Shown here: positions 1 through 56,064 of the stretch, one piece after another
Position numbering within the stretch: position 1 is the stretch's first letter
Layout: every line of letters starts with the position of its first letter
Made by a program: the position numbers and the translations under genes
DNA from: an uncultured Christensenella sp.
Lineage (GTDB): Bacteria > Bacillota > Clostridia > Christensenellales > UBA3700
Assembly (NCBI GenBank): GCA_949284695.1
Contig: CASDWJ010000010.1
Coordinates: forward strand, 1-56,064
DNA length: 56,064 nucleotides
Direction of reading: 5' to 3'
The notes under the pieces: generated by a model
Databases searched by the model: none
What the model saw: the letters and a program-made list of their open reading frames with translations, nothing else
What the model was told of the DNA's origin: nothing

Positions 1-1057
1 CGATAGCGTGCTCGGGCGGATTCTTGTCGAGACCTTCCCACCAAACCGTGTTGTTCTCGAGGTTGTGGCAAACGTTGGTGAAGATGGTGTTCTTTCTGGT
101 AGCCGCAAGAGCGTTGGGGTTGGATTTCTGATTGGTGCCGGGAGCAACGCCGAAGAAGCCGTTCTCGGGGTTGATCGCGTACAGTCTGCCGTCCTTGCCC
201 TTTCTGATCCAGGCGATGTCGTCGCCTACGCAGAACACTTTGTAGCCGTTCTTTCTGTAACCCTCGGGCGGAATGAGCATCGCGAGGTTGGTCTTGCCGC
301 AAGCGGACGGGAATGCCGCCGCCATGTAAACGGTCTCCTTGTTGGGCTTTTCGATGCCGAGGATGAGCATGTGCTCAGCCATCCAGTTCTCGTTCTTACC
401 CTGATAGGAAGCGATACGCAGAGCGAAGCACTTCTTGCCCAGAAGAACGTTGCCGCCGTACGCGCTGTTGACGGAGATAATCGCGTTGTCCTCGGGGAAC
501 TGGCAGATATATCTCTTTTCGGGATCGACGTCGCATTTAGCGTGAGTGCCTCTGACGAAGTCGTTGCTGTCGCCGAGCGCCTTGAGTACGTCTGCGCCGA
601 CGCGGGTCATGATCCTCATGTTGAGAACGACGTAAATGCTGTCGGTGACCTCAATGCCGATCTTGGAGAGCGCGCCGCCTACGGGGCCCATCGAGAACGG
701 GATAACGTACATCGTCCTGCCCTTGTATGCACCGTCGAGAATGCCGTAGAGCGTAGCGTACGCTTCTTCGGGCTTCCACCAGTTGTTGGTGGGGCCGCAG
801 TCCTCTTTGGTACGGGAGCAGATGAAGGTCCTGCCCTCGACGCGGGCTACGTCGTTTTCCTTGGTGCGGTGCAAGAGACAGCCGGGGAGAAGCTCTTCGT
901 TGAGTTTGATCATCTCGCCGGTAGCGATAGCTTCTGCGGTCAGTTTGTCGTAGAGTTCCTGAGAACCGTCGATCCACACGACTTTGTCGGGCTGGCAACG
1001 CTTCACGGTTTCTTCGACGAACGCAAGCACTTGCTTGTTGGAAGTCAAATCTGTCAT
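1..1057 (-). CDS. pckG: Phosphoenolpyruvate carboxykinase (GTP), 3' part outside window
   Basis: Catalyses GTP-dependent interconversion of oxaloacetate and phosphoenolpyruvate in the cytoplasm. The first 352 residues are present and the C-terminal ~250 residues of this ~600-residue family lie beyond the left edge. Seen: substrate-site region NWWKPEEAY near residue 95, the GTP-PEPCK kinase-1a/P-loop FPSACGKTN near residues 247-255, and a VWWEG segment close to the truncation. The start follows an AAGGAG Shine-Dalgarno sequence. The ATP-type enzyme is excluded by the P-loop sequence. With the Re-citrate synthase-like gene further right it fits an anaerobe that runs a partial TCA cycle. Confidence 0.95.
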   Translation of the reverse strand, partial: MTDLTSNKQVLAFVEETVKRCQPDKVVWIDGSQELYDKLTAEAIATGEMIKLNEELLPGCLLHRTKENDVARVEGRTFICSRTKEDCGPTNNWWKPEEAYATLYGILDGAYKGRTMYVIPFSMGPVGGALSKIGIEVTDSIYVVLNMRIMTRVGADVLKALGDSNDFVRGTHAKCDVDPEKRYICQFPEDNAIISVNSAYGGNVLLGKKCFALRIASYQGKNENWMAEHMLILGIEKPNKETVYMAAAFPSACGKTNLAMLIPPEGYRKNGYKVFCVGDDIAWIRKGKDGRLYAINPENGFFGVAPGTNQKSNPNALAATRKNTIFTNVCHNLENNTVWWEGLDKNPPEHAI

Positions 1058-1134
1058 ATATGATTCTCCTTATAAAAAATATTTCTTATTAAAGTCGCGG
1101 CACTGATTTTTTACTCGGTCCCGCAATTGTTAAT

Positions 1135-1163
1135 ATTATATCAAACAATGTGTTTTTTGGCAA
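1135..1163 (-). promoter_or_regulatory. Promoter of pckG
   Basis: TTGCCA, 17-nt spacer, TATAAT on the minus strand. Predicted start near 1128 leaves a ~70-nt leader ending in an AAGGAG site. No riboswitch recognised in the leader. Confidence 0.7.
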
Positions 1164-1316
1164 TTAAAATACGCTCATTTTTGCAAGCGCCGTGCAAAAT
1201 AAAGAGCGTAGCGGCGAGGCTTTGCGACACATATATATAGTGGTTTAAAGTATTGCGCGTATATTATGTGCGTGATCCGCGATAAAATCCCTCTGCAGCG
1301 CCCTGTTTTATCCGAA

Positions 1317-1370
1317 CAAAAAAATCGCCCTCTTTGCGGCGCTCGCAAAAGCCGTTCCGCAAAGAAGGCG
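1317..1370 (-). terminator. Intrinsic terminator of rtcB
   Basis: On the minus strand a 14-bp stem (arms 1326-1339 and 1357-1370, one mismatch or wobble) is followed by a run of T (A tract 1318-1324 on plus). Confidence 0.85.
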
Positions 1371-1392
1371 CGTCGTCAGACGTGAAAAGCCG

Positions 1393-2568
1393 TCATTCGG
1401 CAGCTTTGTAGTTGTAGACGCTGAATATTCTCTTTTCTATATCCACGGTATCGCTTACGAGCCGCTCTATCTCCTCGGTCGGCTTGTATGCCGAAGGCGC
1501 TTCGTCGAGAGTTTCGGCGCACACCGTAGAAGAATACACGCCCTTCATGCTCTCTTTGTAAGCCTCGAGATCTATCTGCGCTCTTGCGGCGGCTCTCGAC
1601 ATCAGTCTGCCCGCCCCGTGAGGCGCGGAATAGTTCCAGTCGGGGTTGCCCTTGCCTATGCCTATGATACAGCCGTCGCGCATGTTGAGAGGTATCAGCA
1701 CTCTCTGCCCTTCTCTCGCGCAGATCGCGCCTTTGCGCACATAGCCGTCGTCACCGATGCAGTTGTGCAGAGTCGTAAACCCGTCCTCTACGTCAACGCC
1801 CGGGAAGCACGCGGCAAGGATCGCCGACGCGATCTTCTTTCTGTTGAGGTCGGCATAGAGCCCGCACAACTTCGCGTCGTGAAGATAATCGAGCATAACT
1901 CCTCCTTCGAGGTATGAGAGCGCTTCGGGCAAAGTATCCTCCGCCTTGAGCCGTGCAAGCGCAGGGGCGATCTCTCTGTCTCTCCTCTCTCTCTTGTAGC
2001 GCGCTATCAGTTCCTCGCTCATCAGTTTCCAACGCAACTTGATCGCCAGCTTCTGATAATAATTGGCGACCTGCACGCCGAGATGGCGCGACCCCGTATG
2101 TACTATAAGATAATACCCGCCGTCGTCGTCGACGTCGATCTCGATGAAGTGATTGCCGCCGCCGAGAGTACCGAGCGACGATTCTATTCTCGTCTTGTTG
2201 CATATATTGTCATAACAACGCAACTGTACGATAATGTCGCGCGCTTCAAGGGATATCTCTCCGACTTCGCGCCCCGAAGGCACGCACCGTCTGATCACGT
2301 CGTCGACCGCCGCGAAATCGGGCACAGCCTTGCCGAGCGGCACACAGAGCATACCGCATGAAATGTCTACGCCTACGAGATTGGGTATGACCTTGTCGCC
2401 GAGCGGCACGGTAAACCCGATCACACAGCCGTTGCCGGCATGAACATCCGGCATAACGCGTATGGGAAGCCCGTCGAACACGCCCGTGCCGCAGAGCGTG
2501 CGAAGCTGAGCAAGCGCGTTTTCACCCACCCTGTCGGTAAATATTTTTACGTTTCCGAATTCTATCAT
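1393..2568 (-). CDS. rtcB: RtcB-type RNA 3'-phosphate/5'-hydroxyl ligase
   Basis: Mn- and GTP-dependent ligase that joins 3'-phosphate or 2',3'-cyclic phosphate RNA ends to 5'-OH ends, used in RNA repair. The 391-residue protein has the family hallmarks: PDVHAGNGCVIGF near the N-terminus, the metal-binding Cys in GVDISCGM, the metal-binding His in GGGNHFIEID, VHTGSRHLG, and the guanylylated His context PHGAGRLMSR near the C-terminus. I chose the ATG before IEFGNVKIF because GAGGAGG precedes it at good spacing; an 18-residue upstream extension lacks an SD. It is monocistronic, with its own promoter and terminator. No archease or RtcA gene is adjacent, so the RNA substrate is not indicated. Confidence 0.95.
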   Translation of the reverse strand: MIEFGNVKIFTDRVGENALAQLRTLCGTGVFDGLPIRVMPDVHAGNGCVIGFTVPLGDKVIPNLVGVDISCGMLCVPLGKAVPDFAAVDDVIRRCVPSGREVGEISLEARDIIVQLRCYDNICNKTRIESSLGTLGGGNHFIEIDVDDDGGYYLIVHTGSRHLGVQVANYYQKLAIKLRWKLMSEELIARYKRERRDREIAPALARLKAEDTLPEALSYLEGGVMLDYLHDAKLCGLYADLNRKKIASAILAACFPGVDVEDGFTTLHNCIGDDGYVRKGAICAREGQRVLIPLNMRDGCIIGIGKGNPDWNYSAPHGAGRLMSRAAARAQIDLEAYKESMKGVYSSTVCAETLDEAPSAYKPTEEIERLVSDTVDIEKRIFSVYNYKAAE

Positions 2569-2621
2569 AAAGCCTCCTCGAGACGCGCAAATTATTTTCC
2601 TTCCGCGTCCCTGTATTTGCA

Positions 2622-2651
2622 ATTATAACCCACAGTGTACAATATTGTCAA
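2622..2651 (-). promoter_or_regulatory. Promoter of rtcB
   Basis: TTGACA, 18-nt spacer, TATAAT on the minus strand, about 50 bp upstream of the chosen ATG. Confidence 0.8.
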
Positions 2652-2802
2652 GCGCTATAACAAAATATTATAAAAATTTTCATACCCGTTCTTCTCGTCT
2701 TTTCTTGCGCGCAAAACGCATTTCGTGATAAAATTATCGTTGATTTTAAGACTTATTTCATAGACTCGGAATATACTCTTTTTGAATTCAGGGAGGCATA
2801 TT

Positions 2803-4140
2803 ATGAAAACACGGATATCAATCGTCACAATCATAGCGATCATAGCGGTAACCGTACTGATCGCCGCATTCTCGGTATCGTGCGTTTCTCCTGAGACGAA
2901 GGGCGACTCCGCATACGACATCGCCGTTAAGAACGGCTTTGAAGGCACGGAGGCGGAATGGCTGGAAAGTCTTAAAGGCGAAGACGGCACCGACGGAACG
3001 AACGGAGTCAACGGCACCGACGGGAGCGACGGCAAAGACGCTTTCACTCTCGACGAACTCGTCAACTATTATCTCGAGAACAATCCCGGCTCTACCGTAG
3101 AGGACTTCTACGCGTCTCTCGGTCTCGACGTCACCCCCAGCATCACTTCTGTCGTTCAGCAGGCGCTCAAAAGCTCGGTCGGCATAATCTGCACCAACAC
3201 GCGTTCCACTTCGTCGGGGTCGGGCGTGATATACAAGCTCAGCGGCAACAAGGCGTATATCATAACCAACTATCACGTGATATACGACAGCTCCACGGGC
3301 GGTTACAGCAACAATATTCAGATATATCTTTACAATCAGGTGCTTGAGGACGATCTGATCACCGCAACAGTGGTAGGCGCATCGCAGAGCAACGACATAG
3401 CGGTCATAGAGGCTCAATCCGATATGTTCCTCGAGGACACCGTTGCCGCGGTAAAAGTCAACACTTCCACTCCCACGGTAGGTCAGGCGACGTTCGCGAT
3501 CGGCACGCCTTCGCTCTACATTTTCTCGGTGACGTCGGGCATAGTTTCCGTCGAGACGGAATATATCACGACCAAGTATTCTTCGAGCGTAAGAGTTTAC
3601 CGCACCGACGCGGCGCTCAACAGCGGCAATTCGGGCGGCGGTATGTTCAACGAATACGGTGAACTGATGGGCATTTCGGACGCAAAATCCTCAGATACGA
3701 CAGACGACAACGTCTGCTACGCGATACCCGCTTCGCTCGCGGTCGCGGTCGCGGACAACATCATAGAAAACGGCGGTCAGCGCTTCGTACTCGGCATAAG
3801 CCGTCCTCTGTCGGCGAACTCCTCCCCCAACAATGCCGAGGACGTGACCGATATCAGCACATACGTTGACGAAAACGGCGTGATACGCACCGCTTATACC
3901 TACAAGATCTACTCTGTCGGAGAAGACACCGCGGCGTACGGCAAACTGTCTGTGGGAGACATCCTCGTCTCAATCTCCGTCAACGGCGGCGAAGCCGTGA
4001 AGATAGACGCTTTCTACAAAGCGCAGGAGGCCCTGATGGGCGTCAAGGTCGGAGACACCGTCACCGTGAACGTACTCAGGAACGGCGAAGCTATAGCGGT
4101 GACCATAACTGCCGAAGCGGCTCACTTCACCGCTATCTGA
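2803..4140 (+). CDS. Secreted HtrA/DegP-like serine protease with collagen-like linker and PDZ domain
   Basis: Predicted envelope protease. The N-terminus has a basic start and a hydrophobic segment ending in SVSC, a weak lipobox, so it is probably a lipoprotein. Next come an AYDIAVKNGFEGTEAEW module and about seven Gly-X-Y triplets (residues ~56-78), a combination common in Firmicutes surface proteins. The trypsin-like domain carries a full triad: His158 (TNYHVI), Asp198 (SNDIAVIE) and Ser277 (NSGNSGGGM). Residues ~340-440 resemble a PDZ domain (GDILVSISVNG, VGDTVTVNVLRNG). The start is the ATG after GGGAGG. It is monocistronic and followed by a strong terminator. The collagen-like spacer between membrane anchor and protease is the unusual part. 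Confidence 0.88.
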   Translation: MKTRISIVTIIAIIAVTVLIAAFSVSCVSPETKGDSAYDIAVKNGFEGTEAEWLESLKGEDGTDGTNGVNGTDGSDGKDAFTLDELVNYYLENNPGSTVEDFYASLGLDVTPSITSVVQQALKSSVGIICTNTRSTSSGSGVIYKLSGNKAYIITNYHVIYDSSTGGYSNNIQIYLYNQVLEDDLITATVVGASQSNDIAVIEAQSDMFLEDTVAAVKVNTSTPTVGQATFAIGTPSLYIFSVTSGIVSVETEYITTKYSSSVRVYRTDAALNSGNSGGGMFNEYGELMGISDAKSSDTTDDNVCYAIPASLAVAVADNIIENGGQRFVLGISRPLSANSSPNNAEDVTDISTYVDENGVIRTAYTYKIYSVGEDTAAYGKLSVGDILVSISVNGGEAVKIDAFYKAQEALMGVKVGDTVTVNVLRNGEAIAVTITAEAAHFTAI

Positions 4141-4159
4141 CAAACTGCTTAAATGCGAA

Positions 4160-4194
4160 AACCCTTCTCCGTCGACACGGAGAAGGGTTTTTTT
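4160..4194 (+). terminator. Intrinsic terminator of the HtrA-like gene
   Basis: A 12-bp perfect stem (AACCCTTCTCCG and its complement, 6-nt loop) followed by seven T. Confidence 0.93.
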
Positions 4195-4211
4195 GTTTGC
4201 CGTAAACGCGA

Positions 4212-4862
4212 TCAGAAAGTACGCCTCAGCTTTATCTTCTTTTTGTTCATCTCGATCAGACCGTCCGCCTGCATACGCGACAGCTCTCTCGTCATAGCGC
4301 TTCTGTCCGCGCAGATATACTCGGCAAGCCGAGTCACCGACATGGGCAGAAAAAATTCCCCGCCCTGATTCCTGGCAAGTATATTGAAATAATAAAGCAG
4401 TTTCTCTCTCGTCGTCTTTTTGGAAAGGATCTCAATCCTCTGACTGAGAGAAAGAGTCTTTCTCGCTATGAGTCCGAACATGTTTGAGACGAGACGGCTG
4501 TGATGCTCGCAGGCTTTTTCGCATCTTTTTGTTATCTGCCCGTACTTGATGAACATGACCTTAGCGTCGCTCTCCGCGATCACCTTTACACTGTCCCCCG
4601 CCGCGTTGGAAAACGCAAGCACCTCTCCGAAAATGTCGCCCGCCGAAAACAGCTCCATGACCGCGACTTCGCCGTTCTCGTCCGTGCGTATCATCGACGC
4701 GCTCCCCTCGAGCATGACGCCCACGTCGTCGCCCGTATCCGAATAGTCGCAGATCACCTCGCCTTCGCGGAATGCGTTTATCCTTGCGCCGAAACAAACT
4801 ATCATTTTCTCGAGATCGGACTCGGATATGCCCTCAAACAAATTTATTTCTCTGTATTCCAT
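4212..4862 (-). CDS. Crp/Fnr-family transcriptional regulator
   Basis: Cytoplasmic DNA-binding regulator of 216 residues. The N-terminal half is a cyclic-nucleotide-binding-like beta roll (GEVICDYSDTGDDVGVMLEG, FSAGDIFGEVLAF); the C-terminal third is a Crp-type winged helix (SVTRLAEYICADRSAMTREL). The Arg-Ser pair that binds cAMP in Crp is absent after FGE, and there is no N-terminal four-cysteine Fe-S motif as in Fnr, so the signal is not cAMP and not classical Fnr chemistry. Cysteines exist (for example RCEKAC) but no known cluster pattern is evident. Start has GAGG upstream. It is divergent from the flavodiiron operon, and a palindrome lies 14 bp before its ATG, so autoregulation and control of that operon are likely (inference). 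Confidence 0.9.
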   Translation of the reverse strand: MEYREINLFEGISESDLEKMIVCFGARINAFREGEVICDYSDTGDDVGVMLEGSASMIRTDENGEVAVMELFSAGDIFGEVLAFSNAAGDSVKVIAESDAKVMFIKYGQITKRCEKACEHHSRLVSNMFGLIARKTLSLSQRIEILSKKTTREKLLYYFNILARNQGGEFFLPMSVTRLAEYICADRSAMTRELSRMQADGLIEMNKKKIKLRRTF

Positions 4863-4875
4863 ATTTTCCTCAAAA

Positions 4876-4893
4876 ATGTTGCAAATGCAACAT
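4876..4893. promoter_or_regulatory. Palindromic Crp/Fnr-type operator
   Basis: ATGTTGCAAATGCAACAT: two perfect 8-bp arms around AA. Its centre is 42 +/- 1 bp upstream of the predicted start of the rightward transcript, the class II activator position, and it overlaps the poor -35 of that promoter. For the leftward regulator gene it lies between the promoter region and the SD, where binding would repress. Confidence 0.75.
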
Positions 4894-4911
4894 GTGTTTT
4901 TACAATAAATA

Positions 4912-4920
4912 TGTTATAGT
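4912..4920 (+). promoter_or_regulatory. Extended -10 of the NrdD-tail-like/flavodiiron operon
   Basis: TGTTATAGT, an extended -10 (TG one base before TATAGT). Predicted start near 4926-4927. The -35 position holds no TTGACA-like sequence, which fits activator dependence. Confidence 0.6.
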
Positions 4921-4974
4921 AATAACGGTTAAAAGTAAAGCGATTTAAAACACTATTCAAGGGAGGACTCAAAT

Positions 4975-5241
4975 ATGGTAAAAGTAAACGTAAACGGCGG
5001 CAGTCTCGATCAGAGAGAGATAGACGCATACATCGACTACGGCAAGAAGAAGTACCCCGACAAGAACATCGTCGGCATGGACGTGACGGTCGACGGCGAC
5101 TACGTAGACCTTAAATATACGTTCGGCACGGTCCCGTTCGAGAGGATTCGCCGCATAACGGGATATCTCGTCGGCACTCTCGACCGCTTCAACAACGCAA
5201 AGCGCGCGGAAGAAAGAGACCGCGTAAAACACGGCATTTAA
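4975..5241 (+). CDS. Small protein resembling the C-terminal tail of anaerobic ribonucleotide reductase (NrdD)
   Basis: 88 residues. The C-terminal part, RRITGYLVGTLDRFNNAKR followed by AEERDRVKHG, resembles the glycyl-radical tail region of NrdD, where cysteines bind zinc, and short proteins of this kind are often annotated as anaerobic ribonucleoside-triphosphate reductase. Here no cysteine is present at all, so neither zinc binding nor reductase activity is expected. It starts after GGGAGGA and is followed after 31 bp by the flavodiiron gene, so the two are co-transcribed. Role unknown; a partner or regulator in oxygen/NO protection is a guess from context. Confidence 0.8.
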   Translation: MVKVNVNGGSLDQREIDAYIDYGKKKYPDKNIVGMDVTVDGDYVDLKYTFGTVPFERIRRITGYLVGTLDRFNNAKRAEERDRVKHGI

Positions 5242-5272
5242 TCAACGATCAATCGAAACAGGAGATATAATC

Positions 5273-6475
5273 ATGGCGGCAGACAAGATCACCGACAAAA
5301 TCTACAGCGTGGGAGTTCAGAACCCCGACCTGCGCGTGTTCGACATAGTAATGGCAACGGAGTTCGGCACCAGCTACAATTCTTATATCGTCAAAGGCTC
5401 CGACGCGGTAGCGCTCGTTGAAGCGTCGCATGCGGATTTCGGTGGCGAATACGAAAAAAATATCCGCGAGGTCGTCGATCCCGCAGAGATAAAATACGTA
5501 ATACTCAACCATACCGAGCCCGACCACAGCGGCGCGCTCGCAGACATACTCAGGCTGTGTCCCGACGCAACCGTGCTCGCAACGGCGGTCGCGCTCAATT
5601 ACCTGAAAAACATCGTCAACGCTCCGTTCAGATCGAGACCCGTCAAGGACGGCGAGTCTGTCGACCTCGGCGGCGTGACGCTGACTTTCGCGCCCTCTCC
5701 CCTTCTGCACTGGCCGGACAGCATGTTCACCTACTGTCCCGAGGAAAAGGTGCTGTTCAGCTGCGACGTGTTCGGCTCTCATTACAGCAGCAAAAACATT
5801 CTCGACAAGGACGTGACCGACGTAGAGGGTTACAGAAGGGCGTTCAAAGGATACTACGACGCGATCTTCGGACCCTTCAAGCCCTTTGTCGTCGCGGGAA
5901 TGGGCAAGATAGCAAAATTCCCGTTCGAGACGGTCTGCCCCAGCCACGGTCCCGTGCTGACCAAGGACGGACAGCTCCCCTACGTGCTCGAAAAATACCG
6001 CGAGTGGAGCAAAGTCGTCAAAAACGCGGTCAAAACGATCCCCGTGTTCTATTGCTCGGCATACGGCTGCACCGCGAAACTCGCCGAAGCGATCAAAGCG
6101 GGCGTTAAAGAAGTCGTCCCGGACGCGGAGTGCGAGATCTACGACCTGATAAAAAACGATATGTCGGATATGCGTGAAAAGTTCAATTCGTCTGATGCCT
6201 GCGCGATCGGCTCTCCCACTCTCAATTCGGACGCTGTGCCGCCCGTATGGGATCTGCTCACGGGTGCGGACGCGATCAACTGCCGCAAAAAACCCGTTGC
6301 GGTGTTCGGCTCTTACGGCTGGAGCGGAGAGGCTGTGCCCAACCTCATAGCGAGACTCAATTCTCTCAAAACCGCCGTCGTCGGCGAAGGGCTCAGAGTC
6401 TGCTTCGTACCCACCGACGCCGACCTCGAAGCTGCGAAAGAATACGGCAGACAGCTTGCAAGCGCGGTTAAATAA
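5273..6475 (+). CDS. Flavodiiron protein (class A, O2/NO reductase)
   Basis: Cytoplasmic enzyme that reduces O2 to water and/or NO to N2O, protecting anaerobes. 400 residues: N-terminal metallo-beta-lactamase-like diiron domain with His80-x-Glu82-x-Asp84-His85 (NHTEPDHSG), His146 (LLHWPDSM), Asp165 (SCDVFGSH) and His225 (PSHGPV), all diiron ligands, then a flavodoxin domain from ~residue 250 (PVFYCSAYGCTAKLAEAI, FMN phosphate loop; SYGWSGEAV). No C-terminal rubredoxin or flavin reductase domain is fused, so electrons must come from a separate rubredoxin or F420/NADH donor not seen in the window. Second gene of an operon controlled by the adjacent Crp/Fnr palindrome (inference), ended by a terminator. 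Confidence 0.95.
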   Translation: MAADKITDKIYSVGVQNPDLRVFDIVMATEFGTSYNSYIVKGSDAVALVEASHADFGGEYEKNIREVVDPAEIKYVILNHTEPDHSGALADILRLCPDATVLATAVALNYLKNIVNAPFRSRPVKDGESVDLGGVTLTFAPSPLLHWPDSMFTYCPEEKVLFSCDVFGSHYSSKNILDKDVTDVEGYRRAFKGYYDAIFGPFKPFVVAGMGKIAKFPFETVCPSHGPVLTKDGQLPYVLEKYREWSKVVKNAVKTIPVFYCSAYGCTAKLAEAIKAGVKEVVPDAECEIYDLIKNDMSDMREKFNSSDACAIGSPTLNSDAVPPVWDLLTGADAINCRKKPVAVFGSYGWSGEAVPNLIARLNSLKTAVVGEGLRVCFVPTDADLEAAKEYGRQLASAVK

Positions 6476-6513
6476 AAGATCTTTCGACTTACGCTTTTAT
6501 TCACAACAATACA

Positions 6514-6545
6514 AAACGCGACCCTCTCACGGGTCGTGTTTTTTA
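6514..6545 (+). terminator. Terminator of the flavodiiron operon
   Basis: Stem ACGCGACCC/GGGTCGTGT (one G-T pair) with six T following. Confidence 0.85.
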
Positions 6546-6683
6546 TACGGTCAGAGCCGTCAGCCAAAAACCCGTGAGACAAAACTCTCTGCGTCAAAAC
6601 GGATTTTCTTTCTCCGCGACCAGTATCGCCCGCGCGATCCCAATGGCGCAACGCACGTTTTAAGATACGAGACAGGCGGATTT

Positions 6684-6803
6684 GCTGAAATTATACGAGC
6701 TCTTTTCACACGCAAACTAACGTGACAAAAATGCGACGAGAGGTCTTGCGGAAATTATACGAACTCTTTATATACACAAACATAACGCGGCAAAAAAATC
6801 CGA
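6684..6803. repeat. Two imperfect ~55-bp direct repeats, 64-bp period
   Basis: Copies at 6684-6736 and 6748-6803 share GAAATTATACGARCTCTTT and then a looser CAAA-TAACG-G-CAAAAA stretch. Read on the minus strand each contains GTATAATTT, but no good -35 was found. Function unknown. Confidence 0.7.
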
Positions 6804-6825
6804 CCTTTCGGTCGGAAGTTTTTAT
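6792..6825. terminator. Bidirectional terminator thrC / flavodiiron operon
   Basis: TCCGACC-TTTC-GGTCGGA hairpin, with seven A on its left (T run for the minus strand) and a T-rich run on its right. Confidence 0.9.
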
Positions 6826-6838
6826 TTCGTGATCAGCG

Positions 6839-8335
6839 TCATTCTTTTGCCGCCTGTCTGCAATACTCAACGACTTTTTTCGCGATATCCGCGCGGTCGA
6901 TGACTTCCTCGAAGCGCACGGGTCTTTCCTTAAGTCCGTCAAGAGGCTCGGGTATCTCCTCTCCCGTCTCCTCGTTGAGTTTTTCTGTAGCGAGGAACGC
7001 GTCGTCGATTCTCTCGCCGCTGACAGCCTCGTAGACGTCCGCGGGGAACTTGTACGCATTTGCGGTGGAGACTACGACGGTCGGGGTCTCGTCGCCCGTA
7101 CTCTCAACGTAGTCGAGATACACGTCGTAAGCGACCGCGGTGTGCGTATCCATCAGGTAGCCGAACTCGTCCATTGCGAACGCTATCGTATCCTTGGTCG
7201 CCTCGTCGTCCGCGTAGCCTACGGAGAACAGCGACTGCAACGTCTTCAGCTCTTTATCGCCGACCGAATATTTGCCGACGGTCCTGAGCGCTTTCATTCT
7301 CTCCGCGGTCAGCTTGTCGTCTCTGCCGCTCACCTCGAACAGAAGTCTCTCGAGATTGGACGAAATGAGGATATCCATCGACGGAGAGATCGTCTTGTGG
7401 AACTCTCTGTTGATATCGTACGTTCCCGTTTTGAAAAAGTCGGTCAGCACGTGGTTGACGTTGGAGGCGCAGATCAGTCTGTTGACGCCCACGCCCATCT
7501 GCATAGCGTAATACGCGGCGAGTATGTTGCCGAAGTTGCCGCTCGGCACGCAGAAGTTGACTTTGTCGCCGTATTTTATCCTGCCCGCTTCGATGAGGTC
7601 GCAGTATGCGGATATATAATAGGCGATCTGCGGCGCGAGTCTGCCCCAGTTGATGCTGTTGGCGGACGAGAGGTTGAATCCGAGAGAGTGTATCTCTGCG
7701 TTGATCTTCTCGTCGGCGAAGATATTCTTGACCGCGTTCTGAGTATCGTCGAAGTTGCCTTCTATGGCGCACACGCAGACGTTGCTTCCCGTCTGGGTCT
7801 TCATCTGCAATTTCTGCATATCGGAAACGCCCTTTGAAGGATAAAACACGATGATATTGGTGCCTTCGACGTCCTTGAAGCCTTCGAGAGCCGCCTTGCC
7901 GGTATCGCCCGAAGTCGCGACCATGATCAGGGTCTTGTTCTTTTCCCCGACCTTTTTTCTCGCCGCGGAAAGAAGGTGCGGCAGCATGGTGAGCGCCATA
8001 TCTTTGAACGCACATGTCGGACCGTGCCACAGTTCGAGCACGTACACGCCCTCGTCGACGTTGACGAGCGGACAAGGATCGTCGCCGTAAAAACGCGAAT
8101 ACGCCTTGGTCGTATAGTCGAGAAGTTCCTCGTACGTATAGTCGCTGAGCAAAAGCGAGAGGACGCGTGCCGCACGGGCAGGATAGTCCTCTTTCGCCAG
8201 GTCTTCAAAATCTTTTTCTGTCAGCCTCGGGAGGCTTTCGGGGACGTAGAGTCCGCCGTCCGGCGCGAGACCTCTTACGATGGCCTCGGCACCGCTGCAT
8301 TTCTCGCTTTTGTCGCGAGTGCTGATATAATTCAT
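6839..8335 (-). CDS. thrC: Threonine synthase
   Basis: PLP enzyme converting O-phosphohomoserine to threonine in the cytoplasm. 498 residues, the long form with an N-terminal threonine-synthase domain (SEKCSGAEAIVRGLAPDGGLYVPE). PLP lysine is Lys111 in CAFKDMAL; phosphate-binding segment ATSGDTGKAAL follows. The start is preceded by GAGGAGA. It sits 9 bp after the small P-loop gene and is probably co-transcribed with it. Homoserine dehydrogenase is encoded far away at ~42.1-43.4 kb, so the threonine pathway is not one operon here. No T-box leader seen. Confidence 0.96.
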   Translation of the reverse strand: MNYISTRDKSEKCSGAEAIVRGLAPDGGLYVPESLPRLTEKDFEDLAKEDYPARAARVLSLLLSDYTYEELLDYTTKAYSRFYGDDPCPLVNVDEGVYVLELWHGPTCAFKDMALTMLPHLLSAARKKVGEKNKTLIMVATSGDTGKAALEGFKDVEGTNIIVFYPSKGVSDMQKLQMKTQTGSNVCVCAIEGNFDDTQNAVKNIFADEKINAEIHSLGFNLSSANSINWGRLAPQIAYYISAYCDLIEAGRIKYGDKVNFCVPSGNFGNILAAYYAMQMGVGVNRLICASNVNHVLTDFFKTGTYDINREFHKTISPSMDILISSNLERLLFEVSGRDDKLTAERMKALRTVGKYSVGDKELKTLQSLFSVGYADDEATKDTIAFAMDEFGYLMDTHTAVAYDVYLDYVESTGDETPTVVVSTANAYKFPADVYEAVSGERIDDAFLATEKLNEETGEEIPEPLDGLKERPVRFEEVIDRADIAKKVVEYCRQAAKE

Positions 8336-8344
8336 TTTATCTCC

Positions 8345-8758
8345 TCAGATGATCTTGTATTTCAATAAGAAATCAGGCAATTCTTCTGCGGTAGCGCTGA
8401 CCGTGACCGTCACGGACAATGAGAGTTTGTCTGCGAGCTTGCCCAGCTCGTCGTAAAACTTTTTCATCTTGTCGGGTCCGCATCCGGCGATCCTCGAAGC
8501 GCCGTCTATGTAAAGGTTGGTCAGATCGCTTCTGCTCGCCGCAAGTCCGCACACGAATGCGAGAAGTCCTTCCTCTCCCGCGACGGGATATTCGGTAACG
8601 TCGATCAGCTTGACGTTGCGGTCGACGTCGTACATATACCTGTCGGTATCGTTGACGAAAATGCAGTCTCCCTTGGCGGTTTTTACGTCGGCGTTAGCCT
8701 TTTCGATGATGCGGCTGGTCTTGCCCGAGCCTTTGTTTCCGCAAATCAGATTTACCAT
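8345..8758 (-). CDS. Small P-loop ATP-binding protein
   Basis: 137 residues with a Walker A motif at the extreme N-terminus (GNKGSGKTSR). A plausible Walker B-like strand is NLYIDGASRI. Similar short clostridial proteins are often annotated as twitching-motility PilT-like, without functional proof. Start after GGAGGG. It is the first gene of a unit with thrC, but no metabolic link is obvious. Cytoplasmic, no membrane segment. Function unknown. Confidence 0.8.
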   Translation of the reverse strand: MVNLICGNKGSGKTSRIIEKANADVKTAKGDCIFVNDTDRYMYDVDRNVKLIDVTEYPVAGEEGLLAFVCGLAASRSDLTNLYIDGASRIAGCGPDKMKKFYDELGKLADKLSLSVTVTVSATAEELPDFLLKYKII

Positions 8759-8849
8759 GTTTTGCCCTCCGTTTTGTTTATACTTCTATTTTAGACTAAA
8801 CAAAAGCGGATTTCAATAGCTTTTGCGAAATTTATGTCCAAACCGTCGT

Positions 8850-10241
8850 TCAATACGTTTTGACCACGAGTTTCTTATGCAGATCGGGCGAGATCGCCAT
8901 GATTATCACGTCGAGTTCGTCGTCGCCCATATAGGTCGTTCTTCCGCCCTCGTACTGTTTGTCGATGACCTCTTTGATCCTGACGACGATCTCGTCGTGC
9001 TTGTCGACCTTGTGTCCTTCGGGGAGCGAATAGAAGCCGTTCATCCAGTAAGCGATACCCGCGAGTCCGCTGTGCGCGTCCACCGATACGAGCGGGGGTT
9101 TGCCCAGCAGTTTTTCGGTATTGAATATGTTGTATATCTCCTCGTCCTTGAGCAGACCGTCCGCGTGAACGCCCGCTCTCGTCGTGTTGAACGACTTGCC
9201 GACGAACGGCGTCTGCGGAGGAATGATATAGCCCAGTTCGTCCTCGAAGTATTTCGCTATCTCGGTGATCGCTCTGAAATCTATGCCGTCGTCCTTGCCT
9301 TTCAGAGAAGCGTATTCTATCATCATCGCCTCGAGGGGGCAGTTGCCCGTTCTCTCGCCTATGCCGAGAAGCGAACAGTTTACCGAAGAACAGCCGTAGA
9401 GCCATGCGGTGGTCGCGTTGGTGACGACCTTGTAGAAGTCGTTGTGACCGTGCCACTCGAGCAGTTCGCTGGGCACTTCCGCATAATACTTGAGACCGCT
9501 GATTATGCCGGGGACGCTCCTCGGGAGTGTCACGCCGGGATAAGACAAACCGTAGCCGAGAGTGTCGCACGCTCTGATCTTGATGTCGACGCCGCTCTCC
9601 TTGCGCAGTTTCATCAGCTCGTACGCGAACGGCGCGACGAAGCCGTAGAAATCCGCTCTCGTGATGTCCTCGAAATGGCAACGCGGAACGATACCCTTAT
9701 CGAGCGCCATTTTGACGATGTTGAGGTACTTTTCAGCCGCCTGCTTTCTCGTCATGTTCATCTTTTTGAAGATATGGTAATCCGAACAGCTTACGAGAAT
9801 GCCCGTCTCCTTGATGCCCATCTGTTTGACGAGCTCGAAGTCCTTTTCGTTGGCGCGTATCCAGCTGGTGACTTCGGGGAACTCGTAGCCCAGCTCCATG
9901 CACTTTCTGACCGCCTCTCTGTCCTTCTCGGAATAAAGGAAAAACTCGCTCTGTCTGACGAGACCCTTTTTTCCGCCGAGCTTGTGCAGAAGTTTGTAGA
10001 TGTTGACTATCTGCTCGACCGTGAACGGCGAAGTGGACTGCTGACCGTCGCGGAAAGTCGTGTCGGTTATCCAGATCTCCTCAGGCATATCCATCGGGGT
10101 CTGACGGAAGTTGAACGCGACTTTGGGCACGCTGTCGTAATCGAAAAGATCGCGGAAAAGGTTGGGCTGCTCCACGTCCTGAAGGAAGGGGCGCCAGTTG
10201 CTCTCGATCAACAGATTTTTGTCTTTATTGTATTTGATCAT
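8850..10241 (-). CDS. DRE-TIM metallolyase, probable citrate (Re)-synthase
   Basis: 463 residues of the isopropylmalate/homocitrate synthase superfamily, condensing acetyl-CoA with a 2-oxo acid. Seen: catalytic and metal-binding Arg-Asp in TDTTFRDGQQS, the HxH metal ligands in EWHGHND, and the signature LLGIGERTGNCPLEAM. The long N-terminal segment (ESNWRPFLQDVEQPNLFRD) and the overall pattern match the clostridial group that includes Re-citrate synthases rather than LeuA; there is no C-terminal LeuA allosteric domain and no leu genes nearby. Homocitrate or citramalate synthase are the alternatives. SD AGGAGA precedes the ATG. It lies just downstream of prfA with no clear terminator between. 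Confidence 0.88.
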   Translation of the reverse strand: MIKYNKDKNLLIESNWRPFLQDVEQPNLFRDLFDYDSVPKVAFNFRQTPMDMPEEIWITDTTFRDGQQSTSPFTVEQIVNIYKLLHKLGGKKGLVRQSEFFLYSEKDREAVRKCMELGYEFPEVTSWIRANEKDFELVKQMGIKETGILVSCSDYHIFKKMNMTRKQAAEKYLNIVKMALDKGIVPRCHFEDITRADFYGFVAPFAYELMKLRKESGVDIKIRACDTLGYGLSYPGVTLPRSVPGIISGLKYYAEVPSELLEWHGHNDFYKVVTNATTAWLYGCSSVNCSLLGIGERTGNCPLEAMMIEYASLKGKDDGIDFRAITEIAKYFEDELGYIIPPQTPFVGKSFNTTRAGVHADGLLKDEEIYNIFNTEKLLGKPPLVSVDAHSGLAGIAYWMNGFYSLPEGHKVDKHDEIVVRIKEVIDKQYEGGRTTYMGDDELDVIIMAISPDLHKKLVVKTY

Positions 10242-10301
10242 CTCTTTCTCCTCTGATCAGGTATGATCTGAAATTGTTATCCGTATAGGGTTTTCTGCGG
10301 G

Positions 10302-11369
10302 TCATTCGCCCGAAGAAAGCAATTCGTTCCTGCTCGCTATCGCAAGCGCGTCGAGCATTTCAAACAGGTCTCCGTCAAGGAACGCGTCGAGCGTATACAG
10401 CGTCAGTCCGATCCTGTGGTCGGTGACTCTGCCCTGCGGGAAGTTGTACGTGCGTATGCGCTCCGATCTGTCGCCCGTCCCCACGAGAAGTTTGCGACTC
10501 GAAGCGTATTCGTTCTGTTGCTTGGTGCGGTAATAGTCGTAGACGCGTGTCCTGAGCACTTTCATCGCGCTCTCCTTGTTCTTACCCTGCGACTTCTCGT
10601 CCTGACAAGTGACGACTATGCCGGTGGGGATATGGGTTATCCTTATAGCGGATTCTGTCTTGTTGACGTACTGTCCGCCTGCGCCGCCCGCGCGGTAAGC
10701 GTCTATCTTCAGATCCTTTTCGAGGATCTCGACTTCTACGTCCTCCGCTTCGGGAAGCACCGCGACCGTCACCGTGGACGTGTGAATCCTGCCCTGCGAC
10801 TCGGTCTCGGGCACTCTCTGCACGCGGTGCACGCCGCTCTCGAACTTGAGTCTGCTGTAAGCGCCGTGACCCGATATCATGAACACCGCTTCTTTTATTC
10901 CTCCGAGGTCGCTCTCGCTGACGTCTATCTCCTTGACTTTCCAGCGGCAACGCTCTGCAAAGCGCTCGTACATTCTGACGAGTTCGGCTCCGAAAAGCCC
11001 CGCTTCGTCTCCGCCCGCGCCCGCGCGGATCTCTATTATAACGTTCTTGTCGTCGTCGGGATCCTTGGGCAACAGCGCGATCCTGAGTTTTTCGACGAGT
11101 TCTTCTTTTTTTCTGTTTGCCGCCGGGAGCTCCTCTTTGGCAAGCGCGACCATCTCCTTATCGGAGCCGTCGTCTATTATCTCGCGGCACTCTGCAAGGT
11201 TTTCCTCGACCGCGCGGTATTCGTCGTAAAGCGCGACCGTTTCCTCGAGCTGAGATCTCTCCTTGACGAGTTTCTGCCACGTTGCGGTATCGGCGATGAC
11301 GGCGGGATCTGCGATCTTTTCCGTCAGTTCGTCAAATCTTTTTTTCATCGCTGCGAGTTTGTCAAACAC
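10302..11369 (-). CDS. prfA: Peptide chain release factor 1
   Basis: Recognises UAA/UAG stop codons and triggers peptidyl-tRNA hydrolysis on the ribosome. 355 residues, usual length. The GGQ catalytic tripeptide is at residues 231-233 ([13 protein letters not shown]), and the codon-recognition PxT tripeptide of RF1 is PET at 187-189, which separates it from RF2 (SPF). The gene overlaps prmC, whose product methylates the GGQ glutamine, by 8 bp. Last gene of rpmE-yqhQ-prmC-prfA. Confidence 0.97.
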
Positions 11370-12183
11370 TCTTTTTTACCGCCTTTACTATTCTTTCCAC
11401 GCCGCAATAGTCGACCACGGTCGTACAATCGAAGCCGTCGAGCAGTCTCGCTATCTCCGCCGCCTGCCCTTCGCCGCACTCGAGCATGAGCGCGCCGTTT
11501 TCTTTGAGTTTGTCTGCGGCATGCGCCGCTATCGTTCTGTAAAAATCCAGTCCGTCCTCGCCGCCGTCGAGCGCCGCCCTCGGCTCGAAATCCCTGACCT
11601 CACGGTCGAGACCCTCTATCTCCGACGTGGGTATATACGGAGGATTGGAGACTATTATATCGAATTTGCCGTCCACGTCTCCAAACATGTCGGACAGCAC
11701 GAATTTCACTTTTGCGCCGTTTTGCCTCGCGTTTTCTTCGGCTACTTCAAGCGCCTTACGGGAAATATCGCTCGCGACGACTTCGGCACGCGTATTCACC
11801 GCGATGACCGTAGCTATACAGCCGCTGCCCGTACATAAATCGAGCGCGCGCGCGCCTTTTCTGTCCTTTAAGAATATGATCGCCTGCTCTGCGAGAAGTT
11901 CGGTTTCGGGTCTCGGACACAATACGTCGCCGTTCACGCGTATCTTCAGACCGCAAAACCCGGTATAGCCGATTATCTGACTGAGCGGTCTGCCCGTAGC
12001 GCGCTCTGTCGCGACAGCCTTCATTGCCGCAAACACGTCGTCGTCGATATCTCTCCTCAGCCTGAGCGCCGCTCTGCCGCACCCGAGTACGTGACAGGCG
12101 ATCCAGTCGGGTTCGCTGTCGTCCGCCGCAGTGTCTTTTATCATCGACGCTATCTCGCAAAGCGCGTCTCTGAGCGCGATCAT
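11362..12183 (-). CDS. prmC: Release factor glutamine methyltransferase
   Basis: SAM-dependent N5-methylation of the glutamine in the GGQ motif of release factors. 273 residues: N-terminal helical substrate domain with the FCGL-like segment [13 protein letters not shown] motif [12 protein letters not shown], and catalytic NPPY ([11 protein letters not shown]). Overlaps prfA by 8 bp and yqhQ by 4 bp, so translation is likely coupled. Confidence 0.96.
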
Positions 12184-13538
12184 CTGTCGCCGTCTCCGCC
12201 GTCGTCCGCGTTGCCTGCGTCTTTTCCGCTTTCAGCCGATGCCGATTGAGTCTGATCTGCCGCTTCTTCGCCGTCCGCGGACATGCTTCCGTCCGTGACG
12301 GGCTTATCTTCGTCTTTCGCCTCTTGCGCGTTCTCAGACTTCGCCTTGTCGGCTTTTGCATTGAGTTCTGCGACCGTCTTTTCGAGTTCTTCGTCGGATA
12401 TCTCGCCCTTAGCCGCCCTGATCATCAGCTGCATGCGGGAATGTTTTATATGGCTTATCTTGTCGTATTCTTCGACAGGCACTCCGCCGCCCTTGCAGAC
12501 GAGTTCTTTCGCTCTCTGCTCGGCGACGCCCGTCTTTTTGAGTTCTTCGAGCACTCTGCGTTTAAGCAGCTTGGTATCGAAGGTCTGCTCGGGTATCGTC
12601 TGATCTTCGTCCATAGCGAGCACCGTCTTGAAAGCGACGATAGCGACTTCGACCATGCTGTCGTCGGGCTGGCGCGTCGTGAACTTCTGAAGCAGAAGTC
12701 CGGGAGCCTTGAGCGCCCTTACGAGCGGGTTGTCGAACTTGGCGAGGAACTTGAGCACCTCGTAACTCACGCCCGCCACCACGGGTATCAGCGCGAGCCT
12801 GATCAGAAATCTGACCCACAGCTGACCGCTCCAGCCGGTAAGCGAGAATATCAGCACGCTGACGACCATCGTGATGAACATGAAGGTCGTGCCGCATCTG
12901 TCGTGCACCGTCGTCATCTTCTGCGCGTTCTCCACGGTAAGCTCGAGATCGTGCTCGTAACAGCTGATCGTCTTGTGCTCCGCGCCGTGATACATGTATA
13001 CCCGCCTGATGTCCTTCATCAGCGAGGTAAGCCCGATATACGCGACGAAGATCAGCATGCGCACGAATCCTTCGAGGAAATTCATGCCGATCTGCACGCC
13101 GATATTTGCCTGAGTATCTATTTTGAAAAGCGCCGTGATCCCCGTCGTGATGAGTTGCGGCAGGAAGAAAAACAGACCCAGCGACAACGCGACGCCGACG
13201 AGTACGGATATCGCCATCACGACGCTGAACACGTCGACTTTAAATGTCTTTGCAAACCACTTTTCGACTTTTGAAGGTTCCTGTTCTCCGTCAAAGACTT
13301 CGCCTGAGCGCATGAGAGTACCCACTCCCGAGACCATGGTCCCGAAGAAGCTGAATATTCCTCTCAGAAAGGGCGCGCGGAACAAAAAGTTCTTTTCTGC
13401 AGCAGGTTTGATATATCTGCTCTCGACGACGATATTGCCGTTTTCGTCGCGCACGGCGGTCGCCATACTGCGCTTGCCGCGCATCATGACACCTTCGATG
13501 ACAGCCTGTCCGCCAATGCCCACGCTCTTTTTTCTCAT
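12180..13538 (-). CDS. yqhQ: DUF1385 (YqhQ-like) membrane protein
   Basis: 452 residues. The DUF1385 core is clear: IGGQAVIEGVMMRG at the N-terminus, then the conserved YHGAEHKTISCYE segment and DRCGTTF. Three to four membrane segments (around residues 100-125, 155-175, 215-260). The C-terminal ~100 residues are an acidic, Glu/Ala/Asp-rich tail that exceeds the usual family length and may be disordered. Function is not established. The gene sits in its conserved clostridial place between rpmE and prmC; the rpmE terminator upstream may limit read-through. Confidence 0.93.
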   Translation of the reverse strand: MRKKSVGIGGQAVIEGVMMRGKRSMATAVRDENGNIVVESRYIKPAAEKNFLFRAPFLRGIFSFFGTMVSGVGTLMRSGEVFDGEQEPSKVEKWFAKTFKVDVFSVVMAISVLVGVALSLGLFFFLPQLITTGITALFKIDTQANIGVQIGMNFLEGFVRMLIFVAYIGLTSLMKDIRRVYMYHGAEHKTISCYEHDLELTVENAQKMTTVHDRCGTTFMFITMVVSVLIFSLTGWSGQLWVRFLIRLALIPVVAGVSYEVLKFLAKFDNPLVRALKAPGLLLQKFTTRQPDDSMVEVAIVAFKTVLAMDEDQTIPEQTFDTKLLKRRVLEELKKTGVAEQRAKELVCKGGGVPVEEYDKISHIKHSRMQLMIRAAKGEISDEELEKTVAELNAKADKAKSENAQEAKDEDKPVTDGSMSADGEEAADQTQSASAESGKDAGNADDGGDGDR

Positions 13539-13551
13539 CGCAAAGCCTCCA

Positions 13552-13585
13552 TAAAAAAATACGGTGCGGGATAAGCCCCCGCACC
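13552..13585 (-). terminator. Terminator or attenuator after rpmE
   Basis: GGTGCGGG stem with its complement, 7-nt loop, and a T run on the minus strand. It lies inside the rpmE-yqhQ interval, so it should reduce transcription into yqhQ-prmC-prfA. Confidence 0.85.
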
Positions 13586-13596
13586 ATTATTGTCGA

Positions 13597-13800
13597 TCAA
13601 AGACCGTAACGCTTCTTGAACTTATCTACTCTACCGCCGGTATCAACGAGCTTCTGCTTGCCGGTATAGAAAGGATGGCACTTGTTGCAAACGTCAACTT
13701 TGATGACGTCGACGTCCTTGGTGGTACCGCAAACGAACTTTTCGCCGCAGGTGCACTGGATGATAACGTCATGATATTTGGGTTGAATGCTCTCTTTCAT
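13597..13800 (-). CDS. rpmE: Ribosomal protein bL31, zinc-binding (C+) form
   Basis: 67 residues. Large-subunit protein at the intersubunit bridge. Both cysteine pairs of the zinc form are present (QCTCGEK and VCNKCHPF; another Cys in FVCG). The start is the ATG after GAGGTGA; the reading frame is open further upstream but lacks support. Head of the prfA gene cluster, with an excellent promoter. Confidence 0.96.
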
Positions 13801-13836
13801 GTTCTTCACCTCACTGTATTCTTTTACGCACATACG

Positions 13837-13865
13837 ATTATACATATTTATTTTTTGCAAGTCAA
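13837..13865 (-). promoter_or_regulatory. Promoter of rpmE
   Basis: TTGACT, 17-nt spacer, TATAAT on the minus strand; predicted start near 13830. Confidence 0.85.
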
Positions 13866-13945
13866 GCGTTATACACGGCTTTTTTCGACTAACGGCAAAT
13901 TTCGTTTTATTTCCCGTCCTTGCCGCTTCAAGACGCTTTTTGCCC

Positions 13946-13974
13946 TTGCAATCCCCGCGTTTTTGTGCTATGAT
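13946..13974 (+). promoter_or_regulatory. Promoter of the MDR reductase gene
   Basis: TTGCAA, 17-nt spacer, TATGAT; start near 13981, leader ~24 nt with a GAGGG site. Confidence 0.75.
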
Positions 13975-14004
13975 AAATACCACTTAGAAGTGTGAGGGAA
14001 TGAT

Positions 14005-14973
14005 ATGAAATCCTTGGTTTTAACAGAGCCGGGCAAACTCGAAACCGTTGTGAACGAAGAAAAAGACGTTCCGCACGAACACGTGAAGATCCGCATAGCG
14101 CGCGCTTCGGTCACGTCGTCCGATCTGTCGGCGTACAAAGGCAAGTCGAATTCCTATCCGATAATGCCGTCGAGGATCGCAATGGGTCTTGTCAGCGAAA
14201 GTTCCGACTTTACGCTCAAGACGGGTCAGAGAGTGATGCTCTCCCCCTATCGCAAAAGCGCGGGTGCGTTGCAGGTCAGCGGCGTGGACAAAAACGGATA
14301 TCTTGCAGATTATGTGATCTGCCCTCTCTCGGACGTTTACGCGATCCCCGAAGGCATATCCGACGAAGCCGTGGTGTTCATAGAGGACGTCGCGCTCGCA
14401 GAAAAGCTGATAGAAAAACTCGACGTGGGCAAGACGCGTTATATCCTTCTCAACGGTTGCTCCGCACTCAACTATATCGTGGGTCAGCTTGCGATATACT
14501 ATCAGGCGATACCCGTGATCATCGACAAAAATCAGGAGCTCCTCGACCTCGCGCAGGATCTCGGCATATATTACACGGTCAATCCCAACGAAGAAAACGT
14601 ATTTCAGAAAGTCAAAGAGATCACTTCGGGCAAAATGTGCGACTATATCGTTATCGATATGGACACGTATCCCAATGCCGACGGACTGCTCGCCTGTATG
14701 CGCACGGGCGGCAAGATGTGCCTTGCCGGTCTCGACAAAAAGACGGACGCGCTCAAAGCCGACCTCTCTCCCGTTTTCAGCAAGTGTCTCGAGATATACG
14801 GTCTTAACAACGGCGACGGGGAGATAGAGACGGGTATAAACATGATCGCGACCGAGGTCGTAAAAGTCGACAAACTCGTCGAGAGGATAGTCGACATTTC
14901 TCAAGCGGCAGAGACGTTCGCGACAATGGCGAAAGAACCTCCCCACCCGCTTAAGACGATAATAAAGTGCTGA
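14005..14973 (+). CDS. Medium-chain dehydrogenase/reductase lacking zinc ligands
   Basis: 322 residues with the alcohol-dehydrogenase fold: N-terminal GroES-like part (VKIRIARASVTSSDLSAYKG, GQRVML) and a C-terminal Rossmann part (YILLNGCSALNYIVGQLAIYY, then PVIIDKNQELLDLAQDLG). The Cys that binds catalytic zinc in ADHs is Ser (SSDL), the following His/Glu ligands are missing, and no structural four-Cys lobe exists. The nucleotide-binding glycines (GxGxxG) are also degraded to NGCSALN. It may therefore be a zinc-free reductase or a non-catalytic relative. Substrate unknown. Monocistronic with promoter and terminator. Confidence 0.82.
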   Translation: MKSLVLTEPGKLETVVNEEKDVPHEHVKIRIARASVTSSDLSAYKGKSNSYPIMPSRIAMGLVSESSDFTLKTGQRVMLSPYRKSAGALQVSGVDKNGYLADYVICPLSDVYAIPEGISDEAVVFIEDVALAEKLIEKLDVGKTRYILLNGCSALNYIVGQLAIYYQAIPVIIDKNQELLDLAQDLGIYYTVNPNEENVFQKVKEITSGKMCDYIVIDMDTYPNADGLLACMRTGGKMCLAGLDKKTDALKADLSPVFSKCLEIYGLNNGDGEIETGINMIATEVVKVDKLVERIVDISQAAETFATMAKEPPHPLKTIIKC

Positions 14974-14979
14974 ACGCAT

Positions 14980-15007
14980 GCCGCCGTACATGGCGGCTTT
15001 TTTATTT
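14980..15007 (+). terminator. Terminator of the MDR gene
   Basis: GCCGCC-GTACAT-GGCGGC followed by six T. Confidence 0.9.
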
Positions 15008-15099
15008 GCTTTCCGCGCAGAACGCACACGCATCGCGCAGAGTTTTTCGATACGGTATTGCGCTTTTTCTTTTCTCTCACCTACGTCTTGCGGTCGCAG

Positions 15100-15122
15100 A
15101 AATTTACCTGCCCGTGTAGGTT
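15100..15122. repeat. Short dispersed repeat, copy 1
   Basis: AAATTTACCTGCCCGTGT is identical over 18 bases to 26567-26584. With five more bases (AGGTT) it matches 41633-41655 at 20 of 23. All three copies have the same orientation and abut the 3' end of a minus-strand gene (here murC). Confidence 0.6.
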
Positions 15123-16482
15123 ATCCCTTGAATATCATATCGGCAACCGTGTCTATCCCACCTGCGCCGAGCAAGAGGATCATTCCGTTTTTGTCGAGTC
15201 TTGTCCTGATATAATCGGCGGCGGCGCCGTACCCGTCCATATAGAGACATTCGGGCTTTTTCTTTTTCAGTCTCATATACAGATCGTAGGCGCTCCCGCC
15301 CTCTATGCTTTTTTCTCTCGCCGCATACGTGGGCAGGATAACAACCTCGTCCGCCCAGTAAAAGCTGTCTGCGAATTCGTTTATCATAGACTTGGTACGA
15401 CTGAACGTATGCGGTTCGAAAAACACGGTTATGTCCCCTTTCGTCATCACCCTCGCCGTATTTATCGCCGCGGCTATCTCGTCGGGGTGATGCGCATAAT
15501 CGGATATTATCCTCGCGCCGCCGTCAAGCATACCTCTGCACTCGAACCGTCTGCTGACCCCGCTGAAATCGGCAAGCGCTCTGCCCGCATACGCCGTATC
15601 CAGTCCCAGTCCGTCGGCGACCGCCAGCGCGGCAAGCGCGTTGAGCACGTTGTGTTTACCGTAAACGCGCGTCGTATATCTCCCCGCAAACGTCCCGTAG
15701 CGGTAGAGAGAAAAAGAATATATCCCGTTTTCGTAGCTGACGTCGTCCGCTCTGTAATCGCAACCCGCATTGAAGCCGAAGGTGACTTTCCTCACCGCGA
15801 CATCGTCGAACAGCTCTTTGACGTTGCAGTCGACCACGAGGAGTCCTCCTTCTTTCACGTTGCGCGCGAACGCTCTGAACGCGTCTTCGAGTTCAAACAT
15901 ATCGCGGTAACAGTCGGGATGATCGAACTTGACGTTGAGCACCACCGCAACGTCGGGGGAAAGAGACAAAAAACTGCGTTTGTACTCGCACGCTTCGGTC
16001 AGAAAAACGTCCCTGCCTGTATCTGTCAGGCTTATCTCGCCGCCGGGCAGATCTCCGCCTATATGTCCGATAAAGCGCACCCCTTGCGCGCCCATGATAC
16101 GTGATATCATAGCGGTCGTCGTGGTTTTGCCGTGCGTGCCCGAGACCGCCACCGTGCGTTTGCACAGCCTTTCGACGAGCGCGAGGAACGCCTTTCTCTC
16201 CATCACGGTCTTGCGCAGTTCTTTAGCACGCGACAGCTCAGGGTCTCCCTGCGGTATGCATGCGGTATATACGACGAGCGAAGCCTTTTCCACCACGGAG
16301 GGATCGCTGCCGCAATATGCGTAAACGCCGTTCCTGCACAGCGTTTCGAGTATCGGCGAATCGGCTTTATCCGATCCCGACACCGTCATTCCCTCTTTGA
16401 CGCACAGCAATGCGAGAGCCTTCATGCTGACCCCGCAAACACCTATGAAATGCACGTTGTGAAAATCTGTCAGTTCAAGCAT
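15121..16482 (-). CDS. murC: UDP-N-acetylmuramate--L-alanine ligase
   Basis: Cytoplasmic ATP-dependent ligase adding L-alanine to UDP-MurNAc in peptidoglycan synthesis. 453 residues, usual length. N-terminal NHFIGVCGVSMKALAL-type UDP-binding region, ATP P-loop GTHGKTTTT from residue 115, and C-terminal domain (SDYAHHPDEI, FFEPHTFSRTK, LLGAGGIDTVADMI). The start codon has no Shine-Dalgarno sequence, and TATAAT lies 5 bases upstream of the ATG, so the message may have almost no leader. It stands alone, not in an mur cluster. Confidence 0.95.
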   Translation of the reverse strand: MLELTDFHNVHFIGVCGVSMKALALLCVKEGMTVSGSDKADSPILETLCRNGVYAYCGSDPSVVEKASLVVYTACIPQGDPELSRAKELRKTVMERKAFLALVERLCKRTVAVSGTHGKTTTTAMISRIMGAQGVRFIGHIGGDLPGGEISLTDTGRDVFLTEACEYKRSFLSLSPDVAVVLNVKFDHPDCYRDMFELEDAFRAFARNVKEGGLLVVDCNVKELFDDVAVRKVTFGFNAGCDYRADDVSYENGIYSFSLYRYGTFAGRYTTRVYGKHNVLNALAALAVADGLGLDTAYAGRALADFSGVSRRFECRGMLDGGARIISDYAHHPDEIAAAINTARVMTKGDITVFFEPHTFSRTKSMINEFADSFYWADEVVILPTYAAREKSIEGGSAYDLYMRLKKKKPECLYMDGYGAAADYIRTRLDKNGMILLLGAGGIDTVADMIFKG

Positions 16483-16660
16483 ACCATATTATATGCCGCG
16501 GCGCGGGAAATTGTCCTGGAGAACGTGGGATTTACGCTCTTTTTTCAAGGCGTTCCTCAGCATGAGACGCGCGGATTTCGGGCATTGAAAGGCAAAATGT
16601 ACGATAACGCTTTTCCTGCTTTTGCCAAATAATTTTTTAAGTTTTTTTTTATTTAAAATA

Positions 16661-16689
16661 TTGTTTTTTTTAATTTTTTATGATATATT
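16661..16689 (+). promoter_or_regulatory. Promoter of spoVG
   Basis: TTGTTT, 17-nt spacer, TATATT in a very AT-rich stretch. A sigma-H promoter, typical of spoVG in Bacillus, was not recognised. Confidence 0.55.
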
Positions 16690-16718
16690 GATATTAACCT
16701 AAACAACATGAGGTCCCT

Positions 16719-16994
16719 ATGAAGATCACCGACATCAAAATCAGAATGGTCACCAAAGATAACGACAGGCTCAAAGCCGTCGCTTCTGTCGTATTCGACG
16801 AATGTTTCGTCCTGCACGATATAAAGATCATAGACGGAAAACTCGGGCTTTTCATAGCTATGCCGAGCCGCAAGACTCCCGACGGCGAGTATAAGGACAT
16901 CGCGCACCCTCTCAACACAGAGACGCGCGAAAGCATCAACCGTGAAATCCTCGCCGCATACGAAAAGGCTTTGCAGACTCCTTCGGCGGTTTGA
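16719..16994 (+). CDS. spoVG: SpoVG RNA/DNA-binding regulator
   Basis: 91 residues. Small conserved regulator linked to sporulation and cell division in Firmicutes. The family pattern is clear: [11 protein letters not shown] at the start, then [41 protein letters not shown] and NRE at the end of the core. SD is GAGGTC. Monocistronic between two terminators. Confidence 0.96.
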
Positions 16995-17030
16995 TCAGAT
17001 ATTCTCACTTTTATAATACAACACCTCAAA

Positions 17031-17067
17031 AAAGGCAACCCGCGGTAATTACCGGAGTTGCCTTTTT
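17031..17067. terminator. Bidirectional terminator spoVG / FGGY kinase operon
   Basis: AAAGGCAAC and GTTGCCTTT arms, extended by an inner CGGTAATTACCG hairpin, with A run on the left and T run on the right. Confidence 0.88.
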
Positions 17068-17084
17068 CCTTTGCGACGATATTA

Positions 17085-18644
17085 TTACAGTCTGTCCTTT
17101 TCCATCATTTTGTAAAGCTCGTTGTAGATGGGTTGATTCCTCTCGTATATCTTCCTGTATACTCTGTTGTAGAACTGCATATACTTTTCGTGATTGTCGG
17201 CATCGGGCACGAACGTATCCCTTATCCTGACCATATTCGCTACGGCGTCCTCCATGGACGGGTAATATCCGAGCGAACTGAATCCGACGATCGCGCAACC
17301 GAGACCGCTCGTCTCGTATGTCTGCACGCGGTAAACTTCCCTGCCCATGATGTCTGCGGTTATCTGACAGATGATGTCGCTCTGCGACCCGCCGCCCGCG
17401 ACCGCGATCCTCGTGATCTTGTTGCGGGAACGTCTCTGCAGATTTTCCAACCCGTCGTAAAGCGCGTAGCCGAGCCCTTCGATGATCGCCCTGTAGACGT
17501 GCAGACGCGTGTGTATGTCGGTAAATCCTATCATCATGCCCTTCGCCTGCGGGGTCTTAAGCCCGGGTCCCCAGTACGGCTGAACGACCAGACCGTTGCT
17601 GCCGAGAGGTATGCGCGCAAGTTTTTCGTCAAGGAGTTTTTCGGGCGCGACGCCGAGTTTTTCCGCTTCTATCTTTTCGTTGAGCGCGAACTGATCTCTG
17701 AACCACGACACCATCCAGAAACCTCTGAATATCTGAATTTCGGGATTGTATTTGCCGTTGGCGACCGCGGTGTATGCGGGCATAAAGGTCTCGGGCTCCA
17801 CATACTTGTCGGTCGTGATCTCGACCGAAGCCGCCGTGCCGAGGCTTATCGACGCGATCTCTTTGGACAGACAGCCGTTGCCTATCGTCTCGCACGCCTT
17901 GTCCGCGCCCGTCGCGATAAACGGAAGTCCCTGTTTTATGCCCGTCTCGCGACTGCATTTTTCGGTTATGTAACCTATTGTCTCGCCCGGGTCCACGAGG
18001 CGGCACATCTTGTCGGTCGGGCACCCGAACACGGGATAGTTGAGAGCGTATTTGCTCATCCAGTCGCGTTTTTTGTAATCGTAAGGAAATTTCGCCGCCT
18101 GTCCCGCCCTGCTGTCTGCGAGTTCTCCCGTAAAATTGTAGTTGTACCAGGCTGTCGGCATGACGATCTTGGCGGTTTTGCGCCACACTTCGGGCTGATT
18201 GACCCTGACCCAGTTGATATAACAAGTCTTTCTCGAGACTTTTGCAGTCTCGCCCATTCCTACCACGGCATACAGAAATCTGTTGATCACGGGCATCGGA
18301 TCGGGGCAGTTCACTTCCCTTTTGTCAAGCCACATTATAGCGTTTCTCGTCGGCTTGCAGTCCTTGTCGAGAAATACCAGAGAATTTCTCACGCTTGTCG
18401 CCGTCACTCCGACGATATCGTCCCATCTTTTCCCCGCCAGCTTCTTCAGATCTCCCGAGACTTTGCAAATGCCGCGCCAGCTTTCCTCGGGATCTTTTTC
18501 AGCGCGGTTGTCGTTCTGAGAAATGTACGGCGGCTCGTCGTGCTTCGCCTTTTCGATCAGGTTCCCCTTGAGATCGAAAAGCAGTGCGCGCGTACTTTGC
18601 GTACCGATATCGAACACGAGAATAAGCGGTTCAGAGCTGTGCAT
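17085..18644 (-). CDS. FGGY-family carbohydrate kinase
   Basis: 519 residues. ATP-dependent sugar or polyol kinase. N-terminal phosphate-1 segment VFDIGTQSTRALLFD; central TATSVRNSLVFLD and WLDKR; ATP-lobe motifs GADKACETIGNG (catalytic Asp), SLGTAASVEI and VAGGGSQSDIICQITAD. Closest in style to xylulokinase-like members, but substrate residues cannot be assigned. Last gene of an operon with an acyl-CoA ligase (14-bp overlap) and two PAP2 phosphatases, a lipid-like context that argues against a simple sugar-catabolic role (inference). Confidence 0.92.
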   Translation of the reverse strand: MHSSEPLILVFDIGTQSTRALLFDLKGNLIEKAKHDEPPYISQNDNRAEKDPEESWRGICKVSGDLKKLAGKRWDDIVGVTATSVRNSLVFLDKDCKPTRNAIMWLDKREVNCPDPMPVINRFLYAVVGMGETAKVSRKTCYINWVRVNQPEVWRKTAKIVMPTAWYNYNFTGELADSRAGQAAKFPYDYKKRDWMSKYALNYPVFGCPTDKMCRLVDPGETIGYITEKCSRETGIKQGLPFIATGADKACETIGNGCLSKEIASISLGTAASVEITTDKYVEPETFMPAYTAVANGKYNPEIQIFRGFWMVSWFRDQFALNEKIEAEKLGVAPEKLLDEKLARIPLGSNGLVVQPYWGPGLKTPQAKGMMIGFTDIHTRLHVYRAIIEGLGYALYDGLENLQRRSRNKITRIAVAGGGSQSDIICQITADIMGREVYRVQTYETSGLGCAIVGFSSLGYYPSMEDAVANMVRIRDTFVPDADNHEKYMQFYNRVYRKIYERNQPIYNELYKMMEKDRL

Positions 18645-20277
18645 TTTCTCCTCCTCTTTCTTCGAGTTTGCGGTAATCGACCTTTCCTATCTGCGTAAGC
18701 GGCAGTTTTTGCCTGAATTCCACGACTTTGGGGGTCGCGTATTTCAGCAGTTTTGCCTTGATCTCGCGCAGTATCTTCTTTTCAAGCGTCTTTTCGTCCG
18801 CTCCTTCGATCGGCTGGACGATGAGTTTTACGGCAGGTTTTCCGCCGTCGGTCATGGCGACCACGCAACTCCGCTTGACGCCTTCCACTTTGTTTACCAC
18901 GTTTTCTATTTCTTGCGGGAACACGTTGTTGCCCGCGATCTTTATGACCCTCTTTTTGCGGTCGACGAAATAGACGAACCCGTCCTTGTCGATCCTGCCC
19001 ATATCGCCCGTGCGGACCCACCTTTTTCCGCCGTACTCGAAAAACGCCGCTCTCGTCGCCTCGTCGTCCCCGTAGTATCCGCTCATCATCGTGTTGGAGC
19101 TGATACAGAGGTTGCCGACCTCGTCGTTGCCGAGAGGCTTGTCTCCGTCGTCGAAAATGCCGAACGTCGTATTCTTGAACGGCTTGCCGATAGAGCCTTC
19201 GCGGTAATTTTCGGGGGTATTCACGCAACATATCCCCGCTTCGGTCAGCCCGTACCCCTCGTTGAGTCGGATAGGATTGCCCGCCGCCGCTGTCGCCGCG
19301 TAAAACTTCTCCTTTATGCTGTTGCTCAGCTTGTCGCCGCCGCAATAACAATGCTTGAGTCTTTTGACGTACCTGCCCCTGAAATAACCGCTGTCTATCA
19401 TCTTGGCGAACATATTCGGCACGCCCGAGATAAACGTCGCGGAAGTGCTCGCGAGCAGTTTACACGCGCGCTTCGGGTCAAACCTCGGCATAAGCACGAC
19501 CTGCCCGCCCGCGCATATCGTCGTATGCATGCATATCCCAAGCCCGAAGGTGTGGAATATCGGCAAAACCATAAGCATGCCGTCTCTGTCGTCGACGGGC
19601 TTGCCGCCGATAAGCGCGAGCGCGTTGTCCGCTAAGCAGTTGAACGCAGAGTTGTCGAGCATAACCGTCTTTGACGCGCCCGTAGTGCCTCCGCTGTGCA
19701 TATAGACCGCGATATCCGCGCCCTTTATTGCGGGAAAAGGAGCTTGTCCGCCTCCCGATCTGCCTTTAATCACGTCTGCGTAACGCACGACTTTGCCGCC
19801 GTAAGGCACCGTCTTTGCCGCCTTTGCCGTCTTCAGTCTGTAAAACGGCTTGTACAGAGGCGGCAGATAATCCGCCGCGCTCGCGACGATAAGCGGCACG
19901 TCGACGTCTTTCAGATACTCGGCATACCCGGGATAAAACTCCTCGAATATGACCGCCGCGCAAGCGTGCATATCCTTTATGAAACCGGCAAGCGCCTGCC
20001 CCGTCACGAGCGGATGCACCGCGTTGACGACCGCACCCGTCTTGTTTATCGCATAGAACGAGACGATCGCGTCGGGGATATTGGGCAGACACAGAACGAC
20101 GTTTTCGCCCTGCTTCGCGCCCACGCAGCGCAGATAATCCGCCAAAACGTCGCAATGACGGAAGAACTCGCCTTTGGAGAGCGTGCGCCCGTAATAAGAT
20201 ATGCATTTGTTGGTATCCGGCAGATGCGCGGTATTATCCGCGAAATGCCGATACATCGACTTATCAAAATACTGCAT
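18631..20277 (-). CDS. AMP-forming acyl-CoA ligase (fatty-acid type)
   Basis: 548 residues, cytoplasmic or membrane-associated. Activates a carboxylic acid to acyl-AMP and then acyl-CoA. Seen: AMP-binding P-loop HSGGTTGASKTVML, LNEGYGLTEAG, the adenylation signature WVRTGDMGRIDKDGFVYF and hinge DRKKRVIKIAGNNVFPQEIE, and the catalytic Lys region near the C-terminus (LPLTQIGKVDYRKLEE). Chain length not predictable. Overlaps both neighbours by 14 bp, implying coupled translation. Confidence 0.93.
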   Translation of the reverse strand: MQYFDKSMYRHFADNTAHLPDTNKCISYYGRTLSKGEFFRHCDVLADYLRCVGAKQGENVVLCLPNIPDAIVSFYAINKTGAVVNAVHPLVTGQALAGFIKDMHACAAVIFEEFYPGYAEYLKDVDVPLIVASAADYLPPLYKPFYRLKTAKAAKTVPYGGKVVRYADVIKGRSGGGQAPFPAIKGADIAVYMHSGGTTGASKTVMLDNSAFNCLADNALALIGGKPVDDRDGMLMVLPIFHTFGLGICMHTTICAGGQVVLMPRFDPKRACKLLASTSATFISGVPNMFAKMIDSGYFRGRYVKRLKHCYCGGDKLSNSIKEKFYAATAAAGNPIRLNEGYGLTEAGICCVNTPENYREGSIGKPFKNTTFGIFDDGDKPLGNDEVGNLCISSNTMMSGYYGDDEATRAAFFEYGGKRWVRTGDMGRIDKDGFVYFVDRKKRVIKIAGNNVFPQEIENVVNKVEGVKRSCVVAMTDGGKPAVKLIVQPIEGADEKTLEKKILREIKAKLLKYATPKVVEFRQKLPLTQIGKVDYRKLEERGGENAQL

Positions 20278-21139
20278 CGAGCAACCTTTCGAGTTTCGTA
20301 TCCGTATCGAACGTCAGTCTGTCGAATTTCTTGCCATACGCGACGCGCATGACCAGGCACTCGGTAAAGAACGCTATGCCGAAGCCGACCGCGACGTCTG
20401 ACAGATAGTGATGACCGTCCGATATTCTCGCCGCCATCACGACCGCGGCGAATAAAACGGCGATGACGAACACCGTCTTTTCCTTTCCTCTGAATTTTTC
20501 GGATATACCGCAGAGAGGCAGAAGGAGAAAGAGCGTGCCTCCGAACGCGGCATGTCCCGACGGGAACGAATCGCCGCCGACACGCGCGAGCTTATACCAC
20601 GGAGAATACTCCGCGTCCGATATCTGAGTATCCACAAAACGCGCTCTGCCCCATATCGTCTTGAGCACGAATACGAGCACGGCGACGACGGCTACCGAGA
20701 ACAGCACGACAAGCGCCCATTTTTTGAAAGCGGCAAGGTTGTCAGCGGGTATGCGACGTGTGACCGAGTAAGCGACGCCTGCAAGCGGCACCGACAAGAC
20801 TGCGCCGACCGCGAGCGCGAACTTTGTGCTGTCAAGTATCATTTCGCCGAGATCGAGGAATGCGAGAATCCCCGCGAGATAGCCGAGAACGTAAAACAAA
20901 ACCCTCTTGACCTTGTTCTTTTCGTTCTTGCGCGCGTTTTCCCCGAGCACGAAGCAAGCGAATACCGAGAGCACGAAAGCGGGCATTTTGCCTATCGCCT
21001 CGTATATCTTGCCGAACGCGTTGTCGCGCATATAAAGTATTTCCGACACCTTGAGATCGAACAACGTGCCCGCTGCGAAAAACACCAATATCGCCGCGGC
21101 AACGAATGCCGACCAGACGTACAATCTCCTATTGTCCAA
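20264..21139 (-). CDS. PAP2-family membrane phosphatase (second of pair)
   Basis: 291 residues with about six membrane segments. Lipid-phosphate phosphatase signature: KTIWGRARF, then SFPSGHAAF and SDGHHYLSDV, carrying the two catalytic histidines. It likely acts on phosphatidic acid, undecaprenyl pyrophosphate or a related lipid at the outer face of the membrane. Overlaps the upstream PAP2 gene by 11 bp and the acyl-CoA ligase by 14 bp. Confidence 0.93.
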   Translation of the reverse strand: MDNRRLYVWSAFVAAAILVFFAAGTLFDLKVSEILYMRDNAFGKIYEAIGKMPAFVLSVFACFVLGENARKNEKNKVKRVLFYVLGYLAGILAFLDLGEMILDSTKFALAVGAVLSVPLAGVAYSVTRRIPADNLAAFKKWALVVLFSVAVVAVLVFVLKTIWGRARFVDTQISDAEYSPWYKLARVGGDSFPSGHAAFGGTLFLLLPLCGISEKFRGKEKTVFVIAVLFAAVVMAARISDGHHYLSDVAVGFGIAFFTECLVMRVAYGKKFDRLTFDTDTKLERLLDAVF

Positions 21140-22058
21140 AGTCTTCCCCTTCCGTCATTTTATTTTCCGCTATGCGGAAATTGTATTTGCCTTTGCCGAA
21201 AAAAGCATATCGGCAAACGACGTATATCAGATAAGTAACGTATCCGCCCACAAGCACGTCCGACAGGAAATGCGCATCGTCGACGATCCTCGCCACCGCA
21301 ACGACTACGGTGAACACGCCGCAACAGACGTTGGCGAAAACGCGGAGCGTCTTCTTGTTCCACTCGGGATATATGTCGCAAAGAACGCACAGCGCAAACA
21401 CGTGCGCGGCGCTTGAAGCGTGACCCGACGGGAAAGACGTATAATGGTAATCGGGGTTGGGATTCTCCCTGCCGATATTTATCTTATACCACGGCGTAAA
21501 GCCGTCAAAATTGCCTTCTTTGAGCATATCGCGGTAACGCATACGGCAGAAAATATTCTTGCTCGTCTGTATGACCGCGAGGGTGACGAGTGTGAAAACT
21601 ATCAGAAAAACGCCGTATTTGAACAGCTTTCTCATAGCCTCCTTGTCGATCAGCGAGCCCACCCACAGAGTGAGCGCGCCCAGCCCTGCCGCGCCGATTA
21701 CGGAAAACCCGACAAGGTGCGGCACTTCCGTCAGCTTGGTACCCGCATAAAGGAAGAAAAACCAACCGCCGAATACCGCGAGACAGCCGACGATGCGCAC
21801 GATGATTCTCTGATACTTCTCTGTCGGGAGACAGGCGTTGAAGAACACGATGACCCCTCCGACAGGCATGGCGAAATACGCGGGAAACTCTCCGATTATC
21901 GCAAACAGATCGGCAAAAAAGCTGTCACCGTCCGACAAAGCGTGATTTATCCTCAGATCGTATTTCGTGGCAAACGCCATCATCGCGACGAAAAATGCAA
22001 AACCTATCGCGTTTACGACCCAGAAAAAGGTTTTAGAAAATCGTTCTTCTCTTTTCAT
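21129..22058 (-). CDS. PAP2-family membrane phosphatase (first of pair)
   Basis: 309 residues, six or more membrane segments. Motifs: KNIFCRMRYRD, TSFPSGHASSAAH and DDAHFLSDVLVG. Similar to the next gene in layout, probably an old duplication, but diverged. I chose the ATG at MKREERF: an upstream extension starts with TTG inside the promoter. No Shine-Dalgarno sequence precedes it, and the leader is ~27 nt. Confidence 0.92.
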   Translation of the reverse strand: MKREERFSKTFFWVVNAIGFAFFVAMMAFATKYDLRINHALSDGDSFFADLFAIIGEFPAYFAMPVGGVIVFFNACLPTEKYQRIIVRIVGCLAVFGGWFFFLYAGTKLTEVPHLVGFSVIGAAGLGALTLWVGSLIDKEAMRKLFKYGVFLIVFTLVTLAVIQTSKNIFCRMRYRDMLKEGNFDGFTPWYKINIGRENPNPDYHYTSFPSGHASSAAHVFALCVLCDIYPEWNKKTLRVFANVCCGVFTVVVAVARIVDDAHFLSDVLVGGYVTYLIYVVCRYAFFGKGKYNFRIAENKMTEGEDFGQ

Positions 22059-22091
22059 AGCATTTAAACACGCAGTAGCGCACCCTATACT

Positions 22092-22120
22092 ATTATATAA
22101 TCTTTTGCGCGTATAATCAA
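22092..22120 (-). promoter_or_regulatory. Promoter of the PAP2-PAP2-acyl-CoA ligase-kinase operon
   Basis: TTGATT, 17-nt spacer, TATAAT on the minus strand; predicted start near 22085. Confidence 0.8.
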
Positions 22121-22283
22121 GTACTTTGCGAATTTCTTCGCACGCGCGCAAATATCAGTTATATATTTTACCTTATTTCTACGACAAAACCGCTTGCATA
22201 TACTTTACCCGCACGCCGCAAACCACAGGCGCGGACTATTCTCATTCTCAAAGCGCTGCACTTGAAAGCAAATTTACAAGGAT

Positions 22284-22316
22284 AAAAAAATATCCGCCCT
22301 TGCGGACGGATATCTT
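22284..22316 (-). terminator. Terminator of the 334-residue lipoprotein gene
   Basis: GATATCCGTCCG stem closing on CGGGCGGATATT-like complement, with a run of seven T on the minus strand. Confidence 0.88.
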
Positions 22317-22333
22317 ATCTTTCTTTTTTCTTA

Positions 22334-23338
22334 TCAGAATCTAGCCATATAGGTGTCGAGATCTGCGGGGGTCATACCGGTCTCGGTGTCCTTGTAGGAG
22401 ATATATCTCGTGGACTTGAGGCTGATCGTGATGTTGATGTTGACGAGGATTTTGAGGGTCATCGTGTAGGTCTCAACGAGGTCGACCTTGGTGATGAAGC
22501 CGTTGTCGCTCATCGTGATGTCAAGCTCGATAGCGTCGAATCTGAACGCGCTGGGGCTGATACCGGACTGCTCTTTGAGCATGTACATCATCTGCTTCTG
22601 ATACTCGGTCGTAGAGGTGTTGGGGTCTGCCACGATCTTAAAGGTGTAGCCGCCGTCAACGGGAGTAGGAGCCGTGCACTTGTCTGCGATAACGGTGTTG
22701 GCGTCGATCTCGTACATCCAGATCTTGGTGGGGTTAGCCGCCTTAGCGTCAGCGTAAGCGCTGATGTTGCTGAAAGTCTCGGTGGGCTGGAAGGTCTTAC
22801 CTTCGTCGAAGAAGATCGCATAAGCGCTCTCTCCGTTTCTGTCTATCGTGCCTGCGCCCATTTCCTTCTTCAGACCGCTGTGGAACTTGATGTCCTCGGT
22901 GCTTCCGGTCTTGGTGTAACCGGTCTCTTCCCAGATAAGGATCTCGATGGGGAGCGAAGAGTCATCCTTTATACTACCGGACTGGTTGTCGCTGAACTGA
23001 CGGTAATCGCCGTTAGCGCTACCCTCTCTGATAGTCATAGACTGAACGAACTGGGTAAGGCTGATACCGATAACTTCGGTCGTGATCTTGCCTTCGCTGA
23101 CGGATGCGACGTAATTTGCGCCGTAATAGTTGTCAACACCTGCAAGAAGCATATCCACTGCGGACATATCTGCGGTGATAGCCGTCGTGGGGGTAAGTCC
23201 CAACGTGTTGCCGAAACCTTCAGTGTAATAAGGTCTGCTCTCTACTTCGCTGGGGACTTCATCCTTACAACCGACGGCGAGAACGCCGACAAATGCTACC
23301 ACGAGAATAATTGCGATGATTGCGGTAAACTTTTTCAT
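22334..23338 (-). CDS. Predicted lipoprotein, unknown function
   Basis: 334 residues. Hydrophobic signal segment ending in the lipobox LAVGC, so exported and lipid-anchored. The mature part is Thr/Asp/Ser-rich with beta-strand-like pattern and no motif I recognise. SD AAGGAG precedes the ATG. Monocistronic. It belongs to a set of secreted proteins with the same signal style (compare the 1277-residue protein: both end the signal in -C-K-D). Function not assigned. Confidence 0.85.
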   Translation of the reverse strand: MKKFTAIIAIILVVAFVGVLAVGCKDEVPSEVESRPYYTEGFGNTLGLTPTTAITADMSAVDMLLAGVDNYYGANYVASVSEGKITTEVIGISLTQFVQSMTIREGSANGDYRQFSDNQSGSIKDDSSLPIEILIWEETGYTKTGSTEDIKFHSGLKKEMGAGTIDRNGESAYAIFFDEGKTFQPTETFSNISAYADAKAANPTKIWMYEIDANTVIADKCTAPTPVDGGYTFKIVADPNTSTTEYQKQMMYMLKEQSGISPSAFRFDAIELDITMSDNGFITKVDLVETYTMTLKILVNINITISLKSTRYISYKDTETGMTPADLDTYMARF

Positions 23339-23837
23339 ATTCTTCTCCTTTACAATAACTACCCTTTATTCTTTTCCTCGGGTCAATGTATAGTTTATAT
23401 TATATGTGCGTAAAAATCAAGTAAAATGTCGTCGCAAATAAAATCATATTTGAACAAAAAAACCCAAATATGTCCATAAAAATCGCCTGAAAATCTCAAT
23501 TTAGCCAAAAAACTTTATGATTTCGTAACGATATTTATTTTTAATTTTGCACACGCCCAGGCACGGCAAAACAGCGCTCACGAGGCGCAAAATACCGCGA
23601 CGGTCTTTACGTCGGACAGCAACGTCACAAGTCGAAAACCGTTTTACAATCGGCAAAAACCGACAAACTTTCCCCTCTCCCTACGACGTTTTTACGACGA
23701 GCCGTTTGTCTCAGACGCAGAAAAACCCTTTTCAAAATTATATTTGACTTATTTTATTTGATAATGTATTATGATAATATCGTGTAAAAGCATACGATTT
23801 TGCAAAAAATGTAATAAAAACAACAAGGACATTGTAT
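23339..23837. other. Intergenic region between divergent lipoprotein and DegV genes
   Basis: No gene seen. AT-rich at both ends, with the DegV promoter at the right. The central ~200 bp have higher GC but no ORF or structure that I can defend. Confidence 0.55.
23744..23772 (+). promoter_or_regulatory. Promoter of the DegV-family gene
   Basis: TTGACT, 17-nt spacer, TATTAT. Confidence 0.75.
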
Positions 23838-24722
23838 ATGAGTAATTATTTCATCACGACAGAAGCGACCAGCGATTACCCTTCTTCTCTGCAAGAGAAA
23901 GACTTTGCAGTCATCCCGATGTCGTACAGCGTCTGCGGCAAGGACTACGACGGCGAAAACGAAAAACTCTCGCCCAAAGAATTTTACGACGCGTGCCGCA
24001 ACGCAAAAACCAAAGAAGATCTCCCCACGACCGCAATGGTCACGGCATATACCGCGACGGAATTTTTCATTCCCATACTCAAAGCGGGTCACGACGTTAT
24101 CCATATCGGGTTTTCCTCTCAGCTCAGCGGCACGTTCGACCAGATATGCGCCGCGGCTCAGGAACTCACAAAGGCTTTCCCCGAGCGCAGGATCACGGTC
24201 ATCGACTCCAAAGCCGCCTGCTTCGTCGAAGGGCTCATCGCTTATTACGCTCTGAGGGCAAGAGACAACGGCGCGGATTATGACGAATGCGTCTCTCTCG
24301 TCAAAGAACTCTCGCGCAAAGCGTGCGGATTTTTCACCATTGAGGACATCAATCATCTTTGCCGCACGGGCAGAGTAAGCAAAGCGGAAGCGTTCATCGG
24401 CTCTACCCTGCACATAAAGCCGATACTTCACATCGACGGCGAAGGCAGACTTATCCCGGTGACCAAGGCGATTTCCAAAAAGCGCGCCGTCCGCGGCGTA
24501 GTCGAGCTTGCCAGAAAGAAAATGCTCCCGCCCGAACAGCAACAGCTCGTAGCGATAGGTCATGCCGACGCATACGACGACGCTCTCGCGCTCGAAAAAA
24601 TAGTCAAAGAGGAACTCGGCGTGAAGAACACGCTAATCTTTGACGTCGGCACCGTGATAGGCGCGCACGTCGGCGCGGGAATGCTCGCGGTGATACTGCT
24701 CTGCTCCGACAGAGAGATCTGA
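23838..24722 (+). CDS. DegV-family fatty-acid-binding protein
   Basis: 294 residues. The family binds long-chain fatty acids; some members (FakB) present them to the fatty-acid kinase FakA. Seen: N-terminal TTEATSDYPSSL, the ligand-site region TTAMVTAYTATEFF, IGFSSQLSGTFDQ, TVIDSKAACFVEG and C-terminal GTVIGAHVGAGM. The ATG follows AAGGA at 8-nt spacing; a TTG two codons upstream is less likely. No FakA gene in the window. Confidence 0.94.
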   Translation: MSNYFITTEATSDYPSSLQEKDFAVIPMSYSVCGKDYDGENEKLSPKEFYDACRNAKTKEDLPTTAMVTAYTATEFFIPILKAGHDVIHIGFSSQLSGTFDQICAAAQELTKAFPERRITVIDSKAACFVEGLIAYYALRARDNGADYDECVSLVKELSRKACGFFTIEDINHLCRTGRVSKAEAFIGSTLHIKPILHIDGEGRLIPVTKAISKKRAVRGVVELARKKMLPPEQQQLVAIGHADAYDDALALEKIVKEELGVKNTLIFDVGTVIGAHVGAGMLAVILLCSDREI

Positions 24723-24743
24723 CGCGAAAACCGAGAAAACAAA

Positions 24744-24772
24744 AGGACGGGGATCTCCCGTCCTATATTTTT
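24744..24772 (+). terminator. Terminator of the DegV gene
   Basis: AGGACGGG-GATCT-CCCGTCCT followed by a T-rich run. Confidence 0.88.
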
Positions 24773-24835
24773 GCCTGTTTGAAAATGTTTTGCGATTAAA
24801 ACGGCGACTCGCGCCTTTATCCGACAAGCCTTGCG

Positions 24836-25672
24836 TCAATCTGTTTTTTTCTTTTCCGTTTTCGCGACCAGTTCTCTCCGCTCGTCGGCTTCCTCCCGCG
24901 GAGGGTCTCCGTTCTCCGTGTCGACAGCCGTACGGCTCTCCTTCTCCGAAGCACGACCATCAGTCCCGTCCACGACTTCTTTTGTCTGTCCGTCTGCGAC
25001 GTCCTGACCGTCAACCGCTCCGTCTGCCGCTTCGCCCGACAATTTCGCCGCGCTTTCGGCTTTCTTGTTCCTGTATATCTTTATCGCCACCATGCAGACG
25101 TAGAATACGAGCACGGCAAGCACTATTATCAAGAACACGGTAAGGATTATATCGACGTAATCCTTGAAGAAATAGGTCAGCGTCGTGACGATCGCTCCCG
25201 CGGTAAGGTTGCCGAGAAGCACGCTGACGAGCGCCTTCCAGAACGGCATATCGAGAAACGCGGCGACTGCCGTGCCTGTCCACACGCCGGTAAGGGGCAA
25301 TGGGACGGCTACGAACGCGTAGACTCCGAGCATCTTTTTTTTCATCTTCCCGGGGTCGTTCCTCTCGGACTCTCTGACCACCTTGTCCGCCCTCGAACGG
25401 AAAGTGCTCTCGACAGCAAGCGCGAGCGAACGGAACCACTTCGTCTTTTTCATCCAGTTGAGCACGGGGCGAAGTATCAGAAGAAGGATAGGGCAAACAA
25501 GCGAAGAACCTATCCAAGCCCACAGAAAGGATTCCCACAGAGGCATACCCATCGCGACTCCGACGGGGATGCTCCCCCTCAGCTCGATGATGGGAATGAT
25601 CGCGATGACGATGAGCGTCAGCACGTTGTTCCTGATGGTATTCTCAAAAAAATTGATAATGGCGTCTGTCAT
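24836..25672 (-). CDS. Small multidrug-export family membrane protein (COG2426)
   Basis: 278 residues. Family pattern in the first ~190 residues: IPIIELRGSIPVGVAMGMP, GSSLVCPILLL, VPLPLTGVWTGTAVAAFL, with about five membrane segments. The remaining ~85 residues form a long, charged Asp/Glu/Lys tail in the cytoplasm, absent from most homologues. Transport activity is by family name only. The promoter predicts a leader of about 5 nt and there is no SD. Confidence 0.88.
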   Translation of the reverse strand: MTDAIINFFENTIRNNVLTLIVIAIIPIIELRGSIPVGVAMGMPLWESFLWAWIGSSLVCPILLLILRPVLNWMKKTKWFRSLALAVESTFRSRADKVVRESERNDPGKMKKKMLGVYAFVAVPLPLTGVWTGTAVAAFLDMPFWKALVSVLLGNLTAGAIVTTLTYFFKDYVDIILTVFLIIVLAVLVFYVCMVAIKIYRNKKAESAAKLSGEAADGAVDGQDVADGQTKEVVDGTDGRASEKESRTAVDTENGDPPREEADERRELVAKTEKKKTD

Positions 25673-25683
25673 ATTTCTTTTAT

Positions 25684-25713
25684 ATTATATAGGATTTTTC
25701 CGACTAAAGTCAA
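25684..25713 (-). promoter_or_regulatory. Promoter of the COG2426 gene
   Basis: TTGACT, 18-nt spacer, TATAAT on the minus strand. Predicted start near 25677, only 5 nt before the ATG. Confidence 0.75.
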
Positions 25714-25739
25714 CGATATGCCCTCAAGATTATTTTTTG

Positions 25740-25768
25740 TTGCAATCGACGCGGATTTATTCTATTAT
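25740..25768 (+). promoter_or_regulatory. Promoter of the TtcA-like gene
   Basis: TTGCAA, 17-nt spacer, TATTAT. The predicted transcription start (25775) is the A of the ATG, so the mRNA would be leaderless. Confidence 0.65.
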
Positions 25769-25774
25769 ATTGTT

Positions 25775-26536
25775 ATGCAAAGACTACTCAGCCTGACGAG
25801 AAAGGCGATCAACGATTACAGAATGATAGAGGACGGCGACAAGATAGCCGTAGGAGTGAGCGGAGGCAAAGACAGCACCGCTCTGCTCGCCGTGCTTGCC
25901 GCATACAAAAAATTCGCGCCCGAAAAATTCGGACTGACGGCGATAAACATAGATCTCGGATTTGCCGATACCGACAAAGCCGAAGTCGATAAACTGCGCG
26001 CATATTGCGACAGCGTGGACGTTCCTCTCGTGATAGAACACACTCAGATCGCGCAGATAATTTTCGAAGAACGCAAAGAAAAATCCCCGTGCAGCCTGTG
26101 TTCCAAGATGAGGCGAGGCGCGCTCAACTCTGCGGCTATAGCGCACGGTTGCAACAAACTCGCGCTCGCACACCATGCCGACGACATACTGGGCACCTTC
26201 TTTCTCAGCCTGCTACACGAAGGCAGACTCTCGACGTTCATGCCGGTAAGCGTTATGGACAGAACGGGTATCACTCTGATACGTCCGTTTATATATGCAG
26301 AAGAAAAATATCTCGCGGGACTTTGCAGGAGATACGATCTCCCGATAGTGCACAACCCTTGCCCCGTCGACAAGCACACCCGCCGCGAGGATATGAAAAA
26401 CCTCATCGAAGAACTCGACTCTCGCTTCAGGGACGCAAAAAAGCTGATGCTTTCCGCGCTGTACAATCCGAGCCGCAACAATCTGTGGGACAACTGCGTC
26501 AACTACAAAACAGACAGCGGCGACGATAACGGGTGA
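25775..26536 (+). CDS. TtcA/TilS-type PP-loop tRNA-modification protein
   Basis: 253 residues. PP-loop ATPase (VGVSGGKDSTALL) with the TtcA-family cysteine pair SPCSLCSKMRRGAL and LALAHHADD, matching enzymes that thiolate cytidine 32 of tRNA using a 4Fe-4S cluster. A further Cys near HNPCPVD fits the third TtcA cysteine region. I chose the MQRLLSLTRKA start, which is the family's usual N-terminus; no SD is present, consistent with a leaderless mRNA. TtcA-like proteins in Firmicutes are not all proven thiolases. Confidence 0.88.
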   Translation: MQRLLSLTRKAINDYRMIEDGDKIAVGVSGGKDSTALLAVLAAYKKFAPEKFGLTAINIDLGFADTDKAEVDKLRAYCDSVDVPLVIEHTQIAQIIFEERKEKSPCSLCSKMRRGALNSAAIAHGCNKLALAHHADDILGTFFLSLLHEGRLSTFMPVSVMDRTGITLIRPFIYAEEKYLAGLCRRYDLPIVHNPCPVDKHTRREDMKNLIEELDSRFRDAKKLMLSALYNPSRNNLWDNCVNYKTDSGDDNG

Positions 26537-26566
26537 AACATACGGACAAGCTGACGTATCTGATTA

Positions 26567-26584
26567 AAATTTACCTGCCCGTGT
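26567..26584. repeat. Short dispersed repeat, copy 2
   Basis: 18 bases identical to copy 1 at 15100. Here the repeat contains the stop codon of spoIIID. Confidence 0.6.
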
Positions 26585-26849
26585 TTGTAATATGCGGGTT
26601 TTTTCTTTGTTCGTACATTCTCCTCGTGCTGTCTCCTCCTCTCAGATGTCTTTGGGAGAGATTGACGTCGAGCACCTTTTTGACTTCGGCTGCAAGATCT
26701 TCGTCTATCGCCCTCAGCTTCTTCGTCACGTCGGCATGCACGGTGCTTTTGCCAATGCCGAAAACTTTCGCGCACTCTCTGACAGTCGCCCCGCTTTCGA
26801 CGATATATTCACCTTCTTTTACCGCTCTTTCGTCAAACATATCAGCCAT
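26571..26849 (-). CDS. spoIIID: Sporulation transcription factor SpoIIID
   Basis: 92 residues. Mother-cell regulator acting with sigma-E. Matches the family closely: DERAVKEGEYIVESGATVRECAKVFGIGKSTVHADVTKKL contains the helix-turn-helix (quoted here only as landmarks ATVRECAK and STVHADV), and the basic tail VLDVNLSQRHLRGGDSTRR follows. Start chosen after GGAGAG. Upstream on the minus strand GGATATC and CATAAAC 14 bp apart could be a sigma-E promoter, weakly. It indicates an endospore-forming lineage. Confidence 0.95.
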   Translation of the reverse strand: MADMFDERAVKEGEYIVESGATVRECAKVFGIGKSTVHADVTKKLRAIDEDLAAEVKKVLDVNLSQRHLRGGDSTRRMYEQRKNPHITNTGR

Positions 26850-26896
26850 TTTTCTCTCCGCAACCGTTCTTGTATACGATATTCGCCGATCGGAGC

Positions 26897-26925
26897 GTTT
26901 ATGCACTAAACGGTCAGGATATCCT
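26897..26925 (-). promoter_or_regulatory. Possible sigma-E-type promoter of spoIIID
   Basis: GATATC, ~14 nt, CATAAAC on the minus strand resembles the sigma-E pattern. The match is partial. Confidence 0.3.
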
Positions 26926-27011
26926 CATATCGACGTATTCTCATATCTCAGCGCGTCGCTATTTCTTTGCCGTCTTTGCCGATATTTTCATATCGACATA
27001 CGTTCATATCT
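26918..27011. repeat. Paired 31-bp direct repeat between spoIIID and TSUP genes
   Basis: Copies at 26918-26948 and 26981-27011 (63-bp period, about 26 of 31 identical). Each contains TCATATC twice, 16 bp apart, giving four TCATATC boxes in two pairs. Could be binding sites for a regulator of either divergent gene. Confidence 0.65.
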
Positions 27012-27054
27012 GCGTGCGGTGAATTTTTAACGCGACGTTGCACACGATATAGCT

Positions 27055-27447
27055 ATGGAAAAGCTGAAAAAATTCTTTGCGTCTCACAAAAAATCCGCTG
27101 TCGCCGCCACAATTTTTTCCGCCCTGCTGACAGGCGTCGCCAACGGGCTTTTCGGCGGCGGAGGAGGCATGCTCGCCGTGCCCGCATATACCCTTTTCTG
27201 CGGAGAAGAAACGAAAAAGGCGCACGCTACCGCGGTGGCGGCGATCTTACCTCTTTCGGCTATAAGCGCGGCGATATATATCGCAAACGGCAACTTCGAG
27301 CCGTCGTTCGGTTACTACGTCGGCGGTGCGGTGATTGCGGGAGGTGTCATAGGATCTTTTCTGCTCAAAAAGATCTCGTCGGGACTTCTCGAGTTCGTGT
27401 TTTACGCTATAATGCTCCTTGCGGGAATAAGGATGCTTACGAGATGA
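27055..27447 (+). CDS. TSUP (TauE/SafE) transporter, first half-protein
   Basis: 130 residues, four membrane segments. TSUP motif GVANGLFGGGGGMLAVP near the N-terminus. TSUP carriers usually have ~250 residues with two such repeats; here each repeat is a separate gene, overlapping the next by 4 bp (ATGA), so the two halves likely form a heterodimer. Such split pairs are known in Clostridia. No good SD is visible. Substrate (sulfite, sulfonate or other small anion) unknown. Confidence 0.9.
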   Translation: MEKLKKFFASHKKSAVAATIFSALLTGVANGLFGGGGGMLAVPAYTLFCGEETKKAHATAVAAILPLSAISAAIYIANGNFEPSFGYYVGGAVIAGGVIGSFLLKKISSGLLEFVFYAIMLLAGIRMLTR

Positions 27448-27857
27448 CGCACGGCGCGGTATTTTATATTCTTGCAGGACTTGCGGGCGGGATAATGGGC
27501 GGTATGGGTCTCGGAGGGGGCACTCTGCTCATTCCCGTGCTGACGCTCTTTCTCGACGTAAACGCAAAGCAGGCGGCGGCGATAAATCTGATCTCCTTTA
27601 TTCCCATGAGTATCGTAGCCTGCGTGATCCACGCGAAAAACAAACTCCTCGACTTCAAGAAGGCGTTGCTGATAGCATTGCCCGCTTGCGTCACCTGCGC
27701 GCTCTCCTCGTTTGCCGCGCAGAAGATACCTGCGGACGGGATATCCAAAGGTTTTGCCGTCTTTCTGATCTGCCTTGCGACCGTCATGCTCGTATCCCGT
27801 GCGTTTTCTTTTCTTCGGAGTCTGCGCGTTCTCGTCGACCGCGGGAGCGCAGGTTGA
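27444..27857 (+). CDS. TSUP (TauE/SafE) transporter, second half-protein
   Basis: 137 residues with four membrane segments and the repeat motif GGIMGGMGLGGGTLLIPVL. The true start is the ATG overlapping the stop of the first half; the frame is open far upstream but there it crosses the other gene. Partner of the preceding half-protein. Confidence 0.9.
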   Translation: MTHGAVFYILAGLAGGIMGGMGLGGGTLLIPVLTLFLDVNAKQAAAINLISFIPMSIVACVIHAKNKLLDFKKALLIALPACVTCALSSFAAQKIPADGISKGFAVFLICLATVMLVSRAFSFLRSLRVLVDRGSAG

Positions 27858-27960
27858 CGCTCTCCGCGCTTTATTCCCGACCTGCTTTCAACGGTATTTT
27901 AACATTTTTTCACTTTTGATTTTAATGAGTAAAGTTTATAATAAATGTGCGCGTATTTAT

Positions 27961-27989
27961 TTGATTTTATCTCGCGCGTACTATATAAT
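27961..27989 (+). promoter_or_regulatory. Promoter of the 1277-residue surface protein gene
   Basis: TTGATT, 17-nt spacer, TATAAT; leader ~57 nt with AAAGGTGG before the ATG. Confidence 0.8.
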
Positions 27990-28052
27990 TATTAGAGTTA
28001 GGCAGGCACGCGCCTGTTTATAATAGGAAATCAATAACACAAAGGTGGTTAA

Positions 28053-31000
28053 ATGAAAAGGAACAAGAAAATTTTGCTCACAGTGATCTCGGTGATCCTC
28101 TGTATCCTTCTCGTCGCGTCTTTCGTCGCTTGCAAAGACGACACCACGACGACCCCTACAGAAGAATCTGCTTCCGAACTTTTCACCAACGGCAGTTTCA
28201 GCGGCGCGGACGGCACGGTCTATCCCCAGACCCCTTCCAACTGGACGGGTGCGGCAGGATCTACCAGCTCGAGCGACAGCTATAAGACCCCTACCGGCAG
28301 CGACAATCTTATCGCGGGCGTTATCAGCACCGACGACAAGACCTACCGCGCTAACAGCAAGACGTACGGCGGCGCGGCAAACCCGGGTAAGATCGGCGAC
28401 GATGACAATATCCTTATGATATACAACAAAGTCGCGACGGTCTACAAGTACACGTCGGCAAGCGTCACGCTCGACAAGTCGTCCTACTATAAACTCAGCG
28501 TTTGGGTCAAGACGATCGGCATCGACAAGAGCGACAGCGAATACAACGAAGGCAAGAGCGGCGCTTATATCTATGTGAACGGCGCGGCTTATTCGGCTTT
28601 CGAAGCCATCGACACCGAGGGAGAATGGAAAGAATACAGCGTCTACATCGAGACGAGCGACATCTCCTCTCAGACGATCTCCGTAGTCCTCTCTCTGGGC
28701 AACGGCTCCAAAATGGAGAAGTCCATGACCAAGGGTTGGGCGTTCTTCGACAGCGTTACGCTCGAGAACCTCACCGACGTCGAGGAAGGCGAGACCGCAT
28801 GGACTGCCAAAGATTACAACGAGCTCAAAGAGACCGAGAGCGTTGCCAAGTATACGATGAAGCTCTCTGACGCAGACTTCGACTATACGACGTCCACCTC
28901 CTCCCCCTACACCCCGAGCAAATACACGGGCGTCAAGGGCACGGGCAACGGCGACGACGCTCCCTCCGCTTCCGACTACGTCACCAAAGGCATACTCAAG
29001 ACCGCAGAGACGGCTACGGTTGCCGACAGCGCTTCCGCGACCAACGTTCAGGTGACGACTCACGACGGCGCGGCGGGCAGGATATATTATCAGCAGAACA
29101 AGAAGGCTACCGCCTACGGCATAAGAAGCACGGTCGCTACCCGTTTCCTCGGCGGCGAAGAATATTATAAACTCAGCGTATGGGTGAGAACGGTCGTTGC
29201 CGATCAGAGCAAGGGCATGTCGATCAAACTGACCGACGGCACCACCGATTCCACCGTCTACTTCGCGGCTGAGAACGTCAACACCGCCGGCGAATGGAAG
29301 CAGATCGACATCTACGTCCAGTCCAACCAGTTCAGATATCAGGACGTCTATCTTGAGTTCTGGCTCGGTGAAGGCGGCGCGGACGACACCTCTACTCACG
29401 TACAGGGCATCTTCTTCGTCGACGACATGAGCCTCGTCGGAATAACCGCCGCAGAATATGAGGCGGCTACCGAGAGCGAGACCGTGTTCAAGCACAGCTT
29501 TGCAAGCACTCTGACCGCAGACTCTCTGCTCAATCTCGCCAACTTCGGCGAAGCGGGCGGCGAGGACGCGATCACAGGCAGAAGCTCGTTCGGCGTGGTC
29601 GACACCGCCAACTGGGCAAACGGAAGCTACTCCTATATCGACAATCCCGAGACCCCGACCTCGCTCGCGACTTCGGTGCTCGTGATCAACAACTATCTGC
29701 CTTCCGTCTACACTCTCTCCAACGTCTACAAGAAAGCGGACGGCACGGTCAGCGACGGCTCTTACACCGTACTGCCCAACTCCTACTACACGTTCACGAT
29801 GTGGATAAAGACCAAGGACATCGACAGCTCGTCCGGTCTTACGGTATCACTCATCAGCTATGACGAAGAAAAGGATTTCGAAGACTCCAAGACCACCCTT
29901 TCGACCTTCTCGTCTCTGAATACCGAAAATCTCTCCGACTACAAGAGCGCCAACAACGCCGACTATACCGAGATCAGATTCTTCGTCCAGACGGGCACGG
30001 AATCCGCTAAGATCGGCTTCGACGTCAGCCTCGGAAGCGGCACCGCAAACGATTCTTCTTCGTTCGTTATGGGTTATGCGTTCATATCCACCGCGACGGT
30101 AGAAAAGATCAGCGCGTCCGATTATTCGTCTGCAAGCACATCCACCGTGCTCAAGACCTATTCGTTCGCTTCGTCCGGCGGCAGCGCAGAAGTCTCCTCC
30201 AACGGCTACTTCAAGAACGTTGACGTCAAGTCCACGATGGAGACCTACGGCGACGACGTATATAGCGACGGCGTGCTCACCGGCGCGCTCGGCGTACCCA
30301 CCAACTGGACGGCAAGCAATACCGATTCTCTGAAGAACGGCGACGTCGTAGCGGGCGTGCTCGACATCACCAACGCGGCTCAGAAAACCGCGGCGGGTCT
30401 TACCATCGACGAAACGACCTTCTACGATTCGATGAACATGGAAGGCGTCAACGCGACCGACTACCCCAACGTCCTCGCGATAAGCGGCGACGCGGCTTAC
30501 TTCGGATACAAGTCCAACACGATCTCGCTGTCCTCGGATTCGTACTACATCGTCTCCGTATGGGCAAAGATGGACGCCAACTCCGTCATGACCGTATCGC
30601 TCGATACGACCACCAAGAGCGCAAACTACTCCGTATCCCCGATCACGGCAAGCGATATGGGCACCGACTGGCAGCAGTATTCCTTCCTCGTCAGGACGAG
30701 CGCGACTTCGGTCTCTGCAAACCTCAACCTCTATATAGGTAGCGAGAACGGTCTGCCCGGCGAAGTCAAGACAGCGTACTTCACCATGGCGACCTACACG
30801 AGCCTGTCCGAGACGGCTTACAATGCCGTTGTAAAAGCCGCTACCGACGCGGACACTCTCGGCAAGACCGTGTTCGAGAGATCCTTTAACACCGACTCTT
30901 TCGACAGCTACACGGCGGCTGACGGCGCGGCGGCTACCCCCTCCAACTGGACGGGTGCCAAGATCGACGACGACGCAAGCACCGACGACGTTGACCTGAC

Positions 31001-31886
31001 CGCGGGCGTATTCAACCGCAAGGAAGGCGACTGGTCGCTGATCGACCTCGACCCGGACGACGCTGAAGACAGCGTGATCGTCAATGCGATCTACAACAAT
31101 ACCGAATCCAACAACGTGGGCGACAACGTGCTCGTCATCTACAACAAGAACGCCAACGCCTACAAGTACACTTCGTCCTCTCTGACCCTCAAGGGCGACA
31201 CCTATTACAGAATAAGCGTATGGGTGCTGACCTACGGCCTCGAAAAGGACGACAGCGCGACGATAGCTCTCAAGCTGAACAACCTCAGCTACACGTTCGG
31301 CAAGCAGACCCGCACCGAGGGCAACGACGTCAAGCGCGCGGTCAACACCTCGACTTACGCAGAGGACGGCACAGAGACCGTCGGAAGCTGGACGCAGTAC
31401 AACTTCTACGTCAAGACTGACGCCGACGTCACTCCGACCGCTACCCTGACTCTCTCGCTCGGATATGCCGACGAAGAAAATTTCGTCAAGGGTTATGCGT
31501 TCTTCGACAACTTCACCGTTGACGAGATCACCGCGGACGACTTCATCGACAGAAAGCCCGTTGAAGGCGAGACCGAGGATACGATCGACGAATCGCTGAT
31601 CGCCGACGAACTCGTCGCCAACAACTACCGCATCGTGTTCACTCAGGACGACGCTGACGCAGAAGAAGAACCCGAAGAAACCGAGACTACCGAGCCGACC
31701 AATCCCGCCGCTGATTATCTGTGGCTGTGGATCTCCACCGGCGTTCTCGGCGCGCTCGTCATCGTGGCTGTGGTCGTGGTGCTGTTCAGGAAGTTCTCCA
31801 AGAAGAGCAAGAAGCTCGTCAAGAGCGGTTCCAGGAAACAGTCCGACGCTCCCGCTAAGAGCAAGAAAGACAAGTATACGAAATAA
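28053..31886 (+). CDS. Large repeat-containing surface lipoprotein with C-terminal membrane anchor
   Basis: 1277 residues. N-terminal signal ends in the lipobox VASFVAC. Then five diverged repeats of ~220-250 residues follow; each has a core strand pattern YYxLSVWVKT (near residues 145, 370, 577, 831, 1051), a W-x-x-Y-x-F-x-V-x-T strand, an acidic loop, and a closing segment GxAFFDxxTVExIT. The pattern resembles carbohydrate-binding, galactose-binding-like jelly rolls (CBM4/9 style), so glycan binding is likely but unproven. The motif PSNWTG opens repeats 1 and 5. A C-terminal transmembrane helix (WLWISTGVLGALVIVAVVVV) and a Lys-rich tail close the protein, so it may be tethered at both ends. 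Codon use matches neighbours. Followed by a terminator. Confidence 0.88.
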   Translation: MKRNKKILLTVISVILCILLVASFVACKDDTTTTPTEESASELFTNGSFSGADGTVYPQTPSNWTGAAGSTSSSDSYKTPTGSDNLIAGVISTDDKTYRANSKTYGGAANPGKIGDDDNILMIYNKVATVYKYTSASVTLDKSSYYKLSVWVKTIGIDKSDSEYNEGKSGAYIYVNGAAYSAFEAIDTEGEWKEYSVYIETSDISSQTISVVLSLGNGSKMEKSMTKGWAFFDSVTLENLTDVEEGETAWTAKDYNELKETESVAKYTMKLSDADFDYTTSTSSPYTPSKYTGVKGTGNGDDAPSASDYVTKGILKTAETATVADSASATNVQVTTHDGAAGRIYYQQNKKATAYGIRSTVATRFLGGEEYYKLSVWVRTVVADQSKGMSIKLTDGTTDSTVYFAAENVNTAGEWKQIDIYVQSNQFRYQDVYLEFWLGEGGADDTSTHVQGIFFVDDMSLVGITAAEYEAATESETVFKHSFASTLTADSLLNLANFGEAGGEDAITGRSSFGVVDTANWANGSYSYIDNPETPTSLATSVLVINNYLPSVYTLSNVYKKADGTVSDGSYTVLPNSYYTFTMWIKTKDIDSSSGLTVSLISYDEEKDFEDSKTTLSTFSSLNTENLSDYKSANNADYTEIRFFVQTGTESAKIGFDVSLGSGTANDSSSFVMGYAFISTATVEKISASDYSSASTSTVLKTYSFASSGGSAEVSSNGYFKNVDVKSTMETYGDDVYSDGVLTGALGVPTNWTASNTDSLKNGDVVAGVLDITNAAQKTAAGLTIDETTFYDSMNMEGVNATDYPNVLAISGDAAYFGYKSNTISLSSDSYYIVSVWAKMDANSVMTVSLDTTTKSANYSVSPITASDMGTDWQQYSFLVRTSATSVSANLNLYIGSENGLPGEVKTAYFTMATYTSLSETAYNAVVKAATDADTLGKTVFERSFNTDSFDSYTAADGAAATPSNWTGAKIDDDASTDDVDLTAGVFNRKEGDWSLIDLDPDDAEDSVIVNAIYNNTESNNVGDNVLVIYNKNANAYKYTSSSLTLKGDTYYRISVWVLTYGLEKDDSATIALKLNNLSYTFGKQTRTEGNDVKRAVNTSTYAEDGTETVGSWTQYNFYVKTDADVTPTATLTLSLGYADEENFVKGYAFFDNFTVDEITADDFIDRKPVEGETEDTIDESLIADELVANNYRIVFTQDDADAEEEPEETETTEPTNPAADYLWLWISTGVLGALVIVAVVVVLFRKFSKKSKKLVKSGSRKQSDAPAKSKKDKYTK

Positions 31887-31902
31887 TACTTTTCTGTGAA
31901 TA

Positions 31903-31935
31903 AAAAAGACGGCTGCAGACGCAGTCGTCTTTTTT
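31903..31935 (+). terminator. Terminator of the surface protein gene
   Basis: AAAGACGGCTGC-AGAC-GCAGTCGTCTTT (one wobble) and a T run. Confidence 0.9.
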
Positions 31936-32115
31936 CATTCTTTCCCGCCGATAACCTCCCCGACCGCTTTGTCGGGCGACAGATAAACTTTCGCTCAGCA
32001 AAGGCGGCTCCCGCGGCAAGTCACGGACGCGGACTTCCTCGGTCAGTCTCTGTCGTGAGCTTTCGCGGTTGTTGCAGGCGGAGTGAGACCGCTCGCTTTT
32101 GCGCCTCTGCGGCAG

Positions 32116-32412
32116 TCATTCTCCGCTTTCGGGCACGAGGATCCTCTGTCCGACAAAGACCTCGTCTATCCCGTTGAGCTGTCTGATCTTTTCGCCCGTA
32201 GTGCCGAATTTCGCGGCGATACCGTCCACCGTATCGAATGGTCGCACGGTATACCCGAACGCCTCCTGCTCGTCGATAAGCAATTTCATTCCTTCGAACG
32301 GCTCTCCGTTCAGCCCGTTTCTGACTCTTATCGCCGCTTCCGCAGAGTGAAATCTCTCTGCTATCCGACTTAGTTTGTCCCCTTCTTTGACTGTATACAA
32401 TACGGTTTTCAT
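32116..32412 (-). CDS. Two-LysM-domain protein without signal peptide
   Basis: 98 residues consisting of two LysM modules: YTVKEGDKLSRIAERF (residues ~6-21) and YTVRPFDTVDGIAAKFG (~54-70), each ending in a NG-xxxx-G-x-x-LLI/ILVP strand. LysM binds peptidoglycan or chitin-like glycans. The lack of a signal peptide suits a spore coat or cortex-associated protein made in the mother cell (inference). SD GGGAGGGA. Divergent from the MOP flippase. Confidence 0.9.
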   Translation of the reverse strand: MKTVLYTVKEGDKLSRIAERFHSAEAAIRVRNGLNGEPFEGMKLLIDEQEAFGYTVRPFDTVDGIAAKFGTTGEKIRQLNGIDEVFVGQRILVPESGE

Positions 32413-32447
32413 AAAATCCCTCCCCCGTTTTTTCTGTTAATAAAATA

Positions 32448-32476
32448 TTGCCGAAAGAGGCGTAATATCATATAAT
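32448..32476 (+). promoter_or_regulatory. Promoter abutting the MOP flippase start
   Basis: TTGCCG, 17-nt spacer, TATAAT; the -10 ends on the base before the ATG. If it is the real promoter, transcription would start at or just inside the codon region, so the actual -10 may be the overlapping TAATAT a few bases upstream. Confidence 0.45.
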
Positions 32477-34012
32477 ATGAAAAAAATATTCAGATCGTTC
32501 GCGCTCGTCACCGCCGCGGCGACTATCACGCGTATAATTTCTTTCATATTCAAGATCTACCTTTCGAGGGTGCTGGGCGCAGAATTGCTCGGCGTCTACC
32601 AGATCGCGATATCGGTTGTCGCAACGCTCGCCTGCATAAGCTCGAGCGGCGTGCCCGTCACGCTTTCGCGCATCGTTGCCGAAAACAGAGCTCTCGGCAA
32701 CCGCTCCGTCAGCGACTCCCTGCTGTGCGCGGCGACTGTGCTTTCTCTGTCGTTCGCTCTGCTGTCGTGCGCGGTTTTTGCGGCTTTTCCCTCGCTTGCT
32801 CCCATGCTCTTTTCGGACGAAAGGTGCGTGCCCGTTTTTTACGTTATGCTCCCCCTGCTTGCCACCACGTCGCTTTATTCTTGTCTCAGAGGGTGGTTCT
32901 GGGGCAATAAGAATTACGGCGTATACGCGGCGACCGAGCTGACTGACGAGATCGCGAAAATAGTATTTTCAGTCCTTTTCCTGTCGGGAACTCTCCTTGC
33001 GATAAACGTGCAGGTGGCTTACGCCTACGCCATGGTCGCGGGCGACGTAGTCGTGGTGACGATGCTGATTTCCTTGTTTTTCGTATGCGGCGGCAGATTG
33101 CGCAGACCGAGCGGTTTTTCGCAGGTCGTAAAAAGCTCTGCTCCGTTGACCGCGACGAGGCTTTGCGGCAGTCTCGTGTCGACGTTGATATCTCTCTCCC
33201 TGCCCCTCTTGCTTTGCAAAGCGCGCGGACTGACCACGGGAGAAGCCACCGCGGAACTCGGGCGCGCTACGGGCATGGTCGTGCCTCTGCTGTTCGCTCC
33301 GACAGCGATAACGGGCTCTCTCGCCGTCGTGATAATCCCGGAATTTGCCTCTCTCAACGCAGGCAAAGAACGCGACAAGATAGGATCCGCGCTGTCTCAG
33401 TCGATAAAATTCTCATGTGTCGTAAGCGGATTTTTCTTCGCGCTTTTCGCAGGTGCGGGCGTCGCTCTCGGGCGACTGCTGTACGACGACGAACTTGCGG
33501 GACGCTATCTCTGCTTTGCGGCAATGGCGATGTTGCCGATGGGCGCCAACGGACTGTGCGTATCCGCTCTCAACTCGCTCGGCAAAGAAAACGCGACTTT
33601 CGCGAGCCATACCGCAGGACTTGCGCTCCTTCTCGTCACTCTGTTTTCCACGGTGTGGTTCATGGGTGTCTACGCCTATTTCCTCGCGGTGACCCTGTCG
33701 CATACGCTCGCTCTCGTCATCAACCTGACGACGCTGTCGAAAAATCTCCGACTTGACAAAAAACAGCTCCTTCACGCGTTGCTGGCATACGCTTTCTGCG
33801 CCGTCGCCGCGCTGAGCCTGTCGCCGCTCTCAGCGTTGCTCTCTCAGGTATCGGACATTCTCTCCGTATTCGTAACGAGCTGTGTTCTGACGGCGGGATA
33901 TGCCGTTTACGTATGGGCGAGCGGATGTATCGCAAAAGAGGATATCAAGTTCTTTTCTTCTGAAAAACGCAAGAAAAAAAGCGCGGACAAACCGCTTATG
34001 CAAGCGAAATGA
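32477..34012 (+). CDS. SpoVB/MurJ-like MOP-superfamily flippase
   Basis: 511 residues, 13-14 membrane segments. N-terminal pattern TRIISFIFKIYLSRVLGAELLGVYQ and SSSGVPVTLSRIVAE typical of the polysaccharide-transport/SpoVB branch. Likely flips a lipid-linked cell-wall or cortex precursor. SpoVB, a stage-V cortex protein, is one possibility; the window also has spoVG and spoIIID. The C-terminus is basic (KRKKKSADK). No SD before the ATG. Confidence 0.9.
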   Translation: MKKIFRSFALVTAAATITRIISFIFKIYLSRVLGAELLGVYQIAISVVATLACISSSGVPVTLSRIVAENRALGNRSVSDSLLCAATVLSLSFALLSCAVFAAFPSLAPMLFSDERCVPVFYVMLPLLATTSLYSCLRGWFWGNKNYGVYAATELTDEIAKIVFSVLFLSGTLLAINVQVAYAYAMVAGDVVVVTMLISLFFVCGGRLRRPSGFSQVVKSSAPLTATRLCGSLVSTLISLSLPLLLCKARGLTTGEATAELGRATGMVVPLLFAPTAITGSLAVVIIPEFASLNAGKERDKIGSALSQSIKFSCVVSGFFFALFAGAGVALGRLLYDDELAGRYLCFAAMAMLPMGANGLCVSALNSLGKENATFASHTAGLALLLVTLFSTVWFMGVYAYFLAVTLSHTLALVINLTTLSKNLRLDKKQLLHALLAYAFCAVAALSLSPLSALLSQVSDILSVFVTSCVLTAGYAVYVWASGCIAKEDIKFFSSEKRKKKSADKPLMQAK

Positions 34013-34101
34013 CACGCACTTTTTAAATACGTTTATTGCTAAATTCCACGCATAATGCGGGAAATGCCGACGCTCTGACCATACGTCGCCTCTGAGCCGA
34101 C

Positions 34102-34815
34102 TCAGACCGTGGGAGGATCACCCTCCGCGCGTTTGCCCGCTATGACGACCCCGTCACACTCGGAGCGCCCGTTGCCCTGCGCGTTCTTGCGTTCTTCAGA
34201 CGCGACGTAGCCGCCTTTTTTGAGTATAGGCTGAAGTCTCGCATAGATCACGTAAGTGATAAGAGAATTGAGCACGATCCACAGCGGTTGCTGTATCGCT
34301 TTGGCAAGCATCATCTGAAAATAAGGTTCTTTGACTCCCCAGCCCTCGCCTATTATGACCTTGGCAAGCGTATACGGATAAATACTGTAAAGGCTTGCCG
34401 CTTCGTACTCTCCTACGGGAACGATCAAAAGGCTGTTGACTTCTCCTATCACCGTGAGAGTCAGCGTGCAGACGACGAACGACGTCGCCGCAGTTGCAAG
34501 CAGTTTGTATACGATCTTCCAATCGGTGTATCTGCCGTAGCAACCCGCGATAAGCGCCATAATGCCGTTGCTGACCGATATCATTACCGAATACGGTCCC
34601 GTAGGGAAAAAGATCCCCGGGATAAGGTCGGCGATAAACGCGACCGCAAACCCCTGCCACGGTCCGAGAATGAATCCCGAAAGGTAACAAAAGAGATAAA
34701 CCATGCTTATCCTGCCGAGATAAGTGCCAAACGACTGAAATGAACAAAGATTTAACACCACACCGAGGGCGATAAAAATTGCCATATCAGCTATTTTCTG
34801 TGTCCTGCTTCTCAT
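34102..34815 (-). CDS. folT: ECF transporter S component for folate
   Basis: 237 residues with about six membrane segments. Binds the vitamin outside the cell and delivers it with the shared EcfAA'T module (not in this window). S-component features: IADMAIFIALGVVLNL, FILGPWQGFAVAFIADLIPG, FFPTGPYSVMISVSNGIMALI. Specificity for folates is supported by the tetrahydrofolate riboswitch in its leader. SD AAGGAGGA. The last ~30 residues form a charged tail. Monocistronic. Confidence 0.92.
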   Translation of the reverse strand: MRSRTQKIADMAIFIALGVVLNLCSFQSFGTYLGRISMVYLFCYLSGFILGPWQGFAVAFIADLIPGIFFPTGPYSVMISVSNGIMALIAGCYGRYTDWKIVYKLLATAATSFVVCTLTLTVIGEVNSLLIVPVGEYEAASLYSIYPYTLAKVIIGEGWGVKEPYFQMMLAKAIQQPLWIVLNSLITYVIYARLQPILKKGGYVASEERKNAQGNGRSECDGVVIAGKRAEGDPPTV

Positions 34816-34885
34816 AGCGCAGTCCTCCTTAAAATAGTGATACAGCAGAGCCGTTGCAATAAAATTTTATGATAATAATATTTTA

Positions 34886-34981
34886 CAGCGGACGCAACAC
34901 AACACCGCAAACCGCGCAGGTTTTTCGTTTGAAGGCGACATCCCATCCTTCAACACTTGACGCATTGTGCTTACTCTGCTG
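34886..34981 (-). ncRNA. Tetrahydrofolate (THF-I) riboswitch
   Basis: Matches the THF-I consensus in order: AGAGTA at the 5' side, GCGTCAAGTG, the P3 hairpin TTGAAGG/CCTTCAA enclosing ATGGGATGTCG, ACGAA, GCGCGGT and the closing TTGCGTCCGCTG. P1 is CAGC/GCTG. It begins at the predicted transcription start and precedes folT by ~70 nt. The 5' P1 strand CAGCAGAG is also perfectly complementary over 8 nt to CTCTGCTG (34843-34850) near the SD, a possible alternative pairing. Confidence 0.93.
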
Positions 34982-34986
34982 ATTGC

Positions 34987-35015
34987 ATTATATCATCTGC
35001 CTTGCGCGTTGTCAC
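34987..35015 (-). promoter_or_regulatory. Promoter of the THF riboswitch-folT transcript
   Basis: GTGACA, 17-nt spacer, TATAAT on the minus strand; start near 34980, the first base of the riboswitch. Confidence 0.75.
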
Positions 35016-35113
35016 CTGTTTTCTCACTATTCAAAAATAATCGCCCGAATATCACTTCGCGATATCTGAAGTTATAGCGGTATAAACCCGCCCCTTTTAC
35101 GCAGAATAGAATT

Positions 35114-35794
35114 ATGCTGACAGTATTTACCAGAGCGATAATCATATACGTATTTCTGCTGATAGCCATGCGGCTTATGGGCAAAAAGCAACTGGGCGAA
35201 CTTCAGCCCTTCGAGTTCGCGATCACGCTTATCGTCGCGGAACTCGCCTGCATACCGATGTCCGACACGCAGGTGCCCGTTCTGTACGGATTAGTGCCGA
35301 TATTCACGCTGTTCATCATAGAATTCATAGTCACGAAAGCGGTCAAACATTCTCTGAGGATCCGCAACCTCATCAACGGCAAACCCGTGATAGTGATGAA
35401 CCCGCAGGGGATAGACTACAAGGCGATATCCTCTCTCGACATGACGGTCAGCGACCTTATGGAAGCGCTGAGAGGTGGAGGCTGTTTTTCGCCCGCAGAG
35501 GTACAGTACGCGATCGCAGAGACCAACGGAGATATCTCGATAGTAAAAAAAGAAAGCGGGCAAGGCGCGCGCGAAAAACTTCCCTACACGCTGATATGCG
35601 AGGGCAAGACGATGAGCAACAACATAAAAAAGGCGGATATGTCCGAAAAGAAAATATACGCGCTGTTGAGACGCAGACGACTGCGCGCGAAGGACGTGCT
35701 CCTTCTGACGGCGGAGAGCGGCGGAGACTATTATCTGCAACCCATAAATTCCGCTTGCGAAACGGGAAGCGCAAAGGAGCTTGAAAATGAATAA
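35114..35794 (+). CDS. DUF421 (YetF/YcaP-like) membrane protein
   Basis: 226 residues. Three N-terminal membrane segments, with the family's RLMGKKQLGELQPFEF and the cytoplasmic YetF-type domain (NGKPVIVMNPQGIDYKAI, MTVSDLMEALR). The function of the family is not settled; it is seen with spore or stress genes in Firmicutes. No clear SD. Overlaps the DUF4363 gene by 8 bp. Confidence 0.92.
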   Translation: MLTVFTRAIIIYVFLLIAMRLMGKKQLGELQPFEFAITLIVAELACIPMSDTQVPVLYGLVPIFTLFIIEFIVTKAVKHSLRIRNLINGKPVIVMNPQGIDYKAISSLDMTVSDLMEALRGGGCFSPAEVQYAIAETNGDISIVKKESGQGAREKLPYTLICEGKTMSNNIKKADMSEKKIYALLRRRRLRAKDVLLLTAESGGDYYLQPINSACETGSAKELENE

Positions 35795-36167
35795 GATAAT
35801 CCTCGCCGTCGTGCTCGCCGTAGTGATACTCACGCTCGGAATTTGCGAGCAGGTGTTCATAAAAAGCTCTTTTGACGATCTGAAAAACGACTGCGCAAAG
35901 ATACAGGAGCTTCTGCTTTCAGGCGATTACGACAAGGCTCTTGAAATGACCGAACACGTCGAAAACGACTGGAGAAAAGAACGCGACCTGCTCGAGTTCG
36001 CCTGCCCCAACACGGACATCAAAGACATCGCCAAAGAGATAGGAGAACTCAAAGGCTCCCAGATAGCCGAAATGTACGACGACTCGATCACTCGTTGCGA
36101 AGTCATAATGGCTATGGCTGAAAACTCCAAAAATCTGCTTTCCTACAAATGGAAAAACGTGCTGTAG
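35787..36167 (+). CDS. DUF4363 family protein
   Basis: 126 residues. One N-terminal membrane anchor, then a helical extracytoplasmic domain (DYDKALEMTEHVENDW, EIGELKGSQIAEMY). Common partner of DUF421 proteins in Clostridia. The ATG has AAGGAG at 8-nt spacing; a TTG two codons earlier is less likely. Function unknown. Confidence 0.88.
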   Translation: MNKIILAVVLAVVILTLGICEQVFIKSSFDDLKNDCAKIQELLLSGDYDKALEMTEHVENDWRKERDLLEFACPNTDIKDIAKEIGELKGSQIAEMYDDSITRCEVIMAMAENSKNLLSYKWKNVL

Positions 36168-36173
36168 GCACAA

Positions 36174-36199
36174 GGAGCGCAAACTTATGCGCTCTTTTT
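36174..36199 (+). terminator. Terminator of the DUF421-DUF4363 operon
   Basis: GAGCGCA/TGCGCTC hairpin with five T. Confidence 0.82.
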
Positions 36200-36236
36200 C
36201 TTTTCTTGCTGAAAACCGAGAACTTTATCGCAGTCG

Positions 36237-36351
36237 GCAAAAAAACAAGGTCGTCCGACGGACGACCCCGAGTGTCGATTTTCGGGCTGCCTGTTCAGCC
36301 TTGCTGCCGCTGCTATGGCGGTGCCAGAATCAGGTTTGTTTTCAACACTTC
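36237..36351 (-). ncRNA. Candidate small structured RNA downstream of uvrA
   Basis: A ~115-nt transcript is predicted from a consensus promoter 36358-36386 to a strong terminator (GGTCGTCC-GTC-GGACGACC, then T run). Internal hairpins: CCGC/GCGG, GGCTG-AACAGG-CAGCC and CCCGA/TCGGG. No ORF of note and no match to the SRP RNA, 6S, tmRNA or RNase P motifs that I know. It is on the same strand as uvrA, starting 69 bp beyond its stop. Confidence 0.65.
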
Positions 36352-36357
36352 ACAGAT

Positions 36358-36386
36358 ATTATAACCAGTCGTTGAACCTTTGTCAA
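36358..36386 (-). promoter_or_regulatory. Consensus promoter of the candidate small RNA
   Basis: TTGACA, 17-nt spacer, TATAAT on the minus strand: identical to the sigma-70/sigma-A consensus. No gene start follows it. Confidence 0.88.
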
Positions 36387-36419
36387 CGGATTTCTGTTAA
36401 AATATCGGCTTTCCCGTTT

Positions 36420-39239
36420 TTATTGCATTCCGAGTTTTTGTCTCAGATATTGCCCCGTATAGCTTGCTGGATTTTCCGCGACCTGCTCCGGAGTGCCTTC
36501 GGCTATCACGGTGCCGCCCGCGTCTCCGCCTTCGGGACCCAGATCTATTATATGATCTGCGACCTTGATCACGTCGAGGTTGTGCTCGATGACGACCACG
36601 GTATTGCCTCCCTCGACAAAGCGTTGCAATATAGAGATCAGTTTCTTGACGTCCGCGCTGTGCAGACCCGTCGTCGGCTCGTCGAGAATATATATCGTCT
36701 TGCCCGTACTGCGCTTGGAAAGTTCTGTTGCGAGTTTTACGCGTTGCGCCTCGCCGCCCGACAAAGTCGTTGCGGGCTGACCCAGTTTGATATACGAAAG
36801 TCCGACGTCGTCGAGAGTCTTGATCTTGTTGTATATCTGAGGTATGTTCCTGAAGAACTCGCACGCTTCGCCGACCGTCATTTCGAGCACGTCGTAAATG
36901 CTCTTTCCTTTGTATTTGACCTGCAGGGTCTCGCGGTTGTATCTCTTGCCGCCGCAGACTTCGCAGGGCACGTATACGTCTGAGAGGAAGTGCATTTCTA
37001 TTTTGATTATGCCGTCGCCCTGACAGTTCTCGCATCTGCCGCCCTTGACGTTGAAGCTGAAGCGCCCCGACTGGTATCCTCTCGCCTGCGCCTCCGGCGT
37101 CTTTGCGAAAAGCTCTCTGATATTGGTGAACACGCCCGTATACGTCGCGGGATTCGAACGCGGAGTCCTGCCTATAGGGCTCTGATCGATCTGTATCACC
37201 TTGTCGAGGTTTTCTATGCCGTCAATGCCGTCGCAATCCGAATACCCCTCTCTTGCGCCGTTGAGTCTCGCGGCGAGAACGGGATAGAGAATCTCGTTGA
37301 TAAGACTGCTCTTGCCGCTGCCCGACACGCCCGTCACGGCGATGAATTTGCCGAGAGGCAGGGTCACGTCGATGCCTTTGAGGTTGTTCTTTCTCGCGCC
37401 GTGTATGACGAGAGACCTGCCGTTGCCTTCGCGCCGCGTAGCGGGCACTTCTATCTTTTCTCTGCCCGCAAGATATGCGCCCGTTATCGATTTTTCGCAC
37501 GCCATGACCTCGTCGGGAGTGCCTGAGACCACGACTTCGCCGCCGTGCACGCCCGCGCCCGGTCCGATGTCTACAATATAATCCGCCTTCTCCATCGTCT
37601 CCTCGTCGTGCTCCACGACTATCAGCGTATTGCCGAGATCGCGCAACCTGGTTAGGGTTTCGAGAAGTCTGGAATTATCGCGCTGATGCAGACCGATACT
37701 CGGCTCGTCGAGGATGTAGAGGACGCCCATAAGACCGCTTCCTATCTGCGTGGCGAGCCTTATTCTCTGCGCTTCTCCGCCCGACAGCGTACCCGCCGCG
37801 CGCGACAACGTCAGATATGCAAGACCCACGTTTTTGAGAAAACCAAGTCTCGCGTTGATCTCCTTGAGTATCTGCGCGCCTATCTTCGCGTCCTTATCCG
37901 ACAGTTGCAGACCCGCGAAAAACGCAAGGCATTTGTCTATCGACAGATTGCAGAGTTCGGATATATTCAGACCGCCGACGGTAACGGCGAGCGCTTCTTT
38001 TCTCAGTCTCTTGCCGTGGCAGACATCACACGGCACCTGAGTCATATACCTCTCGAGATCTGCCTTTACGTTGACCGAAGAAGTCTCGTTGTATCTTCTC
38101 TGCAAATTGTTGATCACGCCTTCGAACTTTCTCTTGAACACGCCGTGGAAGGTCGCGCTGTCGTAAGTCACCTCGATGTCGGAGCCGTCGCCGTAAAGCA
38201 ATATCTGCTTTATGTTTTCGGGCAGATCCTTATACGGAGTGTCGAGGCTGAAGCCGTACTTTTTCGCAAGCGACACGAGCGCCTGGCGGTTGACCTTGCA
38301 AGAATCCATGATATACCAGCCCGAAGCGTCGAGCGCGCCTTCGTTGACCGACTTGTCGCCTTTGATGACTTTTGCGGGGTCGATCCTCGAAGTGAATCCG
38401 AGACCAGAACACTTGGGGCACGCGCCGAACGGGCTGTTGAAACTGAACAGTCTCGGCGTCAGCTCCTCTATGCTGACGTCGCAGTCGGGGCAGGCATAAA
38501 GGGTGGAATAGAGCGTCTTTTTGCCGTCCGTCTCCACTTCGACGAGCCCGCCGGCGAGCTTGAGCGCCGTCTCTAAGCTGTCGGTCAGACGTCTCGACAG
38601 GTCCTCTTTCATCACCAGTCTGTCGACCACGACTCCTATCTCGTGCTTGATATTCTTCTCAAGGCTGATCTCCTCGTCGAGCGTATAGTCGTTGCCGTCC
38701 ACTATGACGCGGACGTATCCGTTTTTCTTGAGTTGCTCGAGCTGTTTGGAGAACTCGCCCTTTCTTCCTCTGACGACGGGCGCAATTATACGCAGTTTCG
38801 CGCCTTTCTGCGCCGTCATGACTTTGTCTGCGATCTGATCGACAGACTGCCGTTCTATCTTCTTGCCGCACTTGGGGCAATGTACCTCGCCTATCCTCGC
38901 GTAAAGAAGTCTCAGATAGTCGTATATCTCGGTCACCGTGCCCACTGTCGAACGCGGGTTGTTGGAAGTGGTCTTCTGATCTATCGATATTGCGGGAGAA
39001 AGCCCGTCTATGCGGTCGACGTCGGGCTTGTCCATCTGCCCGAGGAACTGGCGAGCATACGAAGAAAGACTCTCCATATACCTGCGCTGACCCTCTGCAA
39101 AGATCGTGTCGAACGCGAGCGACGATTTGCCCGAACCGCTCAGTCCGGTAAAAACGACCAGCTTGTTGCGGGGTATCGTGACGTCGATATTCCTGAGGTT
39201 GTGCACCCTCGCGCCTTTTACGAAAATATCCTCTCTCAT
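36420..39239 (-). CDS. uvrA: Excinuclease ABC subunit A
   Basis: 939 residues. Damage-sensing ATPase of nucleotide excision repair. Two ABC modules with Walker [10 protein letters not shown] (residues ~33-41) and [10 protein letters not shown] (~640), two ABC signatures ([24 protein letters not shown]), and zinc-binding cysteines ([29 protein letters not shown]). Overlaps uvrB by 4 bp. Confidence 0.98.
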
Positions 39240-41254
39240 TTCTTCTTTTTCCTGCCTTGAGAACTTGCGCTCTCCTTCTTTTCTCCGTTATTGTCTCCCT
39301 TTGACGCCTTGGCGATACGCTCTTTGAGCGAAGTTATCTGCTCGCGGTATTTTATCGCAAGCTCGAAATCGAGGTTGTTCGCCGCTATCTTCATCGCCGA
39401 ATTGAGTCTCTCGAGTTCCTTGTAAAGATCCGCAGTCGACACGCGCTCTTTTTCCTCGAGCTTCTTGGTGATCTCGAGCGTATTGCTGATCTCTTTGACG
39501 ATCGTCCTCGGCGTGATGTTGTGTTCTTTGTTGTAAGCCTGCTGCTTTTCGCGGCGGCGGTTGGTCTCGTCTATCGCGCGGCGCATACTGCCGGTGATAT
39601 TGTCGGCGTACATTATGACCTTTGCTTCGCTGTTTCTCGCCGCCCTGCCTATCGTCTGTATCAGCGCGGTCTCGCTTCTTAAAAAGCCTTCTTTGTCAGC
39701 GTCGAGTATAGCGACGAGCCGCACTTCCGGCAGGTCGAGACCTTCGCGGAGAAGGTTGATGCCGACCAGTACGTCGAAGTCGCCTTTTCTCAGACCCGTG
39801 ACGATCTCGATACGTTCGAGAGTGTCGACGTCCGAGTGCATATACCTGACTTTGACGTGCTGTTCGGTCAGATATTCGGTCAGGCTTTCCGCCATCTTCT
39901 TGGTGAGCGTCGTGACGAGCACTCTGCCCTTTTTCGCGACGTTCTCGTTTATTTCGGAGAGCAGATCGTCTATCTGCCCCGCTATCGGTCTTATCTCCAC
40001 TTCGGGATCGAGAAGCCCCGTCGGGCGAATGAGCTGTTCTACGACCTGACCCGCCTCGCCCAGTTCGTACGGCGCGGGCGTAGCCGACACGCATATCATC
40101 TGCCCCACTCTCTCGTCGAACTCGTGGAAAGTCAGCGGTCTGTTGTCGTACGCCGACGGAAGCCTGAAGCCGTATTCGACGAGATTGACCTTTCTCGAAC
40201 GGTCTCCGTTGTACATCGCGCGTATCTGCGGCAGAGTCATGTGGCTCTCGTCTACGAACAGCACGAAATCCTTGGGAAAGAAGTCGAGGAGCGTATAAGG
40301 CGGTTGCCCCGGCTGTCTGCCGTCGAAATAACGGGAGTAATTTTCTATGCCGCTGCAATAGCCCATCTCGCGTATCATCTCCACGTCGTAGCTGACGCGC
40401 TCCTGCAGTCTCTGCGCCTCGAGCAATTTGTTCCTCTTTCTGAAGTCCTCTACGCAGTCTATCATATCGAGAGATATCTGTCTCAGACTTTCCTCTCTCT
40501 TTTCTTTCTGCACGACGTAGTGGCTCGCGGGGAAAAGGTTGATGTGCTTCAGCTCGCTTATCGGCTTTGCCGTCAGCGGCTCGAACTGCACGATCTTCTC
40601 TATCTCGTCGCCCCAGAACTCTATGCGCACCGCGATCTCGGAGCTGTCCACGGGGAACACCTCGACTACGTCGCCGCGCACCCTGAACGTCGCGCGCTCG
40701 AACTCTATGTCGCTCCTCTTGTACTGTATCTCGACGAGACGGTCGATGAGTTCTTCTCTGTCTATCGTCATGCCGGGGCGCAGGGATATCGCCATGCTGT
40801 AATACTCGAGCGGCGCGCCGAGGCCGTATATGCAGGATACCGAAGCGACGACGATGACGTCTCTGCTCTCGCAGAGCGCGCCCGTAGCCGAGTGGCGCAG
40901 TTTGTCTATCTCGTCGTTTATCGACAGATCCTTTTCGATATAGGTATCCGTCCGCGGGATATACGCCTCGGGCTGATAGTAGTCGTAATAAGATACGAAA
41001 TATTCGACTCTGTTGTTGGGAAAAAATTCTCTGAACTCGTTGCAAAGCTGTGCCGCGAGCGTCTTGTTGTGGGCGATGACCAGCGCGGGGCGGTTGAGCC
41101 GCTTTATCACGTTGGCCATAGTAAAAGTCTTGCCGCTGCCCGTAACGCCCAGCAAGACCTGAGTCCTCAAACCGTCGTTGATCCCTTCGACGAGTTTGTC
41201 GATAGCCTGCGGTTGGTCTCCGCAAGGCTGAAATTTACTGTGTAACTCGAACAT
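39236..41254 (-). CDS. uvrB: Excinuclease ABC subunit B
   Basis: 672 residues. Helicase-like damage-verification subunit that hands DNA to UvrC. Walker A GVTGSGKT (residues 36-43), beta-hairpin region [29 protein letters not shown], helicase motifs TIGRAARN, and C-terminal UVR motif ([14 protein letters not shown]-like). The C-terminus ends in a Lys/Ser-rich tail. It begins immediately after the stop of the upstream small gene. Confidence 0.98.
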
Positions 41255-41617
41255 TTAACCCCAGATAGCAGTAAGTATGCGCACCAGCGTAAAGCTGAGT
41301 ATCGCGCCGCAGATAGTAAGTATCAGCTTGAAGATTATCGCGCGCTTTTCCGCGGCGATCTGTCTCGAGAAAGCGTAGCCGTTCTGATGCAGGGTGAAGC
41401 AATAATATTCTTCCCCCTTTTTGTCCGTCGTGATCATCTCGAAGAAATCCTCGGTGACGAGCGCCTTGAGGTTGGATTCGAGCTCGTCGCGTTTAAAATC
41501 ACTGCTTAAAGGTATCTCCTTGAGCAGGTCGATAGGACGTATCAGACATACGCCCTCCTTGCGGATAGCATGCGAATAGATCACTTTCATCAGCAGTTTC
41601 TGTTTTTTACTGAGCAT
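41255..41617 (-). CDS. Small protein: winged-helix-like domain plus C-terminal membrane anchor
   Basis: 120 residues, unknown. The first ~85 residues look like a small winged helix (KLLMKVIYSHAIRKEG, ELESNLKALVTEDFFEMI, then a beta-wing KKGEEYYCFTLHQNG), followed by a single membrane helix (IIFKLILTICGAILSFTLV). SD GGAGATAAGG. Its stop touches the uvrB start (TAAATG), so it is co-translated with uvrBA. It may be a membrane-bound regulator; DNA binding is not shown. Confidence 0.75.
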   Translation of the reverse strand: MLSKKQKLLMKVIYSHAIRKEGVCLIRPIDLLKEIPLSSDFKRDELESNLKALVTEDFFEMITTDKKGEEYYCFTLHQNGYAFSRQIAAEKRAIIFKLILTICGAILSFTLVRILTAIWG

Positions 41618-41632
41618 ATCCTTATCTCCTGC

Positions 41633-41655
41633 AAATTGTCCTGTCCGTGTAGGTT
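41633..41655. repeat. Short dispersed repeat, copy 3
   Basis: 20 of 23 bases match the copy at 15100, same orientation, in the gap between two small genes of the hom-uvrA operon. Confidence 0.45.
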
Positions 41656-41662
41656 TTCTGCC

Positions 41663-42118
41663 TTAATGGATAGCGAAATGCATGATCAGAGCGACGATCG
41701 CGCCGCCGATTATGCCGCCTATAACGCCTCCCGTCAGTCCCCATATCAGGGCGAGGGTGCGACTGTGCAGTTTCTTGCGCAAGTGGTCGACGAACTGTTC
41801 TCCGCCTTTCATCACGACGACGGGTCTGCCCGCCGCGTCGGTGCGCACGACGGCTTTTTCGTCGTCGCTGACAACGTTCATCGTCGCCAGTTCTTCGTTG
41901 AGGTTCCTGCCCTTGAGGGTGACGGCAAAGCAGACCGACTCGTCGTCGCTGTACTTGACCGTCAGGCAACCCTGCTGCAACAGCGACTTCCATACGGCTT
42001 TTCCCGCGTCGTCGGGACCGCCGTCGAAAACGTCGGTCCAGTCGAGCACGGCAAACTTTTCGCCGTCGGTCATTGTGCACAACTTTGAAAGAAGCGCTAC
42101 GCCGTCCTTGTCGAGCAT
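41663..42118 (-). CDS. Second small protein with winged-helix-like domain and glycine-zipper membrane anchor
   Basis: 151 residues, unknown. N-terminal ~110 residues again suggest a winged helix with wing (VWKSLLQQGCLTVKYSDD, VCFAVTLKGRNLNEEL), then a linker and a Gly-rich membrane helix (IWGLTGGVIGGIIGGAIVAL). The architecture parallels the next gene, from which it may be a distant duplicate. The ATG lies 1 nt after the hom stop, so translation is coupled to hom. Confidence 0.72.
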   Translation of the reverse strand: MLDKDGVALLSKLCTMTDGEKFAVLDWTDVFDGGPDDAGKAVWKSLLQQGCLTVKYSDDESVCFAVTLKGRNLNEELATMNVVSDDEKAVVRTDAAGRPVVVMKGGEQFVDHLRKKLHSRTLALIWGLTGGVIGGIIGGAIVALIMHFAIH

Positions 42119-42119
42119 T

Positions 42120-43391
42120 TTATCTCTCCACCTTTATTACGTTTCTTACGCCGATGACGTTGGAAAGGCGGCTGATCTCCTCGATAGCCTTCATCATCGA
42201 CTTTTTCTTGACCTCGTGAGTCACGAACACGATGGGAATGATCTCTTTGCGGTCGTCCTGTCTCATCTGGCTGATGGACACCTTGTGTTTCTTGAACACC
42301 GCCGCAACGTCCGCGATAACGCCCGCGACGTCGTGCACGTCCATTCTGATATAATATTCGCTGGGATAATCCTCGTCGATATCCTTTGCGGTCATCACGT
42401 TGTTCATCTCGCCGTAACGCGCATGCTTGTCCTGTCTCGCGCAGAACACGATATCGCTGACGATCGCGCTGCCTGTGGGAAGCGCGCCCGCTCCTCTGCC
42501 GTAAAGCATTATGTCACCGACGTTGTCGCCGACGAGGAATACAGCGTTGAACGAGTCGTTGACGTTGGCGAGCGGGTGATCCTTGCTGAGGAACACGGGG
42601 TTGACTCTCGCCTCGATCTTGCCGTCTCTCTGCTTGGCGATCGCGAGGAGTTTGATCACAAAGCCGAGATCTTTCGCGATGGCGATATCCTCTCTCGTGA
42701 TCTTGGTGATGCCTTCTCTCTCGATGAGTTCGACAGGCAGGCGCTTGTTGAACGCGAGCGAAGAAAGGATGCTGAGTTTGTAGCTGGAGTCGTAACCCTC
42801 TACGTCGGCGACGGGGTTAGCCTCTGCATAACCGAGCGCCTGAGCGTCCTTGAGCACTTCGGAATAATCCGCTCCCTCCTGCGTCATCTTGGAGAGAATA
42901 TAGTTGGTCGTACCGTTGATGATCGCCTTTATCTCGAGGATCGTGTTGGCCTGCATAGCCTGAGTCATCATTCTGATGATCGGCATACCGCCGCCCGTGG
43001 TAGCCTCGTAATAGAGACCCGCGCCCGTCTTTGCGGCGACGTTCTCGAGTTCCGGCCAGCTCTTGCTGAACATCTCCTTGTTGGACGTGACTATGCTCTT
43101 GCCCGCCGCGAGCGACTTCATGAGGAAAGTCTTGGCAGGTTCCGTTCCGCCCATACATTCGACGACTATATCCACGCTGTTGTTGGCGCAGATCTCGTCT
43201 ATATCCGCCGCGAAATAGCTCTTGTCGAGACCGTATCTCGCGCCCTTGGTCGTATCCTTGTCGAGACAAGCCACGACTTCGACTTCTACGCCGTATTCTT
43301 CAGCGATCTGCTTTTTTCTTTCGATGAGTATCTGCGCGGTACCTCCGCCGACGACGCCCATACCGAGTATTGCTACACCGACTTTTTTCAT
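42120..43391 (-). CDS. hom: Homoserine dehydrogenase
   Basis: 423 residues. NAD(P)H-dependent reduction of aspartate semialdehyde to homoserine, cytoplasmic. N-terminal Rossmann ILGMGVVGGGTAQIL, catalytic-domain segments GGGMPIIRMM, INGTTNYILSKM and DVEGYDSSYKL, and a C-terminal ACT domain (YYIRMDVHDVAGVIADVAAVF) for feedback by threonine. SD AAGGAG. First in line before two small membrane proteins and uvrBA; 77 bp separate it from coaX. Confidence 0.97.
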   Translation of the reverse strand: MKKVGVAILGMGVVGGGTAQILIERKKQIAEEYGVEVEVVACLDKDTTKGARYGLDKSYFAADIDEICANNSVDIVVECMGGTEPAKTFLMKSLAAGKSIVTSNKEMFSKSWPELENVAAKTGAGLYYEATTGGGMPIIRMMTQAMQANTILEIKAIINGTTNYILSKMTQEGADYSEVLKDAQALGYAEANPVADVEGYDSSYKLSILSSLAFNKRLPVELIEREGITKITREDIAIAKDLGFVIKLLAIAKQRDGKIEARVNPVFLSKDHPLANVNDSFNAVFLVGDNVGDIMLYGRGAGALPTGSAIVSDIVFCARQDKHARYGEMNNVMTAKDIDEDYPSEYYIRMDVHDVAGVIADVAAVFKKHKVSISQMRQDDRKEIIPIVFVTHEVKKKSMMKAIEEISRLSNVIGVRNVIKVER

Positions 43392-43468
43392 ATATATTCT
43401 CCTTTGTGCCGTGAGGCAAAATTTGTTTATCCGTGTTTATTAAAGCCGCTTTTTTGTTGCAAGCGGGA

Positions 43469-44245
43469 TCATTTTGCGTTCATATCGTAGATGATCTTGA
43501 GCCCCTTGAGAGTCAGCGATCTGTCCACGATGTCGAGTATCTTTTCTTCTTCCACCGCGAGGATGAGCTGGCTGAGACCGCCCGTAGCGATGACCTTTGC
43601 TCCGGCAAAGCCTTCCTGCTTTCTGAACCCCTCGACGATGTATTTGACAAGCCCCGTAAAGCCGTATATTATGCCCGCCTGCAGATTTGCGTCAGTCGTC
43701 TTGCCGACTATGCTCTGCGGCTTGGTCAGCTCCACTCTCGTCAGCTTGGCGGTATTGCTGACAAGCGACTCGAGACTGCTCTTTATGCCCGGGCAGATAC
43801 AACCGCCCATGAATTCGCCCTTTGCCGAGATCAGATTAAACGTGGTCGCGGTGCCGAAGTCCACGACTATGCAGGGTCCTCCGTACAACTTGTACGCGGC
43901 GACGCTGTTGACGATCCTGTCCGCGCCGACCTCCTGCGGATTGGTATATCTGACGTTGAGTCCCGTCTTTATCCCTGTCCCCACCGTCATCGGCTTCTTG
44001 CCGATATAATATCTGCACGCATGCTCCACCGTGTAGTTGAGCGGAGGACATACCGAGGACATTATCACGCCCGTGATATCCTTCATATCCACTCCCCCGA
44101 CCTTGAACATATTGCTTATCTCTATGCCCAGTTCGTCAGCGGTGCGCGGCACTTTGACCGAAAGTCTCCAGGACTGACAGAGTTTGTCGTCCTTGTAGAG
44201 CCCGAGTTTGATATTTGTGTTTCCGACGTCGATAACGAGTAACAT
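43469..44245 (-). CDS. coaX: Type III pantothenate kinase
   Basis: 258 residues. ATP- and monovalent-cation-dependent first step of CoA synthesis. Motifs: VIDVGNTNIKLGLY at the N-terminus, ISSVCPPLN, EVGADRIVNSVAAY, VVDFGTATTFN and GGCICPGI. The gene begins 1 nt after the stop of the ECF S-component gene, which supports pantothenate as that transporter's substrate. Confidence 0.96.
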   Translation of the reverse strand: MLLVIDVGNTNIKLGLYKDDKLCQSWRLSVKVPRTADELGIEISNMFKVGGVDMKDITGVIMSSVCPPLNYTVEHACRYYIGKKPMTVGTGIKTGLNVRYTNPQEVGADRIVNSVAAYKLYGGPCIVVDFGTATTFNLISAKGEFMGGCICPGIKSSLESLVSNTAKLTRVELTKPQSIVGKTTDANLQAGIIYGFTGLVKYIVEGFRKQEGFAGAKVIATGGLSQLILAVEEEKILDIVDRSLTLKGLKIIYDMNAK

Positions 44246-44246
44246 A

Positions 44247-44954
44247 TCAGCGGTTTTTCTCCTGTTGTTTTCTTATCGCGTAAGCTATCGGCGGCGTTGC
44301 GACCGTCATTACTATCACTTCGATCACAAAATTGAGCGAGACGAGCCCTGCCATAAACTCAGGCGTGATCGCGCTGTCTCCGACCGTCTTGCCTTTGTAA
44401 AAGAGCCATATCGTACCGAGTACGAGCGCGGTATTCGCACAAACGCCGAGCGCCGAAGATATTGCGTATACGACGATCTCTCTCGTCCTTTCGAGCGCGC
44501 TTTTCCTCTTTGCTTCGCCGCTTGTTCCGGTCTCCCGAGACTCTACGTCCTCTGCCTCTGCGGTTTCCTTTCCGTCGCCGACGTGGGTCTCTCCTTCCTC
44601 GGTCTTGACCTTACCGCGAGACGTTATCTTCACCTGAAGCGCGTTGATCCCTCTGTTGACACCCCAGGCGACTGCGGGCACGCATATCCTCGGAAGTACG
44701 GATACCAGCGGATTCCTGAACAGCGGAGCCGTCAGACTCGCCGCGCCTACCGTAAACGCGCCTATCAGAGAAGTCAGACCCATTATCAGTCCGCCCAGCA
44801 CGGCGGTTTTCAGATCCTGCGTCAGAGCTATGACGAGTACGGGAAGCAGAGTCAGCGCCAGAGACGCCGCGCCGAGATTGATCGGCAAAAGGCTGAATAT
44901 GACGATCAGCGCAAGTTCGAACGCGAGAAGCGCTATTCTGTGCGATTTTTTCAT
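44247..44954 (-). CDS. ECF-type S component, probably for pantothenate
   Basis: 235 residues. About six membrane segments; S-component-like IALLAFELALIVIFSLLPINLG and TAVLGGLIMGLTSLIGAFT. A hydrophilic Glu/Lys/Thr-rich loop of ~45 residues (around 115-160) interrupts the membrane part, unusual for this family. Substrate assignment rests on the tight linkage to coaX. A GTG three codons upstream is an alternative start; neither has a strong SD. Confidence 0.75.
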   Translation of the reverse strand: MKKSHRIALLAFELALIVIFSLLPINLGAASLALTLLPVLVIALTQDLKTAVLGGLIMGLTSLIGAFTVGAASLTAPLFRNPLVSVLPRICVPAVAWGVNRGINALQVKITSRGKVKTEEGETHVGDGKETAEAEDVESRETGTSGEAKRKSALERTREIVVYAISSALGVCANTALVLGTIWLFYKGKTVGDSAITPEFMAGLVSLNFVIEVIVMTVATPPIAYAIRKQQEKNR

Positions 44955-45056
44955 TTCTACCACGCTTGAGTTTGCCCTTTGGCAATACCCATCCTTTAAG
45001 GTAATCGGTTGTTTTTGCGAACATGCGACGGCAAAAGCCTGTCGTTGTTCACGCTA

Positions 45057-45085
45057 ATTATACCAAACAAACGTGTATTTTACAA
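45057..45085 (-). promoter_or_regulatory. Promoter of the S component-coaX unit
   Basis: TTGTAA, 17-nt spacer, TATAAT on the minus strand. The ~95-nt leader contains two hairpins (GACAGGC-TTTT-GCCGTC and TTGCC-AAA-GGGCAA); no known riboswitch recognised. Confidence 0.7.
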
Positions 45086-45177
45086 CTAAATTAAAAATAT
45101 AAAATAAGCGATTTTGAGAGCGCGCCATTTTCTTGCTCTCGCCCTCTGTCAGTTTATATCCGCATAAAAGCGGCTTT

Positions 45178-45636
45178 TTACGGCGCGCAAATACTTGCGC
45201 TGACCGCAAGAAGATAAGAAAACCAGACACTCTTGAGCAAAAATATCGCCGCGGCGAAGTTATTTTTCCTGAAATTGAGAAAACTGCCGACTGCGCTCCC
45301 GACCAGAATGATAGAGAGCACGATAATGCTTGCCGGCAATGAATTGAGCCTGAAAAAGACGTAACACCAGAACGCGTTGAGAGCCCCTCCCGATATCGGG
45401 AGAATAAGCGCAAGTCCCTTTTCGCCCCTGTAAAACAACGACGAGAGCGTCGCAACGTCCGCCGCGTAGACCGCCGCCCACACGGGCGTCTGCCATTTGT
45501 CTGCGAGAGCGAAATCGGGCAGAGACAAAGAGGCGTACCAACCGCCCGTATCCACCGCGAGCGCGGACGGGAACGCCGCCGCAAGAACTATTCCGAAAGA
45601 TATTGCGACCGACCATAGCCGCCTGACTGTCCGCAT
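45178..45636 (-). CDS. TspO/MBR family membrane protein
   Basis: 152 residues, five membrane segments. Retains WYASLSLPDF, ALNAFWCYVFF and KSVWFSYLLAVSASI, which correspond to the conserved TspO tryptophan positions, but lacks the usual PPxWxFxxVW stretch, so it is divergent. TspO binds tetrapyrroles and related ligands. No SD; CATAAT lies seven bases before the ATG, a possible leaderless start. Confidence 0.82.
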   Translation of the reverse strand: MRTVRRLWSVAISFGIVLAAAFPSALAVDTGGWYASLSLPDFALADKWQTPVWAAVYAADVATLSSLFYRGEKGLALILPISGGALNAFWCYVFFRLNSLPASIIVLSIILVGSAVGSFLNFRKNNFAAAIFLLKSVWFSYLLAVSASICAP

Positions 45637-45730
45637 AAAATAAATTATGCGCTGAAATCCTCATTATGCCGACGGCGGGAAAACACGCCGAGCCGCAAAA
45701 ACACCGTCCTTTCAGAGCCGCTGTACGCTT

Positions 45731-45757
45731 ACCGCATACCAGACCGGAAAATACCGT
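45731..45757. repeat. Relic of the dispersed-repeat end
   Basis: ACCGCATACCAGACCGGAAA closely matches the end of the 200-bp repeat at 55861-55880. About 25 bp long, isolated. Confidence 0.45.
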
Positions 45758-45790
45758 CATAAAGACAGTTGCCCTTTGCCCGCAGGCAAC

Positions 45791-45814
45791 AAAAAAGCGC
45801 CCGTAACAAGGCGC
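45791..45814 (-). terminator. Terminator of the 105-residue membrane protein gene
   Basis: GCGCC-TTGTTAC-GGGCGC hairpin with six T on the minus strand. Confidence 0.8.
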
Positions 45815-45817
45815 ATT

Positions 45818-46135
45818 TCAGTCGTTTTCTCTATTTGAGTCGCTACCTGCCGCTCCGCTCTCCTCTCCGACGCGCGAATATTTTGACACGACTTCTCTCG
45901 GTTTCAGCTTCCCTTTTTTGTACAGATAATATTGCACGCCGTCCCACAAGAAGTCTACCGCGGCGACGGGGAGCACGACGCAGAGAGAAAATTGCCAGTA
46001 GTAATCCGTATACACGGCGACGAACACAACCCACGCGATAAACACGACGGGCGTGATCACCATCTTCCAGATCCTGTACGGCAGAGGTTTGACCGGCAGA
46101 TCGAGCCACCAGGTGACGAAATTGTATTTTTTCAT
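45818..46135 (-). CDS. Small two-helix membrane protein, unknown
   Basis: 105 residues. Two membrane helices (MVITPVVFIAWVVFVAVYT; FSLCVVLPVAAVDFLWDGV) and a polar C-terminal tail. No family recognised. The ATG has no SD, and its promoter places transcription start exactly at the A of the ATG. Confidence 0.7.
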   Translation of the reverse strand: MKKYNFVTWWLDLPVKPLPYRIWKMVITPVVFIAWVVFVAVYTDYYWQFSLCVVLPVAAVDFLWDGVQYYLYKKGKLKPREVVSKYSRVGEESGAAGSDSNREND

Positions 46136-46141
46136 AACACC

Positions 46142-46170
46142 ATGATACTACCTGCCGCAAAAAAAGTCAA
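46142..46170 (-). promoter_or_regulatory. Promoter of the 105-residue protein gene
   Basis: TTGACT, 17-nt spacer, TATCAT on the minus strand. The predicted start is base 46135, the first base of the coding sequence. Confidence 0.75.
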
Positions 46171-46639
46171 TCGTTGCAATGCTGACCGCGTACTGCGGGA
46201 GCGGCGCTTTGCACCTTGTTCGTATTGCTCTGCTTCGTCATAACAAGTCACGGTCGGAAGCAAGTCCCCGTGCCGCGCCGTCCCCATCTCCATTCGGGAC
46301 CGTGCAGGAAATCCGCTTTACGTTGCCCGCGTTTTTCGCAGTTTCCGACATTTTTCGCGATACGTATCCGTTTTTTTGTATAAGACTGATTTTACAAACG
46401 CACTTTTGCCGCGATTAAAACTCACGCCGTTTTGCCTGTGCGACAAACCGCCGCTTTGTCTCCCGCACTGCGCGACCGTAAGCCTTTGTCGCGAACAGGC
46501 TGAATCAGAAAGTAAAAGTCGCGATACTCAAACGGCGTTCAGGTCTTACTCATTGCAACCGGGATACCGTCAAAAACGCCCTCCCCCGCAAGAGGATTGA
46601 TCGACGCGTCGGTTTGGCGCGACTGAATACGCAAAGCCG

Positions 46640-46668
46640 AAAAAACAAAGTCGGCTGTTACGCCGACT
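46640..46668 (-). terminator. Terminator of the Cys-rich gene
   Basis: AGTCGGC-GTAACA-GCCGACT then TTGTTTTTT on the minus strand. Confidence 0.88.
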
Positions 46669-46699
46669 CCGTTTCTTGCTTTTTGCAGTATGTATTTTT

Positions 46700-46879
46700 T
46701 TACTTGCAGCCGCAACCGTCGCCGCTTCCGCAGCAGCTGAGCGCCACAAGAATAGGAATAATGTTGCAGCAACCCGAGCCGCAACTCTTGATACCGTTGC
46801 CGCCGCAAAGAAGCAACAGAAGAATTATCCAAAGGCAATCGCAGCCGCAGGACATTCCGCATTCGTTGAAATTGTTCAT
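46700..46879 (-). CDS. 59-residue cysteine-rich protein
   Basis: 12 of 59 residues are Cys and about as many are Gly, arranged around two hydrophobic stretches (CLWIILLLLLC; NIIPILVAL). Similar short proteins (chorion-class high-cysteine type) occur in spore-forming Clostridia and may be spore-surface or membrane proteins. Start chosen at MNNFNECG after GGGAGGAA. Own terminator. Function unknown. Confidence 0.82.
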   Translation of the reverse strand: MNNFNECGMSCGCDCLWIILLLLLCGGNGIKSCGSGCCNIIPILVALSCCGSGDGCGCK

Positions 46880-46963
46880 GTTCGTTCCTCCCATATAGTC
46901 ACGGGTCTTTTTCTCATCCCGCTACTTCACAATACGCAAATTGCGGCAAAAACGTTACATCAA

Positions 46964-46992
46964 TTGACAAAGTCGGATAAAATTCTTATAAT
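46964..46992 (+). promoter_or_regulatory. Promoter of glyS
   Basis: Consensus TTGACA, 17-nt spacer, TATAAT; start near 46999. Confidence 0.9.
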
Positions 46993-47014
46993 CTATATGT
47001 TAATATAAATTTTT

Positions 47015-47029
47015 GGCGGGAATCCCGCC
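47015..47029 (+). promoter_or_regulatory. Leader hairpin before glyS SD
   Basis: GGCGGG-AAT-CCCGCC, six perfect G-C pairs, ends two bases before GAGGAG. The 46-nt leader is too short for a T-box. Confidence 0.6.
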
Positions 47030-47044
47030 TTGAGGAGCTTATAT

Positions 47045-48430
47045 ATGGCAGAACTCACTATGGACAAACTGGTCGCCCTTTGCAAAAGCAGAGGCTTTAT
47101 TTTCGCCGGCAGCGAAATTTACGGCGGCCTTGCCAACACCTGGGATTACGGTCCCCTCGGCGTAGAACTCAAGAACAACGTAAAACGCGCCTGGTGGAAA
47201 AAATTCATACAGGAAAATCCGCTCAACACGGGTCTCGACTGCGCTATTCTGATGAACCCCAACGTATGGGTCGCAAGCGGTCACCTCGGCGGCTTCAGCG
47301 ATCCTCTCATGGACTGCAAGAGCTGCAAATCGCGTCACCGCGCCGACAACCTCGTCGAGGATTACATGAAGCGCAAGGGCATCGAAGGCAGCATCGCAGG
47401 CTGGACCAACGAACAGCTTGAAAAATACATCGTCGACAACAAGATCCCCTGCCCAGTCTGCGGCAAGAGCGACTTCACGGGTATCAGACAGTTCAACCTG
47501 ATGTTCAAGACTTTCCAGGGCGTTACCGAGGACAGCGCGAACACCGTGTATCTGCGCCCCGAAACCGCGCAGGGCATTTTCGTCAACTTCCTCAACGTAC
47601 AGCGCTCCGCGCGCATGAAAGTTCCGTTCGGTATAGGTCAGATCGGCAAGAGCTTCCGCAACGAGATCACTCCCGGCAACTTCACTTTCCGTACCCGCGA
47701 GTTCGAGCAGATGGAGCTTGAATTTTTCTGCAAACCCGGCACCGACCTCGAGTGGTTCGCTTATTGGAAAGACTTCTGCAAGAAGTGGCTCCTCGACCTC
47801 GGCATGGACGAGACCAGACTCAAACTGCGTGACCACGACAAGGACGAGCTGTGCTTCTACTCCACCGCCACGACCGACTTCGAGTTCAGATTCCCGTTCG
47901 GCTGGGGAGAGCTCTGGGGCGTTGCCGACCGTACCGACTACGATCTCAAACAGCACGTCAAGGTCAGCGGTAAAAACATGGAATATACAGACCCCGTCAC
48001 GGGCGAAAAATATATCCCCTACGTCATCGAGCCTTCGCTCGGCGCAGACAGAATGGTGCTTGCGTTCCTCTGCAACGCTTACGACGAAGAACTCGTCGAC
48101 GGCGAGACACGCGTAGTCCTTCGTCTGCACCACGCGCTCTCTCCTTACAAGGTCGCCGTTCTGCCGTTGCAGAAAAAAGCGCTCGGTGAAAAGTCGGACG
48201 AGATCTACCGCGCGCTCTGCAAGAAGTTCTCTGCAACTTACGACGAAGCGGGAAGCATAGGCAAGAGATACCGCCGTCAGGACGAGATCGGCACTCCTTA
48301 TTGCGTGACCGTCGACTTCGAGACGCTCGAAAACAACACCGTTACGGTCAGAGAGCGCGACAGCATGGCGCAGGTCAGGATAAATATCGACGACCTCGAG
48401 AAGTACCTCTCGGACAACCTTCAGTATTGA
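47045..48430 (+). CDS. glyS: Glycyl-tRNA synthetase, homodimeric type
   Basis: 461 residues. Class II synthetase charging tRNA-Gly. Single-chain alpha2 type: [20 protein letters not shown] near the start, zinc-type cysteines ([13 protein letters not shown]), motif 2 region [16 protein letters not shown], and motif 3 with [16 protein letters not shown], followed by an anticodon-binding domain (VAVLPLQ). Start follows GAGGAG; five extra upstream codons lack an SD. Confidence 0.97.
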
Positions 48431-48441
48431 TACCATCAAAG

Positions 48442-48470
48442 TGCGCGTCGCATTACGGCGCGCATTTTTA
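48442..48470 (+). terminator. Terminator of glyS
   Basis: 9-bp stem (one G-T) TGCGCGTCG-CATTA-CGGCGCGCA, then five T. Confidence 0.85.
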
Positions 48471-48496
48471 TAAGATCATCGATCACCGACAGAAAT

Positions 48497-49240
48497 ATGA
48501 ACGAAGAAAAATTCAGCGGCAAAGCCGAAATATACGATAAATACCGTCCGTCCTATCCGAGCGGACTTTTCGATCTTCTCTACCCGAAATACGTCACCCC
48601 GCAGTCGGTGATCGCGGACGTTGGCTCGGGCACGGGGAAATTTGCAAAACTTCTTCTCGACAGGGGCAATACCGTATACTGCGTGGAGCCTAATGCCGAC
48701 ATGATGTCCAAAGCAAAAACAATGCTTGACGGCTATGCGGGATTCGTGCCCGTATGCGCAAGCGCGGAAAACACTTCTCTCCCCGACGCGTCTGTCGACT
48801 TTATAACCGCGGCGCAGGCATTCCATTGGTTTGACAAACGGGGTTTTGCAAGAGAATGCAAGCGCATTTCAAGAGGCGAAGCGGTATGCGCGCTGATCTG
48901 GAACACGTACGACGCGACCTGCCCGACGGTCGCGGAACTCGAAAAACTCAATTTTTCCTGTCTTGCGAAATTCAAAGGTTTTGCAGGCGGCTCGTCTCCC
49001 GAAAGCGGAGTCTTCGATTTCTTCGGCAAATACGAGACGTTCAGGTTTGTGCAGGACCTGCATTTCGACTACGACGCATTCGTCGGGCGCTGTTTTTCGT
49101 CGTCGTATTCTCCGTCAAAGCAGAGCGACGAAGGAGAACGCTATCTTTCGCTACTGACCGATTTCTTTGAAAAGCAGTCTGACGGCGGCATGATCGCTCT
49201 GCCAGTTTCGACACTCTGCCACATAGGAACGGTGCTCTGA
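48497..49240 (+). CDS. Class I SAM-dependent methyltransferase
   Basis: 247 residues. SAM motif I IADVGSGTGKFAKLL, then VYCVEPNADMMSKA and VDFITAAQAFHWFDK, typical of methyltransferase-11-type enzymes acting on small molecules. Substrate not predictable. It follows the glyS terminator; a weak TAAGATC-like region precedes it and no clear promoter or strong SD was identified. Confidence 0.9.
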   Translation: MNEEKFSGKAEIYDKYRPSYPSGLFDLLYPKYVTPQSVIADVGSGTGKFAKLLLDRGNTVYCVEPNADMMSKAKTMLDGYAGFVPVCASAENTSLPDASVDFITAAQAFHWFDKRGFARECKRISRGEAVCALIWNTYDATCPTVAELEKLNFSCLAKFKGFAGGSSPESGVFDFFGKYETFRFVQDLHFDYDAFVGRCFSSSYSPSKQSDEGERYLSLLTDFFEKQSDGGMIALPVSTLCHIGTVL

Positions 49241-49811
49241 AGCCGAGCGTTTCAGCTTAACTTCCGCAAGGATAATGCACGACCTGCGTCTTCGCGATAA
49301 AAGCGGAGCCGCGTTTTTATGGACGCGCGACCTTCGCGGATCTTAACGACCGCCACCATCGACTCGCCCGCATGCAGATAATAGTTTAAATCCTTAAGGA
49401 CAGTCCTGATCGCGATCAATCAGTCCGACCCACACAGAAAAGCCCCTTTCAGACGATACGGTCGATCGCAGAGCGATCGCGGCTGATCTCGGTATCACTG
49501 CTCTCGTTCCGACACCGGAAAACCGTATATCGTTTGCATTAAAATGCGGTGAAAACTCAACGAGATTTAAAGAAATACAAACGTTGATCTGATGCAAAAC
49601 AGTTTTCAGCCGACGGTGCCGTAAGTCTATACGCAACAGACCGGCGTTCTCGACGACGACCTTATACCCTGCGACCTGATTTTTGCGAAAATGAAATTTA
49701 AACGATCCGCGCGCTTTTCGGCGCACGGTCTTCAATCGCAGGCTCAGCAACAGATACAAAAAAAGCCGCCTTTCGGCGGCAATTCAACTTTAATTATCAA
49801 AAATAATACTG
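49241..49811. other. Intergenic region, 570 bp, possible gene relic
   Basis: No intact gene seen. On the minus strand one frame (49257-49400) reads VLKDLNYYLHAGESMVAVV, which recalls the start of an ABC ATPase but lacks a working Walker A; it may be a decayed fragment. The rest shows nothing supportable. Confidence 0.35.
49758..49780 (-). terminator. Terminator of the DUF7662-like gene
   Basis: GCCGCC-GAAA-GGCGGC with seven T on the minus strand. Confidence 0.9.
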
Positions 49812-50204
49812 TCAGTCAAAACGGCGTTTTCTTTCAAAAATGACCTTACGGCTGAGCAAATTGACATAAGTGGTCATATATCCCGCCTGCATCCATACTT
49901 TTGATATGGAGTGAGTGTCCGTATTAGACCAGTAAGCGCGGTGATTGTAGGCAGACGACGGCAAAGGCTGACCGATAAGGTCCTCGATCTGTTTGAACGT
50001 CATGGTTATGCTGTCACCGCCGTGTGTATGCAGAAAATCGGCAAGAAATCTGTATTTTCCTTTCACTCCGACGTTATACACTTCTTCTTTCTCTCTCGGC
50101 GCTTTCTGAACGGGAGCAGACCTTTCAAGCAAAGTTTCGAGTTTTGCAAGTCTTTCTTCGAGCGCCATGACCTGCTTAGAGAGTTCTTCAACGGTAATAG
50201 CCAT
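49812..50204 (-). CDS. Coiled-coil plus DUF7662-like protein
   Basis: 130 residues. N-terminal ~30 residues form a coiled coil (VEELSKQVMALEERLAKLET). The C-terminal ~85 residues match the DUF7662 pattern: GKYRFLADFLHTHGGD, ITMTFKQIEDLIGQPLPSSA, HRAYWSN, W-x-x-AGY. The domain's function is unknown; it occurs in accessory regions. Start chosen after GGAGGT. Own promoter and terminator, in a gene-poor region with repeats. Confidence 0.85.
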   Translation of the reverse strand: MAITVEELSKQVMALEERLAKLETLLERSAPVQKAPREKEEVYNVGVKGKYRFLADFLHTHGGDSITMTFKQIEDLIGQPLPSSAYNHRAYWSNTDTHSISKVWMQAGYMTTYVNLLSRKVIFERKRRFD

Positions 50205-50244
50205 GTTTACCTCCGACATTTTCTTGTGTGCTTTAACGGTTACT

Positions 50245-50273
50245 ATTATAACATTATTTTACAGTAAAAACAA
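50245..50273 (-). promoter_or_regulatory. Promoter of the DUF7662-like gene
   Basis: TTGTTT, 17-nt spacer, TATAAT on the minus strand. Confidence 0.75.
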
Positions 50274-50546
50274 GTAAAATCGAAAAAATATCTGCAACTA
50301 TTTACAACCCGCAATATCCTTGAGGACAGGGAGCAATTCCAACAAAAAATTTTCTGTCTACAGCCATATCTACGTCTCTCTTCCAAAACCGATGACCGTC
50401 TAACGCACTCTCAACAATACAAAATCGTTTACCGTTTAATGCCTTGTTTGCCTTTCACTTCATCTGCATCGGTGCTGAAATCTCCTTACGAACATCTCTT
50501 TTCATTTTGCCTTGCAACGCTCGCCATGATCTCGCGACTAAAGTAG

Positions 50547-50602
50547 CATTTTATTATTATTATTAAGTATTATCAATTATTATCAATTAGTATCAATTAT
50601 TA
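50547..50602. repeat. AT-rich simple repeat
   Basis: TTATTATTATTATTA followed by three imperfect copies of TATCAATTATTA (12-bp unit). Confidence 0.85.
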
Positions 50603-51032
50603 CTTGTCTATAAATTTTGCAGCAGCGGGAATTACTGTGACGAAAGTTTCTGAGTTTCTCCTCGAAAAACAGATAATAACTACACGCATTTCGCACGCAA
50701 AACGTACGATAAGGACACCGCGTATTGCTGTGCGGAGCGAAGCAAGAGACGCGTATCGTAAAGACACAACTGTCAGATGCTTACCGCAAAACATTCAAAG
50801 CCACATTAAGTAATCAAACTCTAAGCATTGCAACAGGATTGCAATGTGTAGCGCGCACTACACGTCAAAAATCACACAGGGCGACTGTCCGACACAAGTT
50901 CTGTCGCCCTCTCAAGAAAAACTTCAGAGTAAAATCCAACTAACGAATACGGTGCACATCTCAATACACACGACAGGACGACCCGGACCAAAAAGGACTT
51001 TTAAAGCAAAGTACACAACCGATGACTTAACG

Positions 51033-51060
51033 AAGCGTTCTCAATACGTAAGACAGACAA
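51033..51060. repeat. Direct repeat unit B, copy 1
   Basis: AAGCGTTCTCAATACGTAAG, then four-fifths identity to 51411-51438 (24 of 28 bases). Confidence 0.65.
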
Positions 51061-51096
51061 CGCATCGGGAACTAAAAAGCACTTATGACAACAACT

Positions 51097-51120
51097 TATA
51101 CCAGACTTGAATAATACAAA
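51097..51120. repeat. End fragment of the 200-bp repeat
   Basis: TATACCAGACTTGAATAATA matches the end of the repeat copy at 55865 with one change; inverted relative to the full copy that follows at 51203. Confidence 0.6.
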
Positions 51121-51202
51121 CAAGGTTAAAGCGGCAAATTTCCGTAGCTACTGAGTTAAATGTTTTGCCCGTGTGACGGGTGCATATACAGACTTCGCAT
51201 TA

Positions 51203-51401
51203 TGCAACTCAGTCAGGGTAATAAATAAGGCTTGAAATTGCAGGCTACTGCAAGCGATGATTTTTAGTGAGTATTCGGGAAACCCATGGCACAAAACAAA
51301 AATGGCTTTGCTTTGTCAAGTGAGCAACGATACGCGACAGCGAAAATTGCTCCCGCTACGCGGGCGCCTCAGGGCTGATTCGTATTATTCTGGTCTGGTA
51401 T
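51203..51401 (+). repeat. Dispersed ~200-bp repeat, copy 1
   Basis: Runs from TGCAACTCAGTCAGGGTAAT to TATTCTGGTCTGGTATA. Inverted partner at 55865-56064. It contains a 48-codon frame (51257-51403) starting MIFSE and ending SYYSGLV, which keeps its length and many residues in the other copy; the stop codon is not shared. Confidence 0.85.
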
Positions 51402-51410
51402 AACACGACA

Positions 51411-51438
51411 AAGCGTTCGCAATACGTAAGGCGGTCAA
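51411..51438. repeat. Direct repeat unit B, copy 2
   Basis: Partner of 51033-51060, lying 10 bp after the end of the 200-bp repeat. Confidence 0.65.
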
Positions 51439-51479
51439 TGTAGCGTGCACAAGACAAAAAAAATGGTGCTTGACGCAAG

Positions 51480-51509
51480 AAAAAACGCCCCGATAACGGA
51501 GCGTATTTT
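51480..51509 (-). terminator. Terminator of guaB
   Basis: ACGCTCCG-TTAT-CGGGGCGT (one wobble) with six T on the minus strand. A second hairpin CGGTAT/ATACCG lies just before it. Confidence 0.85.
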
Positions 51510-51550
51510 TGTCGTATACGCGGTATAGCAAGATACCGTTCTCTTTAATT

Positions 51551-53074
<1,524 letters not shown>

Positions 53075-53197
53075 CTATTTGCCCGTTTGCGACAAAAACG
53101 GCAAAACTTTTTCCCCTGATCGCATACGAGCGTGTTTTTTCGGACATTCTGCAAGGATTCGTACGATAATATTGTGTTAAGATATTCAAAATATAAC

Positions 53198-53226
53198 TTG
53201 CAACAGACTGCGAAAAATGATATTAT
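53198..53226 (+). promoter_or_regulatory. Promoter of the GH3 gene
   Basis: TTGCAA, 17-nt spacer, TATTAT; start near 53233. Confidence 0.65.
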
Positions 53227-53266
53227 AATTATAATAATAAGGAAGCAGGTAAAAATCGGTTTTTTT

Positions 53267-55819
53267 ATGGACGAAAATAAAATCAAAGAACTCATATCTC
53301 AAATGACCCTTGAAGAAAAGGCTTCTCTTTGCTCGGGCAAGGATTTCTGGACGACGAAACCCGTCAAAAGACTGGGCATCGGCAGCTTCGTCATGTCAGA
53401 CGGTCCTCACGGACTGCGCAAAGAAAACGAGGACGACGACAACGTCGGTCTCAAGAGTTCTTTCCCCTCAACGGCATTCCCGCCTGCGGTATCTCTTGCC
53501 GCTACATGGAATCCCGATCTCGCGAAAGAAGTGGGCGACGCTCTCGGCAAACAGTGTCTCGACCAGCACGTCGACATACTGCTCGGTCCGGGCGTAAACA
53601 TCAAGCGTTCGCCTCTTTGCGGCAGAAATTTCGAATATTTTTCTGAAGACCCCTATCTTGCAGGCGCTCTCGGAGCGGCTTATATCGACGGCGTACAGCA
53701 AAACGGCGTGGGCACTTCGCTCAAGCATTTCTGCGCCAACAACAACGAGTATCTCAGAATGACGATAAGCAGTATCGTCGACGAGCGTGCTCTCAGAGAG
53801 ATATATCTGCCCGCCTTCGAAACCTGCGTCAAAAAACAGCCGTACACCGTGATGGCTTCTTACAACAAGATCAACGGCGTATACGCCTCGGACAACGTCA
53901 GACTGCTCGACGGCATTCTGCGCAAAGAATGGGGCTTCAACGGTCTCGTAGTCAGCGACTGGAACGCGACCAACGACCGCGTCGAAGGCATACGCGCGGG
54001 TATGGATCTCGAAATGCCCGCGAGTGGCGGCATGAACGATCAGAAGATCGTCGAAGCAGTCAAAAAAGGTACTCTCGACGAAGCCGCGCTCGACAAAGTC
54101 GTCATGCGCATACTCAAACTGCTTTACAGATGCGAGGACGCGCGCAAAGACGGTTATAAGGCAAATTACGAAGCGGCGCACGATCTTGCGAGACGCGTTG
54201 CCGAAGAAAGCATAATACTTCTCAAGAACGACGACAATCTGCTCCCTGCGGACGAAGACAAAGACATTCTCGTCATAGGCGCGCTGGCAAAGCACAGCCG
54301 CTATCAGGGCTCGGGAAGCAGTCGCATCAATCCGTACAAACTCGTGTCTTTCACAGACTGTCTCACAGCAAAAGGCAAGAAATTCGACTACGCAGAGGGC
54401 TATTCTCTGAAGGGCAACGGTCATGACGAAAAACTTTATGCCGAGGCGATCAACAAGGCGAAGAATTTCGACGGCACGATCATTTGCTTCATCGGTCTTA
54501 CCGACAACTATGAGAGCGAAGGCTACGACCGCACTCACCTCGCGCTCCCCTCGGCGCACGACAAAGTCGTCAGCGCGCTCAAGGGTCTCGGCAAAGACGT
54601 AGTGTTCGTTCTCTCCGGCGGGTCGCCCGTGCTGATGCCGTGGCTCAACAACACAAGCACGCTTATCAACGCATATCTGCCAGGAGAAGCGGGCGGCGAG
54701 GCGATCTACAACGTCATCTTCGGCAAAGTCAACCCGAGCGGCAAGCTCGCAGAGACCTATCCTCTCGCAGAAAACGACTCCATCGCATCAAAATATTTCC
54801 CGATGGGTCCGATAAACGTAGAATACAGAGAGAGCATCTTCGTCGGCTACCGCTATTACGACGCCGCGAAAAAAGAAGTCGCGTTCCCGTTCGGTTACGG
54901 TCTTTCCTACACGACGTTCGAATACAGCGACCTGAAATGCTCTCAGGACCACGTCAGTTTCACCGTCACGAACACGGGCAGATACGACGGTGCCGAGGTC
55001 TGCCAGATCTATATCGCCGACAAAGATCCCGTGGTGTTCAAAGCGCCCAAAGAGCTCAAAGGCTTCAGAAAAGTATACCTCAAAGCGGGCGAAAGCGCAA
55101 AGGTGGAGATAAATCTCGACATGCGCTCTTTCGCGTTCTACAACACAGCCACGTCAAAGTGGTACGCTCCCGCGGGCGAATATTCGGTGCTCGTCGGCTC
55201 GTCCTCTCGCGACATCAGGCTCGAAGGAGTCGTCAACGTCGATTTCAAGGACGAACAACCCGTCCCCGATTATGCGGCAATATGTCCGCAGTATTACGAC
55301 GTAGCGAATTCTGAAACGATCGACGACAGCCAGTTCAAGAATCTTTACGGCAAGGAGATCGCGCCCAACGTCGCGCCCAAACGCGGCGAGTTCAACCAGA
55401 ATACGACGATAGGAGATTTCTCCTGTTGTCTCATCGGCAAGATCATCATAAAAGTTGCGCCCAAGCTGATCAAATCGCAGGTCCCCGACGCGGATATGAC
55501 GACGATGATCATGCTGACTCAAGGCATGAAAGGCATGCCCTTGCGCGGTCTCGTGGGCATATCGAGCGGACTTATCGATACCCGCATAATCGACGGTATG
55601 TTGCTGTGGGGCAACAAACACAGACTGCGCGGGCTCATCAAGATGATCGGCGGCGTGTTCGGCTCACTGTACAACATCAATATGAAGGACGAAGCCAACG
55701 CTAAGCGCAAAGAACTCAAGCGCCAGCAAAAGGAACAGGAAAAAGAAAAACTTCGTCAGGAAAAAGAAAAAGCGAAACTGGAAAAATCCGCGACGAAGAA
55801 AAACCCGGATATTAAATGA
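53267..55819 (+). CDS. Family 3 glycoside hydrolase (beta-glucosidase-like)
   Basis: 850 residues, no signal peptide, so cytoplasmic. Hydrolyses terminal beta-glycosides taken up from outside. Domains: GH3 N-terminal barrel (1-~300) with nucleophile Asp in GLVVSDWNATNDR; GH3 C-terminal domain (~330-590) with ESEGYDRTHLALP carrying the probable acid/base Glu; fibronectin-III-like domain (~620-700, VSFTVTNTGRYDGAEV); then a ~150-residue extension with hydrophobic helices and a final Lys/Glu-rich coiled coil. Extensions of this kind occur in some clostridial GH3 enzymes. Start: ATG at MDENKIKE; the nearest purine-rich SD (AAGGAAGCAGG) is rather far upstream. Confidence 0.94.
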   Translation: MDENKIKELISQMTLEEKASLCSGKDFWTTKPVKRLGIGSFVMSDGPHGLRKENEDDDNVGLKSSFPSTAFPPAVSLAATWNPDLAKEVGDALGKQCLDQHVDILLGPGVNIKRSPLCGRNFEYFSEDPYLAGALGAAYIDGVQQNGVGTSLKHFCANNNEYLRMTISSIVDERALREIYLPAFETCVKKQPYTVMASYNKINGVYASDNVRLLDGILRKEWGFNGLVVSDWNATNDRVEGIRAGMDLEMPASGGMNDQKIVEAVKKGTLDEAALDKVVMRILKLLYRCEDARKDGYKANYEAAHDLARRVAEESIILLKNDDNLLPADEDKDILVIGALAKHSRYQGSGSSRINPYKLVSFTDCLTAKGKKFDYAEGYSLKGNGHDEKLYAEAINKAKNFDGTIICFIGLTDNYESEGYDRTHLALPSAHDKVVSALKGLGKDVVFVLSGGSPVLMPWLNNTSTLINAYLPGEAGGEAIYNVIFGKVNPSGKLAETYPLAENDSIASKYFPMGPINVEYRESIFVGYRYYDAAKKEVAFPFGYGLSYTTFEYSDLKCSQDHVSFTVTNTGRYDGAEVCQIYIADKDPVVFKAPKELKGFRKVYLKAGESAKVEINLDMRSFAFYNTATSKWYAPAGEYSVLVGSSSRDIRLEGVVNVDFKDEQPVPDYAAICPQYYDVANSETIDDSQFKNLYGKEIAPNVAPKRGEFNQNTTIGDFSCCLIGKIIIKVAPKLIKSQVPDADMTTMIMLTQGMKGMPLRGLVGISSGLIDTRIIDGMLLWGNKHRLRGLIKMIGGVFGSLYNINMKDEANAKRKELKRQQKEQEKEKLRQEKEKAKLEKSATKKNPDIK

Positions 55820-55825
55820 CGCAGA

Positions 55826-55860
55826 CGGCGCGTTACCGATAGGTACGCGCCGGTTTTGTT
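55826..55860 (+). terminator. Terminator of the GH3 gene
   Basis: CGGCGCGT-TACC-GATA-GGT-ACGCGCCG with one bulge, followed by GGTTTTGTT. Confidence 0.8.
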
Positions 55861-55864
55861 ACCG

Positions 55865-56064
55865 TATACCAGACCTGAATAATACGAACCAGCCCTGAGG
55901 CGCCCGCGTGGCGGGAGCAGTAATCGCTGTCGCGTGCAGTTGCTTGTCTCGCATAGCAAAGTCTTTTCGTTTACCTCAACAAAATCGCTGAAACACTCAC
56001 TAAAAATCATCGCCTGCGGTAGCCTGCAGTTTTAATCCGTATTGATTACCCTGACTGAGTTGCA
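55865..56064 (-). repeat. Dispersed ~200-bp repeat, copy 2 (reaches window edge)
   Basis: Reverse complement of the 51203-51401 element with high identity at both ends and in GATGATTTTTAGTGAGT and ACGCGGGCGCCTCAGGGCTG. The internal ~35 bp differ most. It may continue past the window. Confidence 0.85.

Follow-up and report, generated by a model that had tools for sequence, protein, structure and literature searches.

Among the RNAs with which the one described here can be compared, CsrB/RsmY and 6S are protein-titrating RNAs. A second group is that of the type III antitoxin RNAs, for which PMC4627078 describes tandem pseudoknot repeats placed before a terminator, with a repeat of 36 nt in ToxI and of 45 nt in CptI, CptI being derived from two repeats and having an L1 of just one base. 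A third comprises OLE, ROOL and GOLLD, which form homo-oligomers in which, according to PMC12286853, equivalent units are joined by tertiary contacts (including kissing loops) that are backed by covariation.

The candidate RNA locus considered here lies on the minus strand (36386-36239) of a 56,064-nucleotide stretch of DNA from an uncultured Christensenella sp., the whole of which is called the window in what follows; a DNA search found the RNA in 8 of 59 genomes, its own being counted, and these are referred to as the carriers. With the type III antitoxins it would share a tandem arrangement of H-type pseudoknots ahead of a terminator; one such pseudoknot per repeat, a criterion for that class, would fit the loop-strand covariation in those of the RNAs that have two copies. 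It differs from ToxI and CptI in the length of the module (57-58 nt), in an additional hairpin, A, in closure by a stem, P1, and in the proposed pairing of each loop with the next copy. That it might be an orphan antitoxin of this kind, its tandem pseudoknot repeats binding an endoribonuclease, is suggested by the common plan of such repeats ahead of a terminator (PMC4627078) and by its patchy distribution; however, a search confined to one toxin family of Pfam (ToxN_toxin, PF13958) matched 2 of the 45 genomes, neither of them one of the eight carriers, and directly downstream in the window there is no toxin gene but a convergent DUF4363 gene, so that this reading seems to us very improbable. 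With OLE, ROOL and GOLLD the likeness is in covariation-supported contacts between equivalent units, but those are large RNAs that meet between molecules, whereas here two modules would meet within one short RNA. With CsrB/RsmY and 6S it has in common that it is a stand-alone RNA, and putatively that it repeats a binding module, the number of copies of which might determine its capacity; it differs from the former in that no CsrA (PF02599) was matched in any of the eight carriers (draft genomes, in a search whose control rings in 3 of 14), and from the latter in that there is no RF00013 match at the locus.

Over the window as a whole, Rfam 15 finds no family at the RNA locus, the only match being to a THF riboswitch elsewhere (RF01831, 34884-34980 on the minus strand, 70.8 bits), which has an 11-of-12 promoter at 35015-34987 and stands upstream of ORF 34102-34815, presumably a component of an ECF-type transporter. 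When 36100-36500 was searched at E values up to 10, STnc70 (16.4 bits), BTE (14.1 bits) and STnc320 (13.2 bits) appeared, all far below threshold, and the loci of the eight carriers, searched at E values up to 5, yielded four THF riboswitches, together with asX2 and ctRNA_p42d under threshold. Matches resembling 6S were seen elsewhere in 15 of 45 genomes of the family, at 27.6-39.6 bits and thus all under the Rfam cut-off of 46.4; such candidates occur in two of the eight carriers, the other six, own genome included, having none. A diverged form of 6S may deserve a model of its own in this family. In the open-access literature, as covered by sequence and by titles and the openings of abstracts, no description of the present RNA was found. 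It represents a conserved, stand-alone, structured RNA family without a match in Rfam 15, and its tandem, loop-swapping architecture is unusual.

Promoter and terminator

The RNA gene is placed between uvrA (ORF 36420-39239), on the downstream side of which it lies, and the DUF4363 gene (35781-36167, assigned by Pfam), which faces it. Two elements that a sequence-only reading of this DNA had pointed out are there as described: a perfect promoter of sigma-A type on the minus strand (36386-36358), comprising TTGACA at 36386-36381 and TATAAT at 36363-36358 with a spacer of 17, i.e. 12 of 12 consensus positions, and a strong intrinsic terminator (36239-36270, minus strand), consisting of an 11-pair stem at 36270-36246 followed by 7 T. 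In all eight carriers the promoter matches at 11-12 of 12 positions, with a spacer of 16-18, and a terminator is likewise found in all of them. Taking the 5' end from the promoter, the predicted transcript would be about 110 nt long (roughly 36239-36351, minus strand). Judged by eye, the terminator stem is AGGTCRYC/GRYGACCT-like across genera, with changes on both sides, and is more alike than a mere terminator needs. The 115-nt stretch has a fold of -40.1 kcal/mol (z -2.78, equalled by 1 of 200 shuffles), a figure that includes the terminator hairpin.

The same reading had regarded a perfect promoter that feeds a short, structured and terminated transcript as the signature of an abundant small RNA. 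The perfect pattern, at spacers of 16-18, occurs three times in the window (shuffle mean 0.01), and since each of the other two occurrences stands ahead of a long ORF, such a promoter does not by itself identify a small-RNA gene. These two are found at 2622-2651 on the minus strand, before ORF 1393-2622, which we take to encode an RtcB-type protein, and at 46964-46992 on the plus strand, before ORF 47030-48430, presumably a glycyl-tRNA synthetase.

The module and its proposed interlocking pairing

Inside the predicted transcript a closing stem, P1, is formed by a 5' strand AGUGUUGA (36342-36349, minus strand, as are all the elements that follow) and a 3' strand UCGACACU (36271-36278), and encloses a conserved module of about 57 nt (model R1; 36281-36339), present here in one copy. 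The module stands in tandem, with a period of 57-58 nt, in five of the eight carriers and singly in three (G000, G005 and G023), although short-read assembly could in principle collapse repeats; in all there are 13 modules across the 8 RNAs. Each is made up of strand a (CCUG, 36331-36334), which is one side of a proposed pseudoknot helix identified from pairing counts and covariation between loop and strand, hairpin A (CCGC-CAUAGCA-GCGG, 36307-36321) and hairpin B (GGCUG-AACAGG-CAGCC, 36285-36300), whose loop carries the CAGG (36293-36290) that would pair with strand a and covaries with it. A stretch GCAGYGGCAGCAAGGCUG is nearly invariant in the modules, and the linker CAGCAA between the two hairpins is invariant in all 13. 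Neither the tandem copies in relatives nor the closing stem nor the pseudoknot had been part of the sequence-only reading.

The structure was assessed on an alignment of 8 rows (7 distinct), of which 5 are composites that bring together the first strand a and the last hairpin B of a two-copy RNA. On its 7 distinct rows P1, both hairpins and the loop-strand helix taken together have 94.5% of 146 cells paired, and five pairs are changed on both sides, a number reached by 3 of 500 shuffles; two of these pairs belong to P1, one to hairpin A and two to the loop-strand helix. Covariation stands at 0.243, as against 0.146 +/- 0.024 for shuffled alignments (none of 500 reaching it) and 0.093 at most with slid partners, whereas a simple count of pair types is not above that of shuffles (374 of 500).

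Taken singly, the elements are rather unequal. P1 covaries, imperfectly, with 85.5% of its cells paired, and RNAalifold recovers 7 of its pairs; hairpin A, also recovered, has a lone compensatory change (G-C to A-U, in the second copy of G012), such as 37 of 500 shuffles reach. The stem of hairpin B, which had been proposed from the sequence as GGCTG/CAGCC, compensatory changes being named as what would support it, is indeed present in all 13 modules, but shows no variation in any of them and thus gains no compensatory support. A second proposed stem, CCCGA/TCGGG, can be written in the window sequence and was rejected: it exists in only one of the eight RNAs and clashes with the conserved 3' strand of P1 and with the terminator, both of which it overlaps. 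For the alignment of the closing region RNAalifold proposes P1 and both hairpins, A being extended by two pairs; covariation contributes no more than -0.31 kcal/mol to the result. When pseudoknots are disallowed, the lowest-energy fold lies below the proposed nested part by 2.0 kcal/mol in G000, 6.9 in G005 (where only 5 pairs of P1 were counted) and 4.8 in G023, and in the window transcript the pair probabilities are 0.26 for hairpin A, about 0.6 for hairpin B and 0.84-1.0 for P1. A long alternative hairpin, seen in this folding, was also considered and rejected: it pairs 95.3% of its cells, but has just one two-sided change and covariation at the level of shuffles (162 of 500 reach it), and the very change in G012 that is compensatory in hairpin A disrupts pair 21-51 of the alternative.

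The remaining question is which strand a each loop would pair with. If every hairpin-B loop is set against strand a of its own copy, the 13 modules give 44 Watson-Crick pairs, 5 G-U pairs and 3 mismatches out of 52, and it was on account of these mismatches that same-copy pairing was rejected; if it is set against strand a of the next copy, the last loop being returned to the first strand, the corresponding figures are 50, 2 and 0. In G014 and G030 copy 1 has CCUA as strand a and copy 2 has UAGG in its loop, and in G019 these are CCCG and CGGG. These three are the only informative two-copy RNAs, two of them (G014 and G030) sharing one change, and the swapped pattern would arise with odds of 1 in 8 if each RNA could go either way. 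There is thus good but limited evidence, from these sequence comparisons, that in two-copy RNAs the loop of each copy pairs with strand a of the other, and the RNA as a whole seems to be a closed ring composed of one pseudoknot or of two. Read as an H-type pseudoknot, hairpin B and the next strand a would provide a 5-pair stem, a 2-nt loop, a 4-pair stem and a loop of 7-8 nt. Cofolding of two window transcripts gives -92.3, as against -80.2 for two singles, a difference that the self-complementary terminator may explain and to which no weight is given.

Could the modules instead encode a small protein? One of the three frames is open in all 13 (KPDxGTAxAAAARLNRQP), but a start codon (ATG, GTG or TTG) in that frame occurs in just 2 of the 13 and is not conserved, in G012 and G030, where the period is 58 nt, the frame is lost from one copy to the next, and the 22 variable columns are spread over all three codon positions (9, 5 and 8), so that a coding role is hard to credit at all. 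The locus accordingly displays what is expected of a bacterial stand-alone small RNA, i.e. a promoter and a terminator of its own, conserved structure and no convincing coding potential, for a transcript that is predicted.

Distribution and genomic neighbourhood

A covariance model made from the 13 modules finds the same eight carriers among 46 genomes of the family, with E values from 8e-21 to 3e-17. They comprise 4 of 13 genomes in the genus of the window, 3 of 6 in genus g3 and 1 of 17 in genus g4, with none of 10 in three further genera, and wider sampling at the level of order, class and phylum (396, 391 and 398 genomes, overlapping and including its own) gave no carriers outside the family. 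Weak matches of the model in G010, G067, G068 and G013 (family) and in G445 and G472 (class) fall within open frames longer than 200 codons; they were taken as chance and left out of the carrier counts. An exact-pattern scan of a collection of 84,980 species, which diverged forms could escape, gave 7 stretches, labelled Christensenellaceae (four), Christensenella sp., Ca. Caccalectryoclostridium and Ca. Alloclostridium. In viral contigs a 24-letter pattern had no match; a 15-base pattern had at least 120, from which no inference is drawn. So far as has been seen, then, the RNA family is one of certain gut Clostridia, confined to three genera of one Christensenellales-related family, and the fact that close relatives differ in having it (4 of the 13 genomes of the genus do) implies that it is dispensable.

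Within the genus all four copies occupy one site, between uvrA and a convergent gene, which is DUF4363 by Pfam in the window and looks to be the same in the other three. However, of the 12 uvrA 3' flanks examined in the genus, 8 are without the RNA (the thirteenth genome, G011, was outside this count, having only a distant uvrA match, best E 1.3e-8), and a uvrA tree leaves loss and gain undecided, two changes being sufficient. In the other four carriers the RNA is away from uvrA: in G030 it is flanked by a GerAC-like gene on one side and an esterase-like gene on the other, in G014 it is close to yqfD, and in G019 and G023 to Fic genes, the Pfam assignments of its neighbours having covered 8 chosen genes. 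The adjacency to uvrA looks incidental, and the link with uvrBA and the control of DNA damage that the sequence-only reading had raised is not supported. Loss in relatives that retain uvrA, which it had named as evidence against the RNA, is what is seen, but counts against the link to uvrA and not against the RNA. What that reading proposed, a structured RNA gene that is uncharacterised and has a promoter to itself, finds support in the conservation of promoter, core, P1 and terminator in eight genomes of three genera, as well as in the lack of any Rfam match.

That the neighbours differ in g3 and g4 argues for action in trans. A cis-acting leader or riboswitch (or a 3' end of uvrA) might be thought of, given that an aptamer joined to its terminator would look much like a compact pseudoknot with a terminator behind it, and that the next downstream genes are co-directional in G019 and G023; but the downstream gene is convergent in the window, G012 and G030, the neighbours vary between genera, and all eight carriers have the RNA's own promoter. 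A cis role is unlikely, and to us barely conceivable.

The mean identity of modules is almost the same between genera (0.91, 52 pairs) as within a genus (0.92, 21 pairs), which, together with the difference in sites between genera and repeats noticed by eye around the copy in G014, would be consistent with a mobile or selfish cassette of promoter, RNA and terminator that has spread horizontally, its conservation reflecting transfer. Against this, no encoded protein and no shared ends were seen, the compensatory changes show selection on structure, and all four copies in the genus have one common site, so that transfer as the whole explanation appears improbable; transfer and a function of the RNA are in any case compatible. 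In G014 (L018, 2781-4760) a long intergenic stretch surrounds the RNA, with palindromic TGTCCACTWWAGTGGACA sites and GC-rich blocks visible by eye, and is possibly a mobile element. Beside the RNA in G019 (L016, 1401-2080) there are an ORF of 61 aa, preceded by a promoter-like site, and a truncated ORF of P-loop type, which we take to be a zeta-toxin remnant, followed by the Fic gene.

Possible function

The reading we prefer, with moderate confidence, is that of a stand-alone noncoding RNA, most likely acting in trans, in which a ring of one or two pseudoknots held by P1 serves as a scaffold or decoy that presents a conserved surface to a protein. What comparison supports is a promoter and a terminator of its own, a covarying P1 that would hold the ends together around one or two modules of strand a, hairpin A and hairpin B, and contact between every hairpin-B loop and strand a of the module after it, the last returning to the first, which would give a ring with n = 1 or 2. 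The near-invariant GCAGYGGCAGCAAGGCUG and hairpin B would then be the surface shown to the protein, the copy number of the module would set valency, and the RNA would act through its compact fold, as scaffold or decoy, and not by linear antisense pairing. This is our best guess because the whole fold is conserved, copy number varies, there is no match to Hfq or CsrA, and the 18-mer has no extra site beyond chance, although the pattern of conservation fits protein binding and RNA binding alike.

The main rival is a trans-encoded base-pairing sRNA, whose conserved unpaired stretches (such as CAGCAA or the loop of hairpin A) would pair with mRNAs. Short RNAs that stand alone and end in a terminator often act by base-pairing, and the invariance of the CAGCAA linker in every module would suit it. 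On the other hand, Hfq (PF17209) was not matched in any of 45 family genomes searched (drafts, 70-98% complete, the control ringing in 5 of 14), a point tempered by the fact that Hfq-independent pairing is common in Gram-positives. Moreover, when up to 2 mismatches are allowed, the invariant 18-mer is found at 3 places in the eight carriers apart from the RNA itself, as many as for its reversed control, a comparison that covers long near-exact matches only, and strand a, because it co-varies with the hairpin-B loop, seems to have a structural role. We consider base-pairing possible, then, but on balance unlikely. Returning to the scaffold or decoy, a more far-reaching form of it, which we put forward as doubtful, is that of a possibly horizontally moving family of rings of interlocked pseudoknots in which two-copy RNAs would swap loops and one-copy RNAs would homodimerise, providing a two-fold symmetric scaffold in bacteria without detectable Hfq or CsrA.

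What is added is a structured RNA family without a match in Rfam 15, in which tandem modules, joined by pairing of loop to next module, are set within one closing stem, an architecture through which modular tertiary structure in RNA becomes testable on a small scale. Since one-copy and two-copy versions occur naturally, it can be asked directly whether copy number sets valency or single copies dimerise. For the biology of these bacteria, it offers a small-RNA gene that near relatives either have or lack at a single fixed site, in organisms without an Hfq match.
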